A stretch of 64,000 nt of DNA from Symbiodinium natans (lineage: Eukaryota > Sar > Dinophyceae > Suessiales > Symbiodiniaceae), in NCBI GenBank assembly GCA_905221605.1, contig CAJNDS010000713.1, positions 1 to 64,000 on the forward strand, given 5' to 3'. The position numbers and the translations under genes are program-made. This document shows positions 1 through 64,000 of this stretch, piece by piece; within the stretch, counting starts at the first letter, position 1, and every line of letters starts with the position of its first letter. Under the pieces are notes generated by a model that saw only the letters and a list, made by a program, of their open reading frames with translations, was not told the DNA's origin and did no database searches.

Positions 1-933
1 CGATACAAGTCAAAGTGGCACCACACTACTCGATTTCTACCATCCCATACTCGGCTAACAGTATTCCCACCGATGCAAGTCAAAACAATAACACATTACT
101 CGGCTTCTAATATCCTATGCTCGGCTAGCAGTGTTCCCACCGATGCAAATCAAAGCGACGCCATACTACTCGACTTCTGATAGCCCATGCTCGGCCGATG
201 CAAGTCAAAGCGGCACCACACAACTCGCTTCTAACATCCCATGTTCGGCTAACAATATTCCCACCGATACAAATCAAAGCGGCACCACGCTACTCGGCTT
301 CTGACATCCCATGCTCGGATAGCAGTGTTCCCATCGACGCAAGTCAAGGCACGCAAGTCATAGCGGCGCCACTCTATTCGCTTCTGACATCCCATGCTCG
401 GCTAGCAGTGTTCCCACCGACGCAAATCAAAGTGGCACCACGCTACTCGGCTTCTGACATCCCATGCTCGCCTAGCAATGTTCCCACCGATGCAAGTCAA
501 AACGGCAGCAGACTATTCGGCTTCTGACATCCCATGCTCGGCTAGCAATATTCCCACCGATGCAAGTCAAAGCGGCACCACGCTACTCGGCTTCTGACCT
601 CCCATGCTCGGCTAACAATAGCTCGGCTAGCAGTGTTCCCACCGATGCAAGTCAAAGCGGCGCCACGCTACTCGGCTTCTGATATCCCATGCTCGGCTAG
701 AGTGTTCCCACCGTGACACGTCCAAGCGGCACCACGCTGCTCGGCTTCTGACATCCCATGTTCGGCTAGCAGTGATCCCACCGATGCAAGTCAAAGCGGT
801 ACCCCCGCTACACGGCTTCTGACATCCCATGCTCGGCTAGCAGTGCTCCCACCGATGCAAATCAAAGCGGCACCACGCTACTCGGCTTCTGACATCCCAT
901 GCTCGGCTAGCAGTGTTCCCACCGTGACACGTC
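1..933. repeat. 70-bp tandem satellite array (about 13 copies)
   Basis: The block CCCATGCTCGGCTAGCAGTG recurs at 391, 461 and 531 and throughout the stretch with a period of 70 bp. Units differ by point changes, one partial unit (near 180-200) and a variant ending in GTGACACGTCC (near 710 and 925). Seventy is not a multiple of three, so the open frames that cross it are not conserved coding sequence. The array runs off the left edge of the window, so its true length is unknown. Confidence 0.95.
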
Positions 934-1573
934 CGGGCCGGGAAGCGTTGCCCCGATCTCGGGGTCCAGCTGGACGGCGAGCAGCGTAAAAATCAGATAC
1001 GACCTGGCTAACACGCAAGCCCGAGACAAAATGGGCGGCGTGGATTCTGCAAATATCTTGCAATCGTAGGGAAGGTTCATATTCAGAAGATCCAGAGATT
1101 CAGTGCTCTGAGCCCTTGCGGATAAAGCCAAGATGCCTGCTGCCATGTTTCAGCTACACTTGCACGACGTGTTGCGAGCTTGAAAGCAAAAGCCACGCTA
1201 GAATCATGCCCTACGCTTCGTGCCTTCGGCCATGGGCAGCGAAAGCTAACACCTGAAAAGAGATCCCTGAATGCATTCCGCTGCAATAGCCCATGCCTCT
1301 AACGTCGACCTCACAAAGCTAATCGGAAGGGACCTGCTGGCACGCGCGAGGTGGGAAGTGTAAGTTCCGTACGCCTTCACGCGGATCCATTCGGCTCCAT
1401 GCGGCTTCAGTGGGTTTGGGGGTAAGCCCGTCCTCAATGCATCCCCGAGTTGTGTTGCGTTTGCCCGTGACATGCGCTCTAATGCCCCGAGCTGTGCTCC
1501 GCTTAACCGCGACATACGTTCTAATTCATGCAGCAAGAATACGGGCATCTAAGATAAGAAGGCTGCATCCGTT
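934..1573. other. no gene seen
   Basis: This is unique sequence after the satellite. Only short open frames with no recognisable domain are present on either strand. Confidence 0.5.
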
Positions 1574-1800
1574 TCCTAAATTTCCTGAAAATTTTGGGTG
1601 TGTAAATTTTCGGGAAATTTAGGAAAGCGATGAAGCAAATTTTCCGGAAATTTAGGGACCAGAAATTTTCCAGAAATTTAGGGGAACGAATCCGGCTTGC
1701 GGCCGTTGAAGAGGCCTAGCCTTTCAAAGGGCACAGCCCAGGCCCCAAAATTTCCCGGAAATCTCGCCGGGGTCCAGAAATTTCCAGAAAATTTTGGGGC
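1574..1800. repeat. cluster of GGAAATTT-type dyads
   Basis: Variants of the near-palindromes AAATTTCC/GGAAATTT and AAATTTTCCGGAAATTT recur at least six times in about 225 bp, separated by GC-rich spacers. Each can fold as a short hairpin. No coding frame spans the cluster. Confidence 0.7.
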
Positions 1801-2798
1801 TGGGGCGCTCCGGGACGTGACGCACCGCATAGGGCTTGTTTGACCGTAGCGTTTTATAGAGTAGATATATTAATCACGATGTACCCAGAAAAACAAAAAT
1901 ATAATTCCCCATTGATGTTTCTCTTGCATCGTCTCGATTCGTAGAATACGATTATGGAGTCCCCTCACATTTCAACAATGAAAGCGATCTAAATCCCAAC
2001 TCTCAGGGGCAATAAATTATGTTGAGGAAGCTCGGGTGGTTGCCGGACGCCGGAGCTGGTTTAGTGGAGGTCGGATCCAGGATATTCTAGATTGCTATGA
2101 ATTCTGACAGCAATAGAACTTATGTATGGAGAAGGGAACGACAAATACGGGACAAGTAAGTGAATCCGAGCTGAATTTCTAATCATCTCGTCATCCTCTA
2201 TGGCTACTGCTTCTACTTCTGCAACTGAACTCCTTTTCTGCAGTTGAAACTCTTATCGGTGCCATACTGGGTATCTAAGCACCACAAATCGATTCAGTAG
2301 GGCCAGGTCGACCCCGGACCAAACAGCATCATCTCCTTCTTCCTTATGCTTTGAATTGCGACCTTCGGGGTGCAAGAGTTCTGGACATCAGTAATAGCCT
2401 TAGGCTCCGCAGTCGGGGCCTAGGAATGTTCGGGTTACCCAAATCGCTCTGCCATTGGACTGGTTGAAATTTCATCTCTCAGCCCTCTTACCCAACAGTG
2501 GAAGAGTTGATGCCGTTGCTTGGCCAGGGCTTGCTTTGGGATGTTTCTGCATCCGACCCTGGCCAACGCCCATCTAGAACCGAATATGGCTGTGATTCTA
2601 AAGAACCACTACAAAACCCAAATTGAGACCGTCTTTATCTTGGGTTGGGCTGATGCCGACATGTGAGCTTGAGTCTCCAAATTCGTAGGCGTCCACTTGG
2701 TTCCGTGCAATTTTCCGGAACCCTTTCTGATCGGCCCGCTTGCATCTCGGGAAGCCATGCCCTGATGCCCGCTTTGCTATGTTGCCGTTGTGCTATTC
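1801..2798. other. no gene seen
   Basis: AT-richer non-coding sequence. No open frame has a recognisable domain and no tandem repeat is present. Confidence 0.5.
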
Positions 2799-3113
2799 AT
2801 GCAATTCTTGCTGTTCTATTGCCTTGCTGCTTTTGTTAGCTGGTGTGCTGCTTTCCAATTCACTGCCATCGCGCCACGACAGCGCAGTGCCGCAAGGCCG
2901 CAAGTGCCGAGAGCGTGGTTCACACATGCTGAACGAACCATGTCCAGCCCAAATGTCGGACTCCTAGCATGTGTATCTCGACACCCTACAGCACCCCTGC
3001 ATGTTGCACTATGCTGCACCTCTGCATCTCAAACAAGGGGCCCGTGGCGTCTGGGACCGTTCGCACTGCAAACATCCAACCCACACAATTTGCATCGAAA
3101 TCTGAATGGCTGA
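2799..3113 (+). CDS. possible first exon with a targeting presequence (weak)
   Basis: A frame starting at an ATG encodes a hydrophobic start (FLLFYCLAAFVSWCAAF), followed at once by an aromatic residue and a region rich in R, A, S and P. This is the general shape of a dinoflagellate bipartite plastid presequence (signal peptide followed by a transit peptide beginning with Phe). No downstream mature domain was found, and the strand is opposite to all well-supported genes here. It may be chance. Confidence 0.2.
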   Translation: MQFLLFYCLAAFVSWCAAFQFTAIAPRQRSAARPQVPRAWFTHAERTMSSPNVGLLACVSRHPTAPLHVALCCTSASQTRGPWRLGPFALQTSNPHNLHRNLNG

Positions 3114-4298
3114 CCCTGAAACACTGAAAGCTTACTCCCTTCTCACAAACCATGCAACAAATCAAAGGGTCCCAGCTCTGCAGACGGAGTGCCCCAAGTT
3201 CATAGTTTGTGCAGGTAGAAGAAAATCTAGTTCGTGGGATCCCGAACCGCTAGAATCGCAAACCTTCACCGTGAAACCCTAAACCCTGAGCTGCAACTTC
3301 CAGCCTCTACGTCCGCATGATGGATGCACATTGCCTCCCCAGCATCACCGATCAGGACTCCGTCGTGATCGTCCTCGCGAAGGCTCGGCGGTCAAACCCG
3401 ATCCCCTTAGGATTGAAGTTGCTTTTTCAAGGGGGGTCCTATACTACCAGGAACATCAAAACCCACATGCAGGGTTGCTGTTCACAACAACTCTCCACTC
3501 AGCTCGATCAATAGTTCGATCCCTAAGCCCTAAGTGGCAAAGCCTCATTGGCCTCGATGCCACTTCTTTGAACACCAAAAAAATCCAACCCAAGCCCTAA
3601 GAAGGCCCCGGAAGCAGAACCCCCCGCCAAAAACAAAAACTGCACCATCAACCCGTGTCCAGCTCATCATCTGGATCCCACAAGTCTTCTGCCATATGGG
3701 TTTCAGACTAATGGCCTGGAAATCAATCTCGGGCCTGGAAGAAGCTGCAGCCAGGAAGGACGCACACTTCAAGGGCTGGGAACTATCCTCAGTTTAGGGG
3801 ACAGCATGTGCCTAGTGGCTTGCTGAAGTACGAGTGTAGCATTCCCAAACCATTTTGTTTTCTGCAGGTTTCACCAGGTCACTGCATGCTTTTTTCATGT
3901 TCCTTCCAACAAGAACTTCAGACTCATTCTGAGGTCAACTTAGGTCCTTAAGGTTCTCCTGATTCCCTCACTCAACAAACGGAACCTTGTTGAGCCTTGT
4001 GACCCCAAAGCTCCAAAGCAAACTCCCCATGAAAAACAGGCTAGCTCTGGGACTCTTCTATGAATTGAGGGGTGCAGGGTACGAGACCTCAAGTTGACCC
4101 AACATGCTTTTGAGCTTTTTTGCACATGAGGGTCTCCCACTTCACAAGCTTGGTCATATCCCTTTCAGGATGCAAGCAAGGTGCAGAGGTGCTCTCCGAC
4201 TGCCGTGAGAAACTGCGCAAAGGTGCGCGCAAAGGGCCGTGCAGCGAAGTTGTCGCTGCGACCCTACTTGCCCTACTTCGACCCGGTCTTGGACCGTC
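3114..4298. other. no gene seen
   Basis: This stretch lies 3' of the minus-strand membrane gene. Short frames on both strands lack domain similarity, and isolated CCCTAAA words occur near 3280 and 3590. Confidence 0.5.
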
Positions 4299-6248
4299 TT
4301 ATGAGCACGTTAGCGGCTGCGACCACCACAAGGCCTCTTCAAGTCTGATTGTGAGCGGGATGGGCTCAGGGCAGACCCCTAAATAATATCCCATACCCAC
4401 GTAGAGGGTCAGTGAGATGCCGCAGATGCTGGCGCCCAGCTGCATGACTGTCAGCGTTTCTGACAACCTTTGCGGACGTACTCCGTGCAGCCGTAGTGGC
4501 ACCTGCCTCGCGTGAATCCCGCGACGGTCCTTGCACATAACTTGCTTGGGGTGCAAGGGATGCAGTGGCTCATATAGATGCGTCATGCTCTCACGCCATG
4601 GATCCAAAGGCAGCAGGCGAAGCAGCACCACAGCATCTTCCAACACCTCCGCCGCCACAACAACAAAGAAAAGGATCAAGGTGTGGTTGTTGAAGAGCGC
4701 TTCCGAGGCAGGACTACCGAGCCAACTGAGCCGGAAGATGACGTAGGAGGCAAAGAGAACGAAGCGGTGGTAGCCGCAGGAAACGCGCGCATGACGATGG
4801 ATCATGCCATAGCATCCCAGACAGACCGACTTTTGGAGTTTCTGTGGCAGCACTGTGGTCCACAGAGTCAGTTGATATCCATGCCGAACGAACAGATTAT
4901 TCACGAACAGGACCAGCACGCTGCCAAGCCAGTCCCAGCGCCATTCAGGGCTGCGTGCAGCAACGCTGATGAGGCTCACCAAGCGAGTGCCCTCACACAA
5001 GGAATGGGCCCAGTTAATCATCATGAGGACGGGCGGATGCTGATCGCCATAAACGATGCGCTTTTGATCTCCGGCACGTGGCCATACGAGCTTCATGTAA
5101 GCTCGCTCCATCAAGCTGACAGCAGCCAACTCGGAAGCAGTAGTGGACAAGCTAAGGAATGTCCCCGCCAGAATGTTGCTCGACCCTTCAAGGAACATGA
5201 AGCCTAGGATGATGGAATACTGGGCGAAGAGCAGGATAACATTCATCGAAAACATGAATGCGGTCCAAACAAGGTGCCTCCCGGTGTCCTGTGTTTGGGT
5301 TGCTCCAGAACTTGGATGCGACGTACGACAACCGCGAGCTATAACGAAGCCGCAGGCCAACTGTGCCAAACTCGAAATCTCGAAGGCAGATGCTTCGAAG
5401 ACGAAAAACTGTGGGCGCGAGCCCCGAAAGAGCAGTATGAAGAAGAACTCGACCAAAGTCCACACGACGGCGCCAAAAAGTGTGGCTACAGTGGCAGCAT
5501 GGAGCGGCTGCCGCCGTCCAAGAAGGGTATCGACGAGCAACTGCGTCCAAACGTGCCCGCCAACCGTCAAAGTGCGATTTGCCCACCACCATCCGTCAAA
5601 ATCTTCTGCTTGGGCACTCCGCTCGCCTGTATAAAGAAGGCCGAAATTCATGGAGCCGAAGAAGAGATACGCCAGAATGCCAGCAAGATATGCTGGTCCA
5701 CCAAAAGGAGTAAAAATCACTGGCTTTGCCTCTTCCTGCTGTACGCTGACGTTCACTTGCTGCACATACGCAGCTTCCTCATCAGCCCCTGAAGCATCCA
5801 CAAAAAGCACAGCACCGGACAGCTGCCAACACAGGACATCGCCTTGCAGCACACGTATGCCCGCAACACGGTTCTGGCCGTCCAAAAGCAGCTCATAGCG
5901 ACCGCCGTCAGGTAGAGCCACAATATCAGGGCCAGAACGCATGAAGCCATAGTCCCAACTGCCAAAGCGATGCCGCAACTGGCTCACCTCACGGCAGGCT
6001 TGGTCAAGTGCTGGTGGCTGCCATATGAACGTCTCTTCATCGAAGGATGCCAGGTCATGCTCATACACAGCCCCTTTCGGGGCTGGCTGATGTGAAAGTT
6101 GTGTCCAAAGAAGGCATGCCCGACCCCCTGCATCGAGCCGCCTTTGCAGCAAGAGCTCGGCTGCGGGTCCAGTCCCCACTATGATAAGGTTCACGTCGAG
6201 CAGTTTCCATGTCCCGTCCTCGCCTGGGGCACTCTCCCAAAATTTCAT
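4299..6248 (-). CDS. FAD-type Rossmann domain fused to a polytopic membrane domain
   Basis: A single uninterrupted frame of about 649 residues runs from the ATG at 6248; three further upstream codons, beginning GTG, are also open. Near residue 20 the segment VNLIIVGTGPAAELLLQRRL has the beta-alpha-beta dinucleotide-binding pattern (GxGxxxE). Near residue 150 a VDASG motif occurs, of the kind that closes the FAD-binding region in lycopene-cyclase-like and related flavin oxidoreductases. From about residue 185 to the end there are about ten hydrophobic segments, for example AYLAGILAYLFFGSMNFGLL and GSVLVLFVNNLF. I know of no family with this order. The flavin half is short (about 170 aa) for a full oxidoreductase, so it may be degenerate or purely structural. 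Being intronless in a gene-fragmented region suggests a retrogene or one very long exon. An AG about 18 bp upstream of the GTG could be a splice acceptor, so the N-terminus may be incomplete. Membrane location is predicted; function is unknown. Confidence 0.75.
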   Translation of the reverse strand: MKFWESAPGEDGTWKLLDVNLIIVGTGPAAELLLQRRLDAGGRACLLWTQLSHQPAPKGAVYEHDLASFDEETFIWQPPALDQACREVSQLRHRFGSWDYGFMRSGPDIVALPDGGRYELLLDGQNRVAGIRVLQGDVLCWQLSGAVLFVDASGADEEAAYVQQVNVSVQQEEAKPVIFTPFGGPAYLAGILAYLFFGSMNFGLLYTGERSAQAEDFDGWWWANRTLTVGGHVWTQLLVDTLLGRRQPLHAATVATLFGAVVWTLVEFFFILLFRGSRPQFFVFEASAFEISSLAQLACGFVIARGCRTSHPSSGATQTQDTGRHLVWTAFMFSMNVILLFAQYSIILGFMFLEGSSNILAGTFLSLSTTASELAAVSLMERAYMKLVWPRAGDQKRIVYGDQHPPVLMMINWAHSLCEGTRLVSLISVAARSPEWRWDWLGSVLVLFVNNLFVRHGYQLTLWTTVLPQKLQKSVCLGCYGMIHRHARVSCGYHRFVLFASYVIFRLSWLGSPASEALFNNHTLILFFVVVAAEVLEDAVVLLRLLPLDPWRESMTHLYEPLHPLHPKQVMCKDRRGIHARQVPLRLHGVRPQRLSETLTVMQLGASICGISLTLYVGMGYYLGVCPEPIPLTIRLEEALWWSQPLTCS

Positions 6249-6495
6249 GAGTCTCACACGTGTTTTTGGGTATCTGCCTTAGGTCTGTGCATTAGGGAAT
6301 GTTCTGCAGAAGTCCTTAAGGCTAATGTGGCTATACAGAGAATGTGGGGTGTTGATGTGCATGCCCTCTTCCTGCATCTGCTCCCAACTCCGAGAAGCTG
6401 TCGCAGGGCTCCTGGGACCTGACCCGGACGATGCCCTGTCCTGGACTGGCGCGGTGGTCAATCTGACATTTCGGCTGGACTGGTGCTGATTCCAT
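6249..6495 (-). other. possible upstream exon of the 4.3-6.2 kb gene
   Basis: A frame starting at the ATG at 6493-6495 (MESAPVQPKCQIDHRASPGQ) stays open for about 55 codons just upstream of the membrane gene and on its strand. The region between ends in an AG acceptor-like site at about 6268. No domain is recognisable. Confidence 0.2.
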
Positions 6496-8739
6496 CGTGA
6501 TGTTTGCCTCGGCAACTCACCACAAGCACATAAAACATGTTGGGCCCTGGTAAGGGGGAATTAGCCAGCTGACCTAAAAACACTGGCAACTAATTCTCCA
6601 ACTACGTACTAAGAAAAGCCGGAAACATCTTCGTGCGTGTCAAACCTTTGCTCTTGCTTCGTCATGCACGGGGACACCGTCTGCAAACATCTTCTCCGGG
6701 AATGAGGTATTGTCGACGGCTCTATCAGTGCCGCAGCAGGTTCGCATCCCACAGTTGAAGAAACTCACCTGACATTTGTCGGAGACGTCCTGGAAGCCTT
6801 AGCTGACTCTTGGGCACCTGGGAACTAATATTTAGATCTCTTCGTGTAAGCAACGAAAAAATCAAAAAGCTAAATCAGCTAAACTCCCAAGAGCATGCCC
6901 AAAAAACTCAAAACGTTCAACAACCCTGGCTCGGAAACTACAGACAGCCACGAAGCAAGGTACATCAATGCTGGTTGTATCCACCATGGCTCTGCATCTG
7001 CTATGAAGCCGTGCTGTCGGATCTGCGAAGGAGCAAGCTCTTTTTCCACGCAGCTTGAGATTATTATTGACTCTAGCACTATCAACATTGTTACCCTTTT
7101 CGGTCTTCGTGCACCGTGTAGATCGCAGGCAAACGCAATGTGATGATGACTATCTTGTGTACTTTGCTTATCATTCATACTTTGTCATCAGGACCCCGGA
7201 ACGCCCCTCGCTCTGTGCAAAGTACCTGCAGCAAGCAAAGTATCTGGACTGTGCTTAGCACATCGCAGTCCGGTTGCTGTAGCAGCCGAAAAGCTCAACG
7301 AAAAGTTGCTGTGGTGTAGTATGGCATACTATACTACGCCAGACTGGACTGCAGTATACTATACTACAAAAAACTCTATCTATCGCACCTGTGAGGCCCG
7401 TGGGGCCTTCAGGGCATAACGTCTTCATTCAAGACTGCGACGCAGGGCGACAAGATTCTGCAGGCTTCGAGACTCGCGGAGTGTATGGGTTTCGGGGCTT
7501 CTGGGCCCAGCAACTTGCAGGTGTCACAGAGCCGACTCGGGCTGTTGGTGCAAGGCTTGCGAGGGCCAGATGTTTGGCCTTCACCCCGATTCTCCGAGGA
7601 TAAGCTGAGATGGGGCCTGCCGGCCGGATCCTTTGCAAACGGACGTGCCGGATGAGCGATTTCCCGGAGCACATGGGTCACATTCTGCACTTCGTGACTT
7701 AACCAGCATCCGCAGAACGATCTGGGAAGACGCACGGGGGGCCGACTTTCCGGCGGCGCGCTTGCCTCGTTGACGCTTCCTGCAGCTGTTCGAGCTTAAC
7801 TGGGCCATTTGCTGACCTGCTGTTTCTGCTTAAGAGTTTCGGGTTTAGGGTGCGAGAACTCCAAGTGGAGGAACTAATGATGACACTTTCGGACCTCCCC
7901 GAAAGTTCGGCAGGGACTGGCTTCTCAGGCATGCCTTCTGCACGTACTGCCTCGTGAAGACTCACTTACTTGTTCCTATTCTGAGCCATATGTATATCCT
8001 TACACCGTCAGCCACCCTGCTTCTTGCCGAAGACAGAATCCTACTGGGGATTTCGCAAGATAGCAGCCCTGTGCAACACATAAGCCTTGTTTCTGCAGTA
8101 CCATTACTACGGTCCGCCGAGAAGCCCGAAGAGCTTTTGACAAATAGGCGCGAATACCGGGCTCCTCCGAAGAAGTAAGGAAAAACTGTGCGTCCCAAAC
8201 GGCGAGGGGCATGCAAGCAGAAAACCTGTGCTTTGGCAGATCTTTCAGCAAGGCGACTAGTCCCCAATGGTGACACTCTTTTGATACACCTTTTTGCTAC
8301 GCCTGGCCTCGCAGGACACCTGATGGCAGGTGCCCTCGAGCTGCAAATACAGAGACGGTCCGAACACACGAAAGCACAGTGCCGGAGGATTGGCCTTTGG
8401 CCAAGGGCACTGGTCGGAACGTCAGGGCTGTTGAGCTGCAAAAACGAACCCCTTGGACTCTGTAGACCTCACACTGCTCAACAATCCCGGAGGGCCGCAA
8501 AACTGCCGCAAAGACCTTGTGATGGTTGGAGTGGCACAAGCCGTGACTTTTGTTCCATGATGTTCTTTTTGGGGGATCAGACAATGAGGACCTTCAGGAG
8601 GCATCAGGTCTTCTTCGCCTGGATATACAATATACATGATGTGGCCTACAATCATCAGGCCATCCACAACCATCCGCAGCCGGCATCACGACCAATAACC
8701 TCTGCAATTCTCCCGAGAGACTGCACTACAAAGAGGCGC
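6496..8739. other. no confident gene; short direct and inverted repeats near 7316-7366
   Basis: Several overlapping frames occur (for example 7962-8441 minus and 8188-8775 plus), but none has a domain. At 7316-7366 the words GTAGTATGGCATACTATACTAC and GTATACTATACTAC form a small dyad plus direct repeat. Confidence 0.5.
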
Positions 8740-8795
8740 TTGTCGCCGAAGAACAAAGTACAAAACGCCACATAAGACACCAATGTTGTGGGAAT
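8740..8795 (-). CDS. membrane-segment exon, possibly from a Cys-loop (pentameric) channel-like protein
   Basis: After an AAG acceptor at about 8796 the minus strand reads IPTTLVSYVAFCTLFFGD. This resembles the first transmembrane segment of pentameric ligand-gated channels, which in protists is often a P-x-x-L-x-S-x-x-x-F pattern. Only this one segment supports the reading. The flanking frames upstream and downstream do not extend it convincingly, so it may be a gene remnant. Confidence 0.25.
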
Positions 8796-8935
8796 CTTGA
8801 GGGCGTCTCAAGAATTGCGCCATGTGCTTGCACGATCAGCACGCAAGAGGCCTGTCCTCAGCTGCACATGAGCTAGCTGGTCGAACCTGCCTTGATCTGT
8901 TGAACTTAATGAACCCGAGTGGGCCTGCCGAGAGA

Positions 8936-8966
8936 AAGAGAGAGCCAGAGAGAGAGAGAGAGAGTA
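8936..8966. repeat. GA microsatellite
   Basis: A run of GA dinucleotides, interrupted twice. Confidence 0.9.
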
Positions 8967-9198
8967 GCCCTTGAATTGGAAGTGCTGCCTACGACGCTCC
9001 AAATGTCAAGCTTGGCGTGTAGTGTGTAGCAGCTTGAAGCAAGAAGCAGGTTCCTACGGCGCCCTCAAACCCTAAACCCAAAACCCTTGACCCTGAAACC
9101 TAAACCCACGTTGCAAGGCGCAATGTTTTGCCGGGCTTCCCACGAGAAGAAGCTCCAGACTCTCTCGAAACCCTCGCAGGGCACCTTCTCGTGGCATT

Positions 9199-9300
9199 TG
9201 GGGGTCCGACAATCGGGGTACCTTATTGGGGTCCTTATTATATGGGGATCCTACTATCTGGAGGTTTATATTAGGGCCCCTCATTTTCGTAAACCCCCAT
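9199..9300. mobile_element. GGGTTTACGA-family inverted-repeat element, copy 1
   Basis: A piece of about 100 bp ends in TTTTCGTAAACCCCCAT. It shares with the other copies an internal order of GGGGTACCTTATT, GGGGTCC, GGGGATCCTACTA, then TATATTAGGG. The left end (TGGGGGTCCGACAAT) is a diverged inverted copy of the right end. The size, terminal inverted repeats and lack of coding sequence fit a MITE-like element or introner-like unit. Confidence 0.7.
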
Positions 9301-9833
9301 TCATTCTCTGCAAAGGGCGCAGCCACCAGGTGCAATATCTGATAGAGCCATAATGATTAGTATAACGAACAACCAACACATTTCATGGTAGTACTCAATT
9401 CATATGGAATATGGTTATGTTCTTATATGATTATATATGATCAAAAAAAAGTAAATATACATAAACAAATACTGAGTTACTAAACTTGAATATTATTACA
9501 TTAAGGCAAACCATGCGCGAAGCGAAAGGCTTGCCTTTTCGGGGCTGAAGAGGACACAGGAAACAATGCAACCCGTTGCCGCAAAACTGGGCTTCCATGA
9601 AACCCATATGGGCATTTGCAGAAAAAGGGGTACCCCTTCTATTCCCCAAGTAGAACAGAATCCCCCTTAAAAAGGGATCCCCGAAGTTCGTTGAAGGGTA
9701 CCCGTATCAGTTCGGAAAGCCCATATAGCTTTTTAAAAGGCCCCCAACGCCGGCCCACCTCCTTAATCCCGCGGAGGTAGCCGGCTCCGAGCATCAGCGT
9801 CAGCAGGCTCGAGGTCAGCTCCGACACGATCTC

Positions 9834-9938
9834 GGGCGTTTACGAAATTAGGGGGTGCCATATTGGGGTCCTTGCTATCAGGGGATCCTACTGTTTTGAG
9901 ATCTATATTAAGGGTCCCTTGTTTTCGTAAACCCGCAT
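9834..9938. mobile_element. GGGTTTACGA-family inverted-repeat element, copy 2
   Basis: Same layout as the copy at 9199-9300: left end GCGTTTACGAAATT, internal ATTGGGGTCCTT and GGGGATCCTACTG, right end TTTTCGTAAACCCGCAT. A related but scrambled sequence (GGGGTACCCC, AAAAAGGGATCCCC, GGGTACCC) lies between the two copies at about 9628-9705. Confidence 0.75.
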
Positions 9939-11270
9939 CTTGGCCCGAGTTTGAGGGCTTTAGCGGACAGCCAAATTTGTCGCAAGTCTGTGGGGACGCT
10001 TGTTTCAGGCTTGTGGTGGAGGATTTTGGGACTGAGGTGAAGGATTTGGGGTTTAGGGATTCTAGTCCAACGCCTCCCAGAGTCCCTTGGATTGCAGTAC
10101 CTTCTTAGCCCTTTTGGCCTTGACCCCTTACATGTCCTACTGACACCCACGCACCCTTGCGTCTGCATCTTTTCGTGTGGTGTCTGCACGCAGGAATTGT
10201 AAGACGTTTACCCCCCCACTCCAAACAAAAAACAGCCCTGCAGACGTTCAATAAGTCAAGATGATGTAGGGCAAGTCGCAGCGATGAAGCACAGCTGACC
10301 TCAAGCCATCGGTGTGAAGCTGTCGGGGGCAGGGGGGCTTGAAGGCTGAGCTGGGGCCCGAAAAAGCCGCAGGCAATCTTTGGCAGAGGCAATAACTCTG
10401 ATCACACACACACACACACCTGCAAGAAGCGGATGTTATAAGTTTCATCTTCCGAAAAGAGACGGTGAAAGCACGACATTCAAAGCAACCGCTCACTTGC
10501 AGTCTTGGGGCAGTGGAAGGGCATTTCCCTGAGACCATGCCTTCAGGGCTCCAGCTGAAGCTTGGTTCGGGGGCTTCAGGCTATCATGGGGCTCTCGGGT
10601 ACTCTGCAGCTGCGCGTTATGCAAGGTTGTTGAAACTGAAGAGCCCCTTACTAGGTGTCGATTTCAACAGTCCCCAACATTATTACTCATTAGGGCTCCA
10701 TATGAAACAATAAGGGAAAGAAACAATTATCCCGAATCGATACCTAGCTTACGACGGCTGAGCCACACTGAATGCTCCCTGCAGCTCATGATTCTACTAC
10801 CCAGCAAGTTCTGAAGCCCAATCCCCAAATCCCCCAAACTTTCATCCCAGCAAGAACCCCAAACCGTAAACCCTAATCCGAGCTTCTGATTAGTGGGTGG
10901 GGCCCCCCCCCCCCCCCTCTCACAATAAGGAATGCAGGGTTCCGCAATAGTTGGACCGTGGCCCTGTATTGATTCTCTATTAAAAACAATACGATGCAGA
11001 TCCCTGAGCTGCTGTAGCTTTGCGTCTCCGCAAGCAAAACAAGAAGCCTGCCGACAGATTTTTGAACCCCCCCCAAAAAAAATCCTTTAAATGTGGGGGG
11101 TTTGTCCCATACGAAATCCACCCTAATGGAAAGTAGTCTTCCGGCGGGCTTCCGGCCAAAAAAAATTTCTTTAAATGTGGGGGTATTAATTAATCAGATG
11201 CTCGGACTAAGGCCTAAACCCTAAACCCCTAAACCCTAAACCCTACCCAAGGCAAGCTGCAAAGCCAGAG
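9939..11270. other. no gene seen; AC microsatellite and poly-C tracts
   Basis: Holds an (AC)n run near 10402-10420, a C tract near 10903-10918, two similar short A- and G-rich segments (AAAAAAATCCTTTAAATGTG near 11080 and a close copy near 11160), and CCCTAAA words at 11213-11245. No supported gene. Confidence 0.5.
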
Positions 11271-11620
11271 GTGGGTTCAGAGATCGAAGCTGTCCGCACT
11301 TCCGGCGCAGGCGGCCGTAGTCTTGGTGCAGCATTCTGGGGGCATTGTGGCTCCAAAAGTGCAGCTGGCTTTCTACAGCCTACTGTAGAAAGCGCTGTGC
11401 TCAAGAAGTGGTTTTGGGATGGCGAAGCGGCCTGTCATTGTGCCCAGGGTGTGGAGCACAGATTCAGCCAAGCTGCAACTGTCCTGCGCTGGACCCAACG
11501 AAACCTCAGCAGGCTAACGCTGGAAAAGGATGTTATATCGATTCTGCGCGCCGCGATCTCACAAGCATCAAGCTGCGGATTCACAGGCTCTCAGAGCTGA
11601 AAAGAAGCCCTCCCCTCTCA
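11271..11620 (+). CDS. possible exon with a CPGCG zinc-ribbon-like motif (weak)
   Basis: A plus-strand frame contains SLCPGCGAQIQPSCNC followed by DPTKP. The C-x-x-C-G pattern recalls the zinc ribbon at the start of YqeH/NOA1-type GTPases, where CPGCG-x-x-x-Q is typical, but no GTPase motif follows within the window. A second plus-strand frame is equally long. The strand is opposite to the supported genes, so this could be chance. Confidence 0.2.
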
Positions 11621-11625
11621 AACCC

Positions 11626-11860
11626 TAAGCCCTAGACCCTGAACCCTAAACCCTAAACCCTAAACCCTAAACCCCAACAGCTGAAACGAAGACCTCCGCT
11701 CCTCAAACCTCTGGCTCCAGCCGAAGTCGCCCGTGTCTCGATGAGCTCCACAGGTTCGAACCCTCCTACACTGACCGAGAGGAAACCCGACCTGAGGCAA
11801 GAGGGTTTAGGGTTTAGGGTTTAGGGGTTAGGGTTTAGGGTTTAGGGTTTAAGGCTTAGG
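11626..11860. repeat. telomere-like tracts in opposite orientation
   Basis: CCCTAAA repeats at about 11632-11672 are followed by TTTAGGG repeats at about 11804-11850, with about 130 bp of unique sequence between. The two tracts point toward each other like the arms of a loose inverted repeat. Confidence 0.9.
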
Positions 11861-12596
11861 GCATTTGACAAAAAGCAACCCCACGTTCTTTTCCTTTCTG
11901 GCGTCTGCTTCGAGTATCTTCGAGGCATTTCAAGGCTACTGAGTGATTTCCGGCCCTGGCCTAGGCGACCGCTGAATGAATTTACGAGAACGCCTGCTAA
12001 AACAACACGAAACAATCCGCCGAGGCCTCGGGCCGTAGGTGTATGGGTGGCACAAAGCAGGCTCCCTTTTTTCGGCGTTTTTTTCCTGCAATGGGTACCC
12101 CCGAGGCAAACGGGGGTGACAACACAACAGGACCAGGGCAGTTTTGGCCTTGACACACAGGGACCCCCCCCCTGGCCCCCCCCCCCCCCCAACCTGCCGC
12201 TCTCCCTACCCTCCACCCCCCCGCACCCACGCGTGCCCATGACTGGTGCAGGGTTGCACCCCAAGCTCTCTGCGCCACTCATTTCTGCGTGGTCACGGTG
12301 CGTGTGAAACCTGGTGCGCACCACGTCGCGCTAGGCATGCCTCTGTTGGGCATGCGGTTTAGGGTTTAGGGTCTAGGGTCTGGGTGAAGGTTTAGGGTCA
12401 AGGGTCTCGGGGTCTAGCATCTGGCGTTGATGCATGAGGCGGCTACATGCGTCCTGGCCAAACTGCCTTTGTGACCCTGCGCAGCTGCAGAGCTTCCCGC
12501 AACCATGCACATGCTCACGGGGCTGCGCTGGGACAGGCCGAGGCGGGTCGCGTAGCGTTAAAATTAACACAGGTCCTATTCTTTTTCTCATACACA
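11861..12596. other. no gene seen; C-tract and TTTAGGG words
   Basis: Holds C tracts at about 12167-12190 and TTTAGGG words at about 12357-12410. Overlapping minus-strand frames are low-complexity and carry no domain. Confidence 0.5.
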
Positions 12597-13200
12597 CATG
12601 CGCATATACATATAAATACATAGATAAATAAATACGTAAAAAAACAAATAAATATCGATATATATATATATGTATGTATGTATATATGTATATATGTATA
12701 TCTGTATATCTGTATATATGTGTATATGAATATATGAATATATGTATATGCAAAAAATATTGAACATTAAACCTTTTGTATTCATCGTTGCAATTCATTA
12801 GAAGTGTGCACAGAAGCAGCAGACCATTTCAATGTACTAATTTCGATAACAACACAAAATATGGGAAAGTATTAGATATAGATAGAAACCCAGAAAGGAG
12901 AATAAACTACTTCAACATTGATACTGAAGCTATGTCAGATTTGCAACCATACTCGATACTACATAAGTATCACGTAGAATGATATATACATATATATATA
13001 TATGTATATCATTTATCACGAACCGGATGCAATTAGTTCTAATATATAAATATGCTCATAAATAAAATTATAAATATAAATATAAATAAATATATATATA
13101 CACATATAAATATAAATATACATATAAATATAAATATAAATATAAAACTAAATATAAATAAATAAATAAATATATATATGTATATATATCGTATGCAGTA
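12597..13200. repeat. AT-rich microsatellite clusters
   Basis: Two clusters of TATA, GTATA and ATAAAT repeats (about 12597-12760 and 12975-13200) flank about 200 bp of AT-rich unique sequence. The Tyr/Ile-rich open frames that cross them are microsatellite artefacts. Confidence 0.85.
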
Positions 13201-13395
13201 CGAATATATGTATATGCTGTAGATTACATTCTGCATGGTTTATAATACAAAAGTGAACATCATGAGCATCTACAATGTAACATAGACACCTTTTCATAGA
13301 GAGTACAATAACGGCCAACGCGACAAGAAAATCTGTACTCCAATAGAAAAACACATACAGTATACATTCTACAATATGTATGATACCAAGCATGA

Positions 13396-13460
13396 GAAGT
13401 CATCATCACCATCATCATCATCATCGTCCTCATCATCATCATCATCATCATCATCATGAT
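13396..13460. repeat. ATC/GAT trinucleotide repeat
   Basis: About 20 copies of CATCAT with interruptions. It lies within about 80 bp downstream of the last recognised exon of the minus-strand gene that ends at 13539. Confidence 0.9.
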
Positions 13461-13538
13461 TATCATCATATTAAATTATAATGTATACATATGACATCAC
13501 ATGACAGCATGCTATATATGATATGCATTCTACACTAC

Positions 13539-14906
13539 CTGATGAAGAATGCTTGGTAGGTTCTGAGGCCTTGGTAGTGCAGCCGCAAGGCTTGGTCTTG
13601 CTCCCAGAGCGGGATATCTCCTCTGGCCGCCACGGATCGTCCATCTCGGCTTCGGGAATGGATGTATGGCCGATCAGAAACCCTTTGTTTTTGGGTGGTG
13701 TCTTTGTGTGAGGTTTTAACTTTGAACGTTCGAGGTAAGCACATTGGCACCGAGGAAATCCAAACCTCGGCCTAGCAAGTCACTGCGAGGTGCTTGAAAC
13801 TTGGAAGCCCATGCATTCCATGTCAAGCCAAGCATCAGGTGAATGTAAACATGGGTGGTACTCTATGGTGAGCAGATTGTCTGGGTCCGTCTTGTCACCT
13901 GGCCACATGGCCACTAAAGGCTGGATGAACCAGTCCGAAGCCACCAACCCCAAGCCAAGGCAAAAGATTGCTGGCTTGCTCTGAGCCACGACCATGATGT
14001 AGCCTGAGAACCTGGGCCGGACATCACCGCACTGCTTAAAGGCAGCCGGGGGTTAAGGGCTTTTACGAGTTTGTTTCAACAACAGCCCTGCCTCACGCGG
14101 AACCGGCGCCATGGGAAGAAGCTCCCACAGGACCACAGCCTTGGACTCAACTCGGCTTCAAGGCGATACTAAGAGCCAGCTTACAGCTGAGGCCCTCCAA
14201 AGTAGACCAGGCAGCATCCTCAAGCCCTTCCAGGATCATCATGGCAAGAAGCGCATAAGTTGCCTGAGCTGAGAAGTCTCTCTGCGCACGTCTCGCCAGC
14301 TCTGTGTGGTTCGCATTGTGCACGGCTCATGGATACTCAGGCTTTCAGCTCATTGTAGCGCATAAGTTGTCGCACCAACGCCCACGCGCCTAACAACCAA
14401 ATCCAAAACCCCTGACCTGAAACACCGCGCAGGCGTGGAAACCTTGCGGCATCTGTTCGCCAAGTGGCGGAAGAATTGAAAAAAGGTTCCAGGACACTGT
14501 CGACTGGCTGCAGGCCATAGAACGCAGCACGTGCTGCTCCCAAGCCAAGTATAGCAATAAATCTGAAATAGCCTCCGAAGATCTTCATGTGGTCATGCAA
14601 CTTGATAAAGCCGTTGTATGACATGGCCGTCAGGACGTCATGCTCCTGAGTTGATTCAGGTACAGTGGAACCGGCAGAGAATGCTCACTTCTGGAAGCGA
14701 GCCTACAAGTGGTCTCTATGCTAGGTCTAGGTCCTGCGCACCTCAATATCTGCGGTGTATGGGTTCTGGTCATTGTACACTAGCTTCAGGCTAGAGTGGG
14801 CAGCGTGCGAGCGTGAGGAGGGGCTTGAGCTTGAACGCAAAGCTCCACACACACGATCCCACAGCAGGTTGGCAAACCCGCCAACAGATAGACTCCAATC
14901 TGGGGC
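13539..14906 (-). CDS. multi-exon membrane protein, four phase-matched exons, family not recognised
   Basis: Four exons join in one frame: 14742-14906 (55 codons, ends LVYNDQNPYTADIE), 14426-14645 (starts EHDVLTAMSYNGF), 13899-14003 and 13539-13682. Every acceptor is AG|G, donors are GTGCGC, GTGTTT, GTGACA and GTAGTG, and the split codons close correctly at each junction, which strongly argues for real coding. The product has hydrophobic segments FRFIAILGLGAARAAFYGL and AIFCLGLGLVASDWFIQPLV, then a hydrophilic tail (PEAEMDDPWRPEEISRSGSK). Further 5' exons must lie above 14906. A hydrophobic frame at about 14930-15001 (LLNLFVRLGWAHFAVFGIF) is a candidate. I cannot name the family. Confidence 0.6.
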
Positions 14907-17671
14907 CTGCATTTCTGCGTCCGGGCTTCTCCGACACAACGCTTGAAGATTCCGAAGACAGCGAAGTGCGCCCAGCCCAGGCGAACAAAGAGATTGAGCA
15001 ACAGCCTTTGTGAATCTTGTGCTCTCAGGCTACAAGGATTTGCCCTGATGATTCTGTAGTGTTGCGCTTCTTCGTTGCATCATTTTCGCAGTACAGCAGT
15101 ATCGCTTCGTTGCGAAAGTACATATATACATATCAAGATACATATACGTGTAATCTACATATGCAGATACATATACATATATGTATATATATATATATGT
15201 ATATATTATACGAGATACATGGTATGTGCATATGACAGATTCTGACAACGTTCCATCACCGCTACGCAAGCCAAGCCTAGAAATTCCGAGTCCATGCTGC
15301 AATGATACATGAGCTGCCGGTGCTCAAGGCTAGAGACTCTTATCCTGATGGGAAGAAGTAGCTCGTTTTGATATTGGCTGGGCTCAAGTATTAGCAACTC
15401 ATGGTCAGGTGGGGTAGCGGAACTGTCAGCGCAGCAGTCGTTCTCAAAGTCTCCAAGCTTGTAACTTCAGCCGCTCGGCCACTGCTTACTGCACATCCGA
15501 CAACACCGACAGTCAACGCTTCCGAGAGTCACTTGGTGACTATTGGTGTGTACGCAATGTATGCATGCATGGATGTATAGACGAATGGATGCCAGTGCAT
15601 GCATATGGGCTGCACTGATCGTTGCTGGTGCTGTTGACTACGATCGGCCGTAACGGGGCGACCAAGCTTTGCAGGTCATGTTCCCACCCAAACGGGTTGG
15701 AACTTGGCTGTTGTGGCTCGTACTGTGCGTGGTGCTTCAACGAGCAGACTGAGTAGACCCTTTTGCAAGAATCCTTCCTCTTCCTGCCCTTGCTCCTTGA
15801 TGTCGTTGGCCTTGCAGTGGCGGCTGCTGTTGATGTCTTGCTTCATGAAGCGTTGCATTCAATCACGCACCAAAGTCCCGATTCTAGAAACCATGGAAAC
15901 CTCGCACTACAGGAGGACTTCCCCAGTGGTTGCGGCCTCGGCCCAGGCCAAGGGGCTGGCCGAAAATGGTAGGGATCCAGGACATACTCCCCCACTTCAC
16001 GGCACCTGCAAAGCTGCCGACCAGCCGCACCGCCTCCCAGAAAGCAGGCGAAATAGCTTATCACAAGGTGCTCTGCTCTGCTCTGCTGTGCTGAGCGCGC
16101 AACGAGCCTCGGCAAGGCTGTGGGCAGAACTAATCATCCTTGGCTCAGACCGAGAGTTCGCAACTCGCAACTCGTGAACAACGCGACAGCTCGGTGCTCA
16201 ATTCTCCAAGGCCAAGAAGCATCGGGACCGGTATAAAGAGGTGGTCCCCTGTATCCAAGTTGCCGCTCTGGCACCTGAAAGAAGGGGGGAAATTTTAAGA
16301 AGGGATCGGAGTTGGGGTTTAGGGTTTAGGGCTAGGGTTTAGGGCTTAGGGCTTAGGGTTTAGGATTCAGGGTTCAGAGTTTGCCTCCCTCCCCCCAAAA
16401 GGCCTCTTTGCCCAAACGAACTTGCGATACACGGTGCGCGTATAGGTGACTGCAGCCTGCTCCGCGAGAGTGGTCGAGACCGGCAGGACAATCGTCGCTG
16501 TCATCTTCATGTCAGCGGCCACAAGTGCAGCATACGTCCTCAATGAGCTACAAACTCATTAGGATGTGGGGCCATGCTCGGGTGCTCTGGGCATAATTTG
16601 AACAACTGTTGTCGACTTAGAGGAATACTGGATTGAACTCTGTACATGACTGAGAGCACTGGACTGCGAAGCGAAGGCGCATGCAAACGCCAGCCATGGT
16701 AAACGCGCAGCCAACCACACCAGCGACTTGAGCCAGTGCCCAGCGCAACCTTGTGGAGAAGTGCCTGGACCTGCAGGGTTTAGGGTTTAGGGTTTAGGGT
16801 TTAGGGTTCGGGGCTTTCTACGATGTCAGACTGCAGGAAACAGCAAAAGCAAATGAATCTCAATGACGGGTGACGAATGCTCCGGCTTGTTCATGGTAAA
16901 CTTGTACAAAGCCAATGGGTTGGCAATAAACCTGAGTGGTCTGCAGGAGGGAACTAGGGTACAGGGACATACAGCCAGCACAAAACCCTAAGCAAAACCA
17001 AGTACACGTGATTCTCCCGGTTCGACAGCAATCTGGGAATGCAGTTTCCTCTGTCTCGCAGTGAACGTAGCATATGTAGCGTGGGTGCACAGGAGCTTGC
17101 AGAACCCATCTTTCGATGGTAACATGAGGAGTTTCTTGAATTCTGTGCTTCCGGAACACCCTAACCCTAACCCCTAAACCCTAAATCCTGGCCGGGGTTC
17201 TCCATGCTTCTACATCAAGTTCTAGCCTCTGAGAGCTACCCCCTTGCAGCCTTCATGCCAAGGTGGCATCGGGATGTAGCTGACCGCATGAAGTGGGAAC
17301 TCCCCAATCCGCCAGTCGCTGGCCAATACCGCTGTGATCAGGGCCACCATGCCAATCTACACAGGGCATTTGGGGCAATCAGCAGGGTTAGAAGGCCAAG
17401 TAGTTCTTTCCTCAACCCTCGTGGACTTGAAAGCCACAATATACCCTAAACCATTCAACCCTCAACCCTAAACCCTAATTAGGCCTTTACATCCTACACC
17501 GTAAATCCTAAACCTTTAGACCCGAAACTGGTGTGTCAGTCCAGGTTACTATGTTCGCAAGTCGATTGATCTTCCAGTGACTCTGCTCCCCGCAAAGGCT
17601 GGCTGCGAGATTCTCGACAATCAAAGGGCCGCCTCTGTTCAATCGGACTTTGCACGGGGAAGCCCTGCATG

Positions 17672-17834
17672 GGGGTTTCCGATAAAAGGGGTACCCCCCC
17701 CCCCCCCCCTAGGGATCCTTTTTAAGGGGCTTCTACCCTAAACCCTAAACCCTAAACCCTAAACCCTAAACCCTAAACCCTAAACCCTACTATATTTGGG
17801 GGCACAAGGGGGTACCCACTATAGGAAACCCTCA
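17672..17834. mobile_element. GGGTTTCC-type inverted-repeat element split by a telomere-like array
   Basis: The left end GGGGGTTTCCGATA then GGGGTACC mirrors the right end GGGTACCCACTATAGGAAACCC. The interior keeps the AGGGATCCTTTTTAAGGGG and ACTATATTTGGGGG blocks of the GGGTTTACGA family. An array of about eight CCCTAAA units (17734-17790) sits exactly between those two blocks. The repeat therefore appears to have been added inside the element. Confidence 0.6.
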
Positions 17835-17906
17835 CATGAAGATCCCTGAATGAAGCCCTCTCCGCGCACGTCCACAAGCTGCTGCTGACATTCTACAGTA
17901 CGTGAG

Positions 17907-17996
17907 GGTTTAGGGTTTAGGGTTTAGGGCTTAGGGTTTAGGATTTAGGGTTTAAGGTTTAGGGTTTCGGGTTTAGAGTTTGGGGTTTAGGGTTTA
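17907..17996. repeat. TTTAGGG telomere-like tract with variants
   Basis: About twelve TTTAGGG-type units in the plus orientation, with single-base variants (TTAAGG, TTTCGGG, TTTGGGG). Confidence 0.95.
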
Positions 17997-18124
17997 AGAG
18001 CTTCTCGAGTTGACCACGGCAGCGAGGGTTTTTCTACACCAGCGAGCCCGAGGGGCGCCATGCTCTGCCCACACAGTACATCTCAAGACCCCCCCGACTA
18101 CACCTTCAACCTCAAGAAACCTTT

Positions 18125-18551
18125 TCAACACGAAACGCTGTCGGTGGCGCAGAAGAGGATGCCATTCATCATAACCGGGAGTGGACGCCACCAAGGCTTG
18201 TAACTGGGAGAAAGGTTGGCCTCGAGTTGCATGTGCCTCGGCTGGGTGTGAGAAGGGTTTTGGAGTGTGGGGGGGGGGGGGAGTTTGGGGCCAAAGGGGG
18301 TGCAGTTTGTGTGCATGGTGTGTCTTTGGCCTTTGAGGAGTGTTCCAATGTCTGCACCTTGACATTCGGCATTCGGCTTCACATGCTTCGAAGGCTGGGT
18401 GGGGGCTTTGGTCGCCTGGGCCAGGCTTGGCCATGAATAGTCGGGGCTCATCAGCCACCGCAGGAAATGCCAAACGAACACCACCAGAACTCCCAGCAGC
18501 ACTCGTCGCGGAGTGAAGGTACCGAAAGGCTTCAGGTAAGGGTCGACCACT
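18125..18551 (-). CDS. C-terminal membrane-anchor exon(s) of an unidentified protein
   Basis: An exon of about 18416-18551 reads DPYLKPFGTFTPRRVLLGVL then a continuing hydrophobic run (VVFVWHFLRWLM), ending at a GC donor after SLAQ. A possible last exon reaches a stop near 18125 (MMNGILFCATDSVSC). One membrane segment near the end of a protein fits a tail anchor. One idea is the C-terminus of a 3-ketosphinganine-reductase-like protein, together with the exon near 20.1 kb, but no Rossmann exon was found upstream. Confidence 0.35.
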
Positions 18552-20055
18552 GTCCTTGGGAGCACAGAGGGCGTCAGACAACAATAGAGCTGCCTGACAT
18601 TGGAGCCCAGCAGCTACTTCTGCCAAGTCTCACATCCCAATCTTGCGCCTGCTGTAAGGTGGGGTTCAGAACCACCTGTCCAGATAATTCCACCTGTAGC
18701 AATATGCTGCACAGTCACGGTCGGCATTCAACTTTCAACAGGCTCCGCGTGAACAACGGCTACTCTTTACAAGTTCTCCAGAAATGAAGAGGCGTGGCCT
18801 GAATATTCGCCCCTGAGTCGATGATGTAGATGTGTCTCATAGAGCCCTCGGTCTTGATAATCTGCAGAGTATGCGTTGGCGGTAGATCGAAAGCGTCTGG
18901 ACCTTGTCAGGGAGGCCAAAAGCTGCCCATGCGGCGGCGTTGTCACAGGCTCTTGAAGGCAGTCCTAAACCCTAAACCCTAAACCCTAGACCCTAGACCC
19001 TAGACCCTAAACCCAAAACCCATGGTTGACGCTTGGTGTTTACGTCGGGTGTGCTACAGCTCAGGGGAGCAGTTGGACTCGGGGCTCTTGAACTCCTCTC
19101 CCAGGCCTGCCTGACTTGGTCCAGTACCCCCTGCGCGCCAGCCAGGGTTTAGGGCTTAGGGTTAGGGTTTAACTCTGAAAGGGCTTTCCTACCGAATCCC
19201 TTTTTTGCAATGGCCTGACAGTAATTTGTGTGTGTGTGTGTCTTGCAGTGCGAAAAATGCGATGCAACTAGTGTGCCATTTGCCCTGGCAGTCGTCTTTG
19301 TGCCCTCTTGTATTGCTCCATTCTACTACGTTGGGCTACGCTTGACTGGAGTTGATTTGGGGGGCGCGAGAAGCAGCTCTTCAATGGGTAGGTCCTCAAT
19401 TCTGAACCCTAAATACCATTTTGGGTCCACACCCTGTTTCTGCCACCAATCGTCTGCACGCCATTCTGTGACCGAGGTTAGGGTTAGGGTTGTCCCCCTT
19501 GAAACGCGGACCCCCTTTAGCCCTTACGACCCCCGACGGTATTCAGCGTAACCCTTGCGAACATAATTATACAAATAGAAACATAAGCACATAATTAAAG
19601 AGTATGCATGTACGAATGTGTATATATATATATATTTATATCCATATTTGCATTTAGTTTCCGAGGTGGTCGACGCTCCAGTCGCCAGAGTCACGAAAGC
19701 GTAAGCATGCGGCCAGCATTAGCGAGGGTGAGTGACCATATTAAGGGCCCATGAAACTACCCTCAGACGTCTGCGCTTGTCATTGCACTAGGCCTTGGGT
19801 GTGGCATCAAGCAGAAGCACCACATTGAGCACGAGGTAATCAGATCTAATCCAGGCGTTTGCCAAGTGCCGCGTTGGATGAGTTTGCGTCTTCACCACCA
19901 CTATTTAGTACAGAACTGCTAGCAGGCCGGTGCCTTAACTGAGCTAGCACAGACTGTAGTGGCTTCCTAGTGCTGCACTGGTGCTTTTGTGAAGCCCTCT
20001 TGCCGCAGATGAAACCTTGAACGCTCCAAAACCATCTACAGGGGAACCTAGAAAA
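18552..20055. other. no confident gene; telomere-like and AT tracts
   Basis: CCCTAAA and CCCTAGA units at about 18963-19015, TTTAGGG at about 19144-19165, a GT microsatellite near 19228 and TATA repeats near 19620-19637. No domain is seen. Confidence 0.45.
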
Positions 20056-20115
20056 GCCCCCCCATTGCCCTTGACCAATTCCTCGACACATCACTTCAGC
20101 AACCTCCATCGGTTT
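20056..20115 (-). CDS. possible short exon (KPMEVAEVMCRGIGQGQW)
   Basis: After a CAG acceptor the minus strand reads KPMEVAEVMCRGIGQGQW. The pattern K-P-x-x-V-A-x(6)-I-x-x-G resembles the segment after the catalytic domain in short-chain reductases of the 3-ketosphinganine type. It is a single short match with no supporting upstream exon. Confidence 0.25.
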
Positions 20116-23100
20116 CTGAATCACTGAAGGTTTCAAGCCTTTGTTAGCCCCAATCCGTCCTGGATCGGGCTCCCAGACGCTTCCCGAGCGTGGACACGGC
20201 CCAGTTTGAAGGTGGGGGCATCCAGGAGAAGAAAGCATCCTGGCAGTCTAGTGCGGGTTTAGGGTTTAGGGTTTAGGGGAACTTCCACCCCACACACCGC
20301 GCATGAGGGCACAGAGGGCAGCAACCTGGCCTGAAGACTGAAAGCTGCCACCTGCCACGTCCGGTTCGCAAACCCCCAAGCACACCACATGATGCTGACC
20401 TAGCTCGCCACATCTACAGCAGGCTTAGGGTAGAGGGCAGAGGGTTTAGGGTTTATAGGGTTCAAAAGGGTGGATGCGATGCTTCAAGGGGCCTTGACAC
20501 GCTCATCGCCCAGGCCGCCCGTCGAGACGTGCACCAGGCGACCCCCAGCAGCCAAGCGCCTTGCAGCCCAGCTTGAATACCAGACATGTATTAATATATA
20601 TATATATATATATATTTATTAATATGATGATGATTATTATTACTAAGTGGGGTTCAGGGTCTCCTTAAAGACAAGGGCTTCTACTCACAGGTTATCTCTA
20701 AGGGAGCCCTCATTTTCAGGGCAACTCCTACCTGTCTCTCAACGTGGATCGCGAATCCTCCAACCCCCTTAGAGCCCCTCGGCAAAAGCAGGAATCGAGC
20801 CTCCTTGCTAGTAGCTCGTCAGTTGCACCTCCCAGCAGTGGGTAAGCATCTCAGTGGGCCCCCAACCCAGCCCTCACCAAAGAAGCTTACAGAGCCGACA
20901 GCTTTTAGCATCACGAAGCGTCAAGACTCAAGACTTGTCTGGGAACTGGCCCCAGTCAGCCCACCTCCGTCGCCAACAATGATCAAGCAACTGTCTTGGT
21001 ACTGCTGACCTTTGCAACGGCTGCAGGGAAGAGAGATCTGGAAGTCCAGATGTGAGGTTCCCCGCTTCCCGCACGCCACGAAGCGGCCTTTCCTAAGCCT
21101 GGCTCCTGTTACATGCAGTTTGGGCTTTCGAGGTATTGCAGGCTTTCTCAAGGCTCCCCTAAACCCTCAACCCTAAATTCTAAACCCTAAACCCCAAACC
21201 CTAAACTGTGAAGAGGGCTTTCTGCTCTTTATCTCAGCTAGGCAGCTGTTCATTGCAGGGCCATCCTGCCCTGAGCATCTCTGCAGCCCGGCGCGCCGTC
21301 CATCCCCGCGCGGCTTGGACACAGTGCTTCCATGTTTCTGGGGTTAGGGGATTGGGGGTTTCGGGTTTAGGGGGCGTTTAGGGTTTAGGGTTTGGGGGTT
21401 TCGGGCTCAGGGTGAGGGTTTAGGGCTTATAGGGTTTAGCGTTTAGTTTAGGGTTTGATGTTGAGGCTGGCATGGCAGGTAAAAGGTTCAGGATCGATTG
21501 GCCTCCTGTGGCTTTGCCTGAGGCGCTGCTCGTCTTGTGACGGCATCTACCTTTGCATGTACATATATGAATTATCTACGTTTACGCGTATAGCTGTCTA
21601 TCGCCTCTAGAACCGTGATGTGGCGTAGTTCCTTTGGGACCATGTACCTGAATCCGGTTCGGCTCCCAGGCTCGCAGCCCGAAGCTGTGAGCATCAAACG
21701 CGGAGGCAGCAAACCTGCAAGTCGAGTGAACAGCGGGGAGACGAAGAGCCGCTTCACTATTCATTGCACGTGGGTACCTTTAGAACCAAAGATGCACATC
21801 GCTGAAAGGGAGCAGTAGTGGGCGGGTGGGTGGGTGGGGGGGGGGGGGGGGGGGAGGGGGAAAAGTGAGATGACAGTACTCGTAATTATGGTAGTAGCAA
21901 TAGCAATCATTGTAATAGTGGTAAAAAAAAACCAAGAATGAACACTAGCACTAACCGAAATACTAGTAGGAGCAGTAATTCATAATGGCAAGAACCGTTA
22001 GAACAGGAACATCACTAAAGTGCTAGAAATGATGGTCGTAATAGAAACAGAAGCAGTGTTCCTCTTCTTAATCCAAGAACAATGGGAACAGTCCAGTGCT
22101 GGTGCGTGCTCGTGCGCGGGCTGACAGGGGAAGCTTGGCATGGAGTGTACGAACGAGTTTTTTGATGCGAACGCTCTCCGGAGAACCGATGAGCTGCCGC
22201 TTAAACTCCAGGATTCGCATCCTGCTATGCACAGCACCCATTTGGGTTTGCTCCAGAAAATCATTAAAATGTCGGTTGGGCTTCCTTTTGGGGCGGGCCC
22301 CTGCCCCTCATCAAGGTGACTGCCACTCAAAAATGGGGGGAGGCCCAAATCAAAGCCGTCTCATTAACAAGATTCCTAGGAAGCCGGAGCTTTGCCGAGC
22401 CCCAGTCCTTCTCTACGACCTGCTGTCCGCAAGTGCTCAAGAAGTGACTACGTAGTGGTAATCCCCTTCCTGTGACGTGAGTCTTGGGGAGCTTAGGATG
22501 GCCCTTCGTTCAGTTTGGGGGTGAAGTTGCCTGTAACAGCAGGCTGTCAGGCCAACCAAAATGACCCCGGAGCTTCTTTGAACATTCGCGAGGAATGACA
22601 CGGAGCTCCGGGGGCCAAACGTGGGGTATTTGGGGAGTATTTTGGGACATTTTGCATGTATTTTGCGGGTATTTGGGGGCAGTGCTGCGGGGTTCAGTTC
22701 AGGCTTGGCTTCGTCACTTGCCTTTGGCAATCCCCTTCGGCGGGCATTGAAGCGAATGATATTTGGCCTTCTTGTTCTTGCGGCCTCACAAGCCCGACCC
22801 CAAGCCTTACGTAGACATGTGACCCCGGCAAGAACGTCCAGTGGGACAAGTCCATGGGAGAGGGTGCACATCACTTCTGGGTAGGCATACAACACGCGCA
22901 ATCGCACCTAGGCTTACTTTTCTTAAGATGCTGGTTGATCTATCAGATTCCATGATACCACAACGACCAGCCTCAGAGTTAATAAGGGAACTCGCGACGT
23001 GCCTTCAGCCACTTTGCAACAAGGCTTGCCGATCCACTGTTCCTTGCCATGGAACAGTGAGTGTGCTTGCGAGGAGCCCCCGCCCACATCCAGACAATAG

Positions 23101-23219
23101 CAAGGAGCTGCTATGAATGCTGAAACATACTATTTAGAATGTATCCCTGTATGGTTCCTCGACTTAACAACAACCCAGCTCAGACATTCAGACATGCCTT
23201 GTGGACACTGGCACCTTAC
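20116..23219. other. no confident gene; several repeats and one exon-like frame
   Basis: Holds TTTAGGG words (20255-20278 and 20440-20462), a TA microsatellite (20585-20616), CCCTAAA variants (21155-21207), a degenerate TTTAGGG/TTTGGGG field (21340-21465) and a G tract (21835-21860). On the minus strand, about 22100-22256 is open and amphipathic (MRILEFKRQLIGSPESVRIK) and may be an exon of an unknown gene. Confidence 0.4.
21340..21465. repeat. degenerate telomere-like field
   Basis: TTTAGGG, TTTGGGG and TTTCGGG units mixed with spacers, all in the plus orientation. Confidence 0.8.
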
Positions 23220-26200
23220 CTGTCCGTACTCCGGCCGAGGCGCAATCGATTTCGCGTCCTCCTCATCGAAGCCCGGGAAGGCAATGTCCATCGTTCTTGG
23301 AGGGCTGCTGGTTGGACTTGCTGAATGTATGGAAGCTTGGGAGAGCCCTAAGCTACCTAACTTCAAGCCGAACCTGAAGGCCACAAACCCTGATGTGGTT
23401 TAACCCTACCTGTAGTCAACCCAGGAGTTGGCCATGTGCGACTTTGTGCAGGTTATGATGGCCGCAGCTTTTTTACGGACCCTTTTTCCAGCTCTGAAGA
23501 GAGCCAGCTCTCCCGAGCCCTTTTCAATTCCAACCCAGCGCCCAACGCCCTACACAGGCCCCAAAGCGCTGCGCTTACTCTGCAGGCGTGGCATCTTATG
23601 GCATCCGGCGGGCCCACTGTAACGCCGATACCTCGGCTGCATTTCTTCGGGGGGGGGTGGGGGCGGGGGGGGGGGGGGGGGCGGGGGGGGGGCTGGGGGG
23701 GTGGGGGCGGGGGGGGTGGGGGCGGGGGGGGTGGGAGAAAGCCCTTCTTGTAGCCCTCTAGCCCTCAGTCCTAAATAAAACCAACCTCAACTTTGGCGAA
23801 GTAGGCGGAAGCGGCCGAAGCACACATAGGTCAGAAACATTCTCCTGTCGTAGTCTTTTTTGTATTTGTCCACAGCCTCAACATCAAACTCCTGGAGCAG
23901 GGTACCGCGGTGAGAAAGAAGACGGTCAGTACTCAGGCAAGTAGGGTTGCACTTGTAAATCCTGTTGTCATTGTGTGCCCGGTAGGGTTGTGCATTTCCG
24001 AGTTGGAAATTGCAAGTATCGAATCATGGTAACTCCCATCTACTTACTCTCGTTTGCGCGGTGTGCCTTTGAGGCCCTGAATGTCAGACGACAGCCTCTT
24101 AGGATCTGCCCTCCATCCGCCCTGCCTTCCGCAGCATGTTCTCCAACCTCTGGACTTCCCCAGGCTTCTGGCTCGCCAAGTCTTTGAGCCTCGCTGTGAC
24201 ACGCGCTGACGCAAGAAGCCTCGCACGCTGCGGGGAAGTGAAGCGGGCGCCCTCTGAGCAGACGACTCCCATGGGTCCTCCTTCACATCAAAGAGCTGAG
24301 GAGGCCAGGGAGTACCTCCAAGCCCCTTACAACCATAACTTAGCAGGGTCGCCGCCCCTAAGGGCCTCAGCCAAGGGCATCGAGGACTGTGAGTGTTGCA
24401 TGTGGATACACCGTGCACCTCGAAGAAACCTCCGCCTCCTTTCAGTTTTTGCATCTCCTCCCCTCCGCAACCCGGCCTCCGTGGTAGAGGGGCGCGTGTA
24501 GGATGAGCTTCAGGTGACCATGTCGGATCATGAATGCCCCAGTCCTTCCAGCTCGACAGTTCCGCTGCGTCGTTATGCGTTGTAGAGACAGAATGTGCGC
24601 AGCACACCCTTGTAGGCAAGCAGCCGTGAGTAGGAGTCGTGGTACTCCGACACCACGTAGTTGCGCTTACCTTGAAAGAAAATCCCAGAGCTCACCTTCG
24701 ATCTAACTTCCTCGCAACTCTCCTCTTTGGTGTCGGCCGGAGCCCGCAAAGCTGTCCGACAAAGTACCCTAAACCCTGAACCCCTGAACCCTCAACTCCC
24801 TGAATCCCCTAATCCCCAAAACCCCTAAACCTGCCGGCCAGGCGCGCCCATGACCCCTTGCCAAAGGCAGTACAGATTCGCCCGCCAGCTTGGACTGCAG
24901 GGGGAGATAGTCGAGATGGCCGAGATGCGAGTTGCTTCGACAATCGCAGAACGCGTCTGTTGGTGTGTACCATGTTAAACAACCTACCCACAATAGCAGA
25001 GGCGGAGTGATGTTGCAATTCAACACTTGACCCGACATATCTCCAAAGCTTAGACCATCTCAGAACCGATGACCCTGCATTACTTCTTGGAGGCAGGCGT
25101 ACAAGACATCAGAACGGCTTGGGCAGGCCCTTTGGAAGTGACCCTCCTAAGGCTGTTGCTCTCATCCCTTGCATGATGGGGCCTCACTCAAGAGCATCTG
25201 GGCCATGTCTCACAAGTGCAGTGTCTGGTCTTAATCACTGAACCCCTCAAACGGAGCCCAGAATTCGAAACCTCATAAGAACAAGCCCAGTCGTGCCTGG
25301 GGCACTCGACTCTTCGCACCCGCCATGTCAACGAGCGTTGGGTAAACGTCCTCGCTTTGCAGCCCCCTACTTGTGTATGAATCATGGAGATGGGGTGCCT
25401 GGCAGATCGAGGTTCCCATGAGTTCCTACTGTCGTTCTGGTCTTACTCCATCTCTCGGAGACATGAAGACCTCCTCCGGTCTCTGAAGCTCTTCTTGCCA
25501 AAAAGATCCAACTTTGCAGCAAGGACTCATTCAAAGACGTCAAGTCGTTGATGCGCTTGCCCTGGCAAGGGTCGTTTACTGCGCCCGAGTTTTCAGGCAA
25601 CTGCTGGTTTGGACCTGGTGTCTTGGGAAGAAACATGCACATGCCATGAGAAACCCCCAAGCACCAGATCATCCCTGTGTGCGCTGCCTTGGGCATGCCA
25701 GGACCGGCCACTATCAGCGGAATGCGCGCTGAGGCTTCCTGGTTTGACTGCGGCAAGTTTTGATGTTCACCCTTATGCTAACGGTCCTGAATAGGGATTA
25801 TGGTACCCCCGATTATAATCCCTATTAAGGACTGTTAGCATAAGGGGGAACATCCCAATCGGTAAGGTTTGTGGTGGCGGGGCAGCTTGGGGTTTCGGAG
25901 TTTTTGAGAACTGCAACCGCAGCTCAGGATAAAGGGACTCGGGCCTCTCGAGTTCAGACCTGACATTGCCCCCCCAGTGTGTTTTGGGCGTGGTTGTGCC
26001 TCGGCGCCAGTTCAACAAAAGCGAGACTCCAGCCTTGTGAGCTTCTGTGTTGGGTGGCGGATGCTTCGGGGTTGCGGGTCCGAGAACGCGCTACCTCCTC
26101 CCTGTGTTGGCAAGGCCGTAGCAGCTAAACGTCCGTAGAAGGCCCTGAACCGATATGGCTGGGTCCTTCATGGAGCTCTTCTGCCACTGGCGATTCTCCA

Positions 26201-29200
26201 GGTTGTGCTCGCCATGGTCCTTGAAAGAGGGCACAGGGTTTCAAGGGCTCTTGTACAAGGCCTCAACCATATTTCGCTCAAAGGTGCAGAGACAAACATC
26301 ACGTAGGCATTCTTCACGCCGCTGTTGTAGAAGGCGCTGAGGATGTTGCCGACAAGGCGGTCCGATTCTACGCCTTTGTTTGTTGTCTTCGAGGCAGAGG
26401 CAGCCAGGGAGTTTCGACATTCGTGACCCTGAGAACAGATGATGGAACTCTTGGATCTCGAAGAGTTTGAATGAACGACTTGAATGAAACATTTCGATCT
26501 TCGACCCTCGGCCCGAGAAGGTTCCTGCCCAAGCGGCACATCGAGAAGTAAACGCGTCGGAAGTGCTCGATGTCCTGCCACAAAGCAGCATCGTGTAACT
26601 CCCTTGTGCCCCTTTCCCTTTTCTAGGATGCCATCGGGGACCGAAACCTGAAACCCTCCCACTCACACCTTCCGGAATATCCTGAAATCCCCTTTCTCTC
26701 CAGCTCTCGAACTTCCCCCCGCACCTTGGCATCGCAATCGTCCATCTGCCAGAACTGCTTGGCCTTGGCCGCATAGGCATCCGCTGGGTGCAGCTGATCT
26801 CGAGGCACCAGGCGTGGGACGGCATGCCTCGACTGGATGATCTCGGCTTGGGAGTTGGGGATCTGAAGGAGCTGCGAAAGCTTAGCGTTTTGTGCCCGCA
26901 CTGCTGTATGTGAACTGACAGTCTCTGCACGCACAAACACAAAAAACCGAAACACACACACAAAATGGGCAGGCCGCTTCCCCAAAGATCCAACTGCGTT
27001 CCAGTACGTGCCATTCGTCTGGTATGGCGGGTGCGGCACTGAGAATGAGCCTGGGATGCGGCCGTGTTGACCATGGTTTGCATTACTTTATCTTACCATG
27101 ATAACGTGCCTTTCTATTTGATTCGAAAGGCGGCTCGAAACATCCCTTGAAGAAGCCTCACTGGTCATGAGAAGTCATGAATCAAGCGGAGTCTGGGCCC
27201 GGGTTTAAAAGGGTTGCGGGGTGATTCGAGTGGCCGTTGCTGGGCTCAGCTTGCTGCTCTGGCCTATGAGGGGATTCGCTCATTTCGATCACTCCCTGGC
27301 TGTCCAAGTCCAACTTTTGCAGGCCCCGAAGCCCCGCTGCTGGAATTTCTGCCGGGGAGCAGTACAGGAACTGCGGCGTGGACTTTTTGAAGATACCGTT
27401 CTTGATGAGCTTGGCACAGGCCTTCTGCTGCACAGGGAGAACTTTCTGAGCATCCTTGACATTTAGTCTGGGACCCCCCAAAGGGGGTCCTTAGGATGTC
27501 GTCCGCCACGATATGGGGTTTACGAAGATGGGGGACCCCTAAAATAGACCCTTAAATCGTAGGATCCTCTTGAACAATAAGGCTTGCAAAAACAACCCCA
27601 ATAAGGTACCCCTAGTATCGTAAATCCCCATATCTGCTTCGCAGTACAAACCAGAACGACAAGCACCGCTTCCACACAAACAGCTGAGCACAGTTCGAGA
27701 TTGCCTCATCTCCACTGACTAAGCCCCGCGAAACAGCAGGCCACTGGCAGGCCCACGCAATCCCTACAACGTCGAAAGCCAGCCTCTGCTGTCGGATAGT
27801 CATAGTAGCCTTCTGCAGGCATCGGCCTGGGTGCGAGATCTCTACCCCCCCGCACGGTCCCCTTAAACCCACAATGACAGCACCCCCACGTCAAGCCCAA
27901 AACCACCATAACGCCCCAAAGGCTGAACCCCCTTGGTCTTGAAGCTCTGCAGCATTGGACCTTGAATAGCAACCGGCTTAGGGTTTTTTTCGGCACTTCA
28001 GGAATATTCTGATGGATCATGATCACATCCTCTCCGCTCCAGCAGGGTACGAAGCAGCCTAGGAGGTAACCCCACACGAAACCTGCAGCAGAGAGACACA
28101 TCAATCGGCCTTCGCATCCAAAGCGTGGGGTCCTGTCTCTTTGAAACGACCTCAGCTACACACTTCTCTTAAGCTTCAGACAGCCACGTCCAGCAGTATT
28201 GCACTTTATTGGCCAGGGGCAAGGGTTTAGGGTTTGGGGCTTGGGGTTTCGGGATATTTGCGACTGGAACGGAACAAGGTGAGAATCATCGTGAGCGTTC
28301 TGCATTGCTTTTCTCTGTCAGCTCTCTCCCGAGTGCCTTGAGTTCTCAAGAGTCAAGTCAGACGTCATCCCCCTTGGCACTGACTGCCAGTGAGCTCTGA
28401 TGGCCCTGCACTGTTGCGGCTGCCGCTTCTTCGCTCCGGATTCGAGACGGCTTTGCAGGCAGGCCGGTTTTGGGCTTTGCTTCCTTTTTTCAGTGTCCGA
28501 GGCACGCCCGCCAAGCGAGACCAAGCCTTCGCAGACTCCCTGACCGGACCAGTTCCCGTGAAGGGATCGTTTGATATCCTCGGGAACAGAGTCGGGCGAA
28601 GCCATCGCTGGCTTTAGTAATTTAGTAGACGATCCACAGCTGCGATCTTTAGCAGACCTACAGCCTCACACTGCGCCCACAGACTTGGACTTTAATCTAC
28701 TTTTGAGGCCCGGGAGCTTATGGCTGAAGCGGTCCAGGCCGGCCCCTGCGTGAACCTGCATGGGGCGGGGGGGGGGGGGCACCAACATCACTTCGGCCCT
28801 GGCTTTTCGTTGAGACCCCAGACCTTGCCCCAGAGCGTGATTTCATAGCCGTGGTCTGCGAGCACGTCGATGAAGGTGCCATTGATCTTCTGCTCCGCGG
28901 CGAATTCGCGGCACTCGCTACGTGAGAAGGCATCAACACACCTGAGGTGGCGGAGGGGGGGGGGGGTTAAAGCTTGCCAACCATAGGATGGAAGAAAAGT
29001 ACACAAGGTAGTTTTGCAAGGACAAGACAGGGACTAGTGCAGGGGGGAAGTCCGAGGCACCTCTGATCTAGATTTCTGTTGTCGCCATTGACATTCGCGA
29101 TCCCAACAAAGTTGTCCCATACCTTGATGTCCGAGTTGTACCTACCTGCCATCATCGATGTCCTTGCCGGAACGCACAAGGGCGAGTTGCTGTAGGCATT

Positions 29201-29536
29201 CGGGAAGTACCTCAGGTGGTCCAATGTGGTCCACAGCAGCCTGTGACATCCTATTCATCCTGTCACAACAGAGCTCGGAGGCTCGGCGCTTCACCGTGAT
29301 CTGAGGCGTGTGCGCGCCCCGTTTCATCAGCTGTCGGAGGTGCGGCATGGGAGGCTTGAACTGAGGCGTCTCATCATCTAGGAGTCCTCGGTGCTCAGGG
29401 ATGCACCGAGACAGCTCTGTTCAGCACAGTGCGACCTACAGAAACTGCCCCCCAAGTGTCGTCCATCCATCTCATCCACCATGATGAAGAGGATGTGTGG
29501 CTTCTGGCTGCGCTCGCCACTGCCAGCATCTCCGAC
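23220..29536 (-). CDS. sulfatase A, arylsulfatase-K-like (5' end not found)
   Basis: Hydrolyses sulfate esters. ARSK acts on 2-O-sulfated glucuronate in lysosomes, but the substrate here is unknown. Exons joined with agreeing phase: 29461-29536, 29314-29386, 29061-29210, 28824-28917, 27784-27809, 27353-27424, 26725-26871, 26538-26574, 26288-26373, 26166-26219, 25688-25738, 25306-25350, 24831-24894, 24625-24670, 24480-24544, 24267-24315, 24126-24189, 23792-23891, and a last one near 23220-23304. Family motifs appear in order: HILFIMVDEMDGR (metal ligands), SPLCVPARTSMMAGR (the C-x-P-x-R site whose Cys becomes formylglycine), FIDVLADHGYEITLWGK, LHPADAYAAKAK, DHGEHNLENRQWQKSSMK, ASARIPLIVAGPGMPK, DVYPTLVDMAG, NYVVSEYHDSYSRTGAFM, PPQLFDVKEDPWELKDLA. 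The C-terminal EFDVEAVDKYKKDYDRRMF matches the ARSK tail. Donors include GT, GC and GA. The segment between 28824 and 27809 lacks one expected exon. A signal peptide exon should lie above 29.6 kb. Confidence 0.85.
23648..23738. repeat. G-rich tract with quadruplex potential
   Basis: About 90 bp of almost pure G with single T or C interruptions (GGGGGTGGGGGCGGGGGGGG). It lies in the 3' part of sulfatase gene A, between its last two exons. Confidence 0.9.
25762..25854. repeat. 40-bp-arm hairpin in a sulfatase A intron
   Basis: The left arm 25762-25801 and right arm 25815-25854 are inverted copies with three mismatches in 40 bp. The loop (25802-25814) holds GGTACC. The hairpin lies about 20 bp upstream of the acceptor of exon 25688-25738 and shares GGTACC and TAGGGATTA words with the small inverted-repeat elements. 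It may be a foldback element. Confidence 0.9.
27514..27630. mobile_element. GGGTTTACGA-family element, reverse orientation
   Basis: Ends are TGGGGTTTACGAAGAT and ATCGTAAATCCCCA. The interior, read on the minus strand, gives GGGGTACCTTATTGGGG and AGGATCCTACGATTTAAGG. It lies in the sulfatase A intron between exons 27353-27424 and 27784-27809. Confidence 0.75.
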
Positions 29537-32141
29537 CTGCTTTGCTTTGAGTTCTGTTGGCTCTCCGGCAACATCTGAGGCAAACCCATCACCAACGTAT
29601 CATCGCCAAGATGCAGCAAGCTGCACAGCAGCTAGAAGGACCTGGGTCTCTGTACTTGGATGTACTTCGGTTTTGTGCTGCAATGTGCTGTGGGCTATGA
29701 CTCGGGATCTGCTTTGGAGCTGTACTCGTGCACTCAGCACCAAACATTTGGGCGAGGCTCGCGCCACTGGCCTCCGTTAAAAGGGCCCCTGTTCGAAGCC
29801 TGCGTGCCCCCCCCATCCTGGTCTTTAACAACACTGGGTTGCTGCTATGGAACTTATGCAACTTCATTTACCATAACGCGGAGATGTCGCATATAACTGG
29901 GTCCCCCTTACTCTGGCAACCTAACTTAAGTTCCTTCAACGCAGCCCAAAAGCCCTCGCGGACCGAATCTCCGCCATGCCGGTGGGACATCTGAGGGTGG
30001 TGCGAGCTTTGCAGTCCAGGACATGGCTCGCTTCTTTAAGGGGAGACGGTTCGGTTAAATGTGGGCAAGCTGTGGCTTGAGCCACAACTGAGCACGTGGA
30101 ACGCACACATTCTCGGACATAGCAGACGACATCTCAAGCCCCTCCAACAGCCACTGTCAGGTATCCCGGGACCATTTAGGCTTCGAAGGTGGGATTTGGA
30201 CTGGACGGTTCGAGGTCGCAGGAAGGTTCGGCTTTCTTTAGGGGGTTTAGGGCATAGGGTGGAGACCAGAATCTTGTACATCTGGGTCGCGCGAAAGCGA
30301 AATGTGCGAGTGAGACGTGCTATTGGGCAACGGGCACGATTGACTTCATCAGACGTGCCAATTGGAGCATTTCAATTCATCATCCCATATTCATCCGATC
30401 TGCGCTTGCCTATAGACATGAAACAAGACAACCACCTTGTCCCAGACAACCCCAACTTGCGCCAACGTCGCAGCCACATCTGACACGCGCACTGATTAAA
30501 ACTCGCATGTAGCATATGCGTCATTCAAAAGGAGCAGGCCCTTTGCCAGCTCAGTAGGAGCCAACCGTGTTAGGGTTTCTGAAGCCCGTCCCTGGCATGG
30601 CTGGCCCCACGCTCTAAGGGCCCTTACATGTGTTTCTGGACTTTGAGCCTCTGCTCCATGATCGGAATCCTGGATCCCTATGCCCAAAGCCGGCCACTGC
30701 GCGTACGGGCAGTTCTCATGGAAGGCTCCGGATGCTGCGCATACTGCGCTAAACTTGAGGCGCAGCCTCAGACGTAGCCCCGCCGACTCCGGAGAACAAC
30801 TTCCATGACCCGGATCAGAGGTCGGCTAGTTTGCTCCCATGGGCCGCGCCAGACGGGCAGTCGAGAGAATGGTATTTGGATCCTGGCGCAAGGGGAACCT
30901 CAACCCTGTAGGCCCTCAACCCTATAGGCTTCCTCACGCTATGTTGGGGTTCCTCAGAAATGTTGCAGGGCCGTCATCCTGTTCAAGAAGCCCTGGTTTG
31001 TGTTTGTATCAAAGGCCATTTGTAGTGGAGCTCCTCTCGTGGTCTTTGCAAGCCTCTTCGCAGGCTGACGATCGCTTGTTTTCAGGGGTTGCGCTGATGC
31101 GGGCGATCGCGGGAGAAGGCTACAAGCGTCCGATGCCATGAAGTCCAAACAAAGACCCGTAATCAGGCCTCAGAAGGGTTGCTGCCTAGACAACTTGTCA
31201 CTGACGCGCAGGGCTCGCAAATCTGATGCGCAGCGGTCTGAAGCTGGCCTGTAGTTTCCCAACAACGGAGGCGAAACCTAAACCCTGAAAATCCTCCAAA
31301 CCCTGCTGAACCCTCTCAACCCTCCGACAGCTGACAAGCAAGGCCTGGTTGAATCACAACTGCTGCATCGTGAGCTCTCGCGCGCTCTTTAGACCAAAGC
31401 TCTCTGGCAGCAGCTGTGGCGAGCTACGAACCATAGCAGACGCGACTCTTAACCCCCTCTCTTGCTCCTTTCATGGGGCTGCTCAGAGCCTGTTGTAAGA
31501 CGGAGCTCTGTTTGCAGGGCCTTTTTGCGTCTGCTTGTCGGCCGGCACACAGTGTGGCTTCCAAGGTGCTGTTGGGTTGCTGTCCATGGTTGAGTTTGGG
31601 CTTGCCACTCTGCTTGTGAGCAGCCCCAGATGTAGAATCAACCCTGCGATTTCAACTTTCAACAAAAGCTACAAGCCATAGTTTTCCGAATATCGCTTTT
31701 GGGGATTTGCAATGTTACCGAAATATACTTCGAGTTGCGCAGTTGCGCCCCACTTGCCTCGTTGCCGCCGACCTCCTTTGACTTGGCAGCAGCGCTTTCC
31801 CAGCCACTGCTCCTTGGAAGTCTCTATCGCACTTGGGAGAGGTCGAGGTAGAGAGGTTTAGGGCTTAGGGTTTAGGGTTTAGGGATGATTTCGTGAGGAG
31901 AACGAGGACACCAGCTGTGAGGGTCTGCGATGTTGTGCCTGTGTTTCATATGCTTCTGACAATGAGCCGAATGCTTACGGCAGCTTGCCACAGATTTCAG
32001 CACAGGATGTGAGGGTTAAGGGCTCAGGGCCACACATGGCTCGTTTAGATGCTGACAGAAATCTTTCTAAGCAACTTCCACGACATGCTGCGTATCTGGA
32101 GGAGGCTTCTGAGGATGAGGCGGAGCATAATTTTGGGACAG
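29537..32141. other. interval between sulfatase genes; 5' exon of gene A probably here
   Basis: No exon is recognised with confidence. Candidate signal-peptide-like frames on the minus strand are at about 31483-31665 (VEIAGLILHLGLLTS), without a clear ATG, and at about 31039-31133 (MASDACSLLPRSPASA). A TTTAGGG tract is at about 31856-31886. Confidence 0.35.
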
Positions 32142-32349
32142 CATATATGAAGTAGGGTCTTTATTTCTTGTACTGCGGACTCGAGGTCGTGAATCATATC
32201 AAGGTGAGACAGCTTAGATTTGTACTAAGCACGGTTAGCAAGCACACCACCCCCAAATGGGCACCCGGTATGTACACTCACCAATATTAAAACGGAACCT
32301 TATATACACTCACCAATAACAGTAATATAAACCCTGTTTCAAATGATGC
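32142..32349. mobile_element. GAAGTAGGGT-family inverted-repeat element, copy 1
   Basis: The left end ATATATGAAGTAGGGTCT pairs with the right end ATATAAACCCTGTTTCA. The interior carries CACCCGGTATGTACACTCACC and a nearby second TATACACTCACCAATA. A second copy at 56963-57098 shares both ends and the interior, so this is a dispersed family. Confidence 0.75.
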
Positions 32350-32735
32350 CAAACTTGTGGCTGGATGGCACCTTTAGCCCAGAAGGACACTTCCCAAACT
32401 GCAAAAACAAGTTTGTCACATCCCAGCGCTTGGCTCCCCAACCGTTGGCTCCAAAAACATCTCATGGGCTTATTTTCGTTGTAGAGTCCTAGACTAGGGG
32501 TCTCTATACTCAGATGTCATTTGCATGCCACAGAGACTGCTCGAATGTAAAATTGTCTACTCCCTTGTTGTAGGCTTTTGCCGATGAGAATACGCCGAAG
32601 ACAACGGCCCAGTAACAACTTGTGCTTCGCTGGAATAGCTTGTAGTAAGAGACCGCAATATCATAGCTCTATGCTTTAGCTGCTCACACTCCTCTACGCT
32701 CCTGTACTACAGCCCGAAACCCAAAACCCTAAACC

Positions 32736-35700
32736 CTTCTGCCAGCAGGTGTCGATGGTGACCGCATCGTTGGCATCGAAACCCGGGTGTGCCAAATCCT
32801 TGGTCGCTTGATGCCGCTTCGGCAGAGGCCAACGTTCATGTTTAGGGTTTGGGGTTTGGGGTTGAGGGTTTGGGGTTTGGGGGCATGTGTCCGACTTGGT
32901 GATCCACCTCATAATGCAGTTCAGCTCCTTCGTGTCTGAACACGGTGCTGGCGAAAGTTTTGCATATTTGACTCGATCATGCTCCGTCTACGTCATGGTC
33001 CTTGACCTCCTAGAAGCATTTTTGACGACAACGAATGCTGGTATCTAACGCTTCCTAACCCCCTGTTGCTACCTTTGCATCAGTTGGCCTCAGGAAGCTC
33101 AAAGATGCAGCGGACCTCTTCGGACTTCCGAGGGGCCATGGCAGCGAAGCAGCCTGCGGCGCCGGACTTCTTGGAGTAGACATGCCTGAGTGGACTGGAT
33201 TTGGGGATTAGGTTTAGCTTTGGGATTTCGGGTTTAGGGTGGTCCTTAACACTGCGGGCATGAATAAAGATCCAAGGTCAGAGTTTTGCAGGGGGCCTTA
33301 GACCGCAAGTCCTGCGGAGGTCCGGAACCTGAACTTCACCCCCGAAATCCGCGGCCAGGTGCTTCAAGAACATCTCCTTGTCGTAGGCTTTCTTTGCCGC
33401 ATCGGCAGCATCAATGTCGATCTCACTTCGCAAGATCCTTAAGGTGGCGCTTCAAGCAAGTGTAGGCGGCACTTCTCCGGCCATGTGGGCATATCCCAAG
33501 AGAGCACCCCTGATATTATCTACCCCATGGCCCAGAAAAAGAAACCCCTTTTGACTATAAGGACCCCTCCCCCCCCATCCCCCAACAAACACAAAGGCAC
33601 CCTGCTGCGAAACCCTTACCGTGTGTATCATTGTGAAGCCCTTGCAGCACAGGTCACTCACTCCTCACACTGACCGCTGCCCACTCTGGGGGCTACGGTT
33701 CTCCCTTCAAGCCCAGGCTTGAATACACAAACATCAGTAGGAGGTTGCTCTTGTTCTTGCGGGCGCTCTAAGCGTTTAGGGTTTAGGGTTTAGGGTTTAG
33801 GAGAAACAGGTTGCCCATCCCACCCCTCAGTAGACCTTTCCAAGCGACGCCAAGAGGTGCTGCGCAACTTTCGGGTGATCTTTCGCGATGTCCTGACGCT
33901 CCCAGGGATCCACGGACAGATTGAACAGCTGTGGCGGCCACTGCCTGCAGCAGGCCAAACGCCCTCATGTGTCAAGGAACTTAAAAACGGGGTCGGGGAA
34001 GAATTTCGGGGGTTTGAGTCATCATTCGTTGGATGTTGGGACTTTAAAGGCTATAATAAAAATGGCTCCAAAATGGGCTCCAACTCTAGTATTCGCCGAC
34101 CTCCGGCCAAGACAGCTGCAAGCTTGCAGGTACCCAAGCCCTACCATCATGAGAGTGTCAAAAAAGAGCCCTAAAGCCCTAAAGCCCTAAATCCCTAAAC
34201 CCTAAATCCCTTCAAGAGCACCCGGAGTCCATCGGACATCGGGCCGAGGCACTCGCCACTGAGCAGCGGAGCATGGTGGATGTACTTGAGGTCGCCTTGC
34301 CGAACCATGTAGGTCCCGGTCCTGAAGGCGCATGCCCACGGGTGCCCATGAGAGAGCCTAGACCCAGTTTTTTGGCAGCTTCAGATCGTGCGTGATCAAG
34401 CATTCGCACGAAAGTCTGCATTCACGGAGTGGTGCCTGGAGTACGAGTCATGGTACTCCGCGACTACCTGCAGGGGCCAAGAATTGCAGGGGCCAAGAAT
34501 GCCGTGAAGAGCTCTTCCTACTGACATGACAAGCCCCCCAACCCTAAACCCCAAACCCTGTAAACCCTAAGCCCTAATTAAGCCCTAAGCCCTAAGCCCT
34601 AAACCCTAAACCCTCCCCTCAAAGCAGGAAAAGAAACGCGTCCCCGTGCCCAGGCACGTGAAACTTGTTCCGGCCATGGCCCTGCGCCGCCGGAAGCAGC
34701 GACTCGCCAAGCAGGTGAGGCTCCCGGGGCCTCTGGCAGCAGATTTGGAGGGTTTAGGGTTTAGGGTTTAGGGTTTATAGGGTTTAGGGTTTAGGGTTTA
34801 GGGTTTAGGGTTTAGGGTTTAGGGTTTAGGGTTTAGGGTTTAGGGTTTAGGGTTTAGGGTTTAGGGTTTAGGGTTTCGGGTTTCGGGTTTAGGGTTTAGG
34901 GTTTAGGGTTTACCTTGTTGGGGTCCTCGCTATAAGGGGATCCTACAAATTGAGGGTCTAGATTTTTTAGGGGGTGCCTCATTATCGTAAACTTGCTTAA
35001 GCTGCAGGATGCAGTAATTAAGAGAATGTTGTTGCGGCCAGCTAAGGCAGGAATCCAAGTCTGCGACGCTTCAGCTTGGAGAGCTTGCCGAGAACGGGAA
35101 ATTGACAACGGGAGAAGTTTAACAAGACTGAAGCCGAATGTCAGTAGGTCATCCGAGATCCATGAGGCACCACACCTTCTTCGTCCATCTGTCCGTGCAC
35201 GGGAGAACGTGTTTCGCAAGCTACCATCCTGCCCGTCATACACGCAGCCACCCCCCTCAAAGCACCCGAAAATCGTTGCAAGGGCCGCCTAAACCCCCAA
35301 AACTCGGGTGCTGAGTCGTGGGTACTGGGGCTCCCACGGAATGCCAGCCATGTCCAGTACCGTCGGGTAGATGTCCTAAGCCAGTCGCTACTGTGGACGA
35401 CAAGGATCCTGGAGGAATTTCTCGCGCTTTCGGGGGTGCACACCCGCCATTCAGCCAAGAACCCCAAATCCACACCAGGACCTAAACTCCCCACACAGCT
35501 GGGCAGAAGAACTTTCATGCCGAGCAGCATGAAGTGAAGCCACCTTCAGCCAGTGCAGGCTTCGGGTCTTGAAGCACAGCGAGCTAAACTTCGCCGGACA
35601 GCTTGGACTTCTGACTTGTCTGCTGTCTGCTGTAGGCAAGTAGTGGAGCCTCAGGTTCTACAGGTACCAGGTACCAGGTACCATCGTGCCTCCAGCACAA

Positions 35701-36918
35701 GCAGATCTTCAGGTTTCCGAAAATCTAACAGAACCCTAAGGCCCTAAACTCTAAAGCGCCCAAGAACACAACAAAAACCCCGGCGAATGTTGCACCTGGT
35801 GGATTCTCCTCGGCCGCACCCCGGGGCCCGAGATCATGAGCGGAACCCGCACAGATCCCTCCAACCTCGGGGGCACTTTGAGAAGGTGTTCTTTTCCGCC
35901 TTTGCGTCTGTGGGTGTGGTTACTTCTGAAATTTGTGTGAGGGGAATTCCCAACACCACAAACACCGGCTAATCCGATGGGATCATCTCAGGGACGGCTT
36001 TGTTTTCATCGCTCCAGGCTATATCGTGCCTCTGAAGGCGTTTAGAGCTCGTAACGTGTGGCATTGCAGCAAAAGAGCTGCCCGGCTTCTGGCTGCTGTT
36101 TTACGCAGAAGATACGCTACAACAGTTCCAGAGGCAACACAAGCGACCTCGGCCAGCACTCTGGGAAGGGTATTTTGCAAGTATGCTAATTCTATGGAAC
36201 TGCTGGGTGTCCGGAGGAAATTTCGGCGTTCGACTGTTGCGAGGGAGAGCGATTTCTACAAGGCGCGTGAGTTTTGAGGGCGGGCAGACGAGATGCATGG
36301 AGCTTTTCTGCCACTGTCGGTTCTCCAGCGCGTGATCACCATGATCTGAAAGCATCACCTCAGGAGACTTCATTTCGGATACTGCTTGAGAAGTCCCCTC
36401 AACCCCCCTCAACCGAAACCCTGAACAAGGAAACGTCGAAAGAGCTCCAGGTTACGGTACGTAGGTTCCGGCCTGGGTTCATGCCTTCATCTTCTCATCT
36501 CTGTCCTGTTTGGTTGCTAGTTGCTCCGACAAGAATGTTAGCCAGCGGGCTGCTCACCTGGCCATGCTTTGGTTTGTGAGCGCGTTCTGTTTTACAAAGA
36601 GCCCATCCTTTAAGGCGGCTTTGTAAAGCTTCAATTGCGACTGAAGTGCCACATAAGCGTTCTGGTCGCTTCCACTGTGCCGCAGGGCAGACAGGATCTG
36701 GCCGAGGAGTTTATCCGTCTCCACGCACATTGCCTTGGCAATGGTAAGTTCGCTGCAAGGCCGCCTAGCGGGCTACCATTCGTTACCCCATTGAAGCAGG
36801 CACTCTCTCTACGCTCTATGCTGCACATTGGGGAAGGATTGTAAATCTGGAGGGTGTTAGCTGCAAGAGATGGCCGAAAAAGGCAGCGCATGTGTAAAAC
36901 TAACATAGAGAGAGGAGA

Positions 36919-36957
<39 letters not shown>

Positions 36958-39900
36958 AGAGAGAGAGAGAGAGGCAGAGAGAGAGGGAGAGAGAGACGGA
37001 GAGAGAGAGAGAGAGAGCGAGCGAGAGAGAGGCACACAGACACACGTCGGATCAACGCTACAGGCTGTAACGTAGACAGCATTTTTGTTTATGGTCTCAG
37101 GCATCGGAGAGCCTCTTGCCACAAGATTACAAGACTCCGAAACGCCAGCGCTGCAGACATTTTCATATTCGGGGGTTTTCATGCGATTGCTAATTGGCTG
37201 TTTCATTTCGAGGCTTCCACACCTGAAGCTTCGCTCAAGTGATGCAAGCCAGGCGGCAAAGTAGATGCGGCGAAAGTTTTCGATGAGCGCCGGTCGGACT
37301 TGATCCAGGTCAAAGGTGCCCTGAGAAATGTGACTCAGGGTTCAAGCACTGGGAAACCTTCTTCACCATGTAGGACATAGTCCGACATGGGCTGAGTGTT
37401 GGGGACCTCTCACTCCTGAACATTGCTTCGGGCCTGGGATAGACTCTGAGACTAAACCCTAAACCCTAAACCCTAAACCCTAAACCCTAAACCCTAAACC
37501 CTAAACCCTAAACCCTAAACCCTAAACCCTAAACCCTAAACCCCAGACCCTGTTCCACCTTCGCCTTGGCAGCGTAGACGTCTGCAGGGTGCATCTCTTG
37601 CTCACTGACATACTTGGGCACGGCCTGGATGATGGACGGAGGGGCTTCAGATGGGCTCGACACAGCTTGCAGCGGGCACATTTCAACAAAAGGCGAGGAC
37701 CTCAAGTCAGGACCAACGGCCTATAAGCCCATGATTCCATTGATGCTGTTGGGGCTTTGGTGTACACCCGAGACACCGACATGCGTGGCTAAAGCCACCA
37801 GGGCACCAAGTCGCCCAGCGGCGGCACGGCGAAGAAGTAAGTGGAGTTAGTTTGATATGGTGGGTGCGGAATGGTGAAGGAGCAGTACCTGAGCCAGGAT
37901 CCATGGATGTCAAGCGTGCAAACTGCTCTTCTCTTGGATGGCCCTCGCTTGGAAGGCTTGAAAAGGTCTATGGCGCGCCTCTTTCTCCTTTCAGGAATTA
38001 GCCTTCCCGCATGGTAGAGCTGTCAGTTTCAGCAATTGCTAGCGTTGAGGGTGTGCTTTTGTGAGCGTTTGCTTTTTGCCGCGCCCTGAGCTTGCATCCC
38101 TGCCCCTCCTTAAGGGTTGTTCCGGCCCAATCGCCCGTATTACACACATGCAAACAGACGTACATAAATACATACATACATACATACATACATACATACA
38201 TACATACATACATACATACATAACTACATGCATAAAATATACATATATAATTATATATGTTCTATAATATATTTAATATGCATATATATATATATGCATA
38301 TGTGTGAGACGGAGAAAGAAAGGGAGCGTCTCTACTCGGAACACACTTTAGGGCAACATGAAGGCACCTGACGCCTAGTTAGATGATTTTGTTCGGCAAC
38401 CAAGCTTCACCGAACAGAAGTGATAAGGGAATGAAGAGGCACAGTCACAGCCTGTCACCTTTCTTCCCAGGTGCAGAAACTGTGGTGTGGAGGAGTGGAA
38501 AAGCCCGGCTTGCAGCAGGCTAGCGCAGTTCTCGGCGGTGATGTAGTCATAGTGGCCTCGCCGGATCAGGGGCACCCATACCAGCCCTGACATGCGATGT
38601 CCGGTTTCCTGGAGAGTTCAGAGAGGCAGTGTTTGGCTAAGAAGATGGAGAAGCTCTGGAGTTGGACCTTGCAATTCCAAATGGTGATGTCTAGAAGCTA
38701 CATCCAGAGGTGTCTTTCTCAACCCCATGAACCTCCATTGAGGGTCTTCGAGGGTTTTTAAAAGCCCGGCACCTGGTGCTGGCGCCCTGAGGTCAGTCGG
38801 ACGGTGAAGCCATGTCGTGGGATTCCTGAGGCCGTACAGCCGTACATTAGGGCGCCCATGATTTCGTTGCTCGGCTTCTCGGGCCTGAACGCGGCCTATG
38901 TAAGGGGCCTTTACGCGCCTGGCTGCGAAACCTCAACCATTCTAACTCACAGCTGCTAACCTTCTAGCTTACGTCCAGCTGCCGCCCTGTTCCACCTGAG
39001 TTTAAGATTATTTTGGGGAGAGGCGGCAGGAAAATCGCTCCAGATGGACATCGACAATTGACCTGTAAGCATGCAAGAAATGTCATATATGACCGATGAG
39101 GATTCTCTGAATTGCATTGGCCATCTGGAACAGTGCAAATGGACGGAGCGGAACATGATCGGTCACATGACTCAGTTTCATGCGTGAGTTGTGCCAGGCT
39201 AGTGGCGGAGAGAGTGGCTTCTCCCGCAGTATTACCTACCGTTCCAAGAGAACCACGTGCATGTCCAAGATGTTTCTTACCTGAACCAAATTGCCTGAAT
39301 GAGACGCGGTATGTGTAGGAAAGGTAAGGCCCGCACTGGTCTTTTCGCACCACGCCTTTTGCATATGTCGGCTTTGTGTCGGGCAGTGGGGGCTCCTGAA
39401 CTACTTTGCTTCGGGGGCATCAAAAAAGGTGGCCTAGGCAAATGACCAACAGAGGTGGCTTGCAAACTGGGCTTGCGTGGACAGCCACACCTGCCGTCTA
39501 CCTGCAGCTTACTATTTTCTACTGCACGGTTGAACGCTGGCAAACAGCTTGTAGGCCAGGTTCGCAGCGATAGGCATAGGCCAAAACGGGTACGGGCACA
39601 AATTACGTAGACCCACCGGCCAGGGTTGACGCAAAGCGTTAAAACATGTGAAAACCCACCTATAGTTCGGCTCACATCGGCACTGGAAATCCGAAGCCGA
39701 CGCCTGTAGCCCGCGACCAAGCGCGCGCCGCTTGGCCGACTTTGCCTACACCCTTGAAGGGGTCCTGAGCATTTGGCAGAAGTTGGGACATCTCGGGTTT
39801 AAGGCGAAATTTTGAGATGCCTCTGAGGCACCCCTGTAGATTGCTTAAGTACCTTTGTTCGTCTGGTACCTTTGTTCTGACAGTTTCCTGGTTTGGGGCC

Positions 39901-42900
39901 TGGCTGCGGAAGAGAGAAGGATTAGGATTCCATGGTTTGAAGAAGTAGCTGAGGAAAGAGGAGATTAACACCCTCCAAGGCATGTCATGAACTAGAGCCA
40001 GGAGTAACCTGGGAATACAAAAGGGTGCCCTTTTGGTTTACAGGGGCTTCTAACCCTAGAGACGGGAATAAGAGCCTACTCTGAGTCCTGGGTGAATGCC
40101 CTTGTATTTGGTGCACCACATCGACCCACTTAAACATAGAAAACCGAATGCAGGAAGCTACGGAGCCATCTCATACCATCTGCTCTCTCCCCACCCTAAC
40201 CCTGGCGTCCGCACACGCGTGTAGGTCGTTGACGATACCCCCCGGCCCCCCCCCACCCCCAGAAGCGCAGGCAATCTGGGTCAAGGAGCGACGTCGTGCT
40301 TCCCAAGCCTGTCAAGCCCAGCACCTGCATGGACCTTCCAAGTTTTGGGTTCGTGGAGGTGGTCAGTGGTTGCCCGAAACTTTCTTGGTGAAAGAGGGGG
40401 TAAAGCGAACTCTCATCACTGCTGGTATTTTCATTCTTGGGGGTGGGATAAGGGGCACTGTGAAATTTGCTACTCTTATCCTTACAAAGTTATCTTGTAC
40501 GAGCTTTGAAGAGGTTTCGGGCTCAGCGGGGGAAGCTCAATGAGTGCCTAACACCCTAAACCCTAAACCCTAAACGCAAAACCCAAGTGAGGCTCGGGAA
40601 GTGCCTCTGGTCCTTTCGTTGAGCTTGAAGTTCCGGAGAGCCCTGAACCCACACCTGAACCTTATGAGCCCCAATCCCCGGATAAGAGCCACAAACTTCT
40701 CTGGACTTCAACTGCTTAGGGTTTTGGAGTTTGGGTCGGGAGAAGACTGAGAATCGATAAATTCAACTGGAAAGCATCAGAAGGATGAGGACCCATGTAA
40801 GGGGCCTTCACGAAGTGGTGTGCATCACATGACATCACGGCAGGAAGATGCAAACGCAGTGGCATCAACTGTATATAGCGCTCCTTTCGATCGAAAAACC
40901 TCGCAAGCAACTTGTGGTCTCCGTTGCGAGTTTGAAACGGTTGACCCGATTCATGCAAAAAAAGTGTACGTACAAGAACAGGTCTGCTTGAATTGAAGGC
41001 GTGCAAGGCCTTGCCCCACATCGTGATGTTGTAGCCGTGGTCTGCCAGGACATCTATGAACGTGCCGCTAGTGTTCTGCTTCGCCGCGACCGCCCGACAC
41101 TCCTGCCACAGTGAAAGCAGACAAACGGTCAGGGTCTTGGCTTTCGATAGCAAAGGCAATTCCAGTGAAAGCAAAACAAGAACAGCCCAAGGCAAAGTGA
41201 AGCCTCCGTAATGAACGGACTCTGCTGATACCCAGGGCTCGCCCGTGAGAACCCTGAACCCTGAACCCTAAACCCTGCCTCCAAGGAGAAGGCTTCGACG
41301 CAGCGCTGGTCGACGTGTGTGCGGGAGCCATTTACCCGAGCCTCACAGCAGGAGGGATCATTGCAATTTGCCCTAAACCCTAAACCCTAAACCCTAAACC
41401 CTAAACCCTTCGAACCCCTCTAGGGTTAAAATCTACCTAAATCCTAAACCCCTATAGGGTTTTTTCTACCTAAATCCTCAAGGGGGATTCTTAGTCGCGA
41501 CTCCAACTAATGAGCTGGATCTTGAGGACTTGGAGCATTGGGCCTCCTCTGGCCGCTGGCGTGTTGAAACCGTGTAGTAGGTTTATGATTTTAGGTAGGG
41601 CTCTATTGAGGTTCCCTGGTGCAAGGAGGTCCGGGAAACGTTCGGTCTGCGGTCCCTCCCTGACTTTGTCCATCTTGTGTTGCTGGATAATGCTGCCTGC
41701 TGTGTGCTGCACTTTGCGCTTACTTGCGACTTTATCTATACCCTACAGCACCGTATCTTGCCCACCACTTCTCAACAGAAAAAGAAGCTGATCGGGCGAG
41801 CATGGGCGAGCCCTGTGACGAGGGCAAACATGCTATTGGCAGACATTCTTCACTCCGCAAGGACTGGCAAGGACCTGTGTCATGCGTGCTATCATAGGCA
41901 CACAAGGCCAAAAGCGGGCCAAGGGGGGATAAAGTATGGGTCACAACAAATCTAGCACCCATATCCTGCCACACTGCTCGGGGGTGAAGCTTCACGTCGG
42001 GAGCCTACACAGAGTGATTCTGCGTGTCTCGTGCTTCAACCAGCGAGCCCATATTATCACAGTCTCTTTCCGTAGACTCTGCCTCGTTTTGGGGTGTTTG
42101 TGGGGAGGCTTTGGCTGATTCTTGCCACGGAGCGATGCCCATGAAGTTATCCCACACTCGGATTTGTGATACAGATCTGCCAGTGAGCATGGATGCACCT
42201 CAGGGCACGCTTGCACAGGGTTATGACGATGGGACAGAAGTCTGACTTGACCTGAGTTCCAGTAGTGTTCCACGAGAGTCCTGCTCTTGTCTTGCAAGAT
42301 CATCTTCGAGAATCAGCTAGAAGCCTCACATATGGAAACTCGTGACTCGCCGAGAGTGAACCCTCCCACCTCCCACTTCACCCCCCGCCCCCCCTCCCCC
42401 CTCCCATGCAGATTCCAGATCACAGGCGATATTGGCTGGGTCTTGTAACATAAAGGCTTGCAAGAACAGGAGTCCCCTGTGCAAACTCCTGCTTTTAAGC
42501 GCCCGGCGTGCGGGCACACAAAGCGGCGAAGAGGTGTAGGTGTTGGCAAACTGGGCGCCTTTCGGAAAAGCCATCTGCAGTTTGAAGAGCCAAAGCCGGA
42601 TACAGGTAGAAATGGCACCATCGTCAACCGGGCGATCTATCTGAGTCTTCTTAAGGTGCATTGCATTGCTGCTGCAGGAAGTGGGAAGTGGCCCCAGGTA
42701 CATATGCACCAGCCGAGGAATGAATTCTCACGCACCTTATGGTGCGTTCCAAGAAGTTGCAGACCCCAGCACCCGCCCCAAACCCCAGGACCCATCAACC
42801 ACCTTGAAGGTCTTTCTACTCCCACATCACGAGCCCAGCTGCTGTATCTGATCATTGCCATGCAGAAGGGTGTTGCTGATACCATTCTCGTCTTCCCTGT

Positions 42901-43832
42901 GTGTGTGTTCTAAACCCTAAACCCTAAACCCTAAACCCTAAACCCTAAACCCTGAACCCTGAACCCTGAACCCCAAACCCTAAACCCCTTACATGAATGG
43001 CCCCTGCCAATGCCTCTCTTGGCCAGTGCCTGCAGGTGCTTCAATGGAAGCTTCACCTGTGGAGATTCCTCATCCAGCAGCCGGCCATCCATCTCCTGAG
43101 TGGCTTGCTTAATATGCTTTACCTTTGGGGTTCGGGGTTTCAGGTTTAGGGCCCTTTAGTGCCTAAACCTTAAACCCTAAACCCTAAACACTAAAACCCT
43201 AAATCTCAAACCCTAAACCCTATAAATCCTAACGTCTGCCTAGCTGGAGCATGTTTGAGTAAAGCGAAATTCAACGCATTGCCACTCCCACATCCCCATC
43301 GCCTGTTTTGGGGGATGCCAAGCCTGGAGTCGGTGATTCTTCGTATTTTCACGACATCTTGAAGTGCCCTTTGTGCATTGTGGGGGCTGCTGAACACATG
43401 TAGGATTCCCCTCCACCCCCCCCCCCCCCCCCCCCCGGACGTCCCTCGCCCAAGGGACACTAACAACCCTCATGCAGCTTATGGTGCCCACACCTAAACT
43501 ACACCTGGAAGTATGGGACTTAAAGCTCAGTTTCGTCGACCATGAGGAACAGAATGTGCGGCTTTGACCTGCGCTTCCACGCGCCATGTGCAGCACCAGT
43601 CCAGAGAGAGGCCTCGGCCACTGTCGTTCTGGTGGGGGAAGGGTGAAGGCTTGAAGCGTGAAGCTTGAGCACAGCACCTAAACACAGACTACAAACACAA
43701 CTAGGCAACCATATCTTCAGAGGCTGCTCTAGGCTACGAAAAGCTTCGCAGCCGGTGCTTGATCATCTGCAGTAAGGGCGGCACCAGCAGCAGGAGCCAC
43801 CTTGCGGCCATCCGAGGTCTACATGAAGCCAT
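32736..43832 (-). CDS. sulfatase B, arylsulfatase-K-like paralogue with signal peptide
   Basis: Exons: 43768-43832 (MAARWLLLLVPPLLQ signal peptide), 43535 to about 43628, 43014-43095, 42508-42558, about 42130-42198, 41010-41102, 38459-38556, 37559-37665, 37258-37320, 36653-36733, 36290-36358, 35820-35858, about 35330-35375, 34436-34467, 34253-34321, 33836-33944, 33329-33421, about 32736-32816. Junction phases agree at nearly all sites. Motifs in order: KPHILFLMVD|EMDGRLLDEE, SPLCVPAR|ASMLTGR (formylglycine Cys split from its downstream part by a GC-AG intron), FIDVLADHGYNITMWGK, MHPADVYAAKAK, MCVETDKLLGQILSAL, SDHGDHALENRQWQKSSM, VRVPLMISGPG, DIYPTVLDMAGIP, VVAEYHDSYSRTGTYMVR, PPQLFNLSVDPWE. 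The order and the C-terminal extension match ARSK-type sulfatases. Intron positions match gene A, so the two arose by tandem duplication. The region between 41010 and 38556 still lacks one expected exon. The product is predicted to be secretory or lysosomal. Confidence 0.85.
34751..34912. repeat. longest TTTAGGG telomere-like array (about 23 units)
   Basis: Almost perfect (TTTAGGG)n with two TTTCGGG units and one inserted ATA. It lies in a sulfatase B intron and abuts an inverted-repeat element with no spacer. Confidence 0.97.
34912..34994. mobile_element. GGGTTTACGA-family element whose left end is replaced by telomere repeat
   Basis: The copy starts inside the family consensus at TACCTTGTTGGGGTCC, continues with AAGGGGATCCTACAAATT and ends at ATCGTAAACTTGC. 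The usual left inverted repeat is absent, and the (TTTAGGG)n array occupies its place. Confidence 0.75.
36905..37035. repeat. GA microsatellite
   Basis: About 130 bp of GA dinucleotides inside the sulfatase B intron between exons 36653-36733 and 37258-37320. The Ser/Leu-rich and Arg/Glu-rich frames across it are artefacts. Confidence 0.95.
37452..37543. repeat. CCCTAAA telomere-like array
   Basis: About thirteen near-perfect CCCTAAA units. The array ends about 16 bp from the donor site of the sulfatase B exon at 37559-37665. Confidence 0.97.
38157..38300. repeat. TACA tetranucleotide and ATATAT microsatellite
   Basis: About 16 TACA units are followed by an AT-rich stretch. Located in the sulfatase B intron upstream of exon 37559-37665 in reading direction. 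Confidence 0.95.
40007..40055. repeat. short dispersed repeat, copy 1
   Basis: The segment around CAAAAGGGTGCCCTTTTGG then TTTACAGGGGCTT is matched at about 59476-59520 (AACAAAAGGGTGCCCTGTTTGG then TTTAAAGTGGCTT). The core AAAAGGGTGCCCTTTT is itself palindromic. Confidence 0.55.
41371..41410. repeat. CCCTAAA telomere-like tract
   Basis: Five to six units, followed by degenerate ACCTAAATCC words. In a sulfatase B intron. Confidence 0.9.
42908..42987. repeat. CCCTAAA/CCCTGAA telomere-like array
   Basis: About eleven units; the second half has switched to CCCTGAA. It lies about 25 bp below the boundary of the sulfatase B exon at 43014-43095. Confidence 0.95.
43155..43222. repeat. degenerate CCCTAAA tract
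   Basis: CCCTAAA, CACTAAA and CCTTAAA units, just 5' of the sulfatase B exon at 43014-43095 in reading direction. Confidence 0.85.
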
Positions 43833-44444
43833 GGTTAGAACGTAGGCTGTGCGCCATTGCGCACGCCAGGCAGGCTCAGGGCCAACATGCCAGCGAGCTG
43901 AATCGTGAGAGGATATGCAGTGAGGATAGCACACACACACGTCTGTATTTGGTTTGTGTTAGGCAGAAAAAGCTACAGGATTCGGGCCCTGGGGTATGGA
44001 CGGTGTAAGCTCACAGCGAAGAGGAAGGCCTGCAATCTCCAAAGACCACGGTACCCAGGGGCAGCGAAATTCGGGGCCGGCATCTGCTGAAGCACTGTAG
44101 CTACAAGTTTCGCCATCGTATAAGCTTGCACATTCAAAGACTGAAATTCATGCAATACCGATGTACTTTCGTGCGGGGGATGTCGATGGATGGCTAGATT
44201 GGGGAGGGATTCAACAGAGTTCGTGTCTGTTCCACATGTTCCACTGCACGTCTGCACGCAGAGATGCTGGTGTCTGCACATCTGTGACACCTTGGCAGAT
44301 TACTCAGATTCACCTTGCTCGATGGGCGACAGCTCGCACCGACGTTGTCTCGGACAGACATCGGTGCCGCGGCCGCGAATCGGGGAAAGTGCTGTGCGCA
44401 CAGCCAGCATAGCAGATTCAGCCACGCAGCTGAGCGAGAGAACA
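43833..44444. other. spacer between acyltransferase stop and sulfatase B start
   Basis: About 600 bp with no recognised exon. The short spacing and common strand fit a unidirectional gene block. Confidence 0.5.
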
Positions 44445-47400
44445 TTAGCAGGTGTGTTTGTGAAGCACTCGCTTCTGGAAAAAGTAGCGCCGCTTTACAT
44501 GGCCCCAGCTGAGCTGGGGCAAGATGAGGATGTAGTGTCCCACTGGGCCGACCGTGCTTGTGAAGGCCAAACATGCCAGGAGGATGGAAGCTGGAAGCAG
44601 AAGCCCCGTAAAGTCCCAACTTAACAGGAAGATCAGAGATTGGAAAAGCTCCGTCATCCGGTCTCGGAAGAGGAAGTGGATGACATAGCAACCGAGCGTC
44701 GTGTTTCCCCACCATCTGGCGCTGACTGACCAGTAAGAAGTACCCAAAGCAAAAAGGGCCGGCTGCAAGGTTGTAGCCGCCAGCTCCACAACAAACCAGT
44801 TTGTATCGGCTCCACTCTCAAGCATGTCATTGGGGTAGTGGAACAGGGCCATGAACATACCTGGTGGTGACACATCACCCAGTGAGCTACTCTCTTTTCT
44901 CCATCTTCAACGAAACAATTGACGATCTTAAGACTCTTGAAGTCTTCTTTTCTCCCCCCCCCCCCCCCAGAATCGCAGGTTTGCTCCATCCTATCAAAAC
45001 GAACTCTGAGTAACCCGAGACCCTAAACAACTACAACTATGACACATGATGCAAAACTTCTGCAGCCGGGCTGCCCAGTATCATACTCCCCGCTGTGGCT
45101 GCAGACGCCCAGGTTGGGCCCCGTGGAAGCCGTGGGGATAGCCAGGCAACGATGCGGCGGAGGTAGTGGAAGCAAAACCTCTTCCAGAACTTCTCAAGGA
45201 CTTTTAGGGTTTAGGGTCCTAGGTTGTCGCATCTCAGCATCTCTAAGGAAGGTTGGGCGACTATATCGCAATGTGAAGGATATGCATATAGACCCGCGCC
45301 AATCTTCGACAGTCATTATGTTACATCACTCCTGCAGCACCAAGCCAGGAAGCACGTAGAAAGTGGCGTACCACTCAACCCAGCGAATCCACACCCAGCA
45401 GCCGTCCAGGAACCACGTGACAAAGAACCTTTTGGCTTTCGAACAGCGGCAAGGAAAGTCTCTACAGCAAGTTCAGCAAGTTCATTGCGGCTCGTTTTTT
45501 CGCCCTGTTGTCAACCTTCGGGCGTCGGGGGGGGGGGGGTTGCGGGTTCAAGGTTGGGATGTACAGGACTGCTTACCGTTGGGGCCTCTCTTGTCGGATG
45601 AGTGTCCGAGGTTTGGCTTCGGGCTTCAGAGTATTTGGGCTTGGCTGCTCTCACTTAACTCTTGAAGTTAGGCGCAAGGGCTGCGTGTTGCAGAGAAGGC
45701 TGAAAGGTTTGGAGGCTTCAAAGGCTACAGCATCTACTCGGAGTGTACTGGCGTTGGTGCCGTTAGCCCCAGATGAATCTTACGATTGGTCGGAGGGAGA
45801 AGGCGTCTCGGCCTCGCCATTAGGCCGACTTGCTGTGATGTGCTGTGATTCCTTCGTGGGCTGTTCTTGCACCCTCAACAGCATTTTCCCAGGCAGGTAG
45901 GCAAGAAGTCGGCAAGAGCTGCAATGCAAACACTGTATCCTGCAGTTGTGACGCCTCATTGCCGCCTCATTGCCTCGGACTGTCCAGCGTGAGCGAAGTT
46001 GGGCTTGCTGGTACCACACTGAAACTGCGCGTCAGGACCCCTAGAAGTCAGCAGGCGCGGTAGCGGCTCAGCGGGCATAACCCAGCGAGGAGCAAACAGT
46101 TGCCAAGCAGGATCACCCCCATCGAAATGGTAGATGTTGGCCGACAGCTGCGCGAAAGAGTCGGAAGTTCGCACAGCCACATTCTCTCCACACCAGATGC
46201 GGATTGCAGCGGCGATCGCTTCGCAGCAGCGCTCGCCACAGATCGCCAGGGGGTGGCGTCCAGGTGCAGGGACTTCGTGGAATTCTGCCTCTGCGAAACT
46301 GAAGACGATCACACCTTCACCTTCCGGCGCAGTCACCACTATGGGGCCGCGCTCACCTTGCAGCTCCACCAGCAAGAGCAACAAGACCTCCTGCGCACGT
46401 GGGAGAGCCATCTTCAGCTGCTGCCGCAGATGCCAAGCTTGGCCGAGCTCATGTGTACTGTTCACCATCCTCACAAACACGCGCGGGGCCGCCGCCGGCA
46501 CATCGCCCTGCCCAAGAAATCTTTGAGCTCGCCGTCTCATGTCATCGTGCGTACGTGGATCCTCCAGGTTGGCATGCCAGAAGCTGCCTCCCCAGCATGT
46601 TCCCAAGAACACGTCGTGTTCCTCCGCACACCGACGCTCTGTGTATGTCAAGAAGTCTTGAAACCCCACATTGATGCAGTGTACGATGCCCTGCAAGGAG
46701 CTGCGCGTCCAGTCAAAAGGGTAGGACTTCTTTCGTAGATCCAACAGCTGCAGTGCGTAGGTTGGTGCACAGTAGCAGCCAATACTCACAAACTCGGTGC
46801 GGTTGATGAACTCCGCGGCTTTCACGCCGTGCAGATTCAGAGCACTCCGGCGCTCCGGCGGCGTCATTTCCGCCCTGAAATGGCAGGCGTGCATGCTGGG
46901 ATCCTCCAAGTGTGCATCCCATTGAGCTTGCGACGGCACCTCGCGAACCTCCGGAGGTGGCTGGGGCCGCCACTCGGGAGCAGAGGCACTCAGCGTGCTT
47001 AGCGAACTTAGCGTACTCACGGTTTCCAACGCGTCGGCCGCCTGGCCCTTGTCGACCGTCTCCAACTTTTGGACCGTCTGCGCCTGATCCTCGTTCGAGT
47101 CAGGCACGCTAACCTCATCGCCGTTCGCCTCCTCCAGCAAGTTCCAGATCTCCGGCCCCAGCAACTTCCACAACTTCTCGCAGGCAGAAAGGAATTGACA
47201 TGCAGTGACACCAAATCCCATCGCCGGCAGCGCCACAGAGGTTGCAAATGCTGCCGATGCTGATGCCCAACCTCCACCTGGCGCAGCAATTGCAGCAAAC
47301 GAAATCGAAAGTGGCAGCGCGTCCATCACCATTGCTGATGTAATCTGGACGTGATGCTGCGCCAGTTCAGAAACTCAGGGCACCCCTCTAGACAGGAAAG

Positions 47401-49048
47401 GCGTCCTAGTACAAAATCAAGTTGTCATCATGGTGATGAGTGCGTTGTGTCCCAGCTTGCTGGTTTGTGATCGCCACAAGTATGCCTAAGCCAGGGCGTG
47501 CGGCCTTTGCCTTTTTCTGCAACAGACAGACTCCTAAGATGCTTTGCATGCTGTAAGGTTCGCTGTAAGGGCGTCAGCTGACTGAGTGACTCTATAAGAA
47601 GCTGCATGGAAAGGAACAAGCCCTGAGCCACGGAGAAGAGAGAGAGAGAGAGAGGGACATGAAAGTCTGCACGCTGAAAACTCCCAAGAAGTGGCTTCAC
47701 CTGCATGGGCGAGCCGCGCTCACGAGTCTGCCAGGCTTCCCAGAAGCTTCCCTTGCCAAGCGCCCCCAACCATCACCAACCGCACTCTTTGCAGTTCCAG
47801 CTCTCCATAGATGACCCTCCTAAACCCTCCTTGAAGCCTTCATAAACCGTGAACCCAAAACCGACCTACACCCAACTCCCACACATTGCCAGGTGGCTTG
47901 GTCACTGGTGCCAGCCCGCTGGTACAAATGTTCCCGCCAAACACTGGACCTTTGTCTCGGAGCTTCGGTGCCAGTATCCGGGTTTAGGGCTTTAAAGGCC
48001 TTGGGGTGTTTGGGTTCAGGATGCTTAGGGCTGGAACTTCGGGAGTGGGGGCCCAGGGCGTAGGGGTTTAAGCTGTCCAGCTAGTAGGATCGGTTTTTCG
48101 TTTAGGTTTCAGAAGCTGAGAAGTCCAGCATTGGTATAAGGCGCGGCACCCATGTAGCTCCACCAGGCGGCGAGGCCTACCTGTGCCCAAGCTGGGATGC
48201 AGAGGGCATCGCTCAGCACGACGTAGACCTTGGCCTGAACAACCATCAAGAGATACCATCGGTGGCCGGAGGTGACCTCAATGGCAGAGGGGCTTCAGCT
48301 TTTTTGAGGTGTTTGGACAGCAACCTTTTGCTACTCCTGTCTACGAGCAGCTGCTAGCTCCCTCAAAATAATGCCTGGGAACATCAGCCCACTCGATATA
48401 CGCTTGGTCCCAGCCGTTGGTCTGCACTGCAGAAGCATATGCCTTCCACGTCTGCGTGGGATAGGCGAAGCCCCCTGTCAGCCAGCGGCACACTTGCGGT
48501 AGAGGCATCGCAATAAAGAGGTAGATGCCCAGGATGTAGAGGTCCATCCATGAAAGACGCAGGCGCTTTGCCTGGCCCATGCTGCTCGGACGGGAATCCT
48601 GATAAGCTCCGAGCATGATGAAGCCGAAGAGATCCTGGTCATTCCCGATGGATCCTGGGATGGCCATTTCAAAAACCCCCTCTGAAGAAATACTGCCCTG
48701 AACTATGATCCTCTTAAACCTAATTTTTAAGGGAAACATGTGCGATGTCTCAAGGGCCTACCTGGGATCGGAGAATCCCTGAATTATGATCCCTTAACCC
48801 CAATATGAAGGGAGAAATGCAAAATGTCCCAAGCACCTACCTGGGATCGGATAATGGCCTCCGACCATGGAACTACTCGGGAAGAGGCCAACGTGGTGCA
48901 GAAGGGCAAGGCCTGCATCTCTGTGCGATCGTTGGGGTCCGTGGTCATGGCGCACAGCGCGTAGTGGTCCAGGAGGACCCCGATCATCCAGAAGGCATAG
49001 CAGCGGTGGATGATGGCATTCTCCAGAACTTGCCACTTCGACATAGAC
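44445..49048 (-). CDS. polytopic membrane acyltransferase-like protein (acyltransferase-3-like)
   Basis: Exons: 48841-49048, 48359-48697 (113 codons), 48181-48276 (32 codons), 45332 to about 45460, about 45125-45192, and about 44445-44860 with the stop. The first reads KWQVLENAIIHRCYAFWMIG then VLLDHYALC, an Arg...His-bearing first membrane helix as in OafA/acyltransferase-3 proteins. Later helices include WMDLYILGIYLFIAMPLPQ, GHRWYLLMVVQAKVYVVLSD, KRFFVTWFLDGCWVWIRWVE, and LFALGTSYWSVSARWWGNTT then LGCYVIHFLF. Such enzymes move acyl groups from a carrier across or at a membrane onto sugars or lipids. Donors GTAGGT, GCTAGC and GTAGGC are seen. The intron between 48181 and 45460 contains a separate same-strand gene. 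This may be the C-terminal half of the adenylation gene upstream, because no start codon is visible before the first exon, which opens at an AG|G acceptor. The family call is by pattern only. Confidence 0.6.
45956..47332 (-). CDS. DUF1796-type papain-like cysteine peptidase family protein, intronless
   Basis: A complete frame of 458 residues begins at ATG 47332. Residues 1-60 are Ala-rich and weakly hydrophobic, and 70-150 are acidic and Ser/Pro-rich. From about residue 180 FVSIGCYCAPTYALQLLDLR then KKSYPFDWTRSSLQGIV matches the DUF1796 (putative papain-like cysteine peptidase) start, where S-x-G-x-x-C...A...L...R...Y-P-F-D-W is conserved. FVRMVNSTHELGQAWHLRQQ further on fits the second half of that fold. 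The conserved Cys is present; activity is not established for the family. The gene is nested on the same strand in the large intron of the acyltransferase gene (48181-45460) and has no introns, unlike its neighbours, so a retrogene insertion is likely. Confidence 0.75.
   Translation of the reverse strand: MVMDALPLSISFAAIAAPGGGWASASAAFATSVALPAMGFGVTACQFLSACEKLWKLLGPEIWNLLEEANGDEVSVPDSNEDQAQTVQKLETVDKGQAADALETVSTLSSLSTLSASAPEWRPQPPPEVREVPSQAQWDAHLEDPSMHACHFRAEMTPPERRSALNLHGVKAAEFINRTEFVSIGCYCAPTYALQLLDLRKKSYPFDWTRSSLQGIVHCINVGFQDFLTYTERRCAEEHDVFLGTCWGGSFWHANLEDPRTHDDMRRRAQRFLGQGDVPAAAPRVFVRMVNSTHELGQAWHLRQQLKMALPRAQEVLLLLLVELQGERGPIVVTAPEGEGVIVFSFAEAEFHEVPAPGRHPLAICGERCCEAIAAAIRIWCGENVAVRTSDSFAQLSANIYHFDGGDPAWQLFAPRWVMPAEPLPRLLTSRGPDAQFQCGTSKPNFAHAGQSEAMRRQ
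47333..48180. other. acyltransferase intron, 5' part
   Basis: No recognised exon. A GA run is at about 47637-47655, and a minus-strand frame at 47428-47769 is open but without a domain. Confidence 0.4.
48698..48840 (-). other. tandemly duplicated small intron enclosing a 17-nt micro-exon
   Basis: Read on the minus strand, 48840-48779 is a 62-nt GTAGGT...TTCAG unit and 48761-48698 a 64-nt GTAGGC...TTCAG unit that is clearly similar (shared CCCTT, GGATCATA and TTCAGGG words). Between them are 17 nt, GGATTCTCCGATCCCAG, whose last 13 repeat the end of the upstream exon (TCCGATCCCAG). Skipping the 17 nt keeps the reading frame; including it breaks it. Confidence 0.8.
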
Positions 49049-49487
49049 CTGGCCACCAAACATGGTTAAGTCCACCCGGTCAATCACCCTACAAGGTCAC
49101 AAGAGCCTACACATCTCGATCAGAACTGCGCGCTAAATGTTGGGATCTTAATTTGACATAAGCATGTCTTAGCAGGCCCAACTTTGGCTGCACTTAGGAG
49201 GGTAGTAAAAAACTAAACTTTTAGCTGCCTTGTTAAGAAATCCAATAAACCCAAACAAGCTAAAGATCTAAAGTTACAGTAAAGCACCACAAAGCAACCA
49301 TCCCCTGCATGGCCCGACATCCGAAGGTCCCCCTAAACCCTGAACCCTGAACCCTAAACCCTAAACCCAAAACCCTTCTCCGGGCCTCATTTGGCCCAAG
49401 GAGTCGAGGACTGTCTGGGACGCCTCCATGACATGCTCTTCTGCCATCGACTTCCTTTCTGCAGGGAGCTTCTGTGAAAACTGAGAA
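49049..49487. other. no gene seen
   Basis: AT-rich intron-like or intergenic sequence with a CCCTGAA/CCCTAAA tract at 49333-49376. Confidence 0.5.
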
Positions 49488-49625
49488 GGGTTTAGGGTTT
49501 AGGGTTTAGGGTTTAGGGTTTAGGGTTTAGGGTTTAGGGTTTAGGGTTTAGGGTTTAGGGTTTAGGGTTTGGGGTTTGGGGTTTGGGGTTTGGGGTTTGG
49601 GGTTTGGGGTTTGGGGTTTAGGGTT
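49488..49625. repeat. TTTAGGG array grading into TTTGGGG
   Basis: About eleven TTTAGGG units are followed by about eight TTTGGGG units and one TTTAGGG. The abrupt switch of the variant suggests local unit amplification. Confidence 0.97.
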
Positions 49626-50039
49626 CAGGGGCGACCGTTTCAGATGAAAGGACTTCAGGTTGGGCACGGTGAGCACGAACCCTATACCCGAAACCCTAGA
49701 GGTCGACGTTCGGGTTGCGGGTCCAGGGTTCCCCAAGGTTCCTCCAATGCAGGTTCGGGGCTCAGTAGCCTTTAGGGTTTAGGGTTTAGGGTTTGGGCTC
49801 GAGACTCGGTTTCCAGATGCGTGCGATGGACTTGTGTACATGAATGGGGCCCCCCCGCGTTGAGATGTTTGGGCTCGACCCTAAAACTTTTTTTTATGCA
49901 AATATATATAGCTCACCCCCCCCCAATGGACCCACCGCGGATGGCAGCCGAGTCCTAGCCAGATCAAGGCAAAAAACAACAAAACAAGAAACTAACAAAA
50001 ACCAACAAACCAAAAAAAACCAAAAAACCAAAAAAAACA
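49626..50039. other. no gene seen; A-rich tail into palindrome block
   Basis: Contains a TTTAGGG tract (49770-49793) and, from 49970, AAC/AAAAC-rich sequence leading into the palindrome array. Confidence 0.5.
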
Positions 50040-51020
50040 AAAAAAACAAAAAAACCATCTTTTCCAGAACTATGGGGCTGGGGCCTCCAAAAGATGGTTT
50101 TTTTGGTTTTCTCGAGAAAAAGATGGTTTTTTTGGTTCGAAACCATCTTTTTCTCGAGAAAAAGATGGTTTTTGAGCAGCCGCTCTTCTAAAAACCATCT
50201 TTTTCTCGAGATAAAGATGGTTTTACCAGGACAAGACCTCCAAAAACCATCTTTTTCTCGAGACAAAGATGGTTTTACCAGGACAAGACCTCCAAAAACC
50301 ATCTTTTTCTCGAGAAAAAGATGGTTTTTCCAGGACAAGATCTCCAAAAACCATCTTTTTCTCGAGAAAAAGATGGTTTTTCGAAGAGCGGCTGCTCAAA
50401 AACCATCTTTTTCTCGAGAAAAAGATGGTTTCGAACCAAAAAAACCATCTTTTTCTCGAGAAAACCAAAAAAACCATCTCTTGAAGGCCCCAGCCCCATA
50501 GTTTTGGAAAAGATGGTTTTTTTTGTTTTTTTTTTGTTTTTTTGGTTTTCTCGAGAAAAAGATGGTTTTTTGGTTCGAAACCATCTTTTTCTCGAGAAAA
50601 AGATTGTTTTGAGCAACCATCCTTCGAAAAACCATCTTTTTCTCGAGAAAAAGATGGTTTTACCAGGAGAAGACCTCCAAAAACCATCTTTTTCTCGAGA
50701 AAAAGATGGTTTTACCAGGACAAGACCTCCGGAAACCATCTTTTTCTCGAGAAAAAGATGGTTTTTCCAGGGTAAGATCTCTAAAAACCATCTTTTTCTC
50801 GAGAAAAAGATGGTTTTTCGAAGAGCGGCTGCTCAAAAACCATCTTTTTCTCGAGAAAAAGATGGTTTCGAACCAAAAAAACCATCTTTTTCTCGAGAAA
50901 ACCAAAAAAACAATCTTTTGGAGGCCCCAGCCCCATAGTTTTGGAAAAGATTGTTTTTTTGTTTTTTTTTTTGTTTTTTTTGGTTTTTTTGGTTTTCTCG
51001 AGAAAAAGATGGTTAAGTTT
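50040..51020. repeat. hierarchical palindrome array (52-bp units, about 440-bp blocks)
   Basis: The unit is a perfect palindrome of about 36 bp: ACCATCTTTTTCTCGAG followed by its mirror GAAAAAGATGGT. CTCGAG centres lie at 50111, 50153, 50205, 50257, 50309, 50361, 50413, 50455 and again at 50550, 50591, 50642, 50694, 50746, 50797, 50848, about 50890 and about 50997, giving a 52-bp spacing inside each block. The block borders are also mirror images (CTATGGGGCTGGGGCCT and AGGCCCCAGCCCCATAG; GAGCAGCCGCTCTTC and GAAGAGCGGCTGCTC), so each block is a large inverted repeat built of smaller ones, and the block is then repeated in tandem. The Phe/Lys/Ser-rich frames on both strands are artefacts of this structure. 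Confidence 0.97.
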
Positions 51021-52430
51021 TAGGGGTTTAAGCCTCATGCACTACAGGGTTATAAGGTTCTAATCCTATAGGTATTGCCTTAACCTTTAACCCTAAACCT
51101 TTAACTTTAAACCCTGCAGGGTTAACCCCGTGAGAAATTTAGAGATAGACCCCGAAAAGACCCTAAACCTTCTTACAGGGTGTAATGGTTTAAAAACCGA
51201 TAGGACATGTATACCTTCAGCGCCTGTAGGGTTCAAGCCTTTGAACGTGCTAGACCCCTATAGGGTGCTAAGGTTCTGACCCTAAAGGGTTTAGGATTAA
51301 GGCTTAAATGCCCTCTAGGTTTAAATGCCTAAGTCTTAAACCCCAAACCTTTAAACCTTCATCCTATGGGGTTTGAAGGTCAAGGGTTTAGGCTTGATTG
51401 CCGAGGGCTTTAGGGTCCTGACCCTAGAGGGTTTAGGGTTAAGGAATAGATGCGTAAACCTTAAACCCTTAAGGTTTAAACTCTATGGGCTTAGGGGGCT
51501 TAGGTTTTTTTAAACCCTAAGCCTTTAAACCTTCACACTACAGAGTTTAGAGGTGTTAAGGGTGACAAATTGATTACATACTTAGCTTTAAATGCCTGAA
51601 TCTTAAACCCCAAACCTTTAAACCTTAACCCTATAGGGTTTAAAGGTTAAGGGCTTAGTGTTAATCGCTGTCTTAGGTTTAAATGTCTGAATCTTAAACC
51701 CTAAAACTTTAAACCTTCACCCTATAGGGTTTAAAGGTTAAGGGTTTAGGTTGAATCGTCAGCTTGGATTTAAATGTCTAAGTAAAGAATCCTAAACCTT
51801 TAAATCTCATCCCTATGGGGTTTAAGGTTAAGGGTTCAATATGAACTGCCGGCATAGGTCTAAATACCTAAACCTTAAACTTAAACCCCAAACCTTTAAA
51901 TATCTTTACCCTATAGGGTTTAAAGGTTAGAGGCTTAGCGTAAATTGCCGGAATAGGTTTAAATGCCTAAATCTTAAGCCCGAAACCTTTAAACCTTAGC
52001 CCAACAGGGTTTAAAGGTTAAGGGTTTAAAATTAGTTGCAGGCTTAATTAGGTTTAAATGCCTACGTCTTATATCCTAAACCTTTAAAAATCTTAACCCT
52101 ATAGGGTTTAAAGGTTAAGGGCTTGGCTACAGGTTTAAATGGCTAAATATTAAACCCTAAGCCTCTAAACTTTAACCCTACAGGGTTTAAAGGTTAAGGG
52201 TTTAAAATTAGTTGCAGGCTTAGGTTTAAATGCCTACATCTTAAACCCTAAACCTGTAAAAATCTCAACCCGATAGAATTTAAAGGTTAAGGGCTTAGCT
52301 TTAATTACCGGCATAGGTTCAAATGCCTAAATCTTAAACCCTTAACCTTTAAACCTTAACCCTACAGGGTTTAAAGGTTAAGGTTTTTTTTTGCAGGCTT
52401 AGGTTTAAATGCCTAGATCTTAAATTATAA
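51021..52430. repeat. 91-bp tandem array with internal dyad (about 14 copies)
   Basis: The word CTATAGGGTTTAAAGG or a variant recurs at 51631, 51722, 51813, 51911, 52002, 52099, 52178, 52271 and 52362, mostly 91 bp apart. Units contain AAACCTTTAAACCTTAACCC, then its near mirror GGGTTTAAAGGTTAAGGG, so each can fold as a hairpin. The left part (51021-51560) is more degenerate. Confidence 0.95.
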
Positions 52431-52599
52431 ACAAAAGCCAACAGAAAGAAAAACCCTCCGTGCGTGTGTGAGAGGGTGAATTAAGGAATACAGTCAAAAA
52501 TCCGGTCACCGGAAAATCACCAGACAGCATAGGTTTTATCGGTATTTGCGGTACTTTTGCAAAGATCAAGGCCCGCGGTGGGTCCATATATAGAGACAT

Positions 52600-52665
52600 A
52601 CCAGCATATCATTATACATATGTAAAATTCCATATACATACATACATACATACCTACATACATAC

Positions 52666-52704
<39 letters not shown>

Positions 52705-52735
52705 TATACATACATATATATATATATATAGGGTG
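52600..52735. repeat. TACA/TATACA microsatellite
   Basis: Runs of TACATACA, then TATACATATACA, then TATATA. Confidence 0.95.
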
Positions 52736-52789
52736 CATCGGAATATGGGTCCATGTTTTGGATAGAACTTGGATCGGGGCCCATGCAGG

Positions 52790-55700
52790 CCGAGAGGCAG
52801 TTGCGCGAAGTTCACCTTGCCGTTCGGGAGAGATGGCAGGCCTTGCAGGTTTAGGGTTTAGGGTTTAGGGTTTAGGGTTTAGGGTTTAGAACGTACGATT
52901 CCCCCACTTCCCGGAAAGAGTTTATGCCTACACCTCATCCAAAGAATGGGCTAGTGAAGGTAGCTGCCATTGGCCCTGAGTAATGTCGTTTCACGGAATC
53001 GACCCCCACGTGTGACTCGAAGAGCTCTGTTATGGACATGAACACATGATATGAAATGACCTGAGTTGATACTATTCTAAACGTAGATGGTACTGTGTAC
53101 ATTCGTATATATATATGTACACACGCACACTTTTATTTGTAAAGTATTGGGTTATATGCGACTTGGGAGTCAAGTTCAGGCTTACATTCGACGATGTGGT
53201 TCGGCGTTGAGGTCACCCCAGCAATCGGTTCGTTCCCCGCAAGTGCTTTCTGACCGTATTCGATGCCCCTGGTCGAAAAAACGACACCCAGAGAGTTTGA
53301 ACCTGTGAACAAGCCCCAAGCAAGGAGAGCTTTTTTGAGGCCTTCCGGCTGGATCAGGATGTGCTTCGGAAGATAGGCGGGAGCCAACACCGCCCTGCAA
53401 TGCTTCTGGAGGTCCTCGGACAGGAGCTCCATGCCCTGAACGGATCTTATCGGTTCTCTCTCTCTGTCTGTGGCGGATTCCTGGATTTTGTGGGAATTCT
53501 TGGACCGGTTGCGGGTACTCGGGGGCTGCGACGAGGATGAAAAATGCCCTCAACCACTCTTGCTTCAAAATCGCTGCCAGAAGACGGCTTGGCAACAACA
53601 AACCGCCATGGCTCTCCTTTCAAAGGCCTTCCCTACCACGCAGCAGGCGCCAGACTGCCAACAGTCGACCGTTGCCACCCCCAACGGACGCATTAGCCCA
53701 CTTGCTCCGCTGTCATCCGCTTCGGCCCTGAAACGTGTTGGCCCAAAGGGTGGCAAGACTACTGTCGCACCAAGGTATGCGTTGCCCCACACCCGGCCAA
53801 CGGTGTGAGAGGATGCTGGATGCGCTGAGCGCACCGGGCCTGGCGTCCTCTTTGGGTAGGGCGGTGGCGACAAGAGAAGCGAAGCACTTTCGCATGACAA
53901 ACCTTTCATCGCAAGACGCACGCGGACTGCAACTCGTGGCACCCTGCTCTCATGCTCGGCTCCACGATCAGTAGGGGCCACAAGGCCTATTCAATGCACA
54001 TTTTTTTGTATTTTGGGCAGCTTCCACTGAAACAACGTGCTAGGATACGGATCGGGGTATCTGTTGATTGGGTCCCTCTTTGGCCCTGGGAACACGAGTG
54101 AGGGAGCTAGATAGTTCCTTCACTGAAGCCCTGGCATTCTGTGATACTCTGCTGGAATCCATTTCTCAAACCGTTTTATTGGAATGCCGTAGGGTTGTCG
54201 GGTGTAGAGTGCAGGGATGAGGGATTTGGAAATCTATTGTCACCAAGGCTCTTCGAAAATTTGGCGAGAGTTGCTTACGACTAGCCTGGGGCTCCTGGGG
54301 CCCCGAAAACCCGGAAAAATCTCGTTTTTTTCTAGCTTTTTCCAGGCTTTTCTAGCTTTTGCTAGCTTTCGCTAGCCTTCTCTAGCCTTCTCTAGCCCAG
54401 ATCCGGGCCCGAGGAGCCAGGGAAAAAGCCAAGTTCACTTCTGACTCTTAGGAAACAATATTCCTTATTGCATAGAAAAATAAAAATAACTAGGCCACAC
54501 AAGCCTCACACCCCAACCCCACGCCCGTCCAACCGATGACTTAATTTTTGGACTACCTTTGCAGCACCAACAAACTGTAGTTACTTGAGCAGGCATAATT
54601 CACCCAAGGAAAATTGTAGCTTACACCAGCTTGTCATAGCAAAGTTTAGCTCTTCTTAGCTCTTCCTAGCTTAGCCTAGCTTTCTCAGATTTCCTGTTGT
54701 TTTCTTTGGAACGCTTTCGGTAATCTAGATTTTTCCCATCATGCATAGAGGGACCCAATCAGCAGATTACCCGATACGTTTCAATGAAATGTACAAGCAA
54801 TCGGTTCAGGGTTCAGGGCTCAGGGTTTAGGGTGTGGATCTAGGCTGATCGCGCGGACTGACAAGAACAAGATCGACATCGACGACGACTACGACGACGA
54901 CGACCACGACAACAAAAGTGACAGCGACCGACCGACCGACAAAGACAACAACGAACGAAGACGACGACGATGAGGATGAAAAGCCCTCAACCACTCCGAC
55001 CGCTTGCTTCAAAATCACTGCCAGAAGACGGCTTGGCAACAACAAACCGCCATGGCTCTCCTTTCAAAGGCCTTCCCTACCACGCAGCAGGCGCCAGACT
55101 GCCGATATTGCACCAACAGTCGACCGTTGCCACCCCCAACGGACGCATTAGCCCACTTGCTCCGCTGTCATCCGCTTCGGCCCTGAAACGTGTTGGCCCA
55201 AAGGGTGGCAAGACTACTGTCGCACCAAGGTATGCGTTGCCCCACACCCGGCCAACGGTGTGAGAGGATGCTGGATGCGCTGAGCGCACCGGGCCTGGCG
55301 TCCTCTTTGGGTAGGGCGGTGGCACCAAGAGAAGCGAAGCACTTTCGCATGACAAACCTTTCATCGCAAGACGCACGCGGACTGCAACTCGTGGCACCCT
55401 GCTCTCATGCTCTGCTCCACGATCAGTAGGGGCCGCAAGGCCTATTCAATGCACTTTTTTGTTGGGGCAGCTTCCACTGAAAGAATGTACAAGCAATCTG
55501 GAGATGATGCTCGTAAATGTGTAGACTCGGTTCAGGGTTCAGGGTGGAGTTGCAATATGCTTGACAAAGCTCCCTTCTTTCGCCTCACCAAACCTGCCTC
55601 TCAAGCTCTCCCCTCTTAATCTACAGCTTTCCTTCCCGGCTAGGCCCAGAATCCTCTAACATCTGTGTTCTGACTGTGCAGGTGCACAGGCTCTCGCCTC

Positions 55701-58700
55701 CCTCCTCAGCTTATGGCTCCCCCTACACCCTAAACCCTAAACCCTAAACCCTAAACCCTAAACCCTAAACCCTTCAAGGCTTGACCGCCAGGATTTCGGG
55801 GCTGCGCCTCGCGAGGTGACACGAAGGCCACAAGCTGCTGCGGCGAGTCTGTGGCAACGACGGCAGCCCGGGCCACAGCCCACAAGGGCTCCTTGACTAC
55901 AGGGTTTAGGGTATAGGGGTTTAGGGGTTTAGGGTTTAGGGGTTTAGGGTTTGGGGTTTAGGGCATCCCCCGGCTTGACATGAACTACTCAGGTGGGTCT
56001 GGTGCTATGAAGGACTGGAGTGGGGTTGGGGTGTCTCTGGGCTTACTGAAGCAGGAATGAGTAGGTTCGTTCTTTGGGCGTGCCGGGCGCGCGATGCCAG
56101 TGGAATGTTTCTACAAACTTGCGCTGGCCAAGGCGTGAGCAGCAAACTGCTGCGTCTTGATAAACGCAGGGAGCCGAACCCAAACCCGAACCGTGCCCCT
56201 CGTGCATCCCATCTCATACTACAGTCCCAATCTGAAGCAAAATTGCCACTGCAACAGCCCGAAACCCAACCTTGAATCCTTCGACCCAAACTCCAACAAG
56301 CTCTATTGGAAAAGACAACCTAGGCCATCGGCATGGACCGTGATAAACAGCCTGTGAACCTGCACGAGGCTTTGGGGTTCCGCCATCTTTGAGTCCACGT
56401 ACCTGTGGAATGATTGCCGCCAAAGCTCGTCAAGGAGTGGACTGTTGCGCAAAGACTGAAGCTCCTCATCCCCCTGCAACCTTCCCAAGGCCACCTCAGC
56501 GGGTTCAGCAAGGGTGTGGGTTCTGCTGACTTCTGGCGGTCACTTCCCCGGCCTTCTTGGGGCTTCTTTCTGTTGATCGTGGCTGGGCAAACTTCAACAA
56601 GGCTGACTCGATCTCCTCGGGTTCGACGCGTACGCCGTTGACCTGGAGCGGGCGTGTATTGCTGTTGGACTGCTCAGGTGACTGAGGAAGAACTTCTTGC
56701 CTAGTCAACGGCATCTAACTCCAGACCAAGGGCAAGGTCTGGCAAGTCTCTCCCCTGACCCTAAACCCTAAACCATCCTACCCCCCTAAAGCCCTCAACC
56801 CTAAACCCTACAACCCCACACCCCAAACACATGTGTGTGAGCAGAGCAGCTCAACCTTTCCCTATTTCCTAACCCCCCCCCCCCCCCCAAATCCTAAACC
56901 ACACCACATTGCCTGGCGATTCAAGTCAATGGTCATGGCTGCTAGAGGCAAGGGCAGTCGAGACACATATTATGAAGTAGGGTATGTCTGACATATTCTT
57001 GTATCCCCAAAAGGACACCGGGTATATACACTCACCACTATGTAAAGGGAATGCACTCACAAAAAAACAGCAATATAAACCCTACTTCACATATATCTCA
57101 TCTCAAGTGAGCCTAGGTGCCCCACATGCTGTAGGGATGCCGTCGGGGTGAACCCTGAACCCTGCCCAATTCGAGCCTCCGAAACCCTTAAACCCCAAGC
57201 CCTACCTTATAAACCCTAAACCCTACACCCTAGAGCCTAATCCCTAAACTTTCAAGGACCCCACAAAGCCCACAGAGCCCGAAGAGTGCACGCTCAAAGC
57301 CCTCAATGGCCTTGAGCTGTCGATCGATACGGCCGATCACTTCCAGAACCCCCTGCAGGCTGGATAAGTTTAGGGTTTAGGGTTTAGGATTTAGGGTTAG
57401 GGTTTAGGGTTTAGGGTTTAGGATGGTTTATGGGGTTTCGCGTGAAGGGTTTAGGATCGCTTAGGGTTAGGGTGTAGGGTTTAGGATGGTTTGTAGGATT
57501 TCGCGTAAAGGGTTTAGGATGGTTTAGGGTTGAGGGTGTAGGGTTTGGTTTAGGATGGTTTAGGGTTCAGGGGTTAGGATGGTTTAGGATCGTTTGGGCT
57601 TAGGGTTAAGAGTTTGAGGCTAGGGGAATCTTCCGTATGTAAGGCTCCCCGAGGTATATGCATCTTCTGCTGCACAGTACAGGATTTCAATGTAGCCGGC
57701 TTTGCGGGAGTGTGGATTTGCTTGGGAAGAGTTCGGCATGTCTGACTACGCCTGCGTCCAACGACCCAGGTCTCCGGTGGCGTAAAGCCGGCCGTACTCC
57801 GTGTCAACGAACCTGGGGACCGGGTTTAGGGTTTACAGGGTTTAGGGTTTAGGGTTTAGGGGGTTTCATGGCCTTCGTGGTGTGGGCTCTGTGACGCTAA
57901 TGTAGAAAAAGGTAGAACAACCCCCCACCCAAGAACAGAGTTCTTGGGAGCTGCCCTGTGTGGGATCAGCGGCTCAGCTCGACAAGGCTGAGAGAGCTCT
58001 CGGGGGATTTTCTGGGCTTGGGCATGAAGCGCCAAGAACCGATTTCAAAGGCCCGGAGCTTTAACCCCAAAGATTTCAGGACGCTTTGAAAGCTCAGAAA
58101 CGAACAGCGTCAACAATGGGCTACTTGGGGGCCCACATGGGAAACTCCCTAAAACCCGAAAAGCCTTAAGCAACTGTACACCCTGAACCCTAAACCCTAG
58201 CCAAGCAGCTTCTCTTTGCTCAGCTCCGGGAGCTGCAAGTATCCGGAAGCCAGTACGCCGCCGAAGCAGATCCTTATTAGCTTTATGGCTAAGACCCTTT
58301 GGGGTTTAGGGTTTAGGGTTTAGGGTTTAGGGTTTAGGGTTTAGGGTTTAGGGTTTGGGGTTTAGGGTTTAGGATTTAGGGTTTAGGGTTTAGGGTTTAG
58401 GGTTTAGTGCGACACAACTTTGAGATGGTGGGTTTGGGCTTTTTACAGTCACGACGATATCCCTTCAAGGATGACTCTGCTTACTAGGACAAGGCACCGG
58501 CACGTCGATGAACATGATTCTGCTACTATAGAGCCTTGGGGACTTCGCAACTCTTCGGGCGGTGATTTTGGGGGTGTAGGGCTTGAATGGGTTTTTCGAA
58601 TGCCTGAAAGGGTGCAGCCTTTCCCAATGAAGTGTACAGGTCGTTTCAAACCAGAAGTGTCTTGAAGCTGTGCTAGATGATGGCTCTTTACACCATTCTA

Positions 58701-61221
58701 CAACCTCACTCAGAAACTTACCAGGCGAAGGCTCTCTCCAGGCGTGTTGGGTGCAGCCGCTTGCAATGGCCTCTCGTCCACGGCCATCAGGAACCTGAGT
58801 TGCCCGTATGGCGTGCGCAGCCGGGACTTTCTCGTAAAGAAGAGACCACTGAGAAGGGACTCCTAGAAAGGAGGAAATAGATGTGGTGTTTTCGGGTGCA
58901 GGGCTCAAGGTCTCACGATGAAGCGGCAGATCCGATTCTAGAGCCCGGTATCACAAACCTGAACCCAAACCCGTGGCAAAAAGTGGAACCCTCCAACTTC
59001 AGAATGGTTTACGAAAATAGGCGTACCTTATTAGGGTCCTGATTTTAAGGGAATCCTACTATTTGGGGGGCCTATTTTCGGGGTCCCCTAAGTGTCGTAA
59101 ACCCCCATATCCAAACAAACAATCGGACTCCCACCGAGCAGCACGTCAGCATATGGCTGCGGGAGCCCAGCTGGTACGCGGCTGGGGAAGAGCTTCTCAT
59201 CGACGCCCTGCTCCGGCACCTCGCAAGCATCCCAGGTGATTACGCGTTGCCCCCAAGTTGTTGTGGCTTCACTCTTGGGCACCTTCTATCCCCCTACACC
59301 CGCCCTTTCAGGGATTCTAGACTGTACATATTGAATTCCCTCACTCCATAGAACGAGTAAGCTATTGCTCTGGACCCACGCCGAAGCCTTGTAGATGGTG
59401 CAGGAACTCTCCGACGCTCCATAGAAGTTTCCTGAAGGGTTTTGTTTCAGGGTTCAGAGCTTTCGACCCAAGAGCCACCTAGGAACAAAAGGGTGCCCTG
59501 TTTGGTTTAAAGTGGCTTATGAGTGAACCGGAACCCCTAAAAAGAAGCAGAATATCGGCCCACCCTGGGTCCTAGGGGGAGGTCAGCGACCCTTGACTTT
59601 CCAGCCCTGGCTCGGGGCCAATGGATGTACAGGGCAGTTGCTTTGAAGTTCGGATCCCCCTTTTGTGGGGGAAATCTTGTTCATTGCATATAGAGGTTCT
59701 AGATACCCACATGATTCGGGGGAATCCTGATTTAAAGCAACCAGCCCATCGTCTGTCTAGACTCGGGCTTTCCAGAAACCCTTTGAAGGTGCAGCGGAGC
59801 AGCGGAGGGTGGCGGCGAGGTGCTTCGTGGAGACCACACGGTTGGCCAAGGCTGTGGGCAGAGGCTCACCCACAGTGGTGATGTGCTCGAGAGAGCTGAG
59901 CAAGCGATCACCCGCATGCAGTTGATGAACATCCAGAAGGAGGTCAAGGACCTGTCTTGAGTCAATAACACAAGGACAGCCAAAAGAAAAGCATGACCAG
60001 CTCTGGATTACCTGACGCCTCACACGGCCTGGCTTGATTGCACAGGGGCAGGGCAGGCAAACGCAACGCTCAGACTGCTAAGATCCTCACAGATGGAGTG
60101 ATCATCAAGACGCTCACGTGGTGCTGGTGGACCACCTTCGCCATGTAGTCCGGGCTTTTGTGGCCGTCGCTGCTAGCAACAACGAGAGATCCGCCCCGAA
60201 GCAAAGCTGGAAAGAACTCCCACTCCATCACTGCCCAGAAGTAGGGGGACTTCAACAGTTGCACCGTGTGCTCTGTAACGCCGTGCTCTTCTGCCCAGAA
60301 CCATGCTCCATGTAGGAGGTGGCGGTGGTCGTAAATAATACCTTTCGGTGCCCCTGTGGTGCCAGAGGTGTAGATGAGCATCGCCACCTCCGAGGTCGTC
60401 GGCCGCTTCCGCTGTGGCTGCTGTTGCGCAGATGCTGCCGGCGCATTGGTCACTTTGAAGGACATGGATGCCGCCTCAGTGCCGGCGAGGAGCAGGGGGA
60501 GGCCAGCCTCCCGCGCGAGATGCGTGAAACGGTCAGAGTCGGCAAGGAGCACCCGGGCCTGGCTATGCTGGAGTAGCACGGCCACCCGGCTCTCAGGCGC
60601 ATCTGCATCGATCGGCAAGTAGCCCCCGCCGCTTGCAAGCACACCCAGGACTGCCACGACCTGGGCACAGCTCCGCTCCATGCAAAGCGCAGCGATCCGG
60701 CCGGGCTCCAGCCCCAGCTGCTGTAGGGCACTCGCCAGCTCCGCTACGGCTCCTTGCAGCTGCGCGTAGGTCACGAAGATGCTGGGAAAAGACGGGACGA
60801 TCAACGCGGTGGCCTCCGCCGACTGCTCTGCCCGCTCTAAGATCAGCTCGTGGATGAGCTGGGTTTCGGGGTAACGGGGTCTTGGCCCCGAAGCCGAAAA
60901 TGTACGCGACTCGAGATTCCCCATCTCCTCATCTGCTACTTTGACTTTGGCTGCCACAATCCTTTTCTGGCATGGATGAGTGCAAAAGTGCACGGATGCA
61001 ACGATACCAAGCCAGACCGATGAGTACAAGAAGAAGAACACAAGCTTGTGTGGGAGTGTCCACGCAGTGTTCGGATCACGGTAGTCTGGCAGATACGGCC
61101 AGCCCAGTTCGGCTATTTGCTGCTCAGACTTGTACGTAAAGTTGAGCGCCGGTTGCGAGTCCTCTGCTTCTCCGCATGGGAGCAAAGCAATGCTCAGCAG
61201 CAAGCAAGGCAGTCGAGCCAT
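52790..61221 (-). CDS. NRPS-like adenylation enzyme with signal peptide and membrane anchor
   Basis: Activates a carboxylic or amino acid as its adenylate. Exon 1 (60091-61221) starts MARLPCLLLSIALLPCGEAE (signal peptide), then a membrane segment (KLVFFFLYSSVWLGIVASV), then the adenylation domain with A3 core LIYTSGTTGAPKGI. Further exons: 59838-59951 (VLDLLLDVHQL, LEHITTVGEPLPTALANR), 59143 to about 59282 (SEATTTW, FPSRVPAGLPQPYADV), 58722-58794 (VDERPLQAAAPNTPGE), 57752-57812 (A7 motif GRLYATGDLGRW), 56589-56642 (A8 motif VNGVRVEPEEIESALLKF), 53342-53435 (LLSEDLQKHCRAVLAPAYLP), about 52790-52841 (A10 motif LPSLPNGKVNFAQLP with the catalytic Lys). Donors include GT and GC. All core motifs are present, so the domain is probably active. 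At least one exon (the 'YG' region, 59.3-59.8 kb) and others between 56.6 and 53.4 kb remain unassigned. I see no carrier domain. It may continue into the acyltransferase exons from 49048 as one gene. Confidence 0.8.
52848..52887. repeat. TTTAGGG tract at an intron acceptor
   Basis: Five to six units lie only about 6 bp upstream (in reading direction) of the acceptor of the A10-motif exon. Confidence 0.95.
53528..54035. repeat. duplicated segment, copy 1 (about 500 bp)
   Basis: From GAGGATGAAAAATGCCCTCAACC to GGGCAGCTTCCACTGAAA this is nearly identical to 54966-55480, with a few substitutions and small indels. Both copies keep a plus-strand frame (MALLSKAFPTTQQAPDC onward, stop after HTRPTV) that has no recognised domain. 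It lies in an intron of the adenylation gene. Confidence 0.95.
54036..54780. repeat. segment between the duplicated copies, with TCTAGC-type repeats
   Basis: Holds a cluster of CTTTTCTAGC/CTTCTCTAGC units at 54330-54402 and AGCTCTTCTTAGCTCTTCC units at 54645-54690. GGGACCCAATC and its partner GGGTCCCTC mark both sides (near 54070 and 54750). Confidence 0.7.
54966..55480. repeat. duplicated segment, copy 2
   Basis: Partner of 53528-54035. It is preceded by CGACGACGA-type trinucleotide repeats (54880-54970). Both the gap before it and the sequence after it carry ATGTACAAGCAATC and CGGTTCAGGGTTCAGGG, so the duplicated unit was larger than the copied 500 bp. Confidence 0.95.
55724..55968. repeat. 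facing telomere-like tracts
   Basis: CCCTAAA units at 55728-55770 and TTTAGGG units at 55904-55966 are in opposite orientation, about 130 bp apart, the same arrangement and spacing as at 11632-11850. Confidence 0.95.
56963..57098. mobile_element. GAAGTAGGGT-family inverted-repeat element, copy 2
   Basis: The left end ATTATGAAGTAGGGTATG and right end AATATAAACCCTACTTCACAT are inverted copies. The interior has GACACCGGGTATATACACTCACC, as in the copy at 32142. In an intron of the adenylation gene. Confidence 0.8.
57168..57590. repeat. telomere-like field with higher-order GGATGGTTTAGG units
   Basis: CCCTAAA words (57168-57245) are followed by TTTAGGG units (57366-57424) and then a longer unit TAGGATGGTTTA...GGGTTTCGCGT...AGGGTTTAGG that is repeated with changes up to about 57590. 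Confidence 0.85.
58300..58408. repeat. TTTAGGG telomere-like array
   Basis: About 15 units with two variants. In an intron of the adenylation gene. Confidence 0.97.
59005..59108. mobile_element. GGGTTTACGA-family inverted-repeat element, copy in adenylation gene
   Basis: The left end TGGTTTACGAAAATAGG and right end GTGTCGTAAACCCCCAT are inverted copies, with the family interior GTACCTTATTAGGGTCCT and GGGAATCCTACTATTTGGGG. It begins about 35 bp after the donor of exon 59143-59282. Confidence 0.8.
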
Positions 61222-62499
61222 GCTATGATATGGGCTACTGGAACCTAGCAGACGAAGTAGTACTTCTCAGATTACACCAGCTGGTTCTGGTTAGCGGCAC
61301 CAGTACTTGAAGATGACTACGGCTACGGTCCTCATTTTAGTGGCAGGGGGCACTATAGGAATGATATTGCAGACTCTTGGCATTCGTCTCCGCCTTCTCC
61401 CCCAAGGCAGGAAGCTTGTCTGGGAACACTGCTGTTGGTTCACAAGCACAGGCTTCAACATCTGCGAAACCCGGTTGAACTCACAGTGTCCTGCTCATAA
61501 CAGGGTGAGCCATTGTTGCTCGGTGAACTGCTACTTTCGTCCTGTGTGTGGTGCACCTTATAGCCCATTAGGCGAGTGTGAGCCCTAGCGGCTCAAAACT
61601 CCCGTGGTATCTGGATTTCAGACTCTAGGACGCATGTGACTTAGCTGGCGATCTCAAGGTACTCTCCTTTTTGTCAACGCCGGTGGAGTTGACGAGCCAA
61701 CGGGGTGAAATACACTGGCCTGCAGGGGGATCAGGTCATGCAGGAAGGTTCCCCCCAAAAAATGCCGAATCACAGCCTGGCAGTTACTTCCGAAGATGCC
61801 ATCCCGCACAGTCCCAAGCCATGCCCTCGTCGAGGATGCTTCTGTACGCAACCCAAGCCCCCAGAAGCGAACGTCGGCCGGCTGCGCCGTGAACTCTCTC
61901 CATGTTGAGGACGTTTAGGAAACCCGCGCGCTGGTAGCAGAGCAATGGGACGCGTCCTTCGGCGTTTGCAATCCAGCCTGGTGTGTGTTCAGTCCGAGCT
62001 GGCAAATGTGGCTGCGTGGTGCAGATAGCGGCCCAGGGGGGTGTTGCCTCAGTTGGAGGGGCCTTCGTGCAGAGAATCTGATACGGGGGCCTGACAGATT
62101 ACATGACGAGGTCTAGGAACATGCTAGCGGCTAGCGTTGTGTTGGATCTTTGGATCTGGCTTGAGAAAAGACGTGAGCCGCCGCAGCAGCAGAACGGGGC
62201 AGTCGCCAAGCAAGAGCCCGAAACCCAAGCTCCCAAACACTCTCTCCCGGAATCAGCCAGTGGTTCCTACTCCTGCGTACTCACCCGCTGTTAATTCCTC
62301 TCCTGGCTACTGAATTGCAGCCGAAAGCGATCGGGGCTGTCCGTCACAGACACCAAATCATCCGAGCCTGCACCGCTGTTTTTGTTTCTCTGGGCTGGGC
62401 TTCACGCCCCCCAAACCTGATCCCAAGGACGCAAGATGGACCTGTTCCTGTGCTGAGGGAGTTATGCTGCTACTACCAATGCATGCTGCTGGCAGATTG
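61222..62499. other. 5' flank of the adenylation gene; one unassigned minus-strand frame
   Basis: The frame at 61784-62005 minus (EGRVPLLCYQRAGFLNVLN, MERVHGAAGRRSLLGAWVAY) is open and compositionally exon-like. It could be a 3' exon of the gene above 62.5 kb. No promoter motif is recognised, and dinoflagellate promoters rarely have a TATA box. Confidence 0.35.
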
Positions 62500-63839
62500 C
62501 CCAATCTCGTCACAGCTGCCCGGCTATCTGCTGGCCGGCCTGGCCTCCATCGTCCCCTTCGTCTGCTCCGTACATGACCCGCGCCAGCAAGTTCATGAAG
62601 AGCATGCCCCAGGGCTGCACAAGTCTCGTGTAGCTTTGGGTTTGTTTGGGACAGCTGGGCATGTGCAAAAGACAAGTCTCTCCCTTTTCCAGTAACAAAC
62701 CCAAGGCGTATATACGGGCCCTGCACCTTCAACCTTCGGCACTGAAAAAGCCAAGGACAATGCAAGCCACCATCCAGGTGAGGGCCATGTGCTCACCGTG
62801 TTGCCCCTTTTTCGGCCTCCAGAGTCTTTGTGCGCATCATGCCCACCCGTGCAGCTTCCACCATGCTCTGGGGCACCTTGGCACAACATGGACTCTTGTC
62901 GGCAGCCACGAAACCTGGCCCTGGACAGAAGCCGTACTCTTGCGCCATAGGAACTGGTACGATTGTGTGGCGTGTGCTGCTGGCGTGTGCTGCAGGCATG
63001 TGCTGCAGGCATGTGCTGCAGGCGTGCCCTGCCTTTCTTACCAATGTCTGGCGTTAGCGACTCGCATGGGGCCATGAGTTGAACAGACCAACAAGACATC
63101 GAGACGACCACTCGCTGCACCACAAGCTGCAGCCCAATCCGAAACCGGCGCCTAGATGTTGAAGACGCCCCATGACCCCAGGCTATCCTAACTGCAGCTT
63201 CAACTCTGGCTTCAACTTTGGCTTTCGTCCCAACAAGCCCCGTGTCCAGAAATGCAGCCCACGGCGCAACTTCGCCGAGAACATGCGCAGTCGCCATGCG
63301 CACGACCAGCACGAGATATGCAAAGTCTGGCAAGTTGCGGGGCCGGTGCTATGAACGTGAAGAGGATTTGATGGTTTCCGAAAATTGGGGTAACCTTTTG
63401 GCTTCCTACAACAAGGATTACGCTACTTCGGAGGAATACGGCTGTATAAATTGGGGTACCAAAAACTTTTGGGAACTACCCGAACACAAATTCACAAGTC
63501 CTGAATCCCCTTCCCCATCCTATGGCTGCCATTCTCCCATTGCCAGGAAACCATCCACAAGGCTGAGTTCCGAGTCGGCCCGTCCGCGGTAGGCGAGCGA
63601 GGCTCCTCCTGCTTCAGGCGCCAAAAGAACTTCCGGGGTTTCGTACGTATCGAAAACTGCAAAGTGATGCTGGAAACATAGGATACCTTTGTGGAGCGAT
63701 ACAAACCCTAAACCCGAAGCCCTCAACTTGCCCTCAACCCTGAACCCATAGAGAGGTGACCTGGCATGCGCTTCCAAGGGCACGATGCTAAGGCTGTGTG
63801 TAAAGGGGGCGAACTTGGCAATCACGGCTTCTATGTTGG
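62500..63839 (-). CDS. exons of an unrecognised gene
   Basis: Exon 63761-63839 (after CAG, before a GTCACC donor) reads NIEAVIAKFAPFTHSLSIVP then LEAHAR. About 63550-63650 contains VFDTYETPEVLLAPEAGG. About 63180-63330 reads DFAYLVLVVRMATAHVLGEV then APWAAFLDTGLVGTKAKV. About 62800-62960 reads VPVPMAQEYGFCPGPGFVAA. About 62730-62790 has a hydrophobic stretch ALTWMVACIVLGFFSAEG. Composition, splice-like edges and the shared strand support coding, but phases between these pieces were not all resolved and no family is recognised. Confidence 0.4.
62968..63030. repeat. 13- to 14-bp tandem repeat (GTGCTGCAGGCAT)
   Basis: Four copies of GCATGTGCTGCAG-like units with one variant (GTGCTGCTGGC). Probably intronic within the unrecognised gene. 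Confidence 0.85.
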
Positions 63840-64000
63840 CTGGTCACTGAGAAGCATAAGACTCAGATTTTAAGGAAAAGACCCATGCATCCTTGCTCTC
63901 TCTTTCAGGCGTCTATGAACCAAAGGCCCCGATATGAAGGTTACAGCACAGGCTACAAAGAAGATGAACATTTACCAGTTCTCGGCGTTCTTGCTGATTA

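Follow-up and report, generated by a model that had tools for sequence, protein, structure and literature searches.

Merlin elements, as described in the available part of PMC8101967, have GG ends, 8-9-bp target duplications and an IS1595-type transposase. Sy.m_F1, a Merlin family of Symbiodinium microadriaticum treated in that part of the paper, is 2.57 kb long with 51-bp ends, 8-bp duplications and a transposase gene; its 5' 52-bp tandem repeat is duplicated in the opposite orientation, and no clear target consensus is reported there (PMC8101967). According to the accessible portions of the respective reports, the plant Mutator-like elements MuTAnT (PMC4486113), SaTar (PMC5907723) and Ac-mMITE (PMC8449440) use (TA)n sites and have inverted ends and 9-10-bp duplications, and Micron of rice is mentioned in these texts among the elements that target TA microsatellites. 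Tetris, in the sections of PMC4079207 available, is a non-autonomous foldback element with internal tandem repeats in inverted order within long terminal inverted repeats. The introners of Amoebophrya are introns with 8-20-nt inverted and 3-5-nt direct repeats (PMC7789003, available part).

Here we analysed a window of 64,000 nucleotides from Symbiodinium natans (contig CAJNDS010000713.1, positions 1 to 64,000), and we consider it probable that one of its repeats is a copy of F1, a young non-autonomous DNA transposon which inherited a large hairpin as a sub-terminal module and is moved in trans. F1 as described below is novel as a variant, while its kind, the non-autonomous DNA transposon, is already known. 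The sequence-only reading of this DNA had been able to name no known satellite with such a layout. No published description of the F1 family was found in a literature search that had subscription papers outside its scope, which agrees with that statement, but the structure proved to lie within a dispersed element bounded by terminal inverted repeats, and not to be a satellite or a stand-alone array.

F1 and its relatives share with Sy.m_F1 the genus, the size, the 8-bp duplication, a 52-bp repeat in opposite orientations and a divergent transposase that matches profiles poorly; compared by description and not by end sequence, F1 differs in being non-coding, in ending in poly-C, in its insertion into TA microsatellites and in its giant nested palindromes (PMC8101967, available part). 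The ends and duplication of F1 recall those of Merlin. A duplication of 8 bp, which 18 of 23 copies permit, agrees with the 8-9 bp of Merlin; of the two F1 ends, one begins with GG and the other with GC. Since the transposase-like proteins associated with F2 and F4 ends (see below) had no match to DDE_Tnp_IS1595 (PF12762), we have not filed F1 as Merlin. As far as the accessible text goes, MuTAnT likewise folds back (PMC4486113), and SaTars (PMC5907723) and Ac-mMITEs (PMC8449440) lie side by side without nesting, as F1 does at contigs C125, C149, C2109, C794 and C318b; the 9-10-bp duplications of these three differ from the 8 bp that suits F1, and the MULEs examined in this genome carry other ends. 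With Tetris, in the available account, F1 shares non-autonomy, inverted tandem repeats and the capacity to fold back (PMC4079207), and the foldback-type element Galileo, from the partial description available, can be likened to it for inverted internal repeats and fold-back. Foldback elements carry tandem repeats at each end, within long terminal inverted repeats, whereas the ends of F1 are ~30 bp, its repeats are internal and its palindrome lies nearer one end. The introners resemble F1 in their dinoflagellate host, hairpin formation and transposon-like spread, whereas F1 is a ~2.65-kb element in TA microsatellites (PMC7789003, available part).

The sequence-only reading had described, at 50040-51020, 36-bp perfect palindromes in 52-bp units inside mirror-symmetric blocks of about 440 bp, tandemly doubled. 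Its count of 17 CTCGAG-centred palindromes in that stretch was borne out (50111 to 51002). The perfect length is 36 bp in 3 of the 17, 32-36 bp in 9 and at least 20 bp in 10; the remaining 7 are perfect over 8-14 bp, so the figure of 36 bp applies to the best units and not to the others. Tandem Repeats Finder returned a period of 52 (14.6 copies) and a period of 437 (2.0 copies, 94% matches), in agreement with the 52-bp units and the doubled blocks. The 190-bp half arms of block 1 are 90.5% self-complementary, those of block 2 68% when compared ungapped. The inverted-repeat finder that had been proposed as a check gave arms of 247 nt for block 1 (92%) and of 390 nt for the whole two-block array (86%), and the direct orientation of the inner spacers and the inversion of the block borders were seen as claimed. 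Long hairpins had also been foreseen; as a single strand, block 1 is predicted to fold into one hairpin of ~440 nt, with z of about -33 as DNA and about -39 as RNA and an RNA energy of -331 kcal/mol. Markov resampling of the stretch (n=200) produced no palindrome of 20 bp or more, the longest being 18 bp. Because of this, together with the 52- and 437-bp periods and the hairpin fold, we regard the palindrome layout as real. Elsewhere in the window there are six palindrome centres of at least 20 bp, all AT-rich and three of them overlapping.

An adenylation and an acyltransferase exon had been expected to be joined across this site, which our scan did not support. An AMP-binding (PF00501) frame lies at 60070-61266 on the minus strand (E 7.4e-48), and none of the four minus-strand frames between 40.7 and 48.8 kb contained an acyltransferase (nine window frames scanned in all). 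The open reading frames of the array itself (up to 248 aa) were rejected as coding, having only a weak, sub-threshold FHA match, and a viral origin was rejected because an exact search of viral contigs for the 28-bp palindrome gave 0 matches. No Rfam match was found in the window. The window further contains a minisatellite with a ~70-bp unit at its left end (22-924), many interstitial telomere-like (TTTAGGG)n tracts (11213-58407) and, at 45956-47374 on the minus strand, a 472-aa frame matching DUF1796 (putative papain-like cysteine peptidase, E 2.7e-15).

The array does lie at 50040-51020, but it is only the inner part of a repeat spanning 49902 to 52587. Among six longer copies, homology to the window covers this span in one piece in four (from 49906 in one of them) and in two pieces in a fifth, and ends at 51456 in the sixth; outside the span the flanks of the copies differ. 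The ends of the element are inverted, GCTCACC(C)nAATGGACCCACCGCGG at the 5' side and CCGCGGTGGGTCCATTG(G)nTGACC at the 3' side. The ~1.4 kb after the array, made of telomere-like units partly in a 91-bp period, belongs to the same element, and folded as DNA these repeats gave a z of -11.8 against 20 shuffles. F1 is thus a dispersed element of ~2.65 kb with inverted ends of ~30 bp, of which the window copy occupies 49911-52587 (Table 1).

Table 1. Anatomy of the F1 copy, in positions of the 64,000-nt window
Feature	Position	Strand	Remark
AT-repeat target beside 5' end	49902-49910		(TA)n or a comparable AT-rich repeat borders the copies
5' terminal inverted repeat GCTCACCCCCCCCCAATGGACCCACCGCGG	49911-49940	+	
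A-rich (AACCAAAA)n tract	49970-50054	+	shared by the 30-copy alignment consensus
Block 1, giant nested palindrome	50060-50501		GC-rich caps 50070-50085 and 50486-50501
Block 2, more diverged second block copy	50502-50938		cap 50923-50938
Incomplete third unit with a T-rich tract and the final CTCGAG palindrome	50939-51014	+	
Telomere-like repeats	51026-52440	+	91-bp period at 51510-52424; inside the shared element
3' unique sub-terminal region	52441-52572	+	
3' terminal inverted repeat remnant (CCGCGGTGGGTCCAT)	52573-52587	-	window copy without the outer poly-G part

The absence of any other copy had been named as a result that would count against the array. This is not the case, for the half-palindrome occurs at 1454 + 1463 genome places (control 0). 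A search with the block gave 175 candidate places, 40 of which were scored; the top-scoring matches lay on separate contigs and were 99% identical, their second blocks reaching 94-97%. The F1 end 19-mer was found at 125 + 121 places (control 0). Among the 100 of these places listed, 80 form 40 facing plus/minus pairs and 20 are unpaired, and no wrongly facing neighbour was seen within 15 kb. The two ends are 2.5-2.8 kb apart in 32 of the pairs listed, 3.0-3.1 kb in three and 2.0-2.3 kb in two; the other three measure 1.08, 1.37 and 12.2 kb. The 12.2-kb pair was considered as an autonomous copy and rejected, being an F1 copy that is split by a nested ~9.3-kb retroelement (C602:731851-744450, L045/L046), whose 1266-aa frame matches RVT_1 (E 1.2e-7). 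The copy number is estimated at 107-125, the figure of ~107 full copies following from 27.3 half-palindrome matches per copy read against the genome total. The genome bears the mark of a dinoflagellate nuclear genome, since the 21-mer of the dinoflagellate spliced leader has 104 + 101 exact places in it (control 0).

Thirty copies on 29 contigs were read through the blocks. Two blocks are present in 28 of them, with slight differences inside the blocks in several, and three in the other two (L032 and L038, on contigs C1280 and C125), which are two of the three ~3-kb pairs. From size alone, the 2.0-2.3-kb pairs would fit copies with a single block. At C1358 the array is absent and at C794 only a remnant is left, both between proper F1 ends. 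The 30 best-matching copies, the window copy included, carry 0.18-2.5% substitutions against their consensus over ~1.1 kb, and since they were picked by similarity to block 1, their identity is to be read as an upper figure. As these copies differ by 0.2-2.5% from the consensus, the spread of F1 is taken to be recent.

The copies sit in (TA)n microsatellites or similar AT-rich repeats. The target duplication was examined in 24 copies, and both flanks were readable in 23 (C1358 failed). A duplication of 8 bp is allowed in 18 of the 23, bearing in mind that pure (TA)n sites also permit other even lengths; 8 bp is the sole solution at C1247 and one of three (1, 2 or 8) at C602, and five copies do not fit it (C217, C318b, C879, C1280 and C2359). 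The assignment of 8 bp is well supported. Inverted ends that bound a dispersed unit, together with a duplication of fixed length, are the marks of a class II (TIR) element. Other poly-C-ended elements abut F1 within one microsatellite, namely F3 at C125 and C149 and F2 at C2109, and further abutting ends are F2-like at C794 and of F1 type at C318b.

These neighbours belong to related families with ends like those of F1 in similar target sites (F2 and F3), to which a fourth, F4, was added through the end pattern GGTCACC(C)nCA-not-A. This pattern has 53 + 51 places (controls 0 and 2), and ten loci cut out with it comprised seven F2 and three F4 copies. Only about 15 terminal bases are common to F1 and F2/F4. 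F2 is 2.84 kb long in the single copy read end to end, and its inner-end 22-mer occurs at 34 + 35 places (control 0). Each of the eight F2 copies read contains a single giant palindrome, which spans about 320-800, has a self-complementarity of 83-96% and is split in L055; its nested units are centred on CCATGG, its caps read CCATGGAGCCGGGAGG, and the L029 palindrome folds with a z of -39. Near one end of the only full F3 copy (2.15 kb), a 268-bp inverted stretch (80%) forms a hairpin in a fold computed without shuffle control. In the 1.5-4 kb read of three F4 copies, short of the second end, no comparable giant palindrome was found; the inverted features seen are telomere-like arms of 99 bp in L052 and, 3.9 kb into C54, a 111-bp stretch (81%). 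Beside its F4-type end, C54 (L054/L062) also carries decayed coding-like sequence.

The F4 copy of C1 holds a piece of coding sequence. An 87-aa query taken from it gave 77 genome matches, and for 28 of these the surrounding frame is open over 411-534 aa. At C177, an F4-type end in (TA)n, slightly off the pattern, accompanies a 461-aa frame in which, by our own motif reading, a zinc-ribbon pattern may be recognised together with three blocks in the arrangement of a DDE transposase; one of the three blocks varies between copies. The protein had no match among Pfam and NCBIfam profiles, in a tblastn search against plasmids, or in profile-profile comparison with two of the genome's IS1595-type proteins. 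Past the F4 transposase-like frame, L096:2876-4098 has frames on the minus strand that include a P-loop-like stretch (AAA match, weak, E 0.019) and perhaps form a second gene of the F4 element.

How this gene is placed relative to a palindrome was read at C1972 (1.48 kb, from one end). The ~810 bp from the F2 end, palindrome included, are 96.4% identical to F2, and the transposase-like frame ends ~280 bp past the F2-like stretch on the opposite strand, so that F2-type end, giant palindrome and the 3' part of the transposase-like gene follow in a row, with the palindrome 260-280 bp beyond the 3' end of the gene. At C2197 the F2 end and the transposase match are 1062 bp apart by match positions, against 1060 bp at C1972. 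Because each of the two matches has one in-frame stop, neither gene is intact. With 100 of the 104 end places listed, 2 of 75 transposase-like places lie within 2.5 kb of the end motif (expected 0.05), and C177 and C2197 are further such places. F2 and F4 ends thus adjoin the transposase-like gene in copies read from one end; no F1-ended element carrying a transposase gene was seen, and the link of F1 to the transposase passes via F2 and F4.

Two other proteins were considered as the mover of F1 and rejected. For MULEs, none of the eight loci with a PF10551 genome match has a C/G run beside (TA)n within 1.5 kb, nor do two 8-kb stretches. For the IS1595-type proteins (20 PF12762 genome matches), no C/G run/(TA)n was found in the 1.8 kb upstream of two of them. 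As separate observations, these MULEs (L065-L074, several of the eight matches near-identical) are recently copied, with ~52-bp tandem repeats preceding the transposase and more tandem repeats on the opposite side, and are possibly foldback-type MULEs; PF12762 matches at C1374, C1969, C2359, C2487, C1112 and C97 are equal in score, and five of the six lie in frames open over 604-606 aa; this group is possibly an active family.

The upkeep of symmetry was examined by comparing the two arms. Over 19 aligned bases the F1 and F2 caps differ at four, and the same four differences, complemented, recur on the other arm. In L056, one of eight F2 blocks, the 26-bp centre is exactly inverted. In L053 and L056 a right-arm tract is the exact complement of the left-arm tract, which is not so in the other six blocks; the comparison does not fix the direction of change. 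An inverted F1 spacer is present in none of the 30 young copies and occurs in the more diverged C602 and C794. Covariation analysis gave 18 one-sided and 0 two-sided changes for F1 block 1 and 67 and 1 for block 2, so there is no covariation signal inside F1. F2 had 58 one-sided and 9 two-sided changes; of the nine, a single change pair that L057 has in common with L061 accounts for four, and the inverted centre of L056 for three. RNAalifold found changes kept on both sides in 6 of 210 F2 pairs. Paired positions vary less than unpaired ones in F1 block 1 (18/12117 against 10/1200) and slightly less in block 2 (71/10973 against 17/1877), the 5' unique part of F1 varying at 14/1404. Within block 2 the perfect 28-mer units vary less (12/4139) than the remainder (76/8711). 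In F2 the paired positions vary more (78/3674) than the flanking element (17/2343 and 24/1488), and the unpaired value (20/153) is inflated because of the inverted centre of L056. Collectively, the palindrome data would fit arm-to-arm conversion and crossing-over within the palindrome, without demonstrating selection for structure.

These data also bear on a role in cis, in which the palindrome would be required for transposition as a binding array or as an extruded cruciform for transposase or replication machinery. A like module lies nearer one end in F1, F2, F3 and the coding-linked C1972, and the lower variation of paired positions in F1 points the same way; however, block 1 of F1 served as the query that chose the copies, F2 shows the reverse pattern, and arm conversion alone could keep the arms alike. 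The arrayless C1358 and the remnant at C794 sit between proper ends, although the array may have been lost there after insertion, and the parts of F4 read contain no such block. We therefore regard a requirement in cis as rather doubtful. Less probable still, and unlikely overall, is that the blocks serve as a source of hairpin RNA, that is, that they are transcribed into long dsRNA which is diced and silences F1 or neighbouring genes. The predicted ~440-nt RNA hairpin would suit such a role, as would C1972, where the palindrome stands just beyond the 3' end of the gene, and read-through would therefore yield a hairpin; nevertheless, arm-to-arm exchange at the DNA level also explains the symmetry. 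That the array is satellite or centromere-like tandem DNA dispersed by chance is very improbable: its tandem repetition at 52 and 437 bp and unit matches in the thousands are what a satellite would show, yet none of the 30 copies read has more than three blocks, the blocks occupy one set position in a ~2.65-kb unit bounded by inverted ends, and on five contigs (100 matches listed) the arrays lie inside F1 or within ~2.1 kb of its ends. Long palindromes are difficult to assemble, but collapsed or invented repeats can be practically dismissed: 28 of the 30 copies read (29 contigs, differing flanks) show the two-block layout, and the S. natans assembly is, in the available part of PMC8045281, among those with long reads.

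The reading we prefer is accordingly that of a young non-autonomous transposon with an inherited hairpin. A transposase acting on the common end GGTCACC(C)n would move F1 in trans, and the candidate is the zinc-ribbon/DDE-like protein from elements with the same end type. The palindrome would be an ancestral sub-terminal module passed to non-coding families and not a newly made satellite; it looks like a built-in module of the transposon lineage because related elements hold a matching giant hairpin, one of them running into part of the transposase-like gene. Its symmetry would be upheld by arm-to-arm exchange, which we infer because of the inverted centre, the tracts on which the two arms agree in only part of the copies and the mirrored cap changes, and the number of blocks may change via slippage or unequal exchange.

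Going further, we put forward tentatively, as possible but not as probable, that the giant nested palindrome between the end and the transposase gene is a working part whose structure is kept while its sequence changes, through arm conversion, selection or both. It might, for instance, form a cruciform of which transposition makes use, or a hairpin by which the transcripts of the transposase are terminated or silenced, and the non-coding families would have inherited and amplified the palindrome. If the hairpin does work in transposition or silencing, this would be directly testable. As to the organism, non-coding, microsatellite-targeting dinoflagellate elements are now linked to a transposase-like family without a Pfam or NCBIfam match. 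Long palindromes are usually unstable. Here they have spread and are still largely symmetrical in at least three transposon families within a single genome, which offers a natural series for arm-to-arm conversion and centre inversion in small palindromes.
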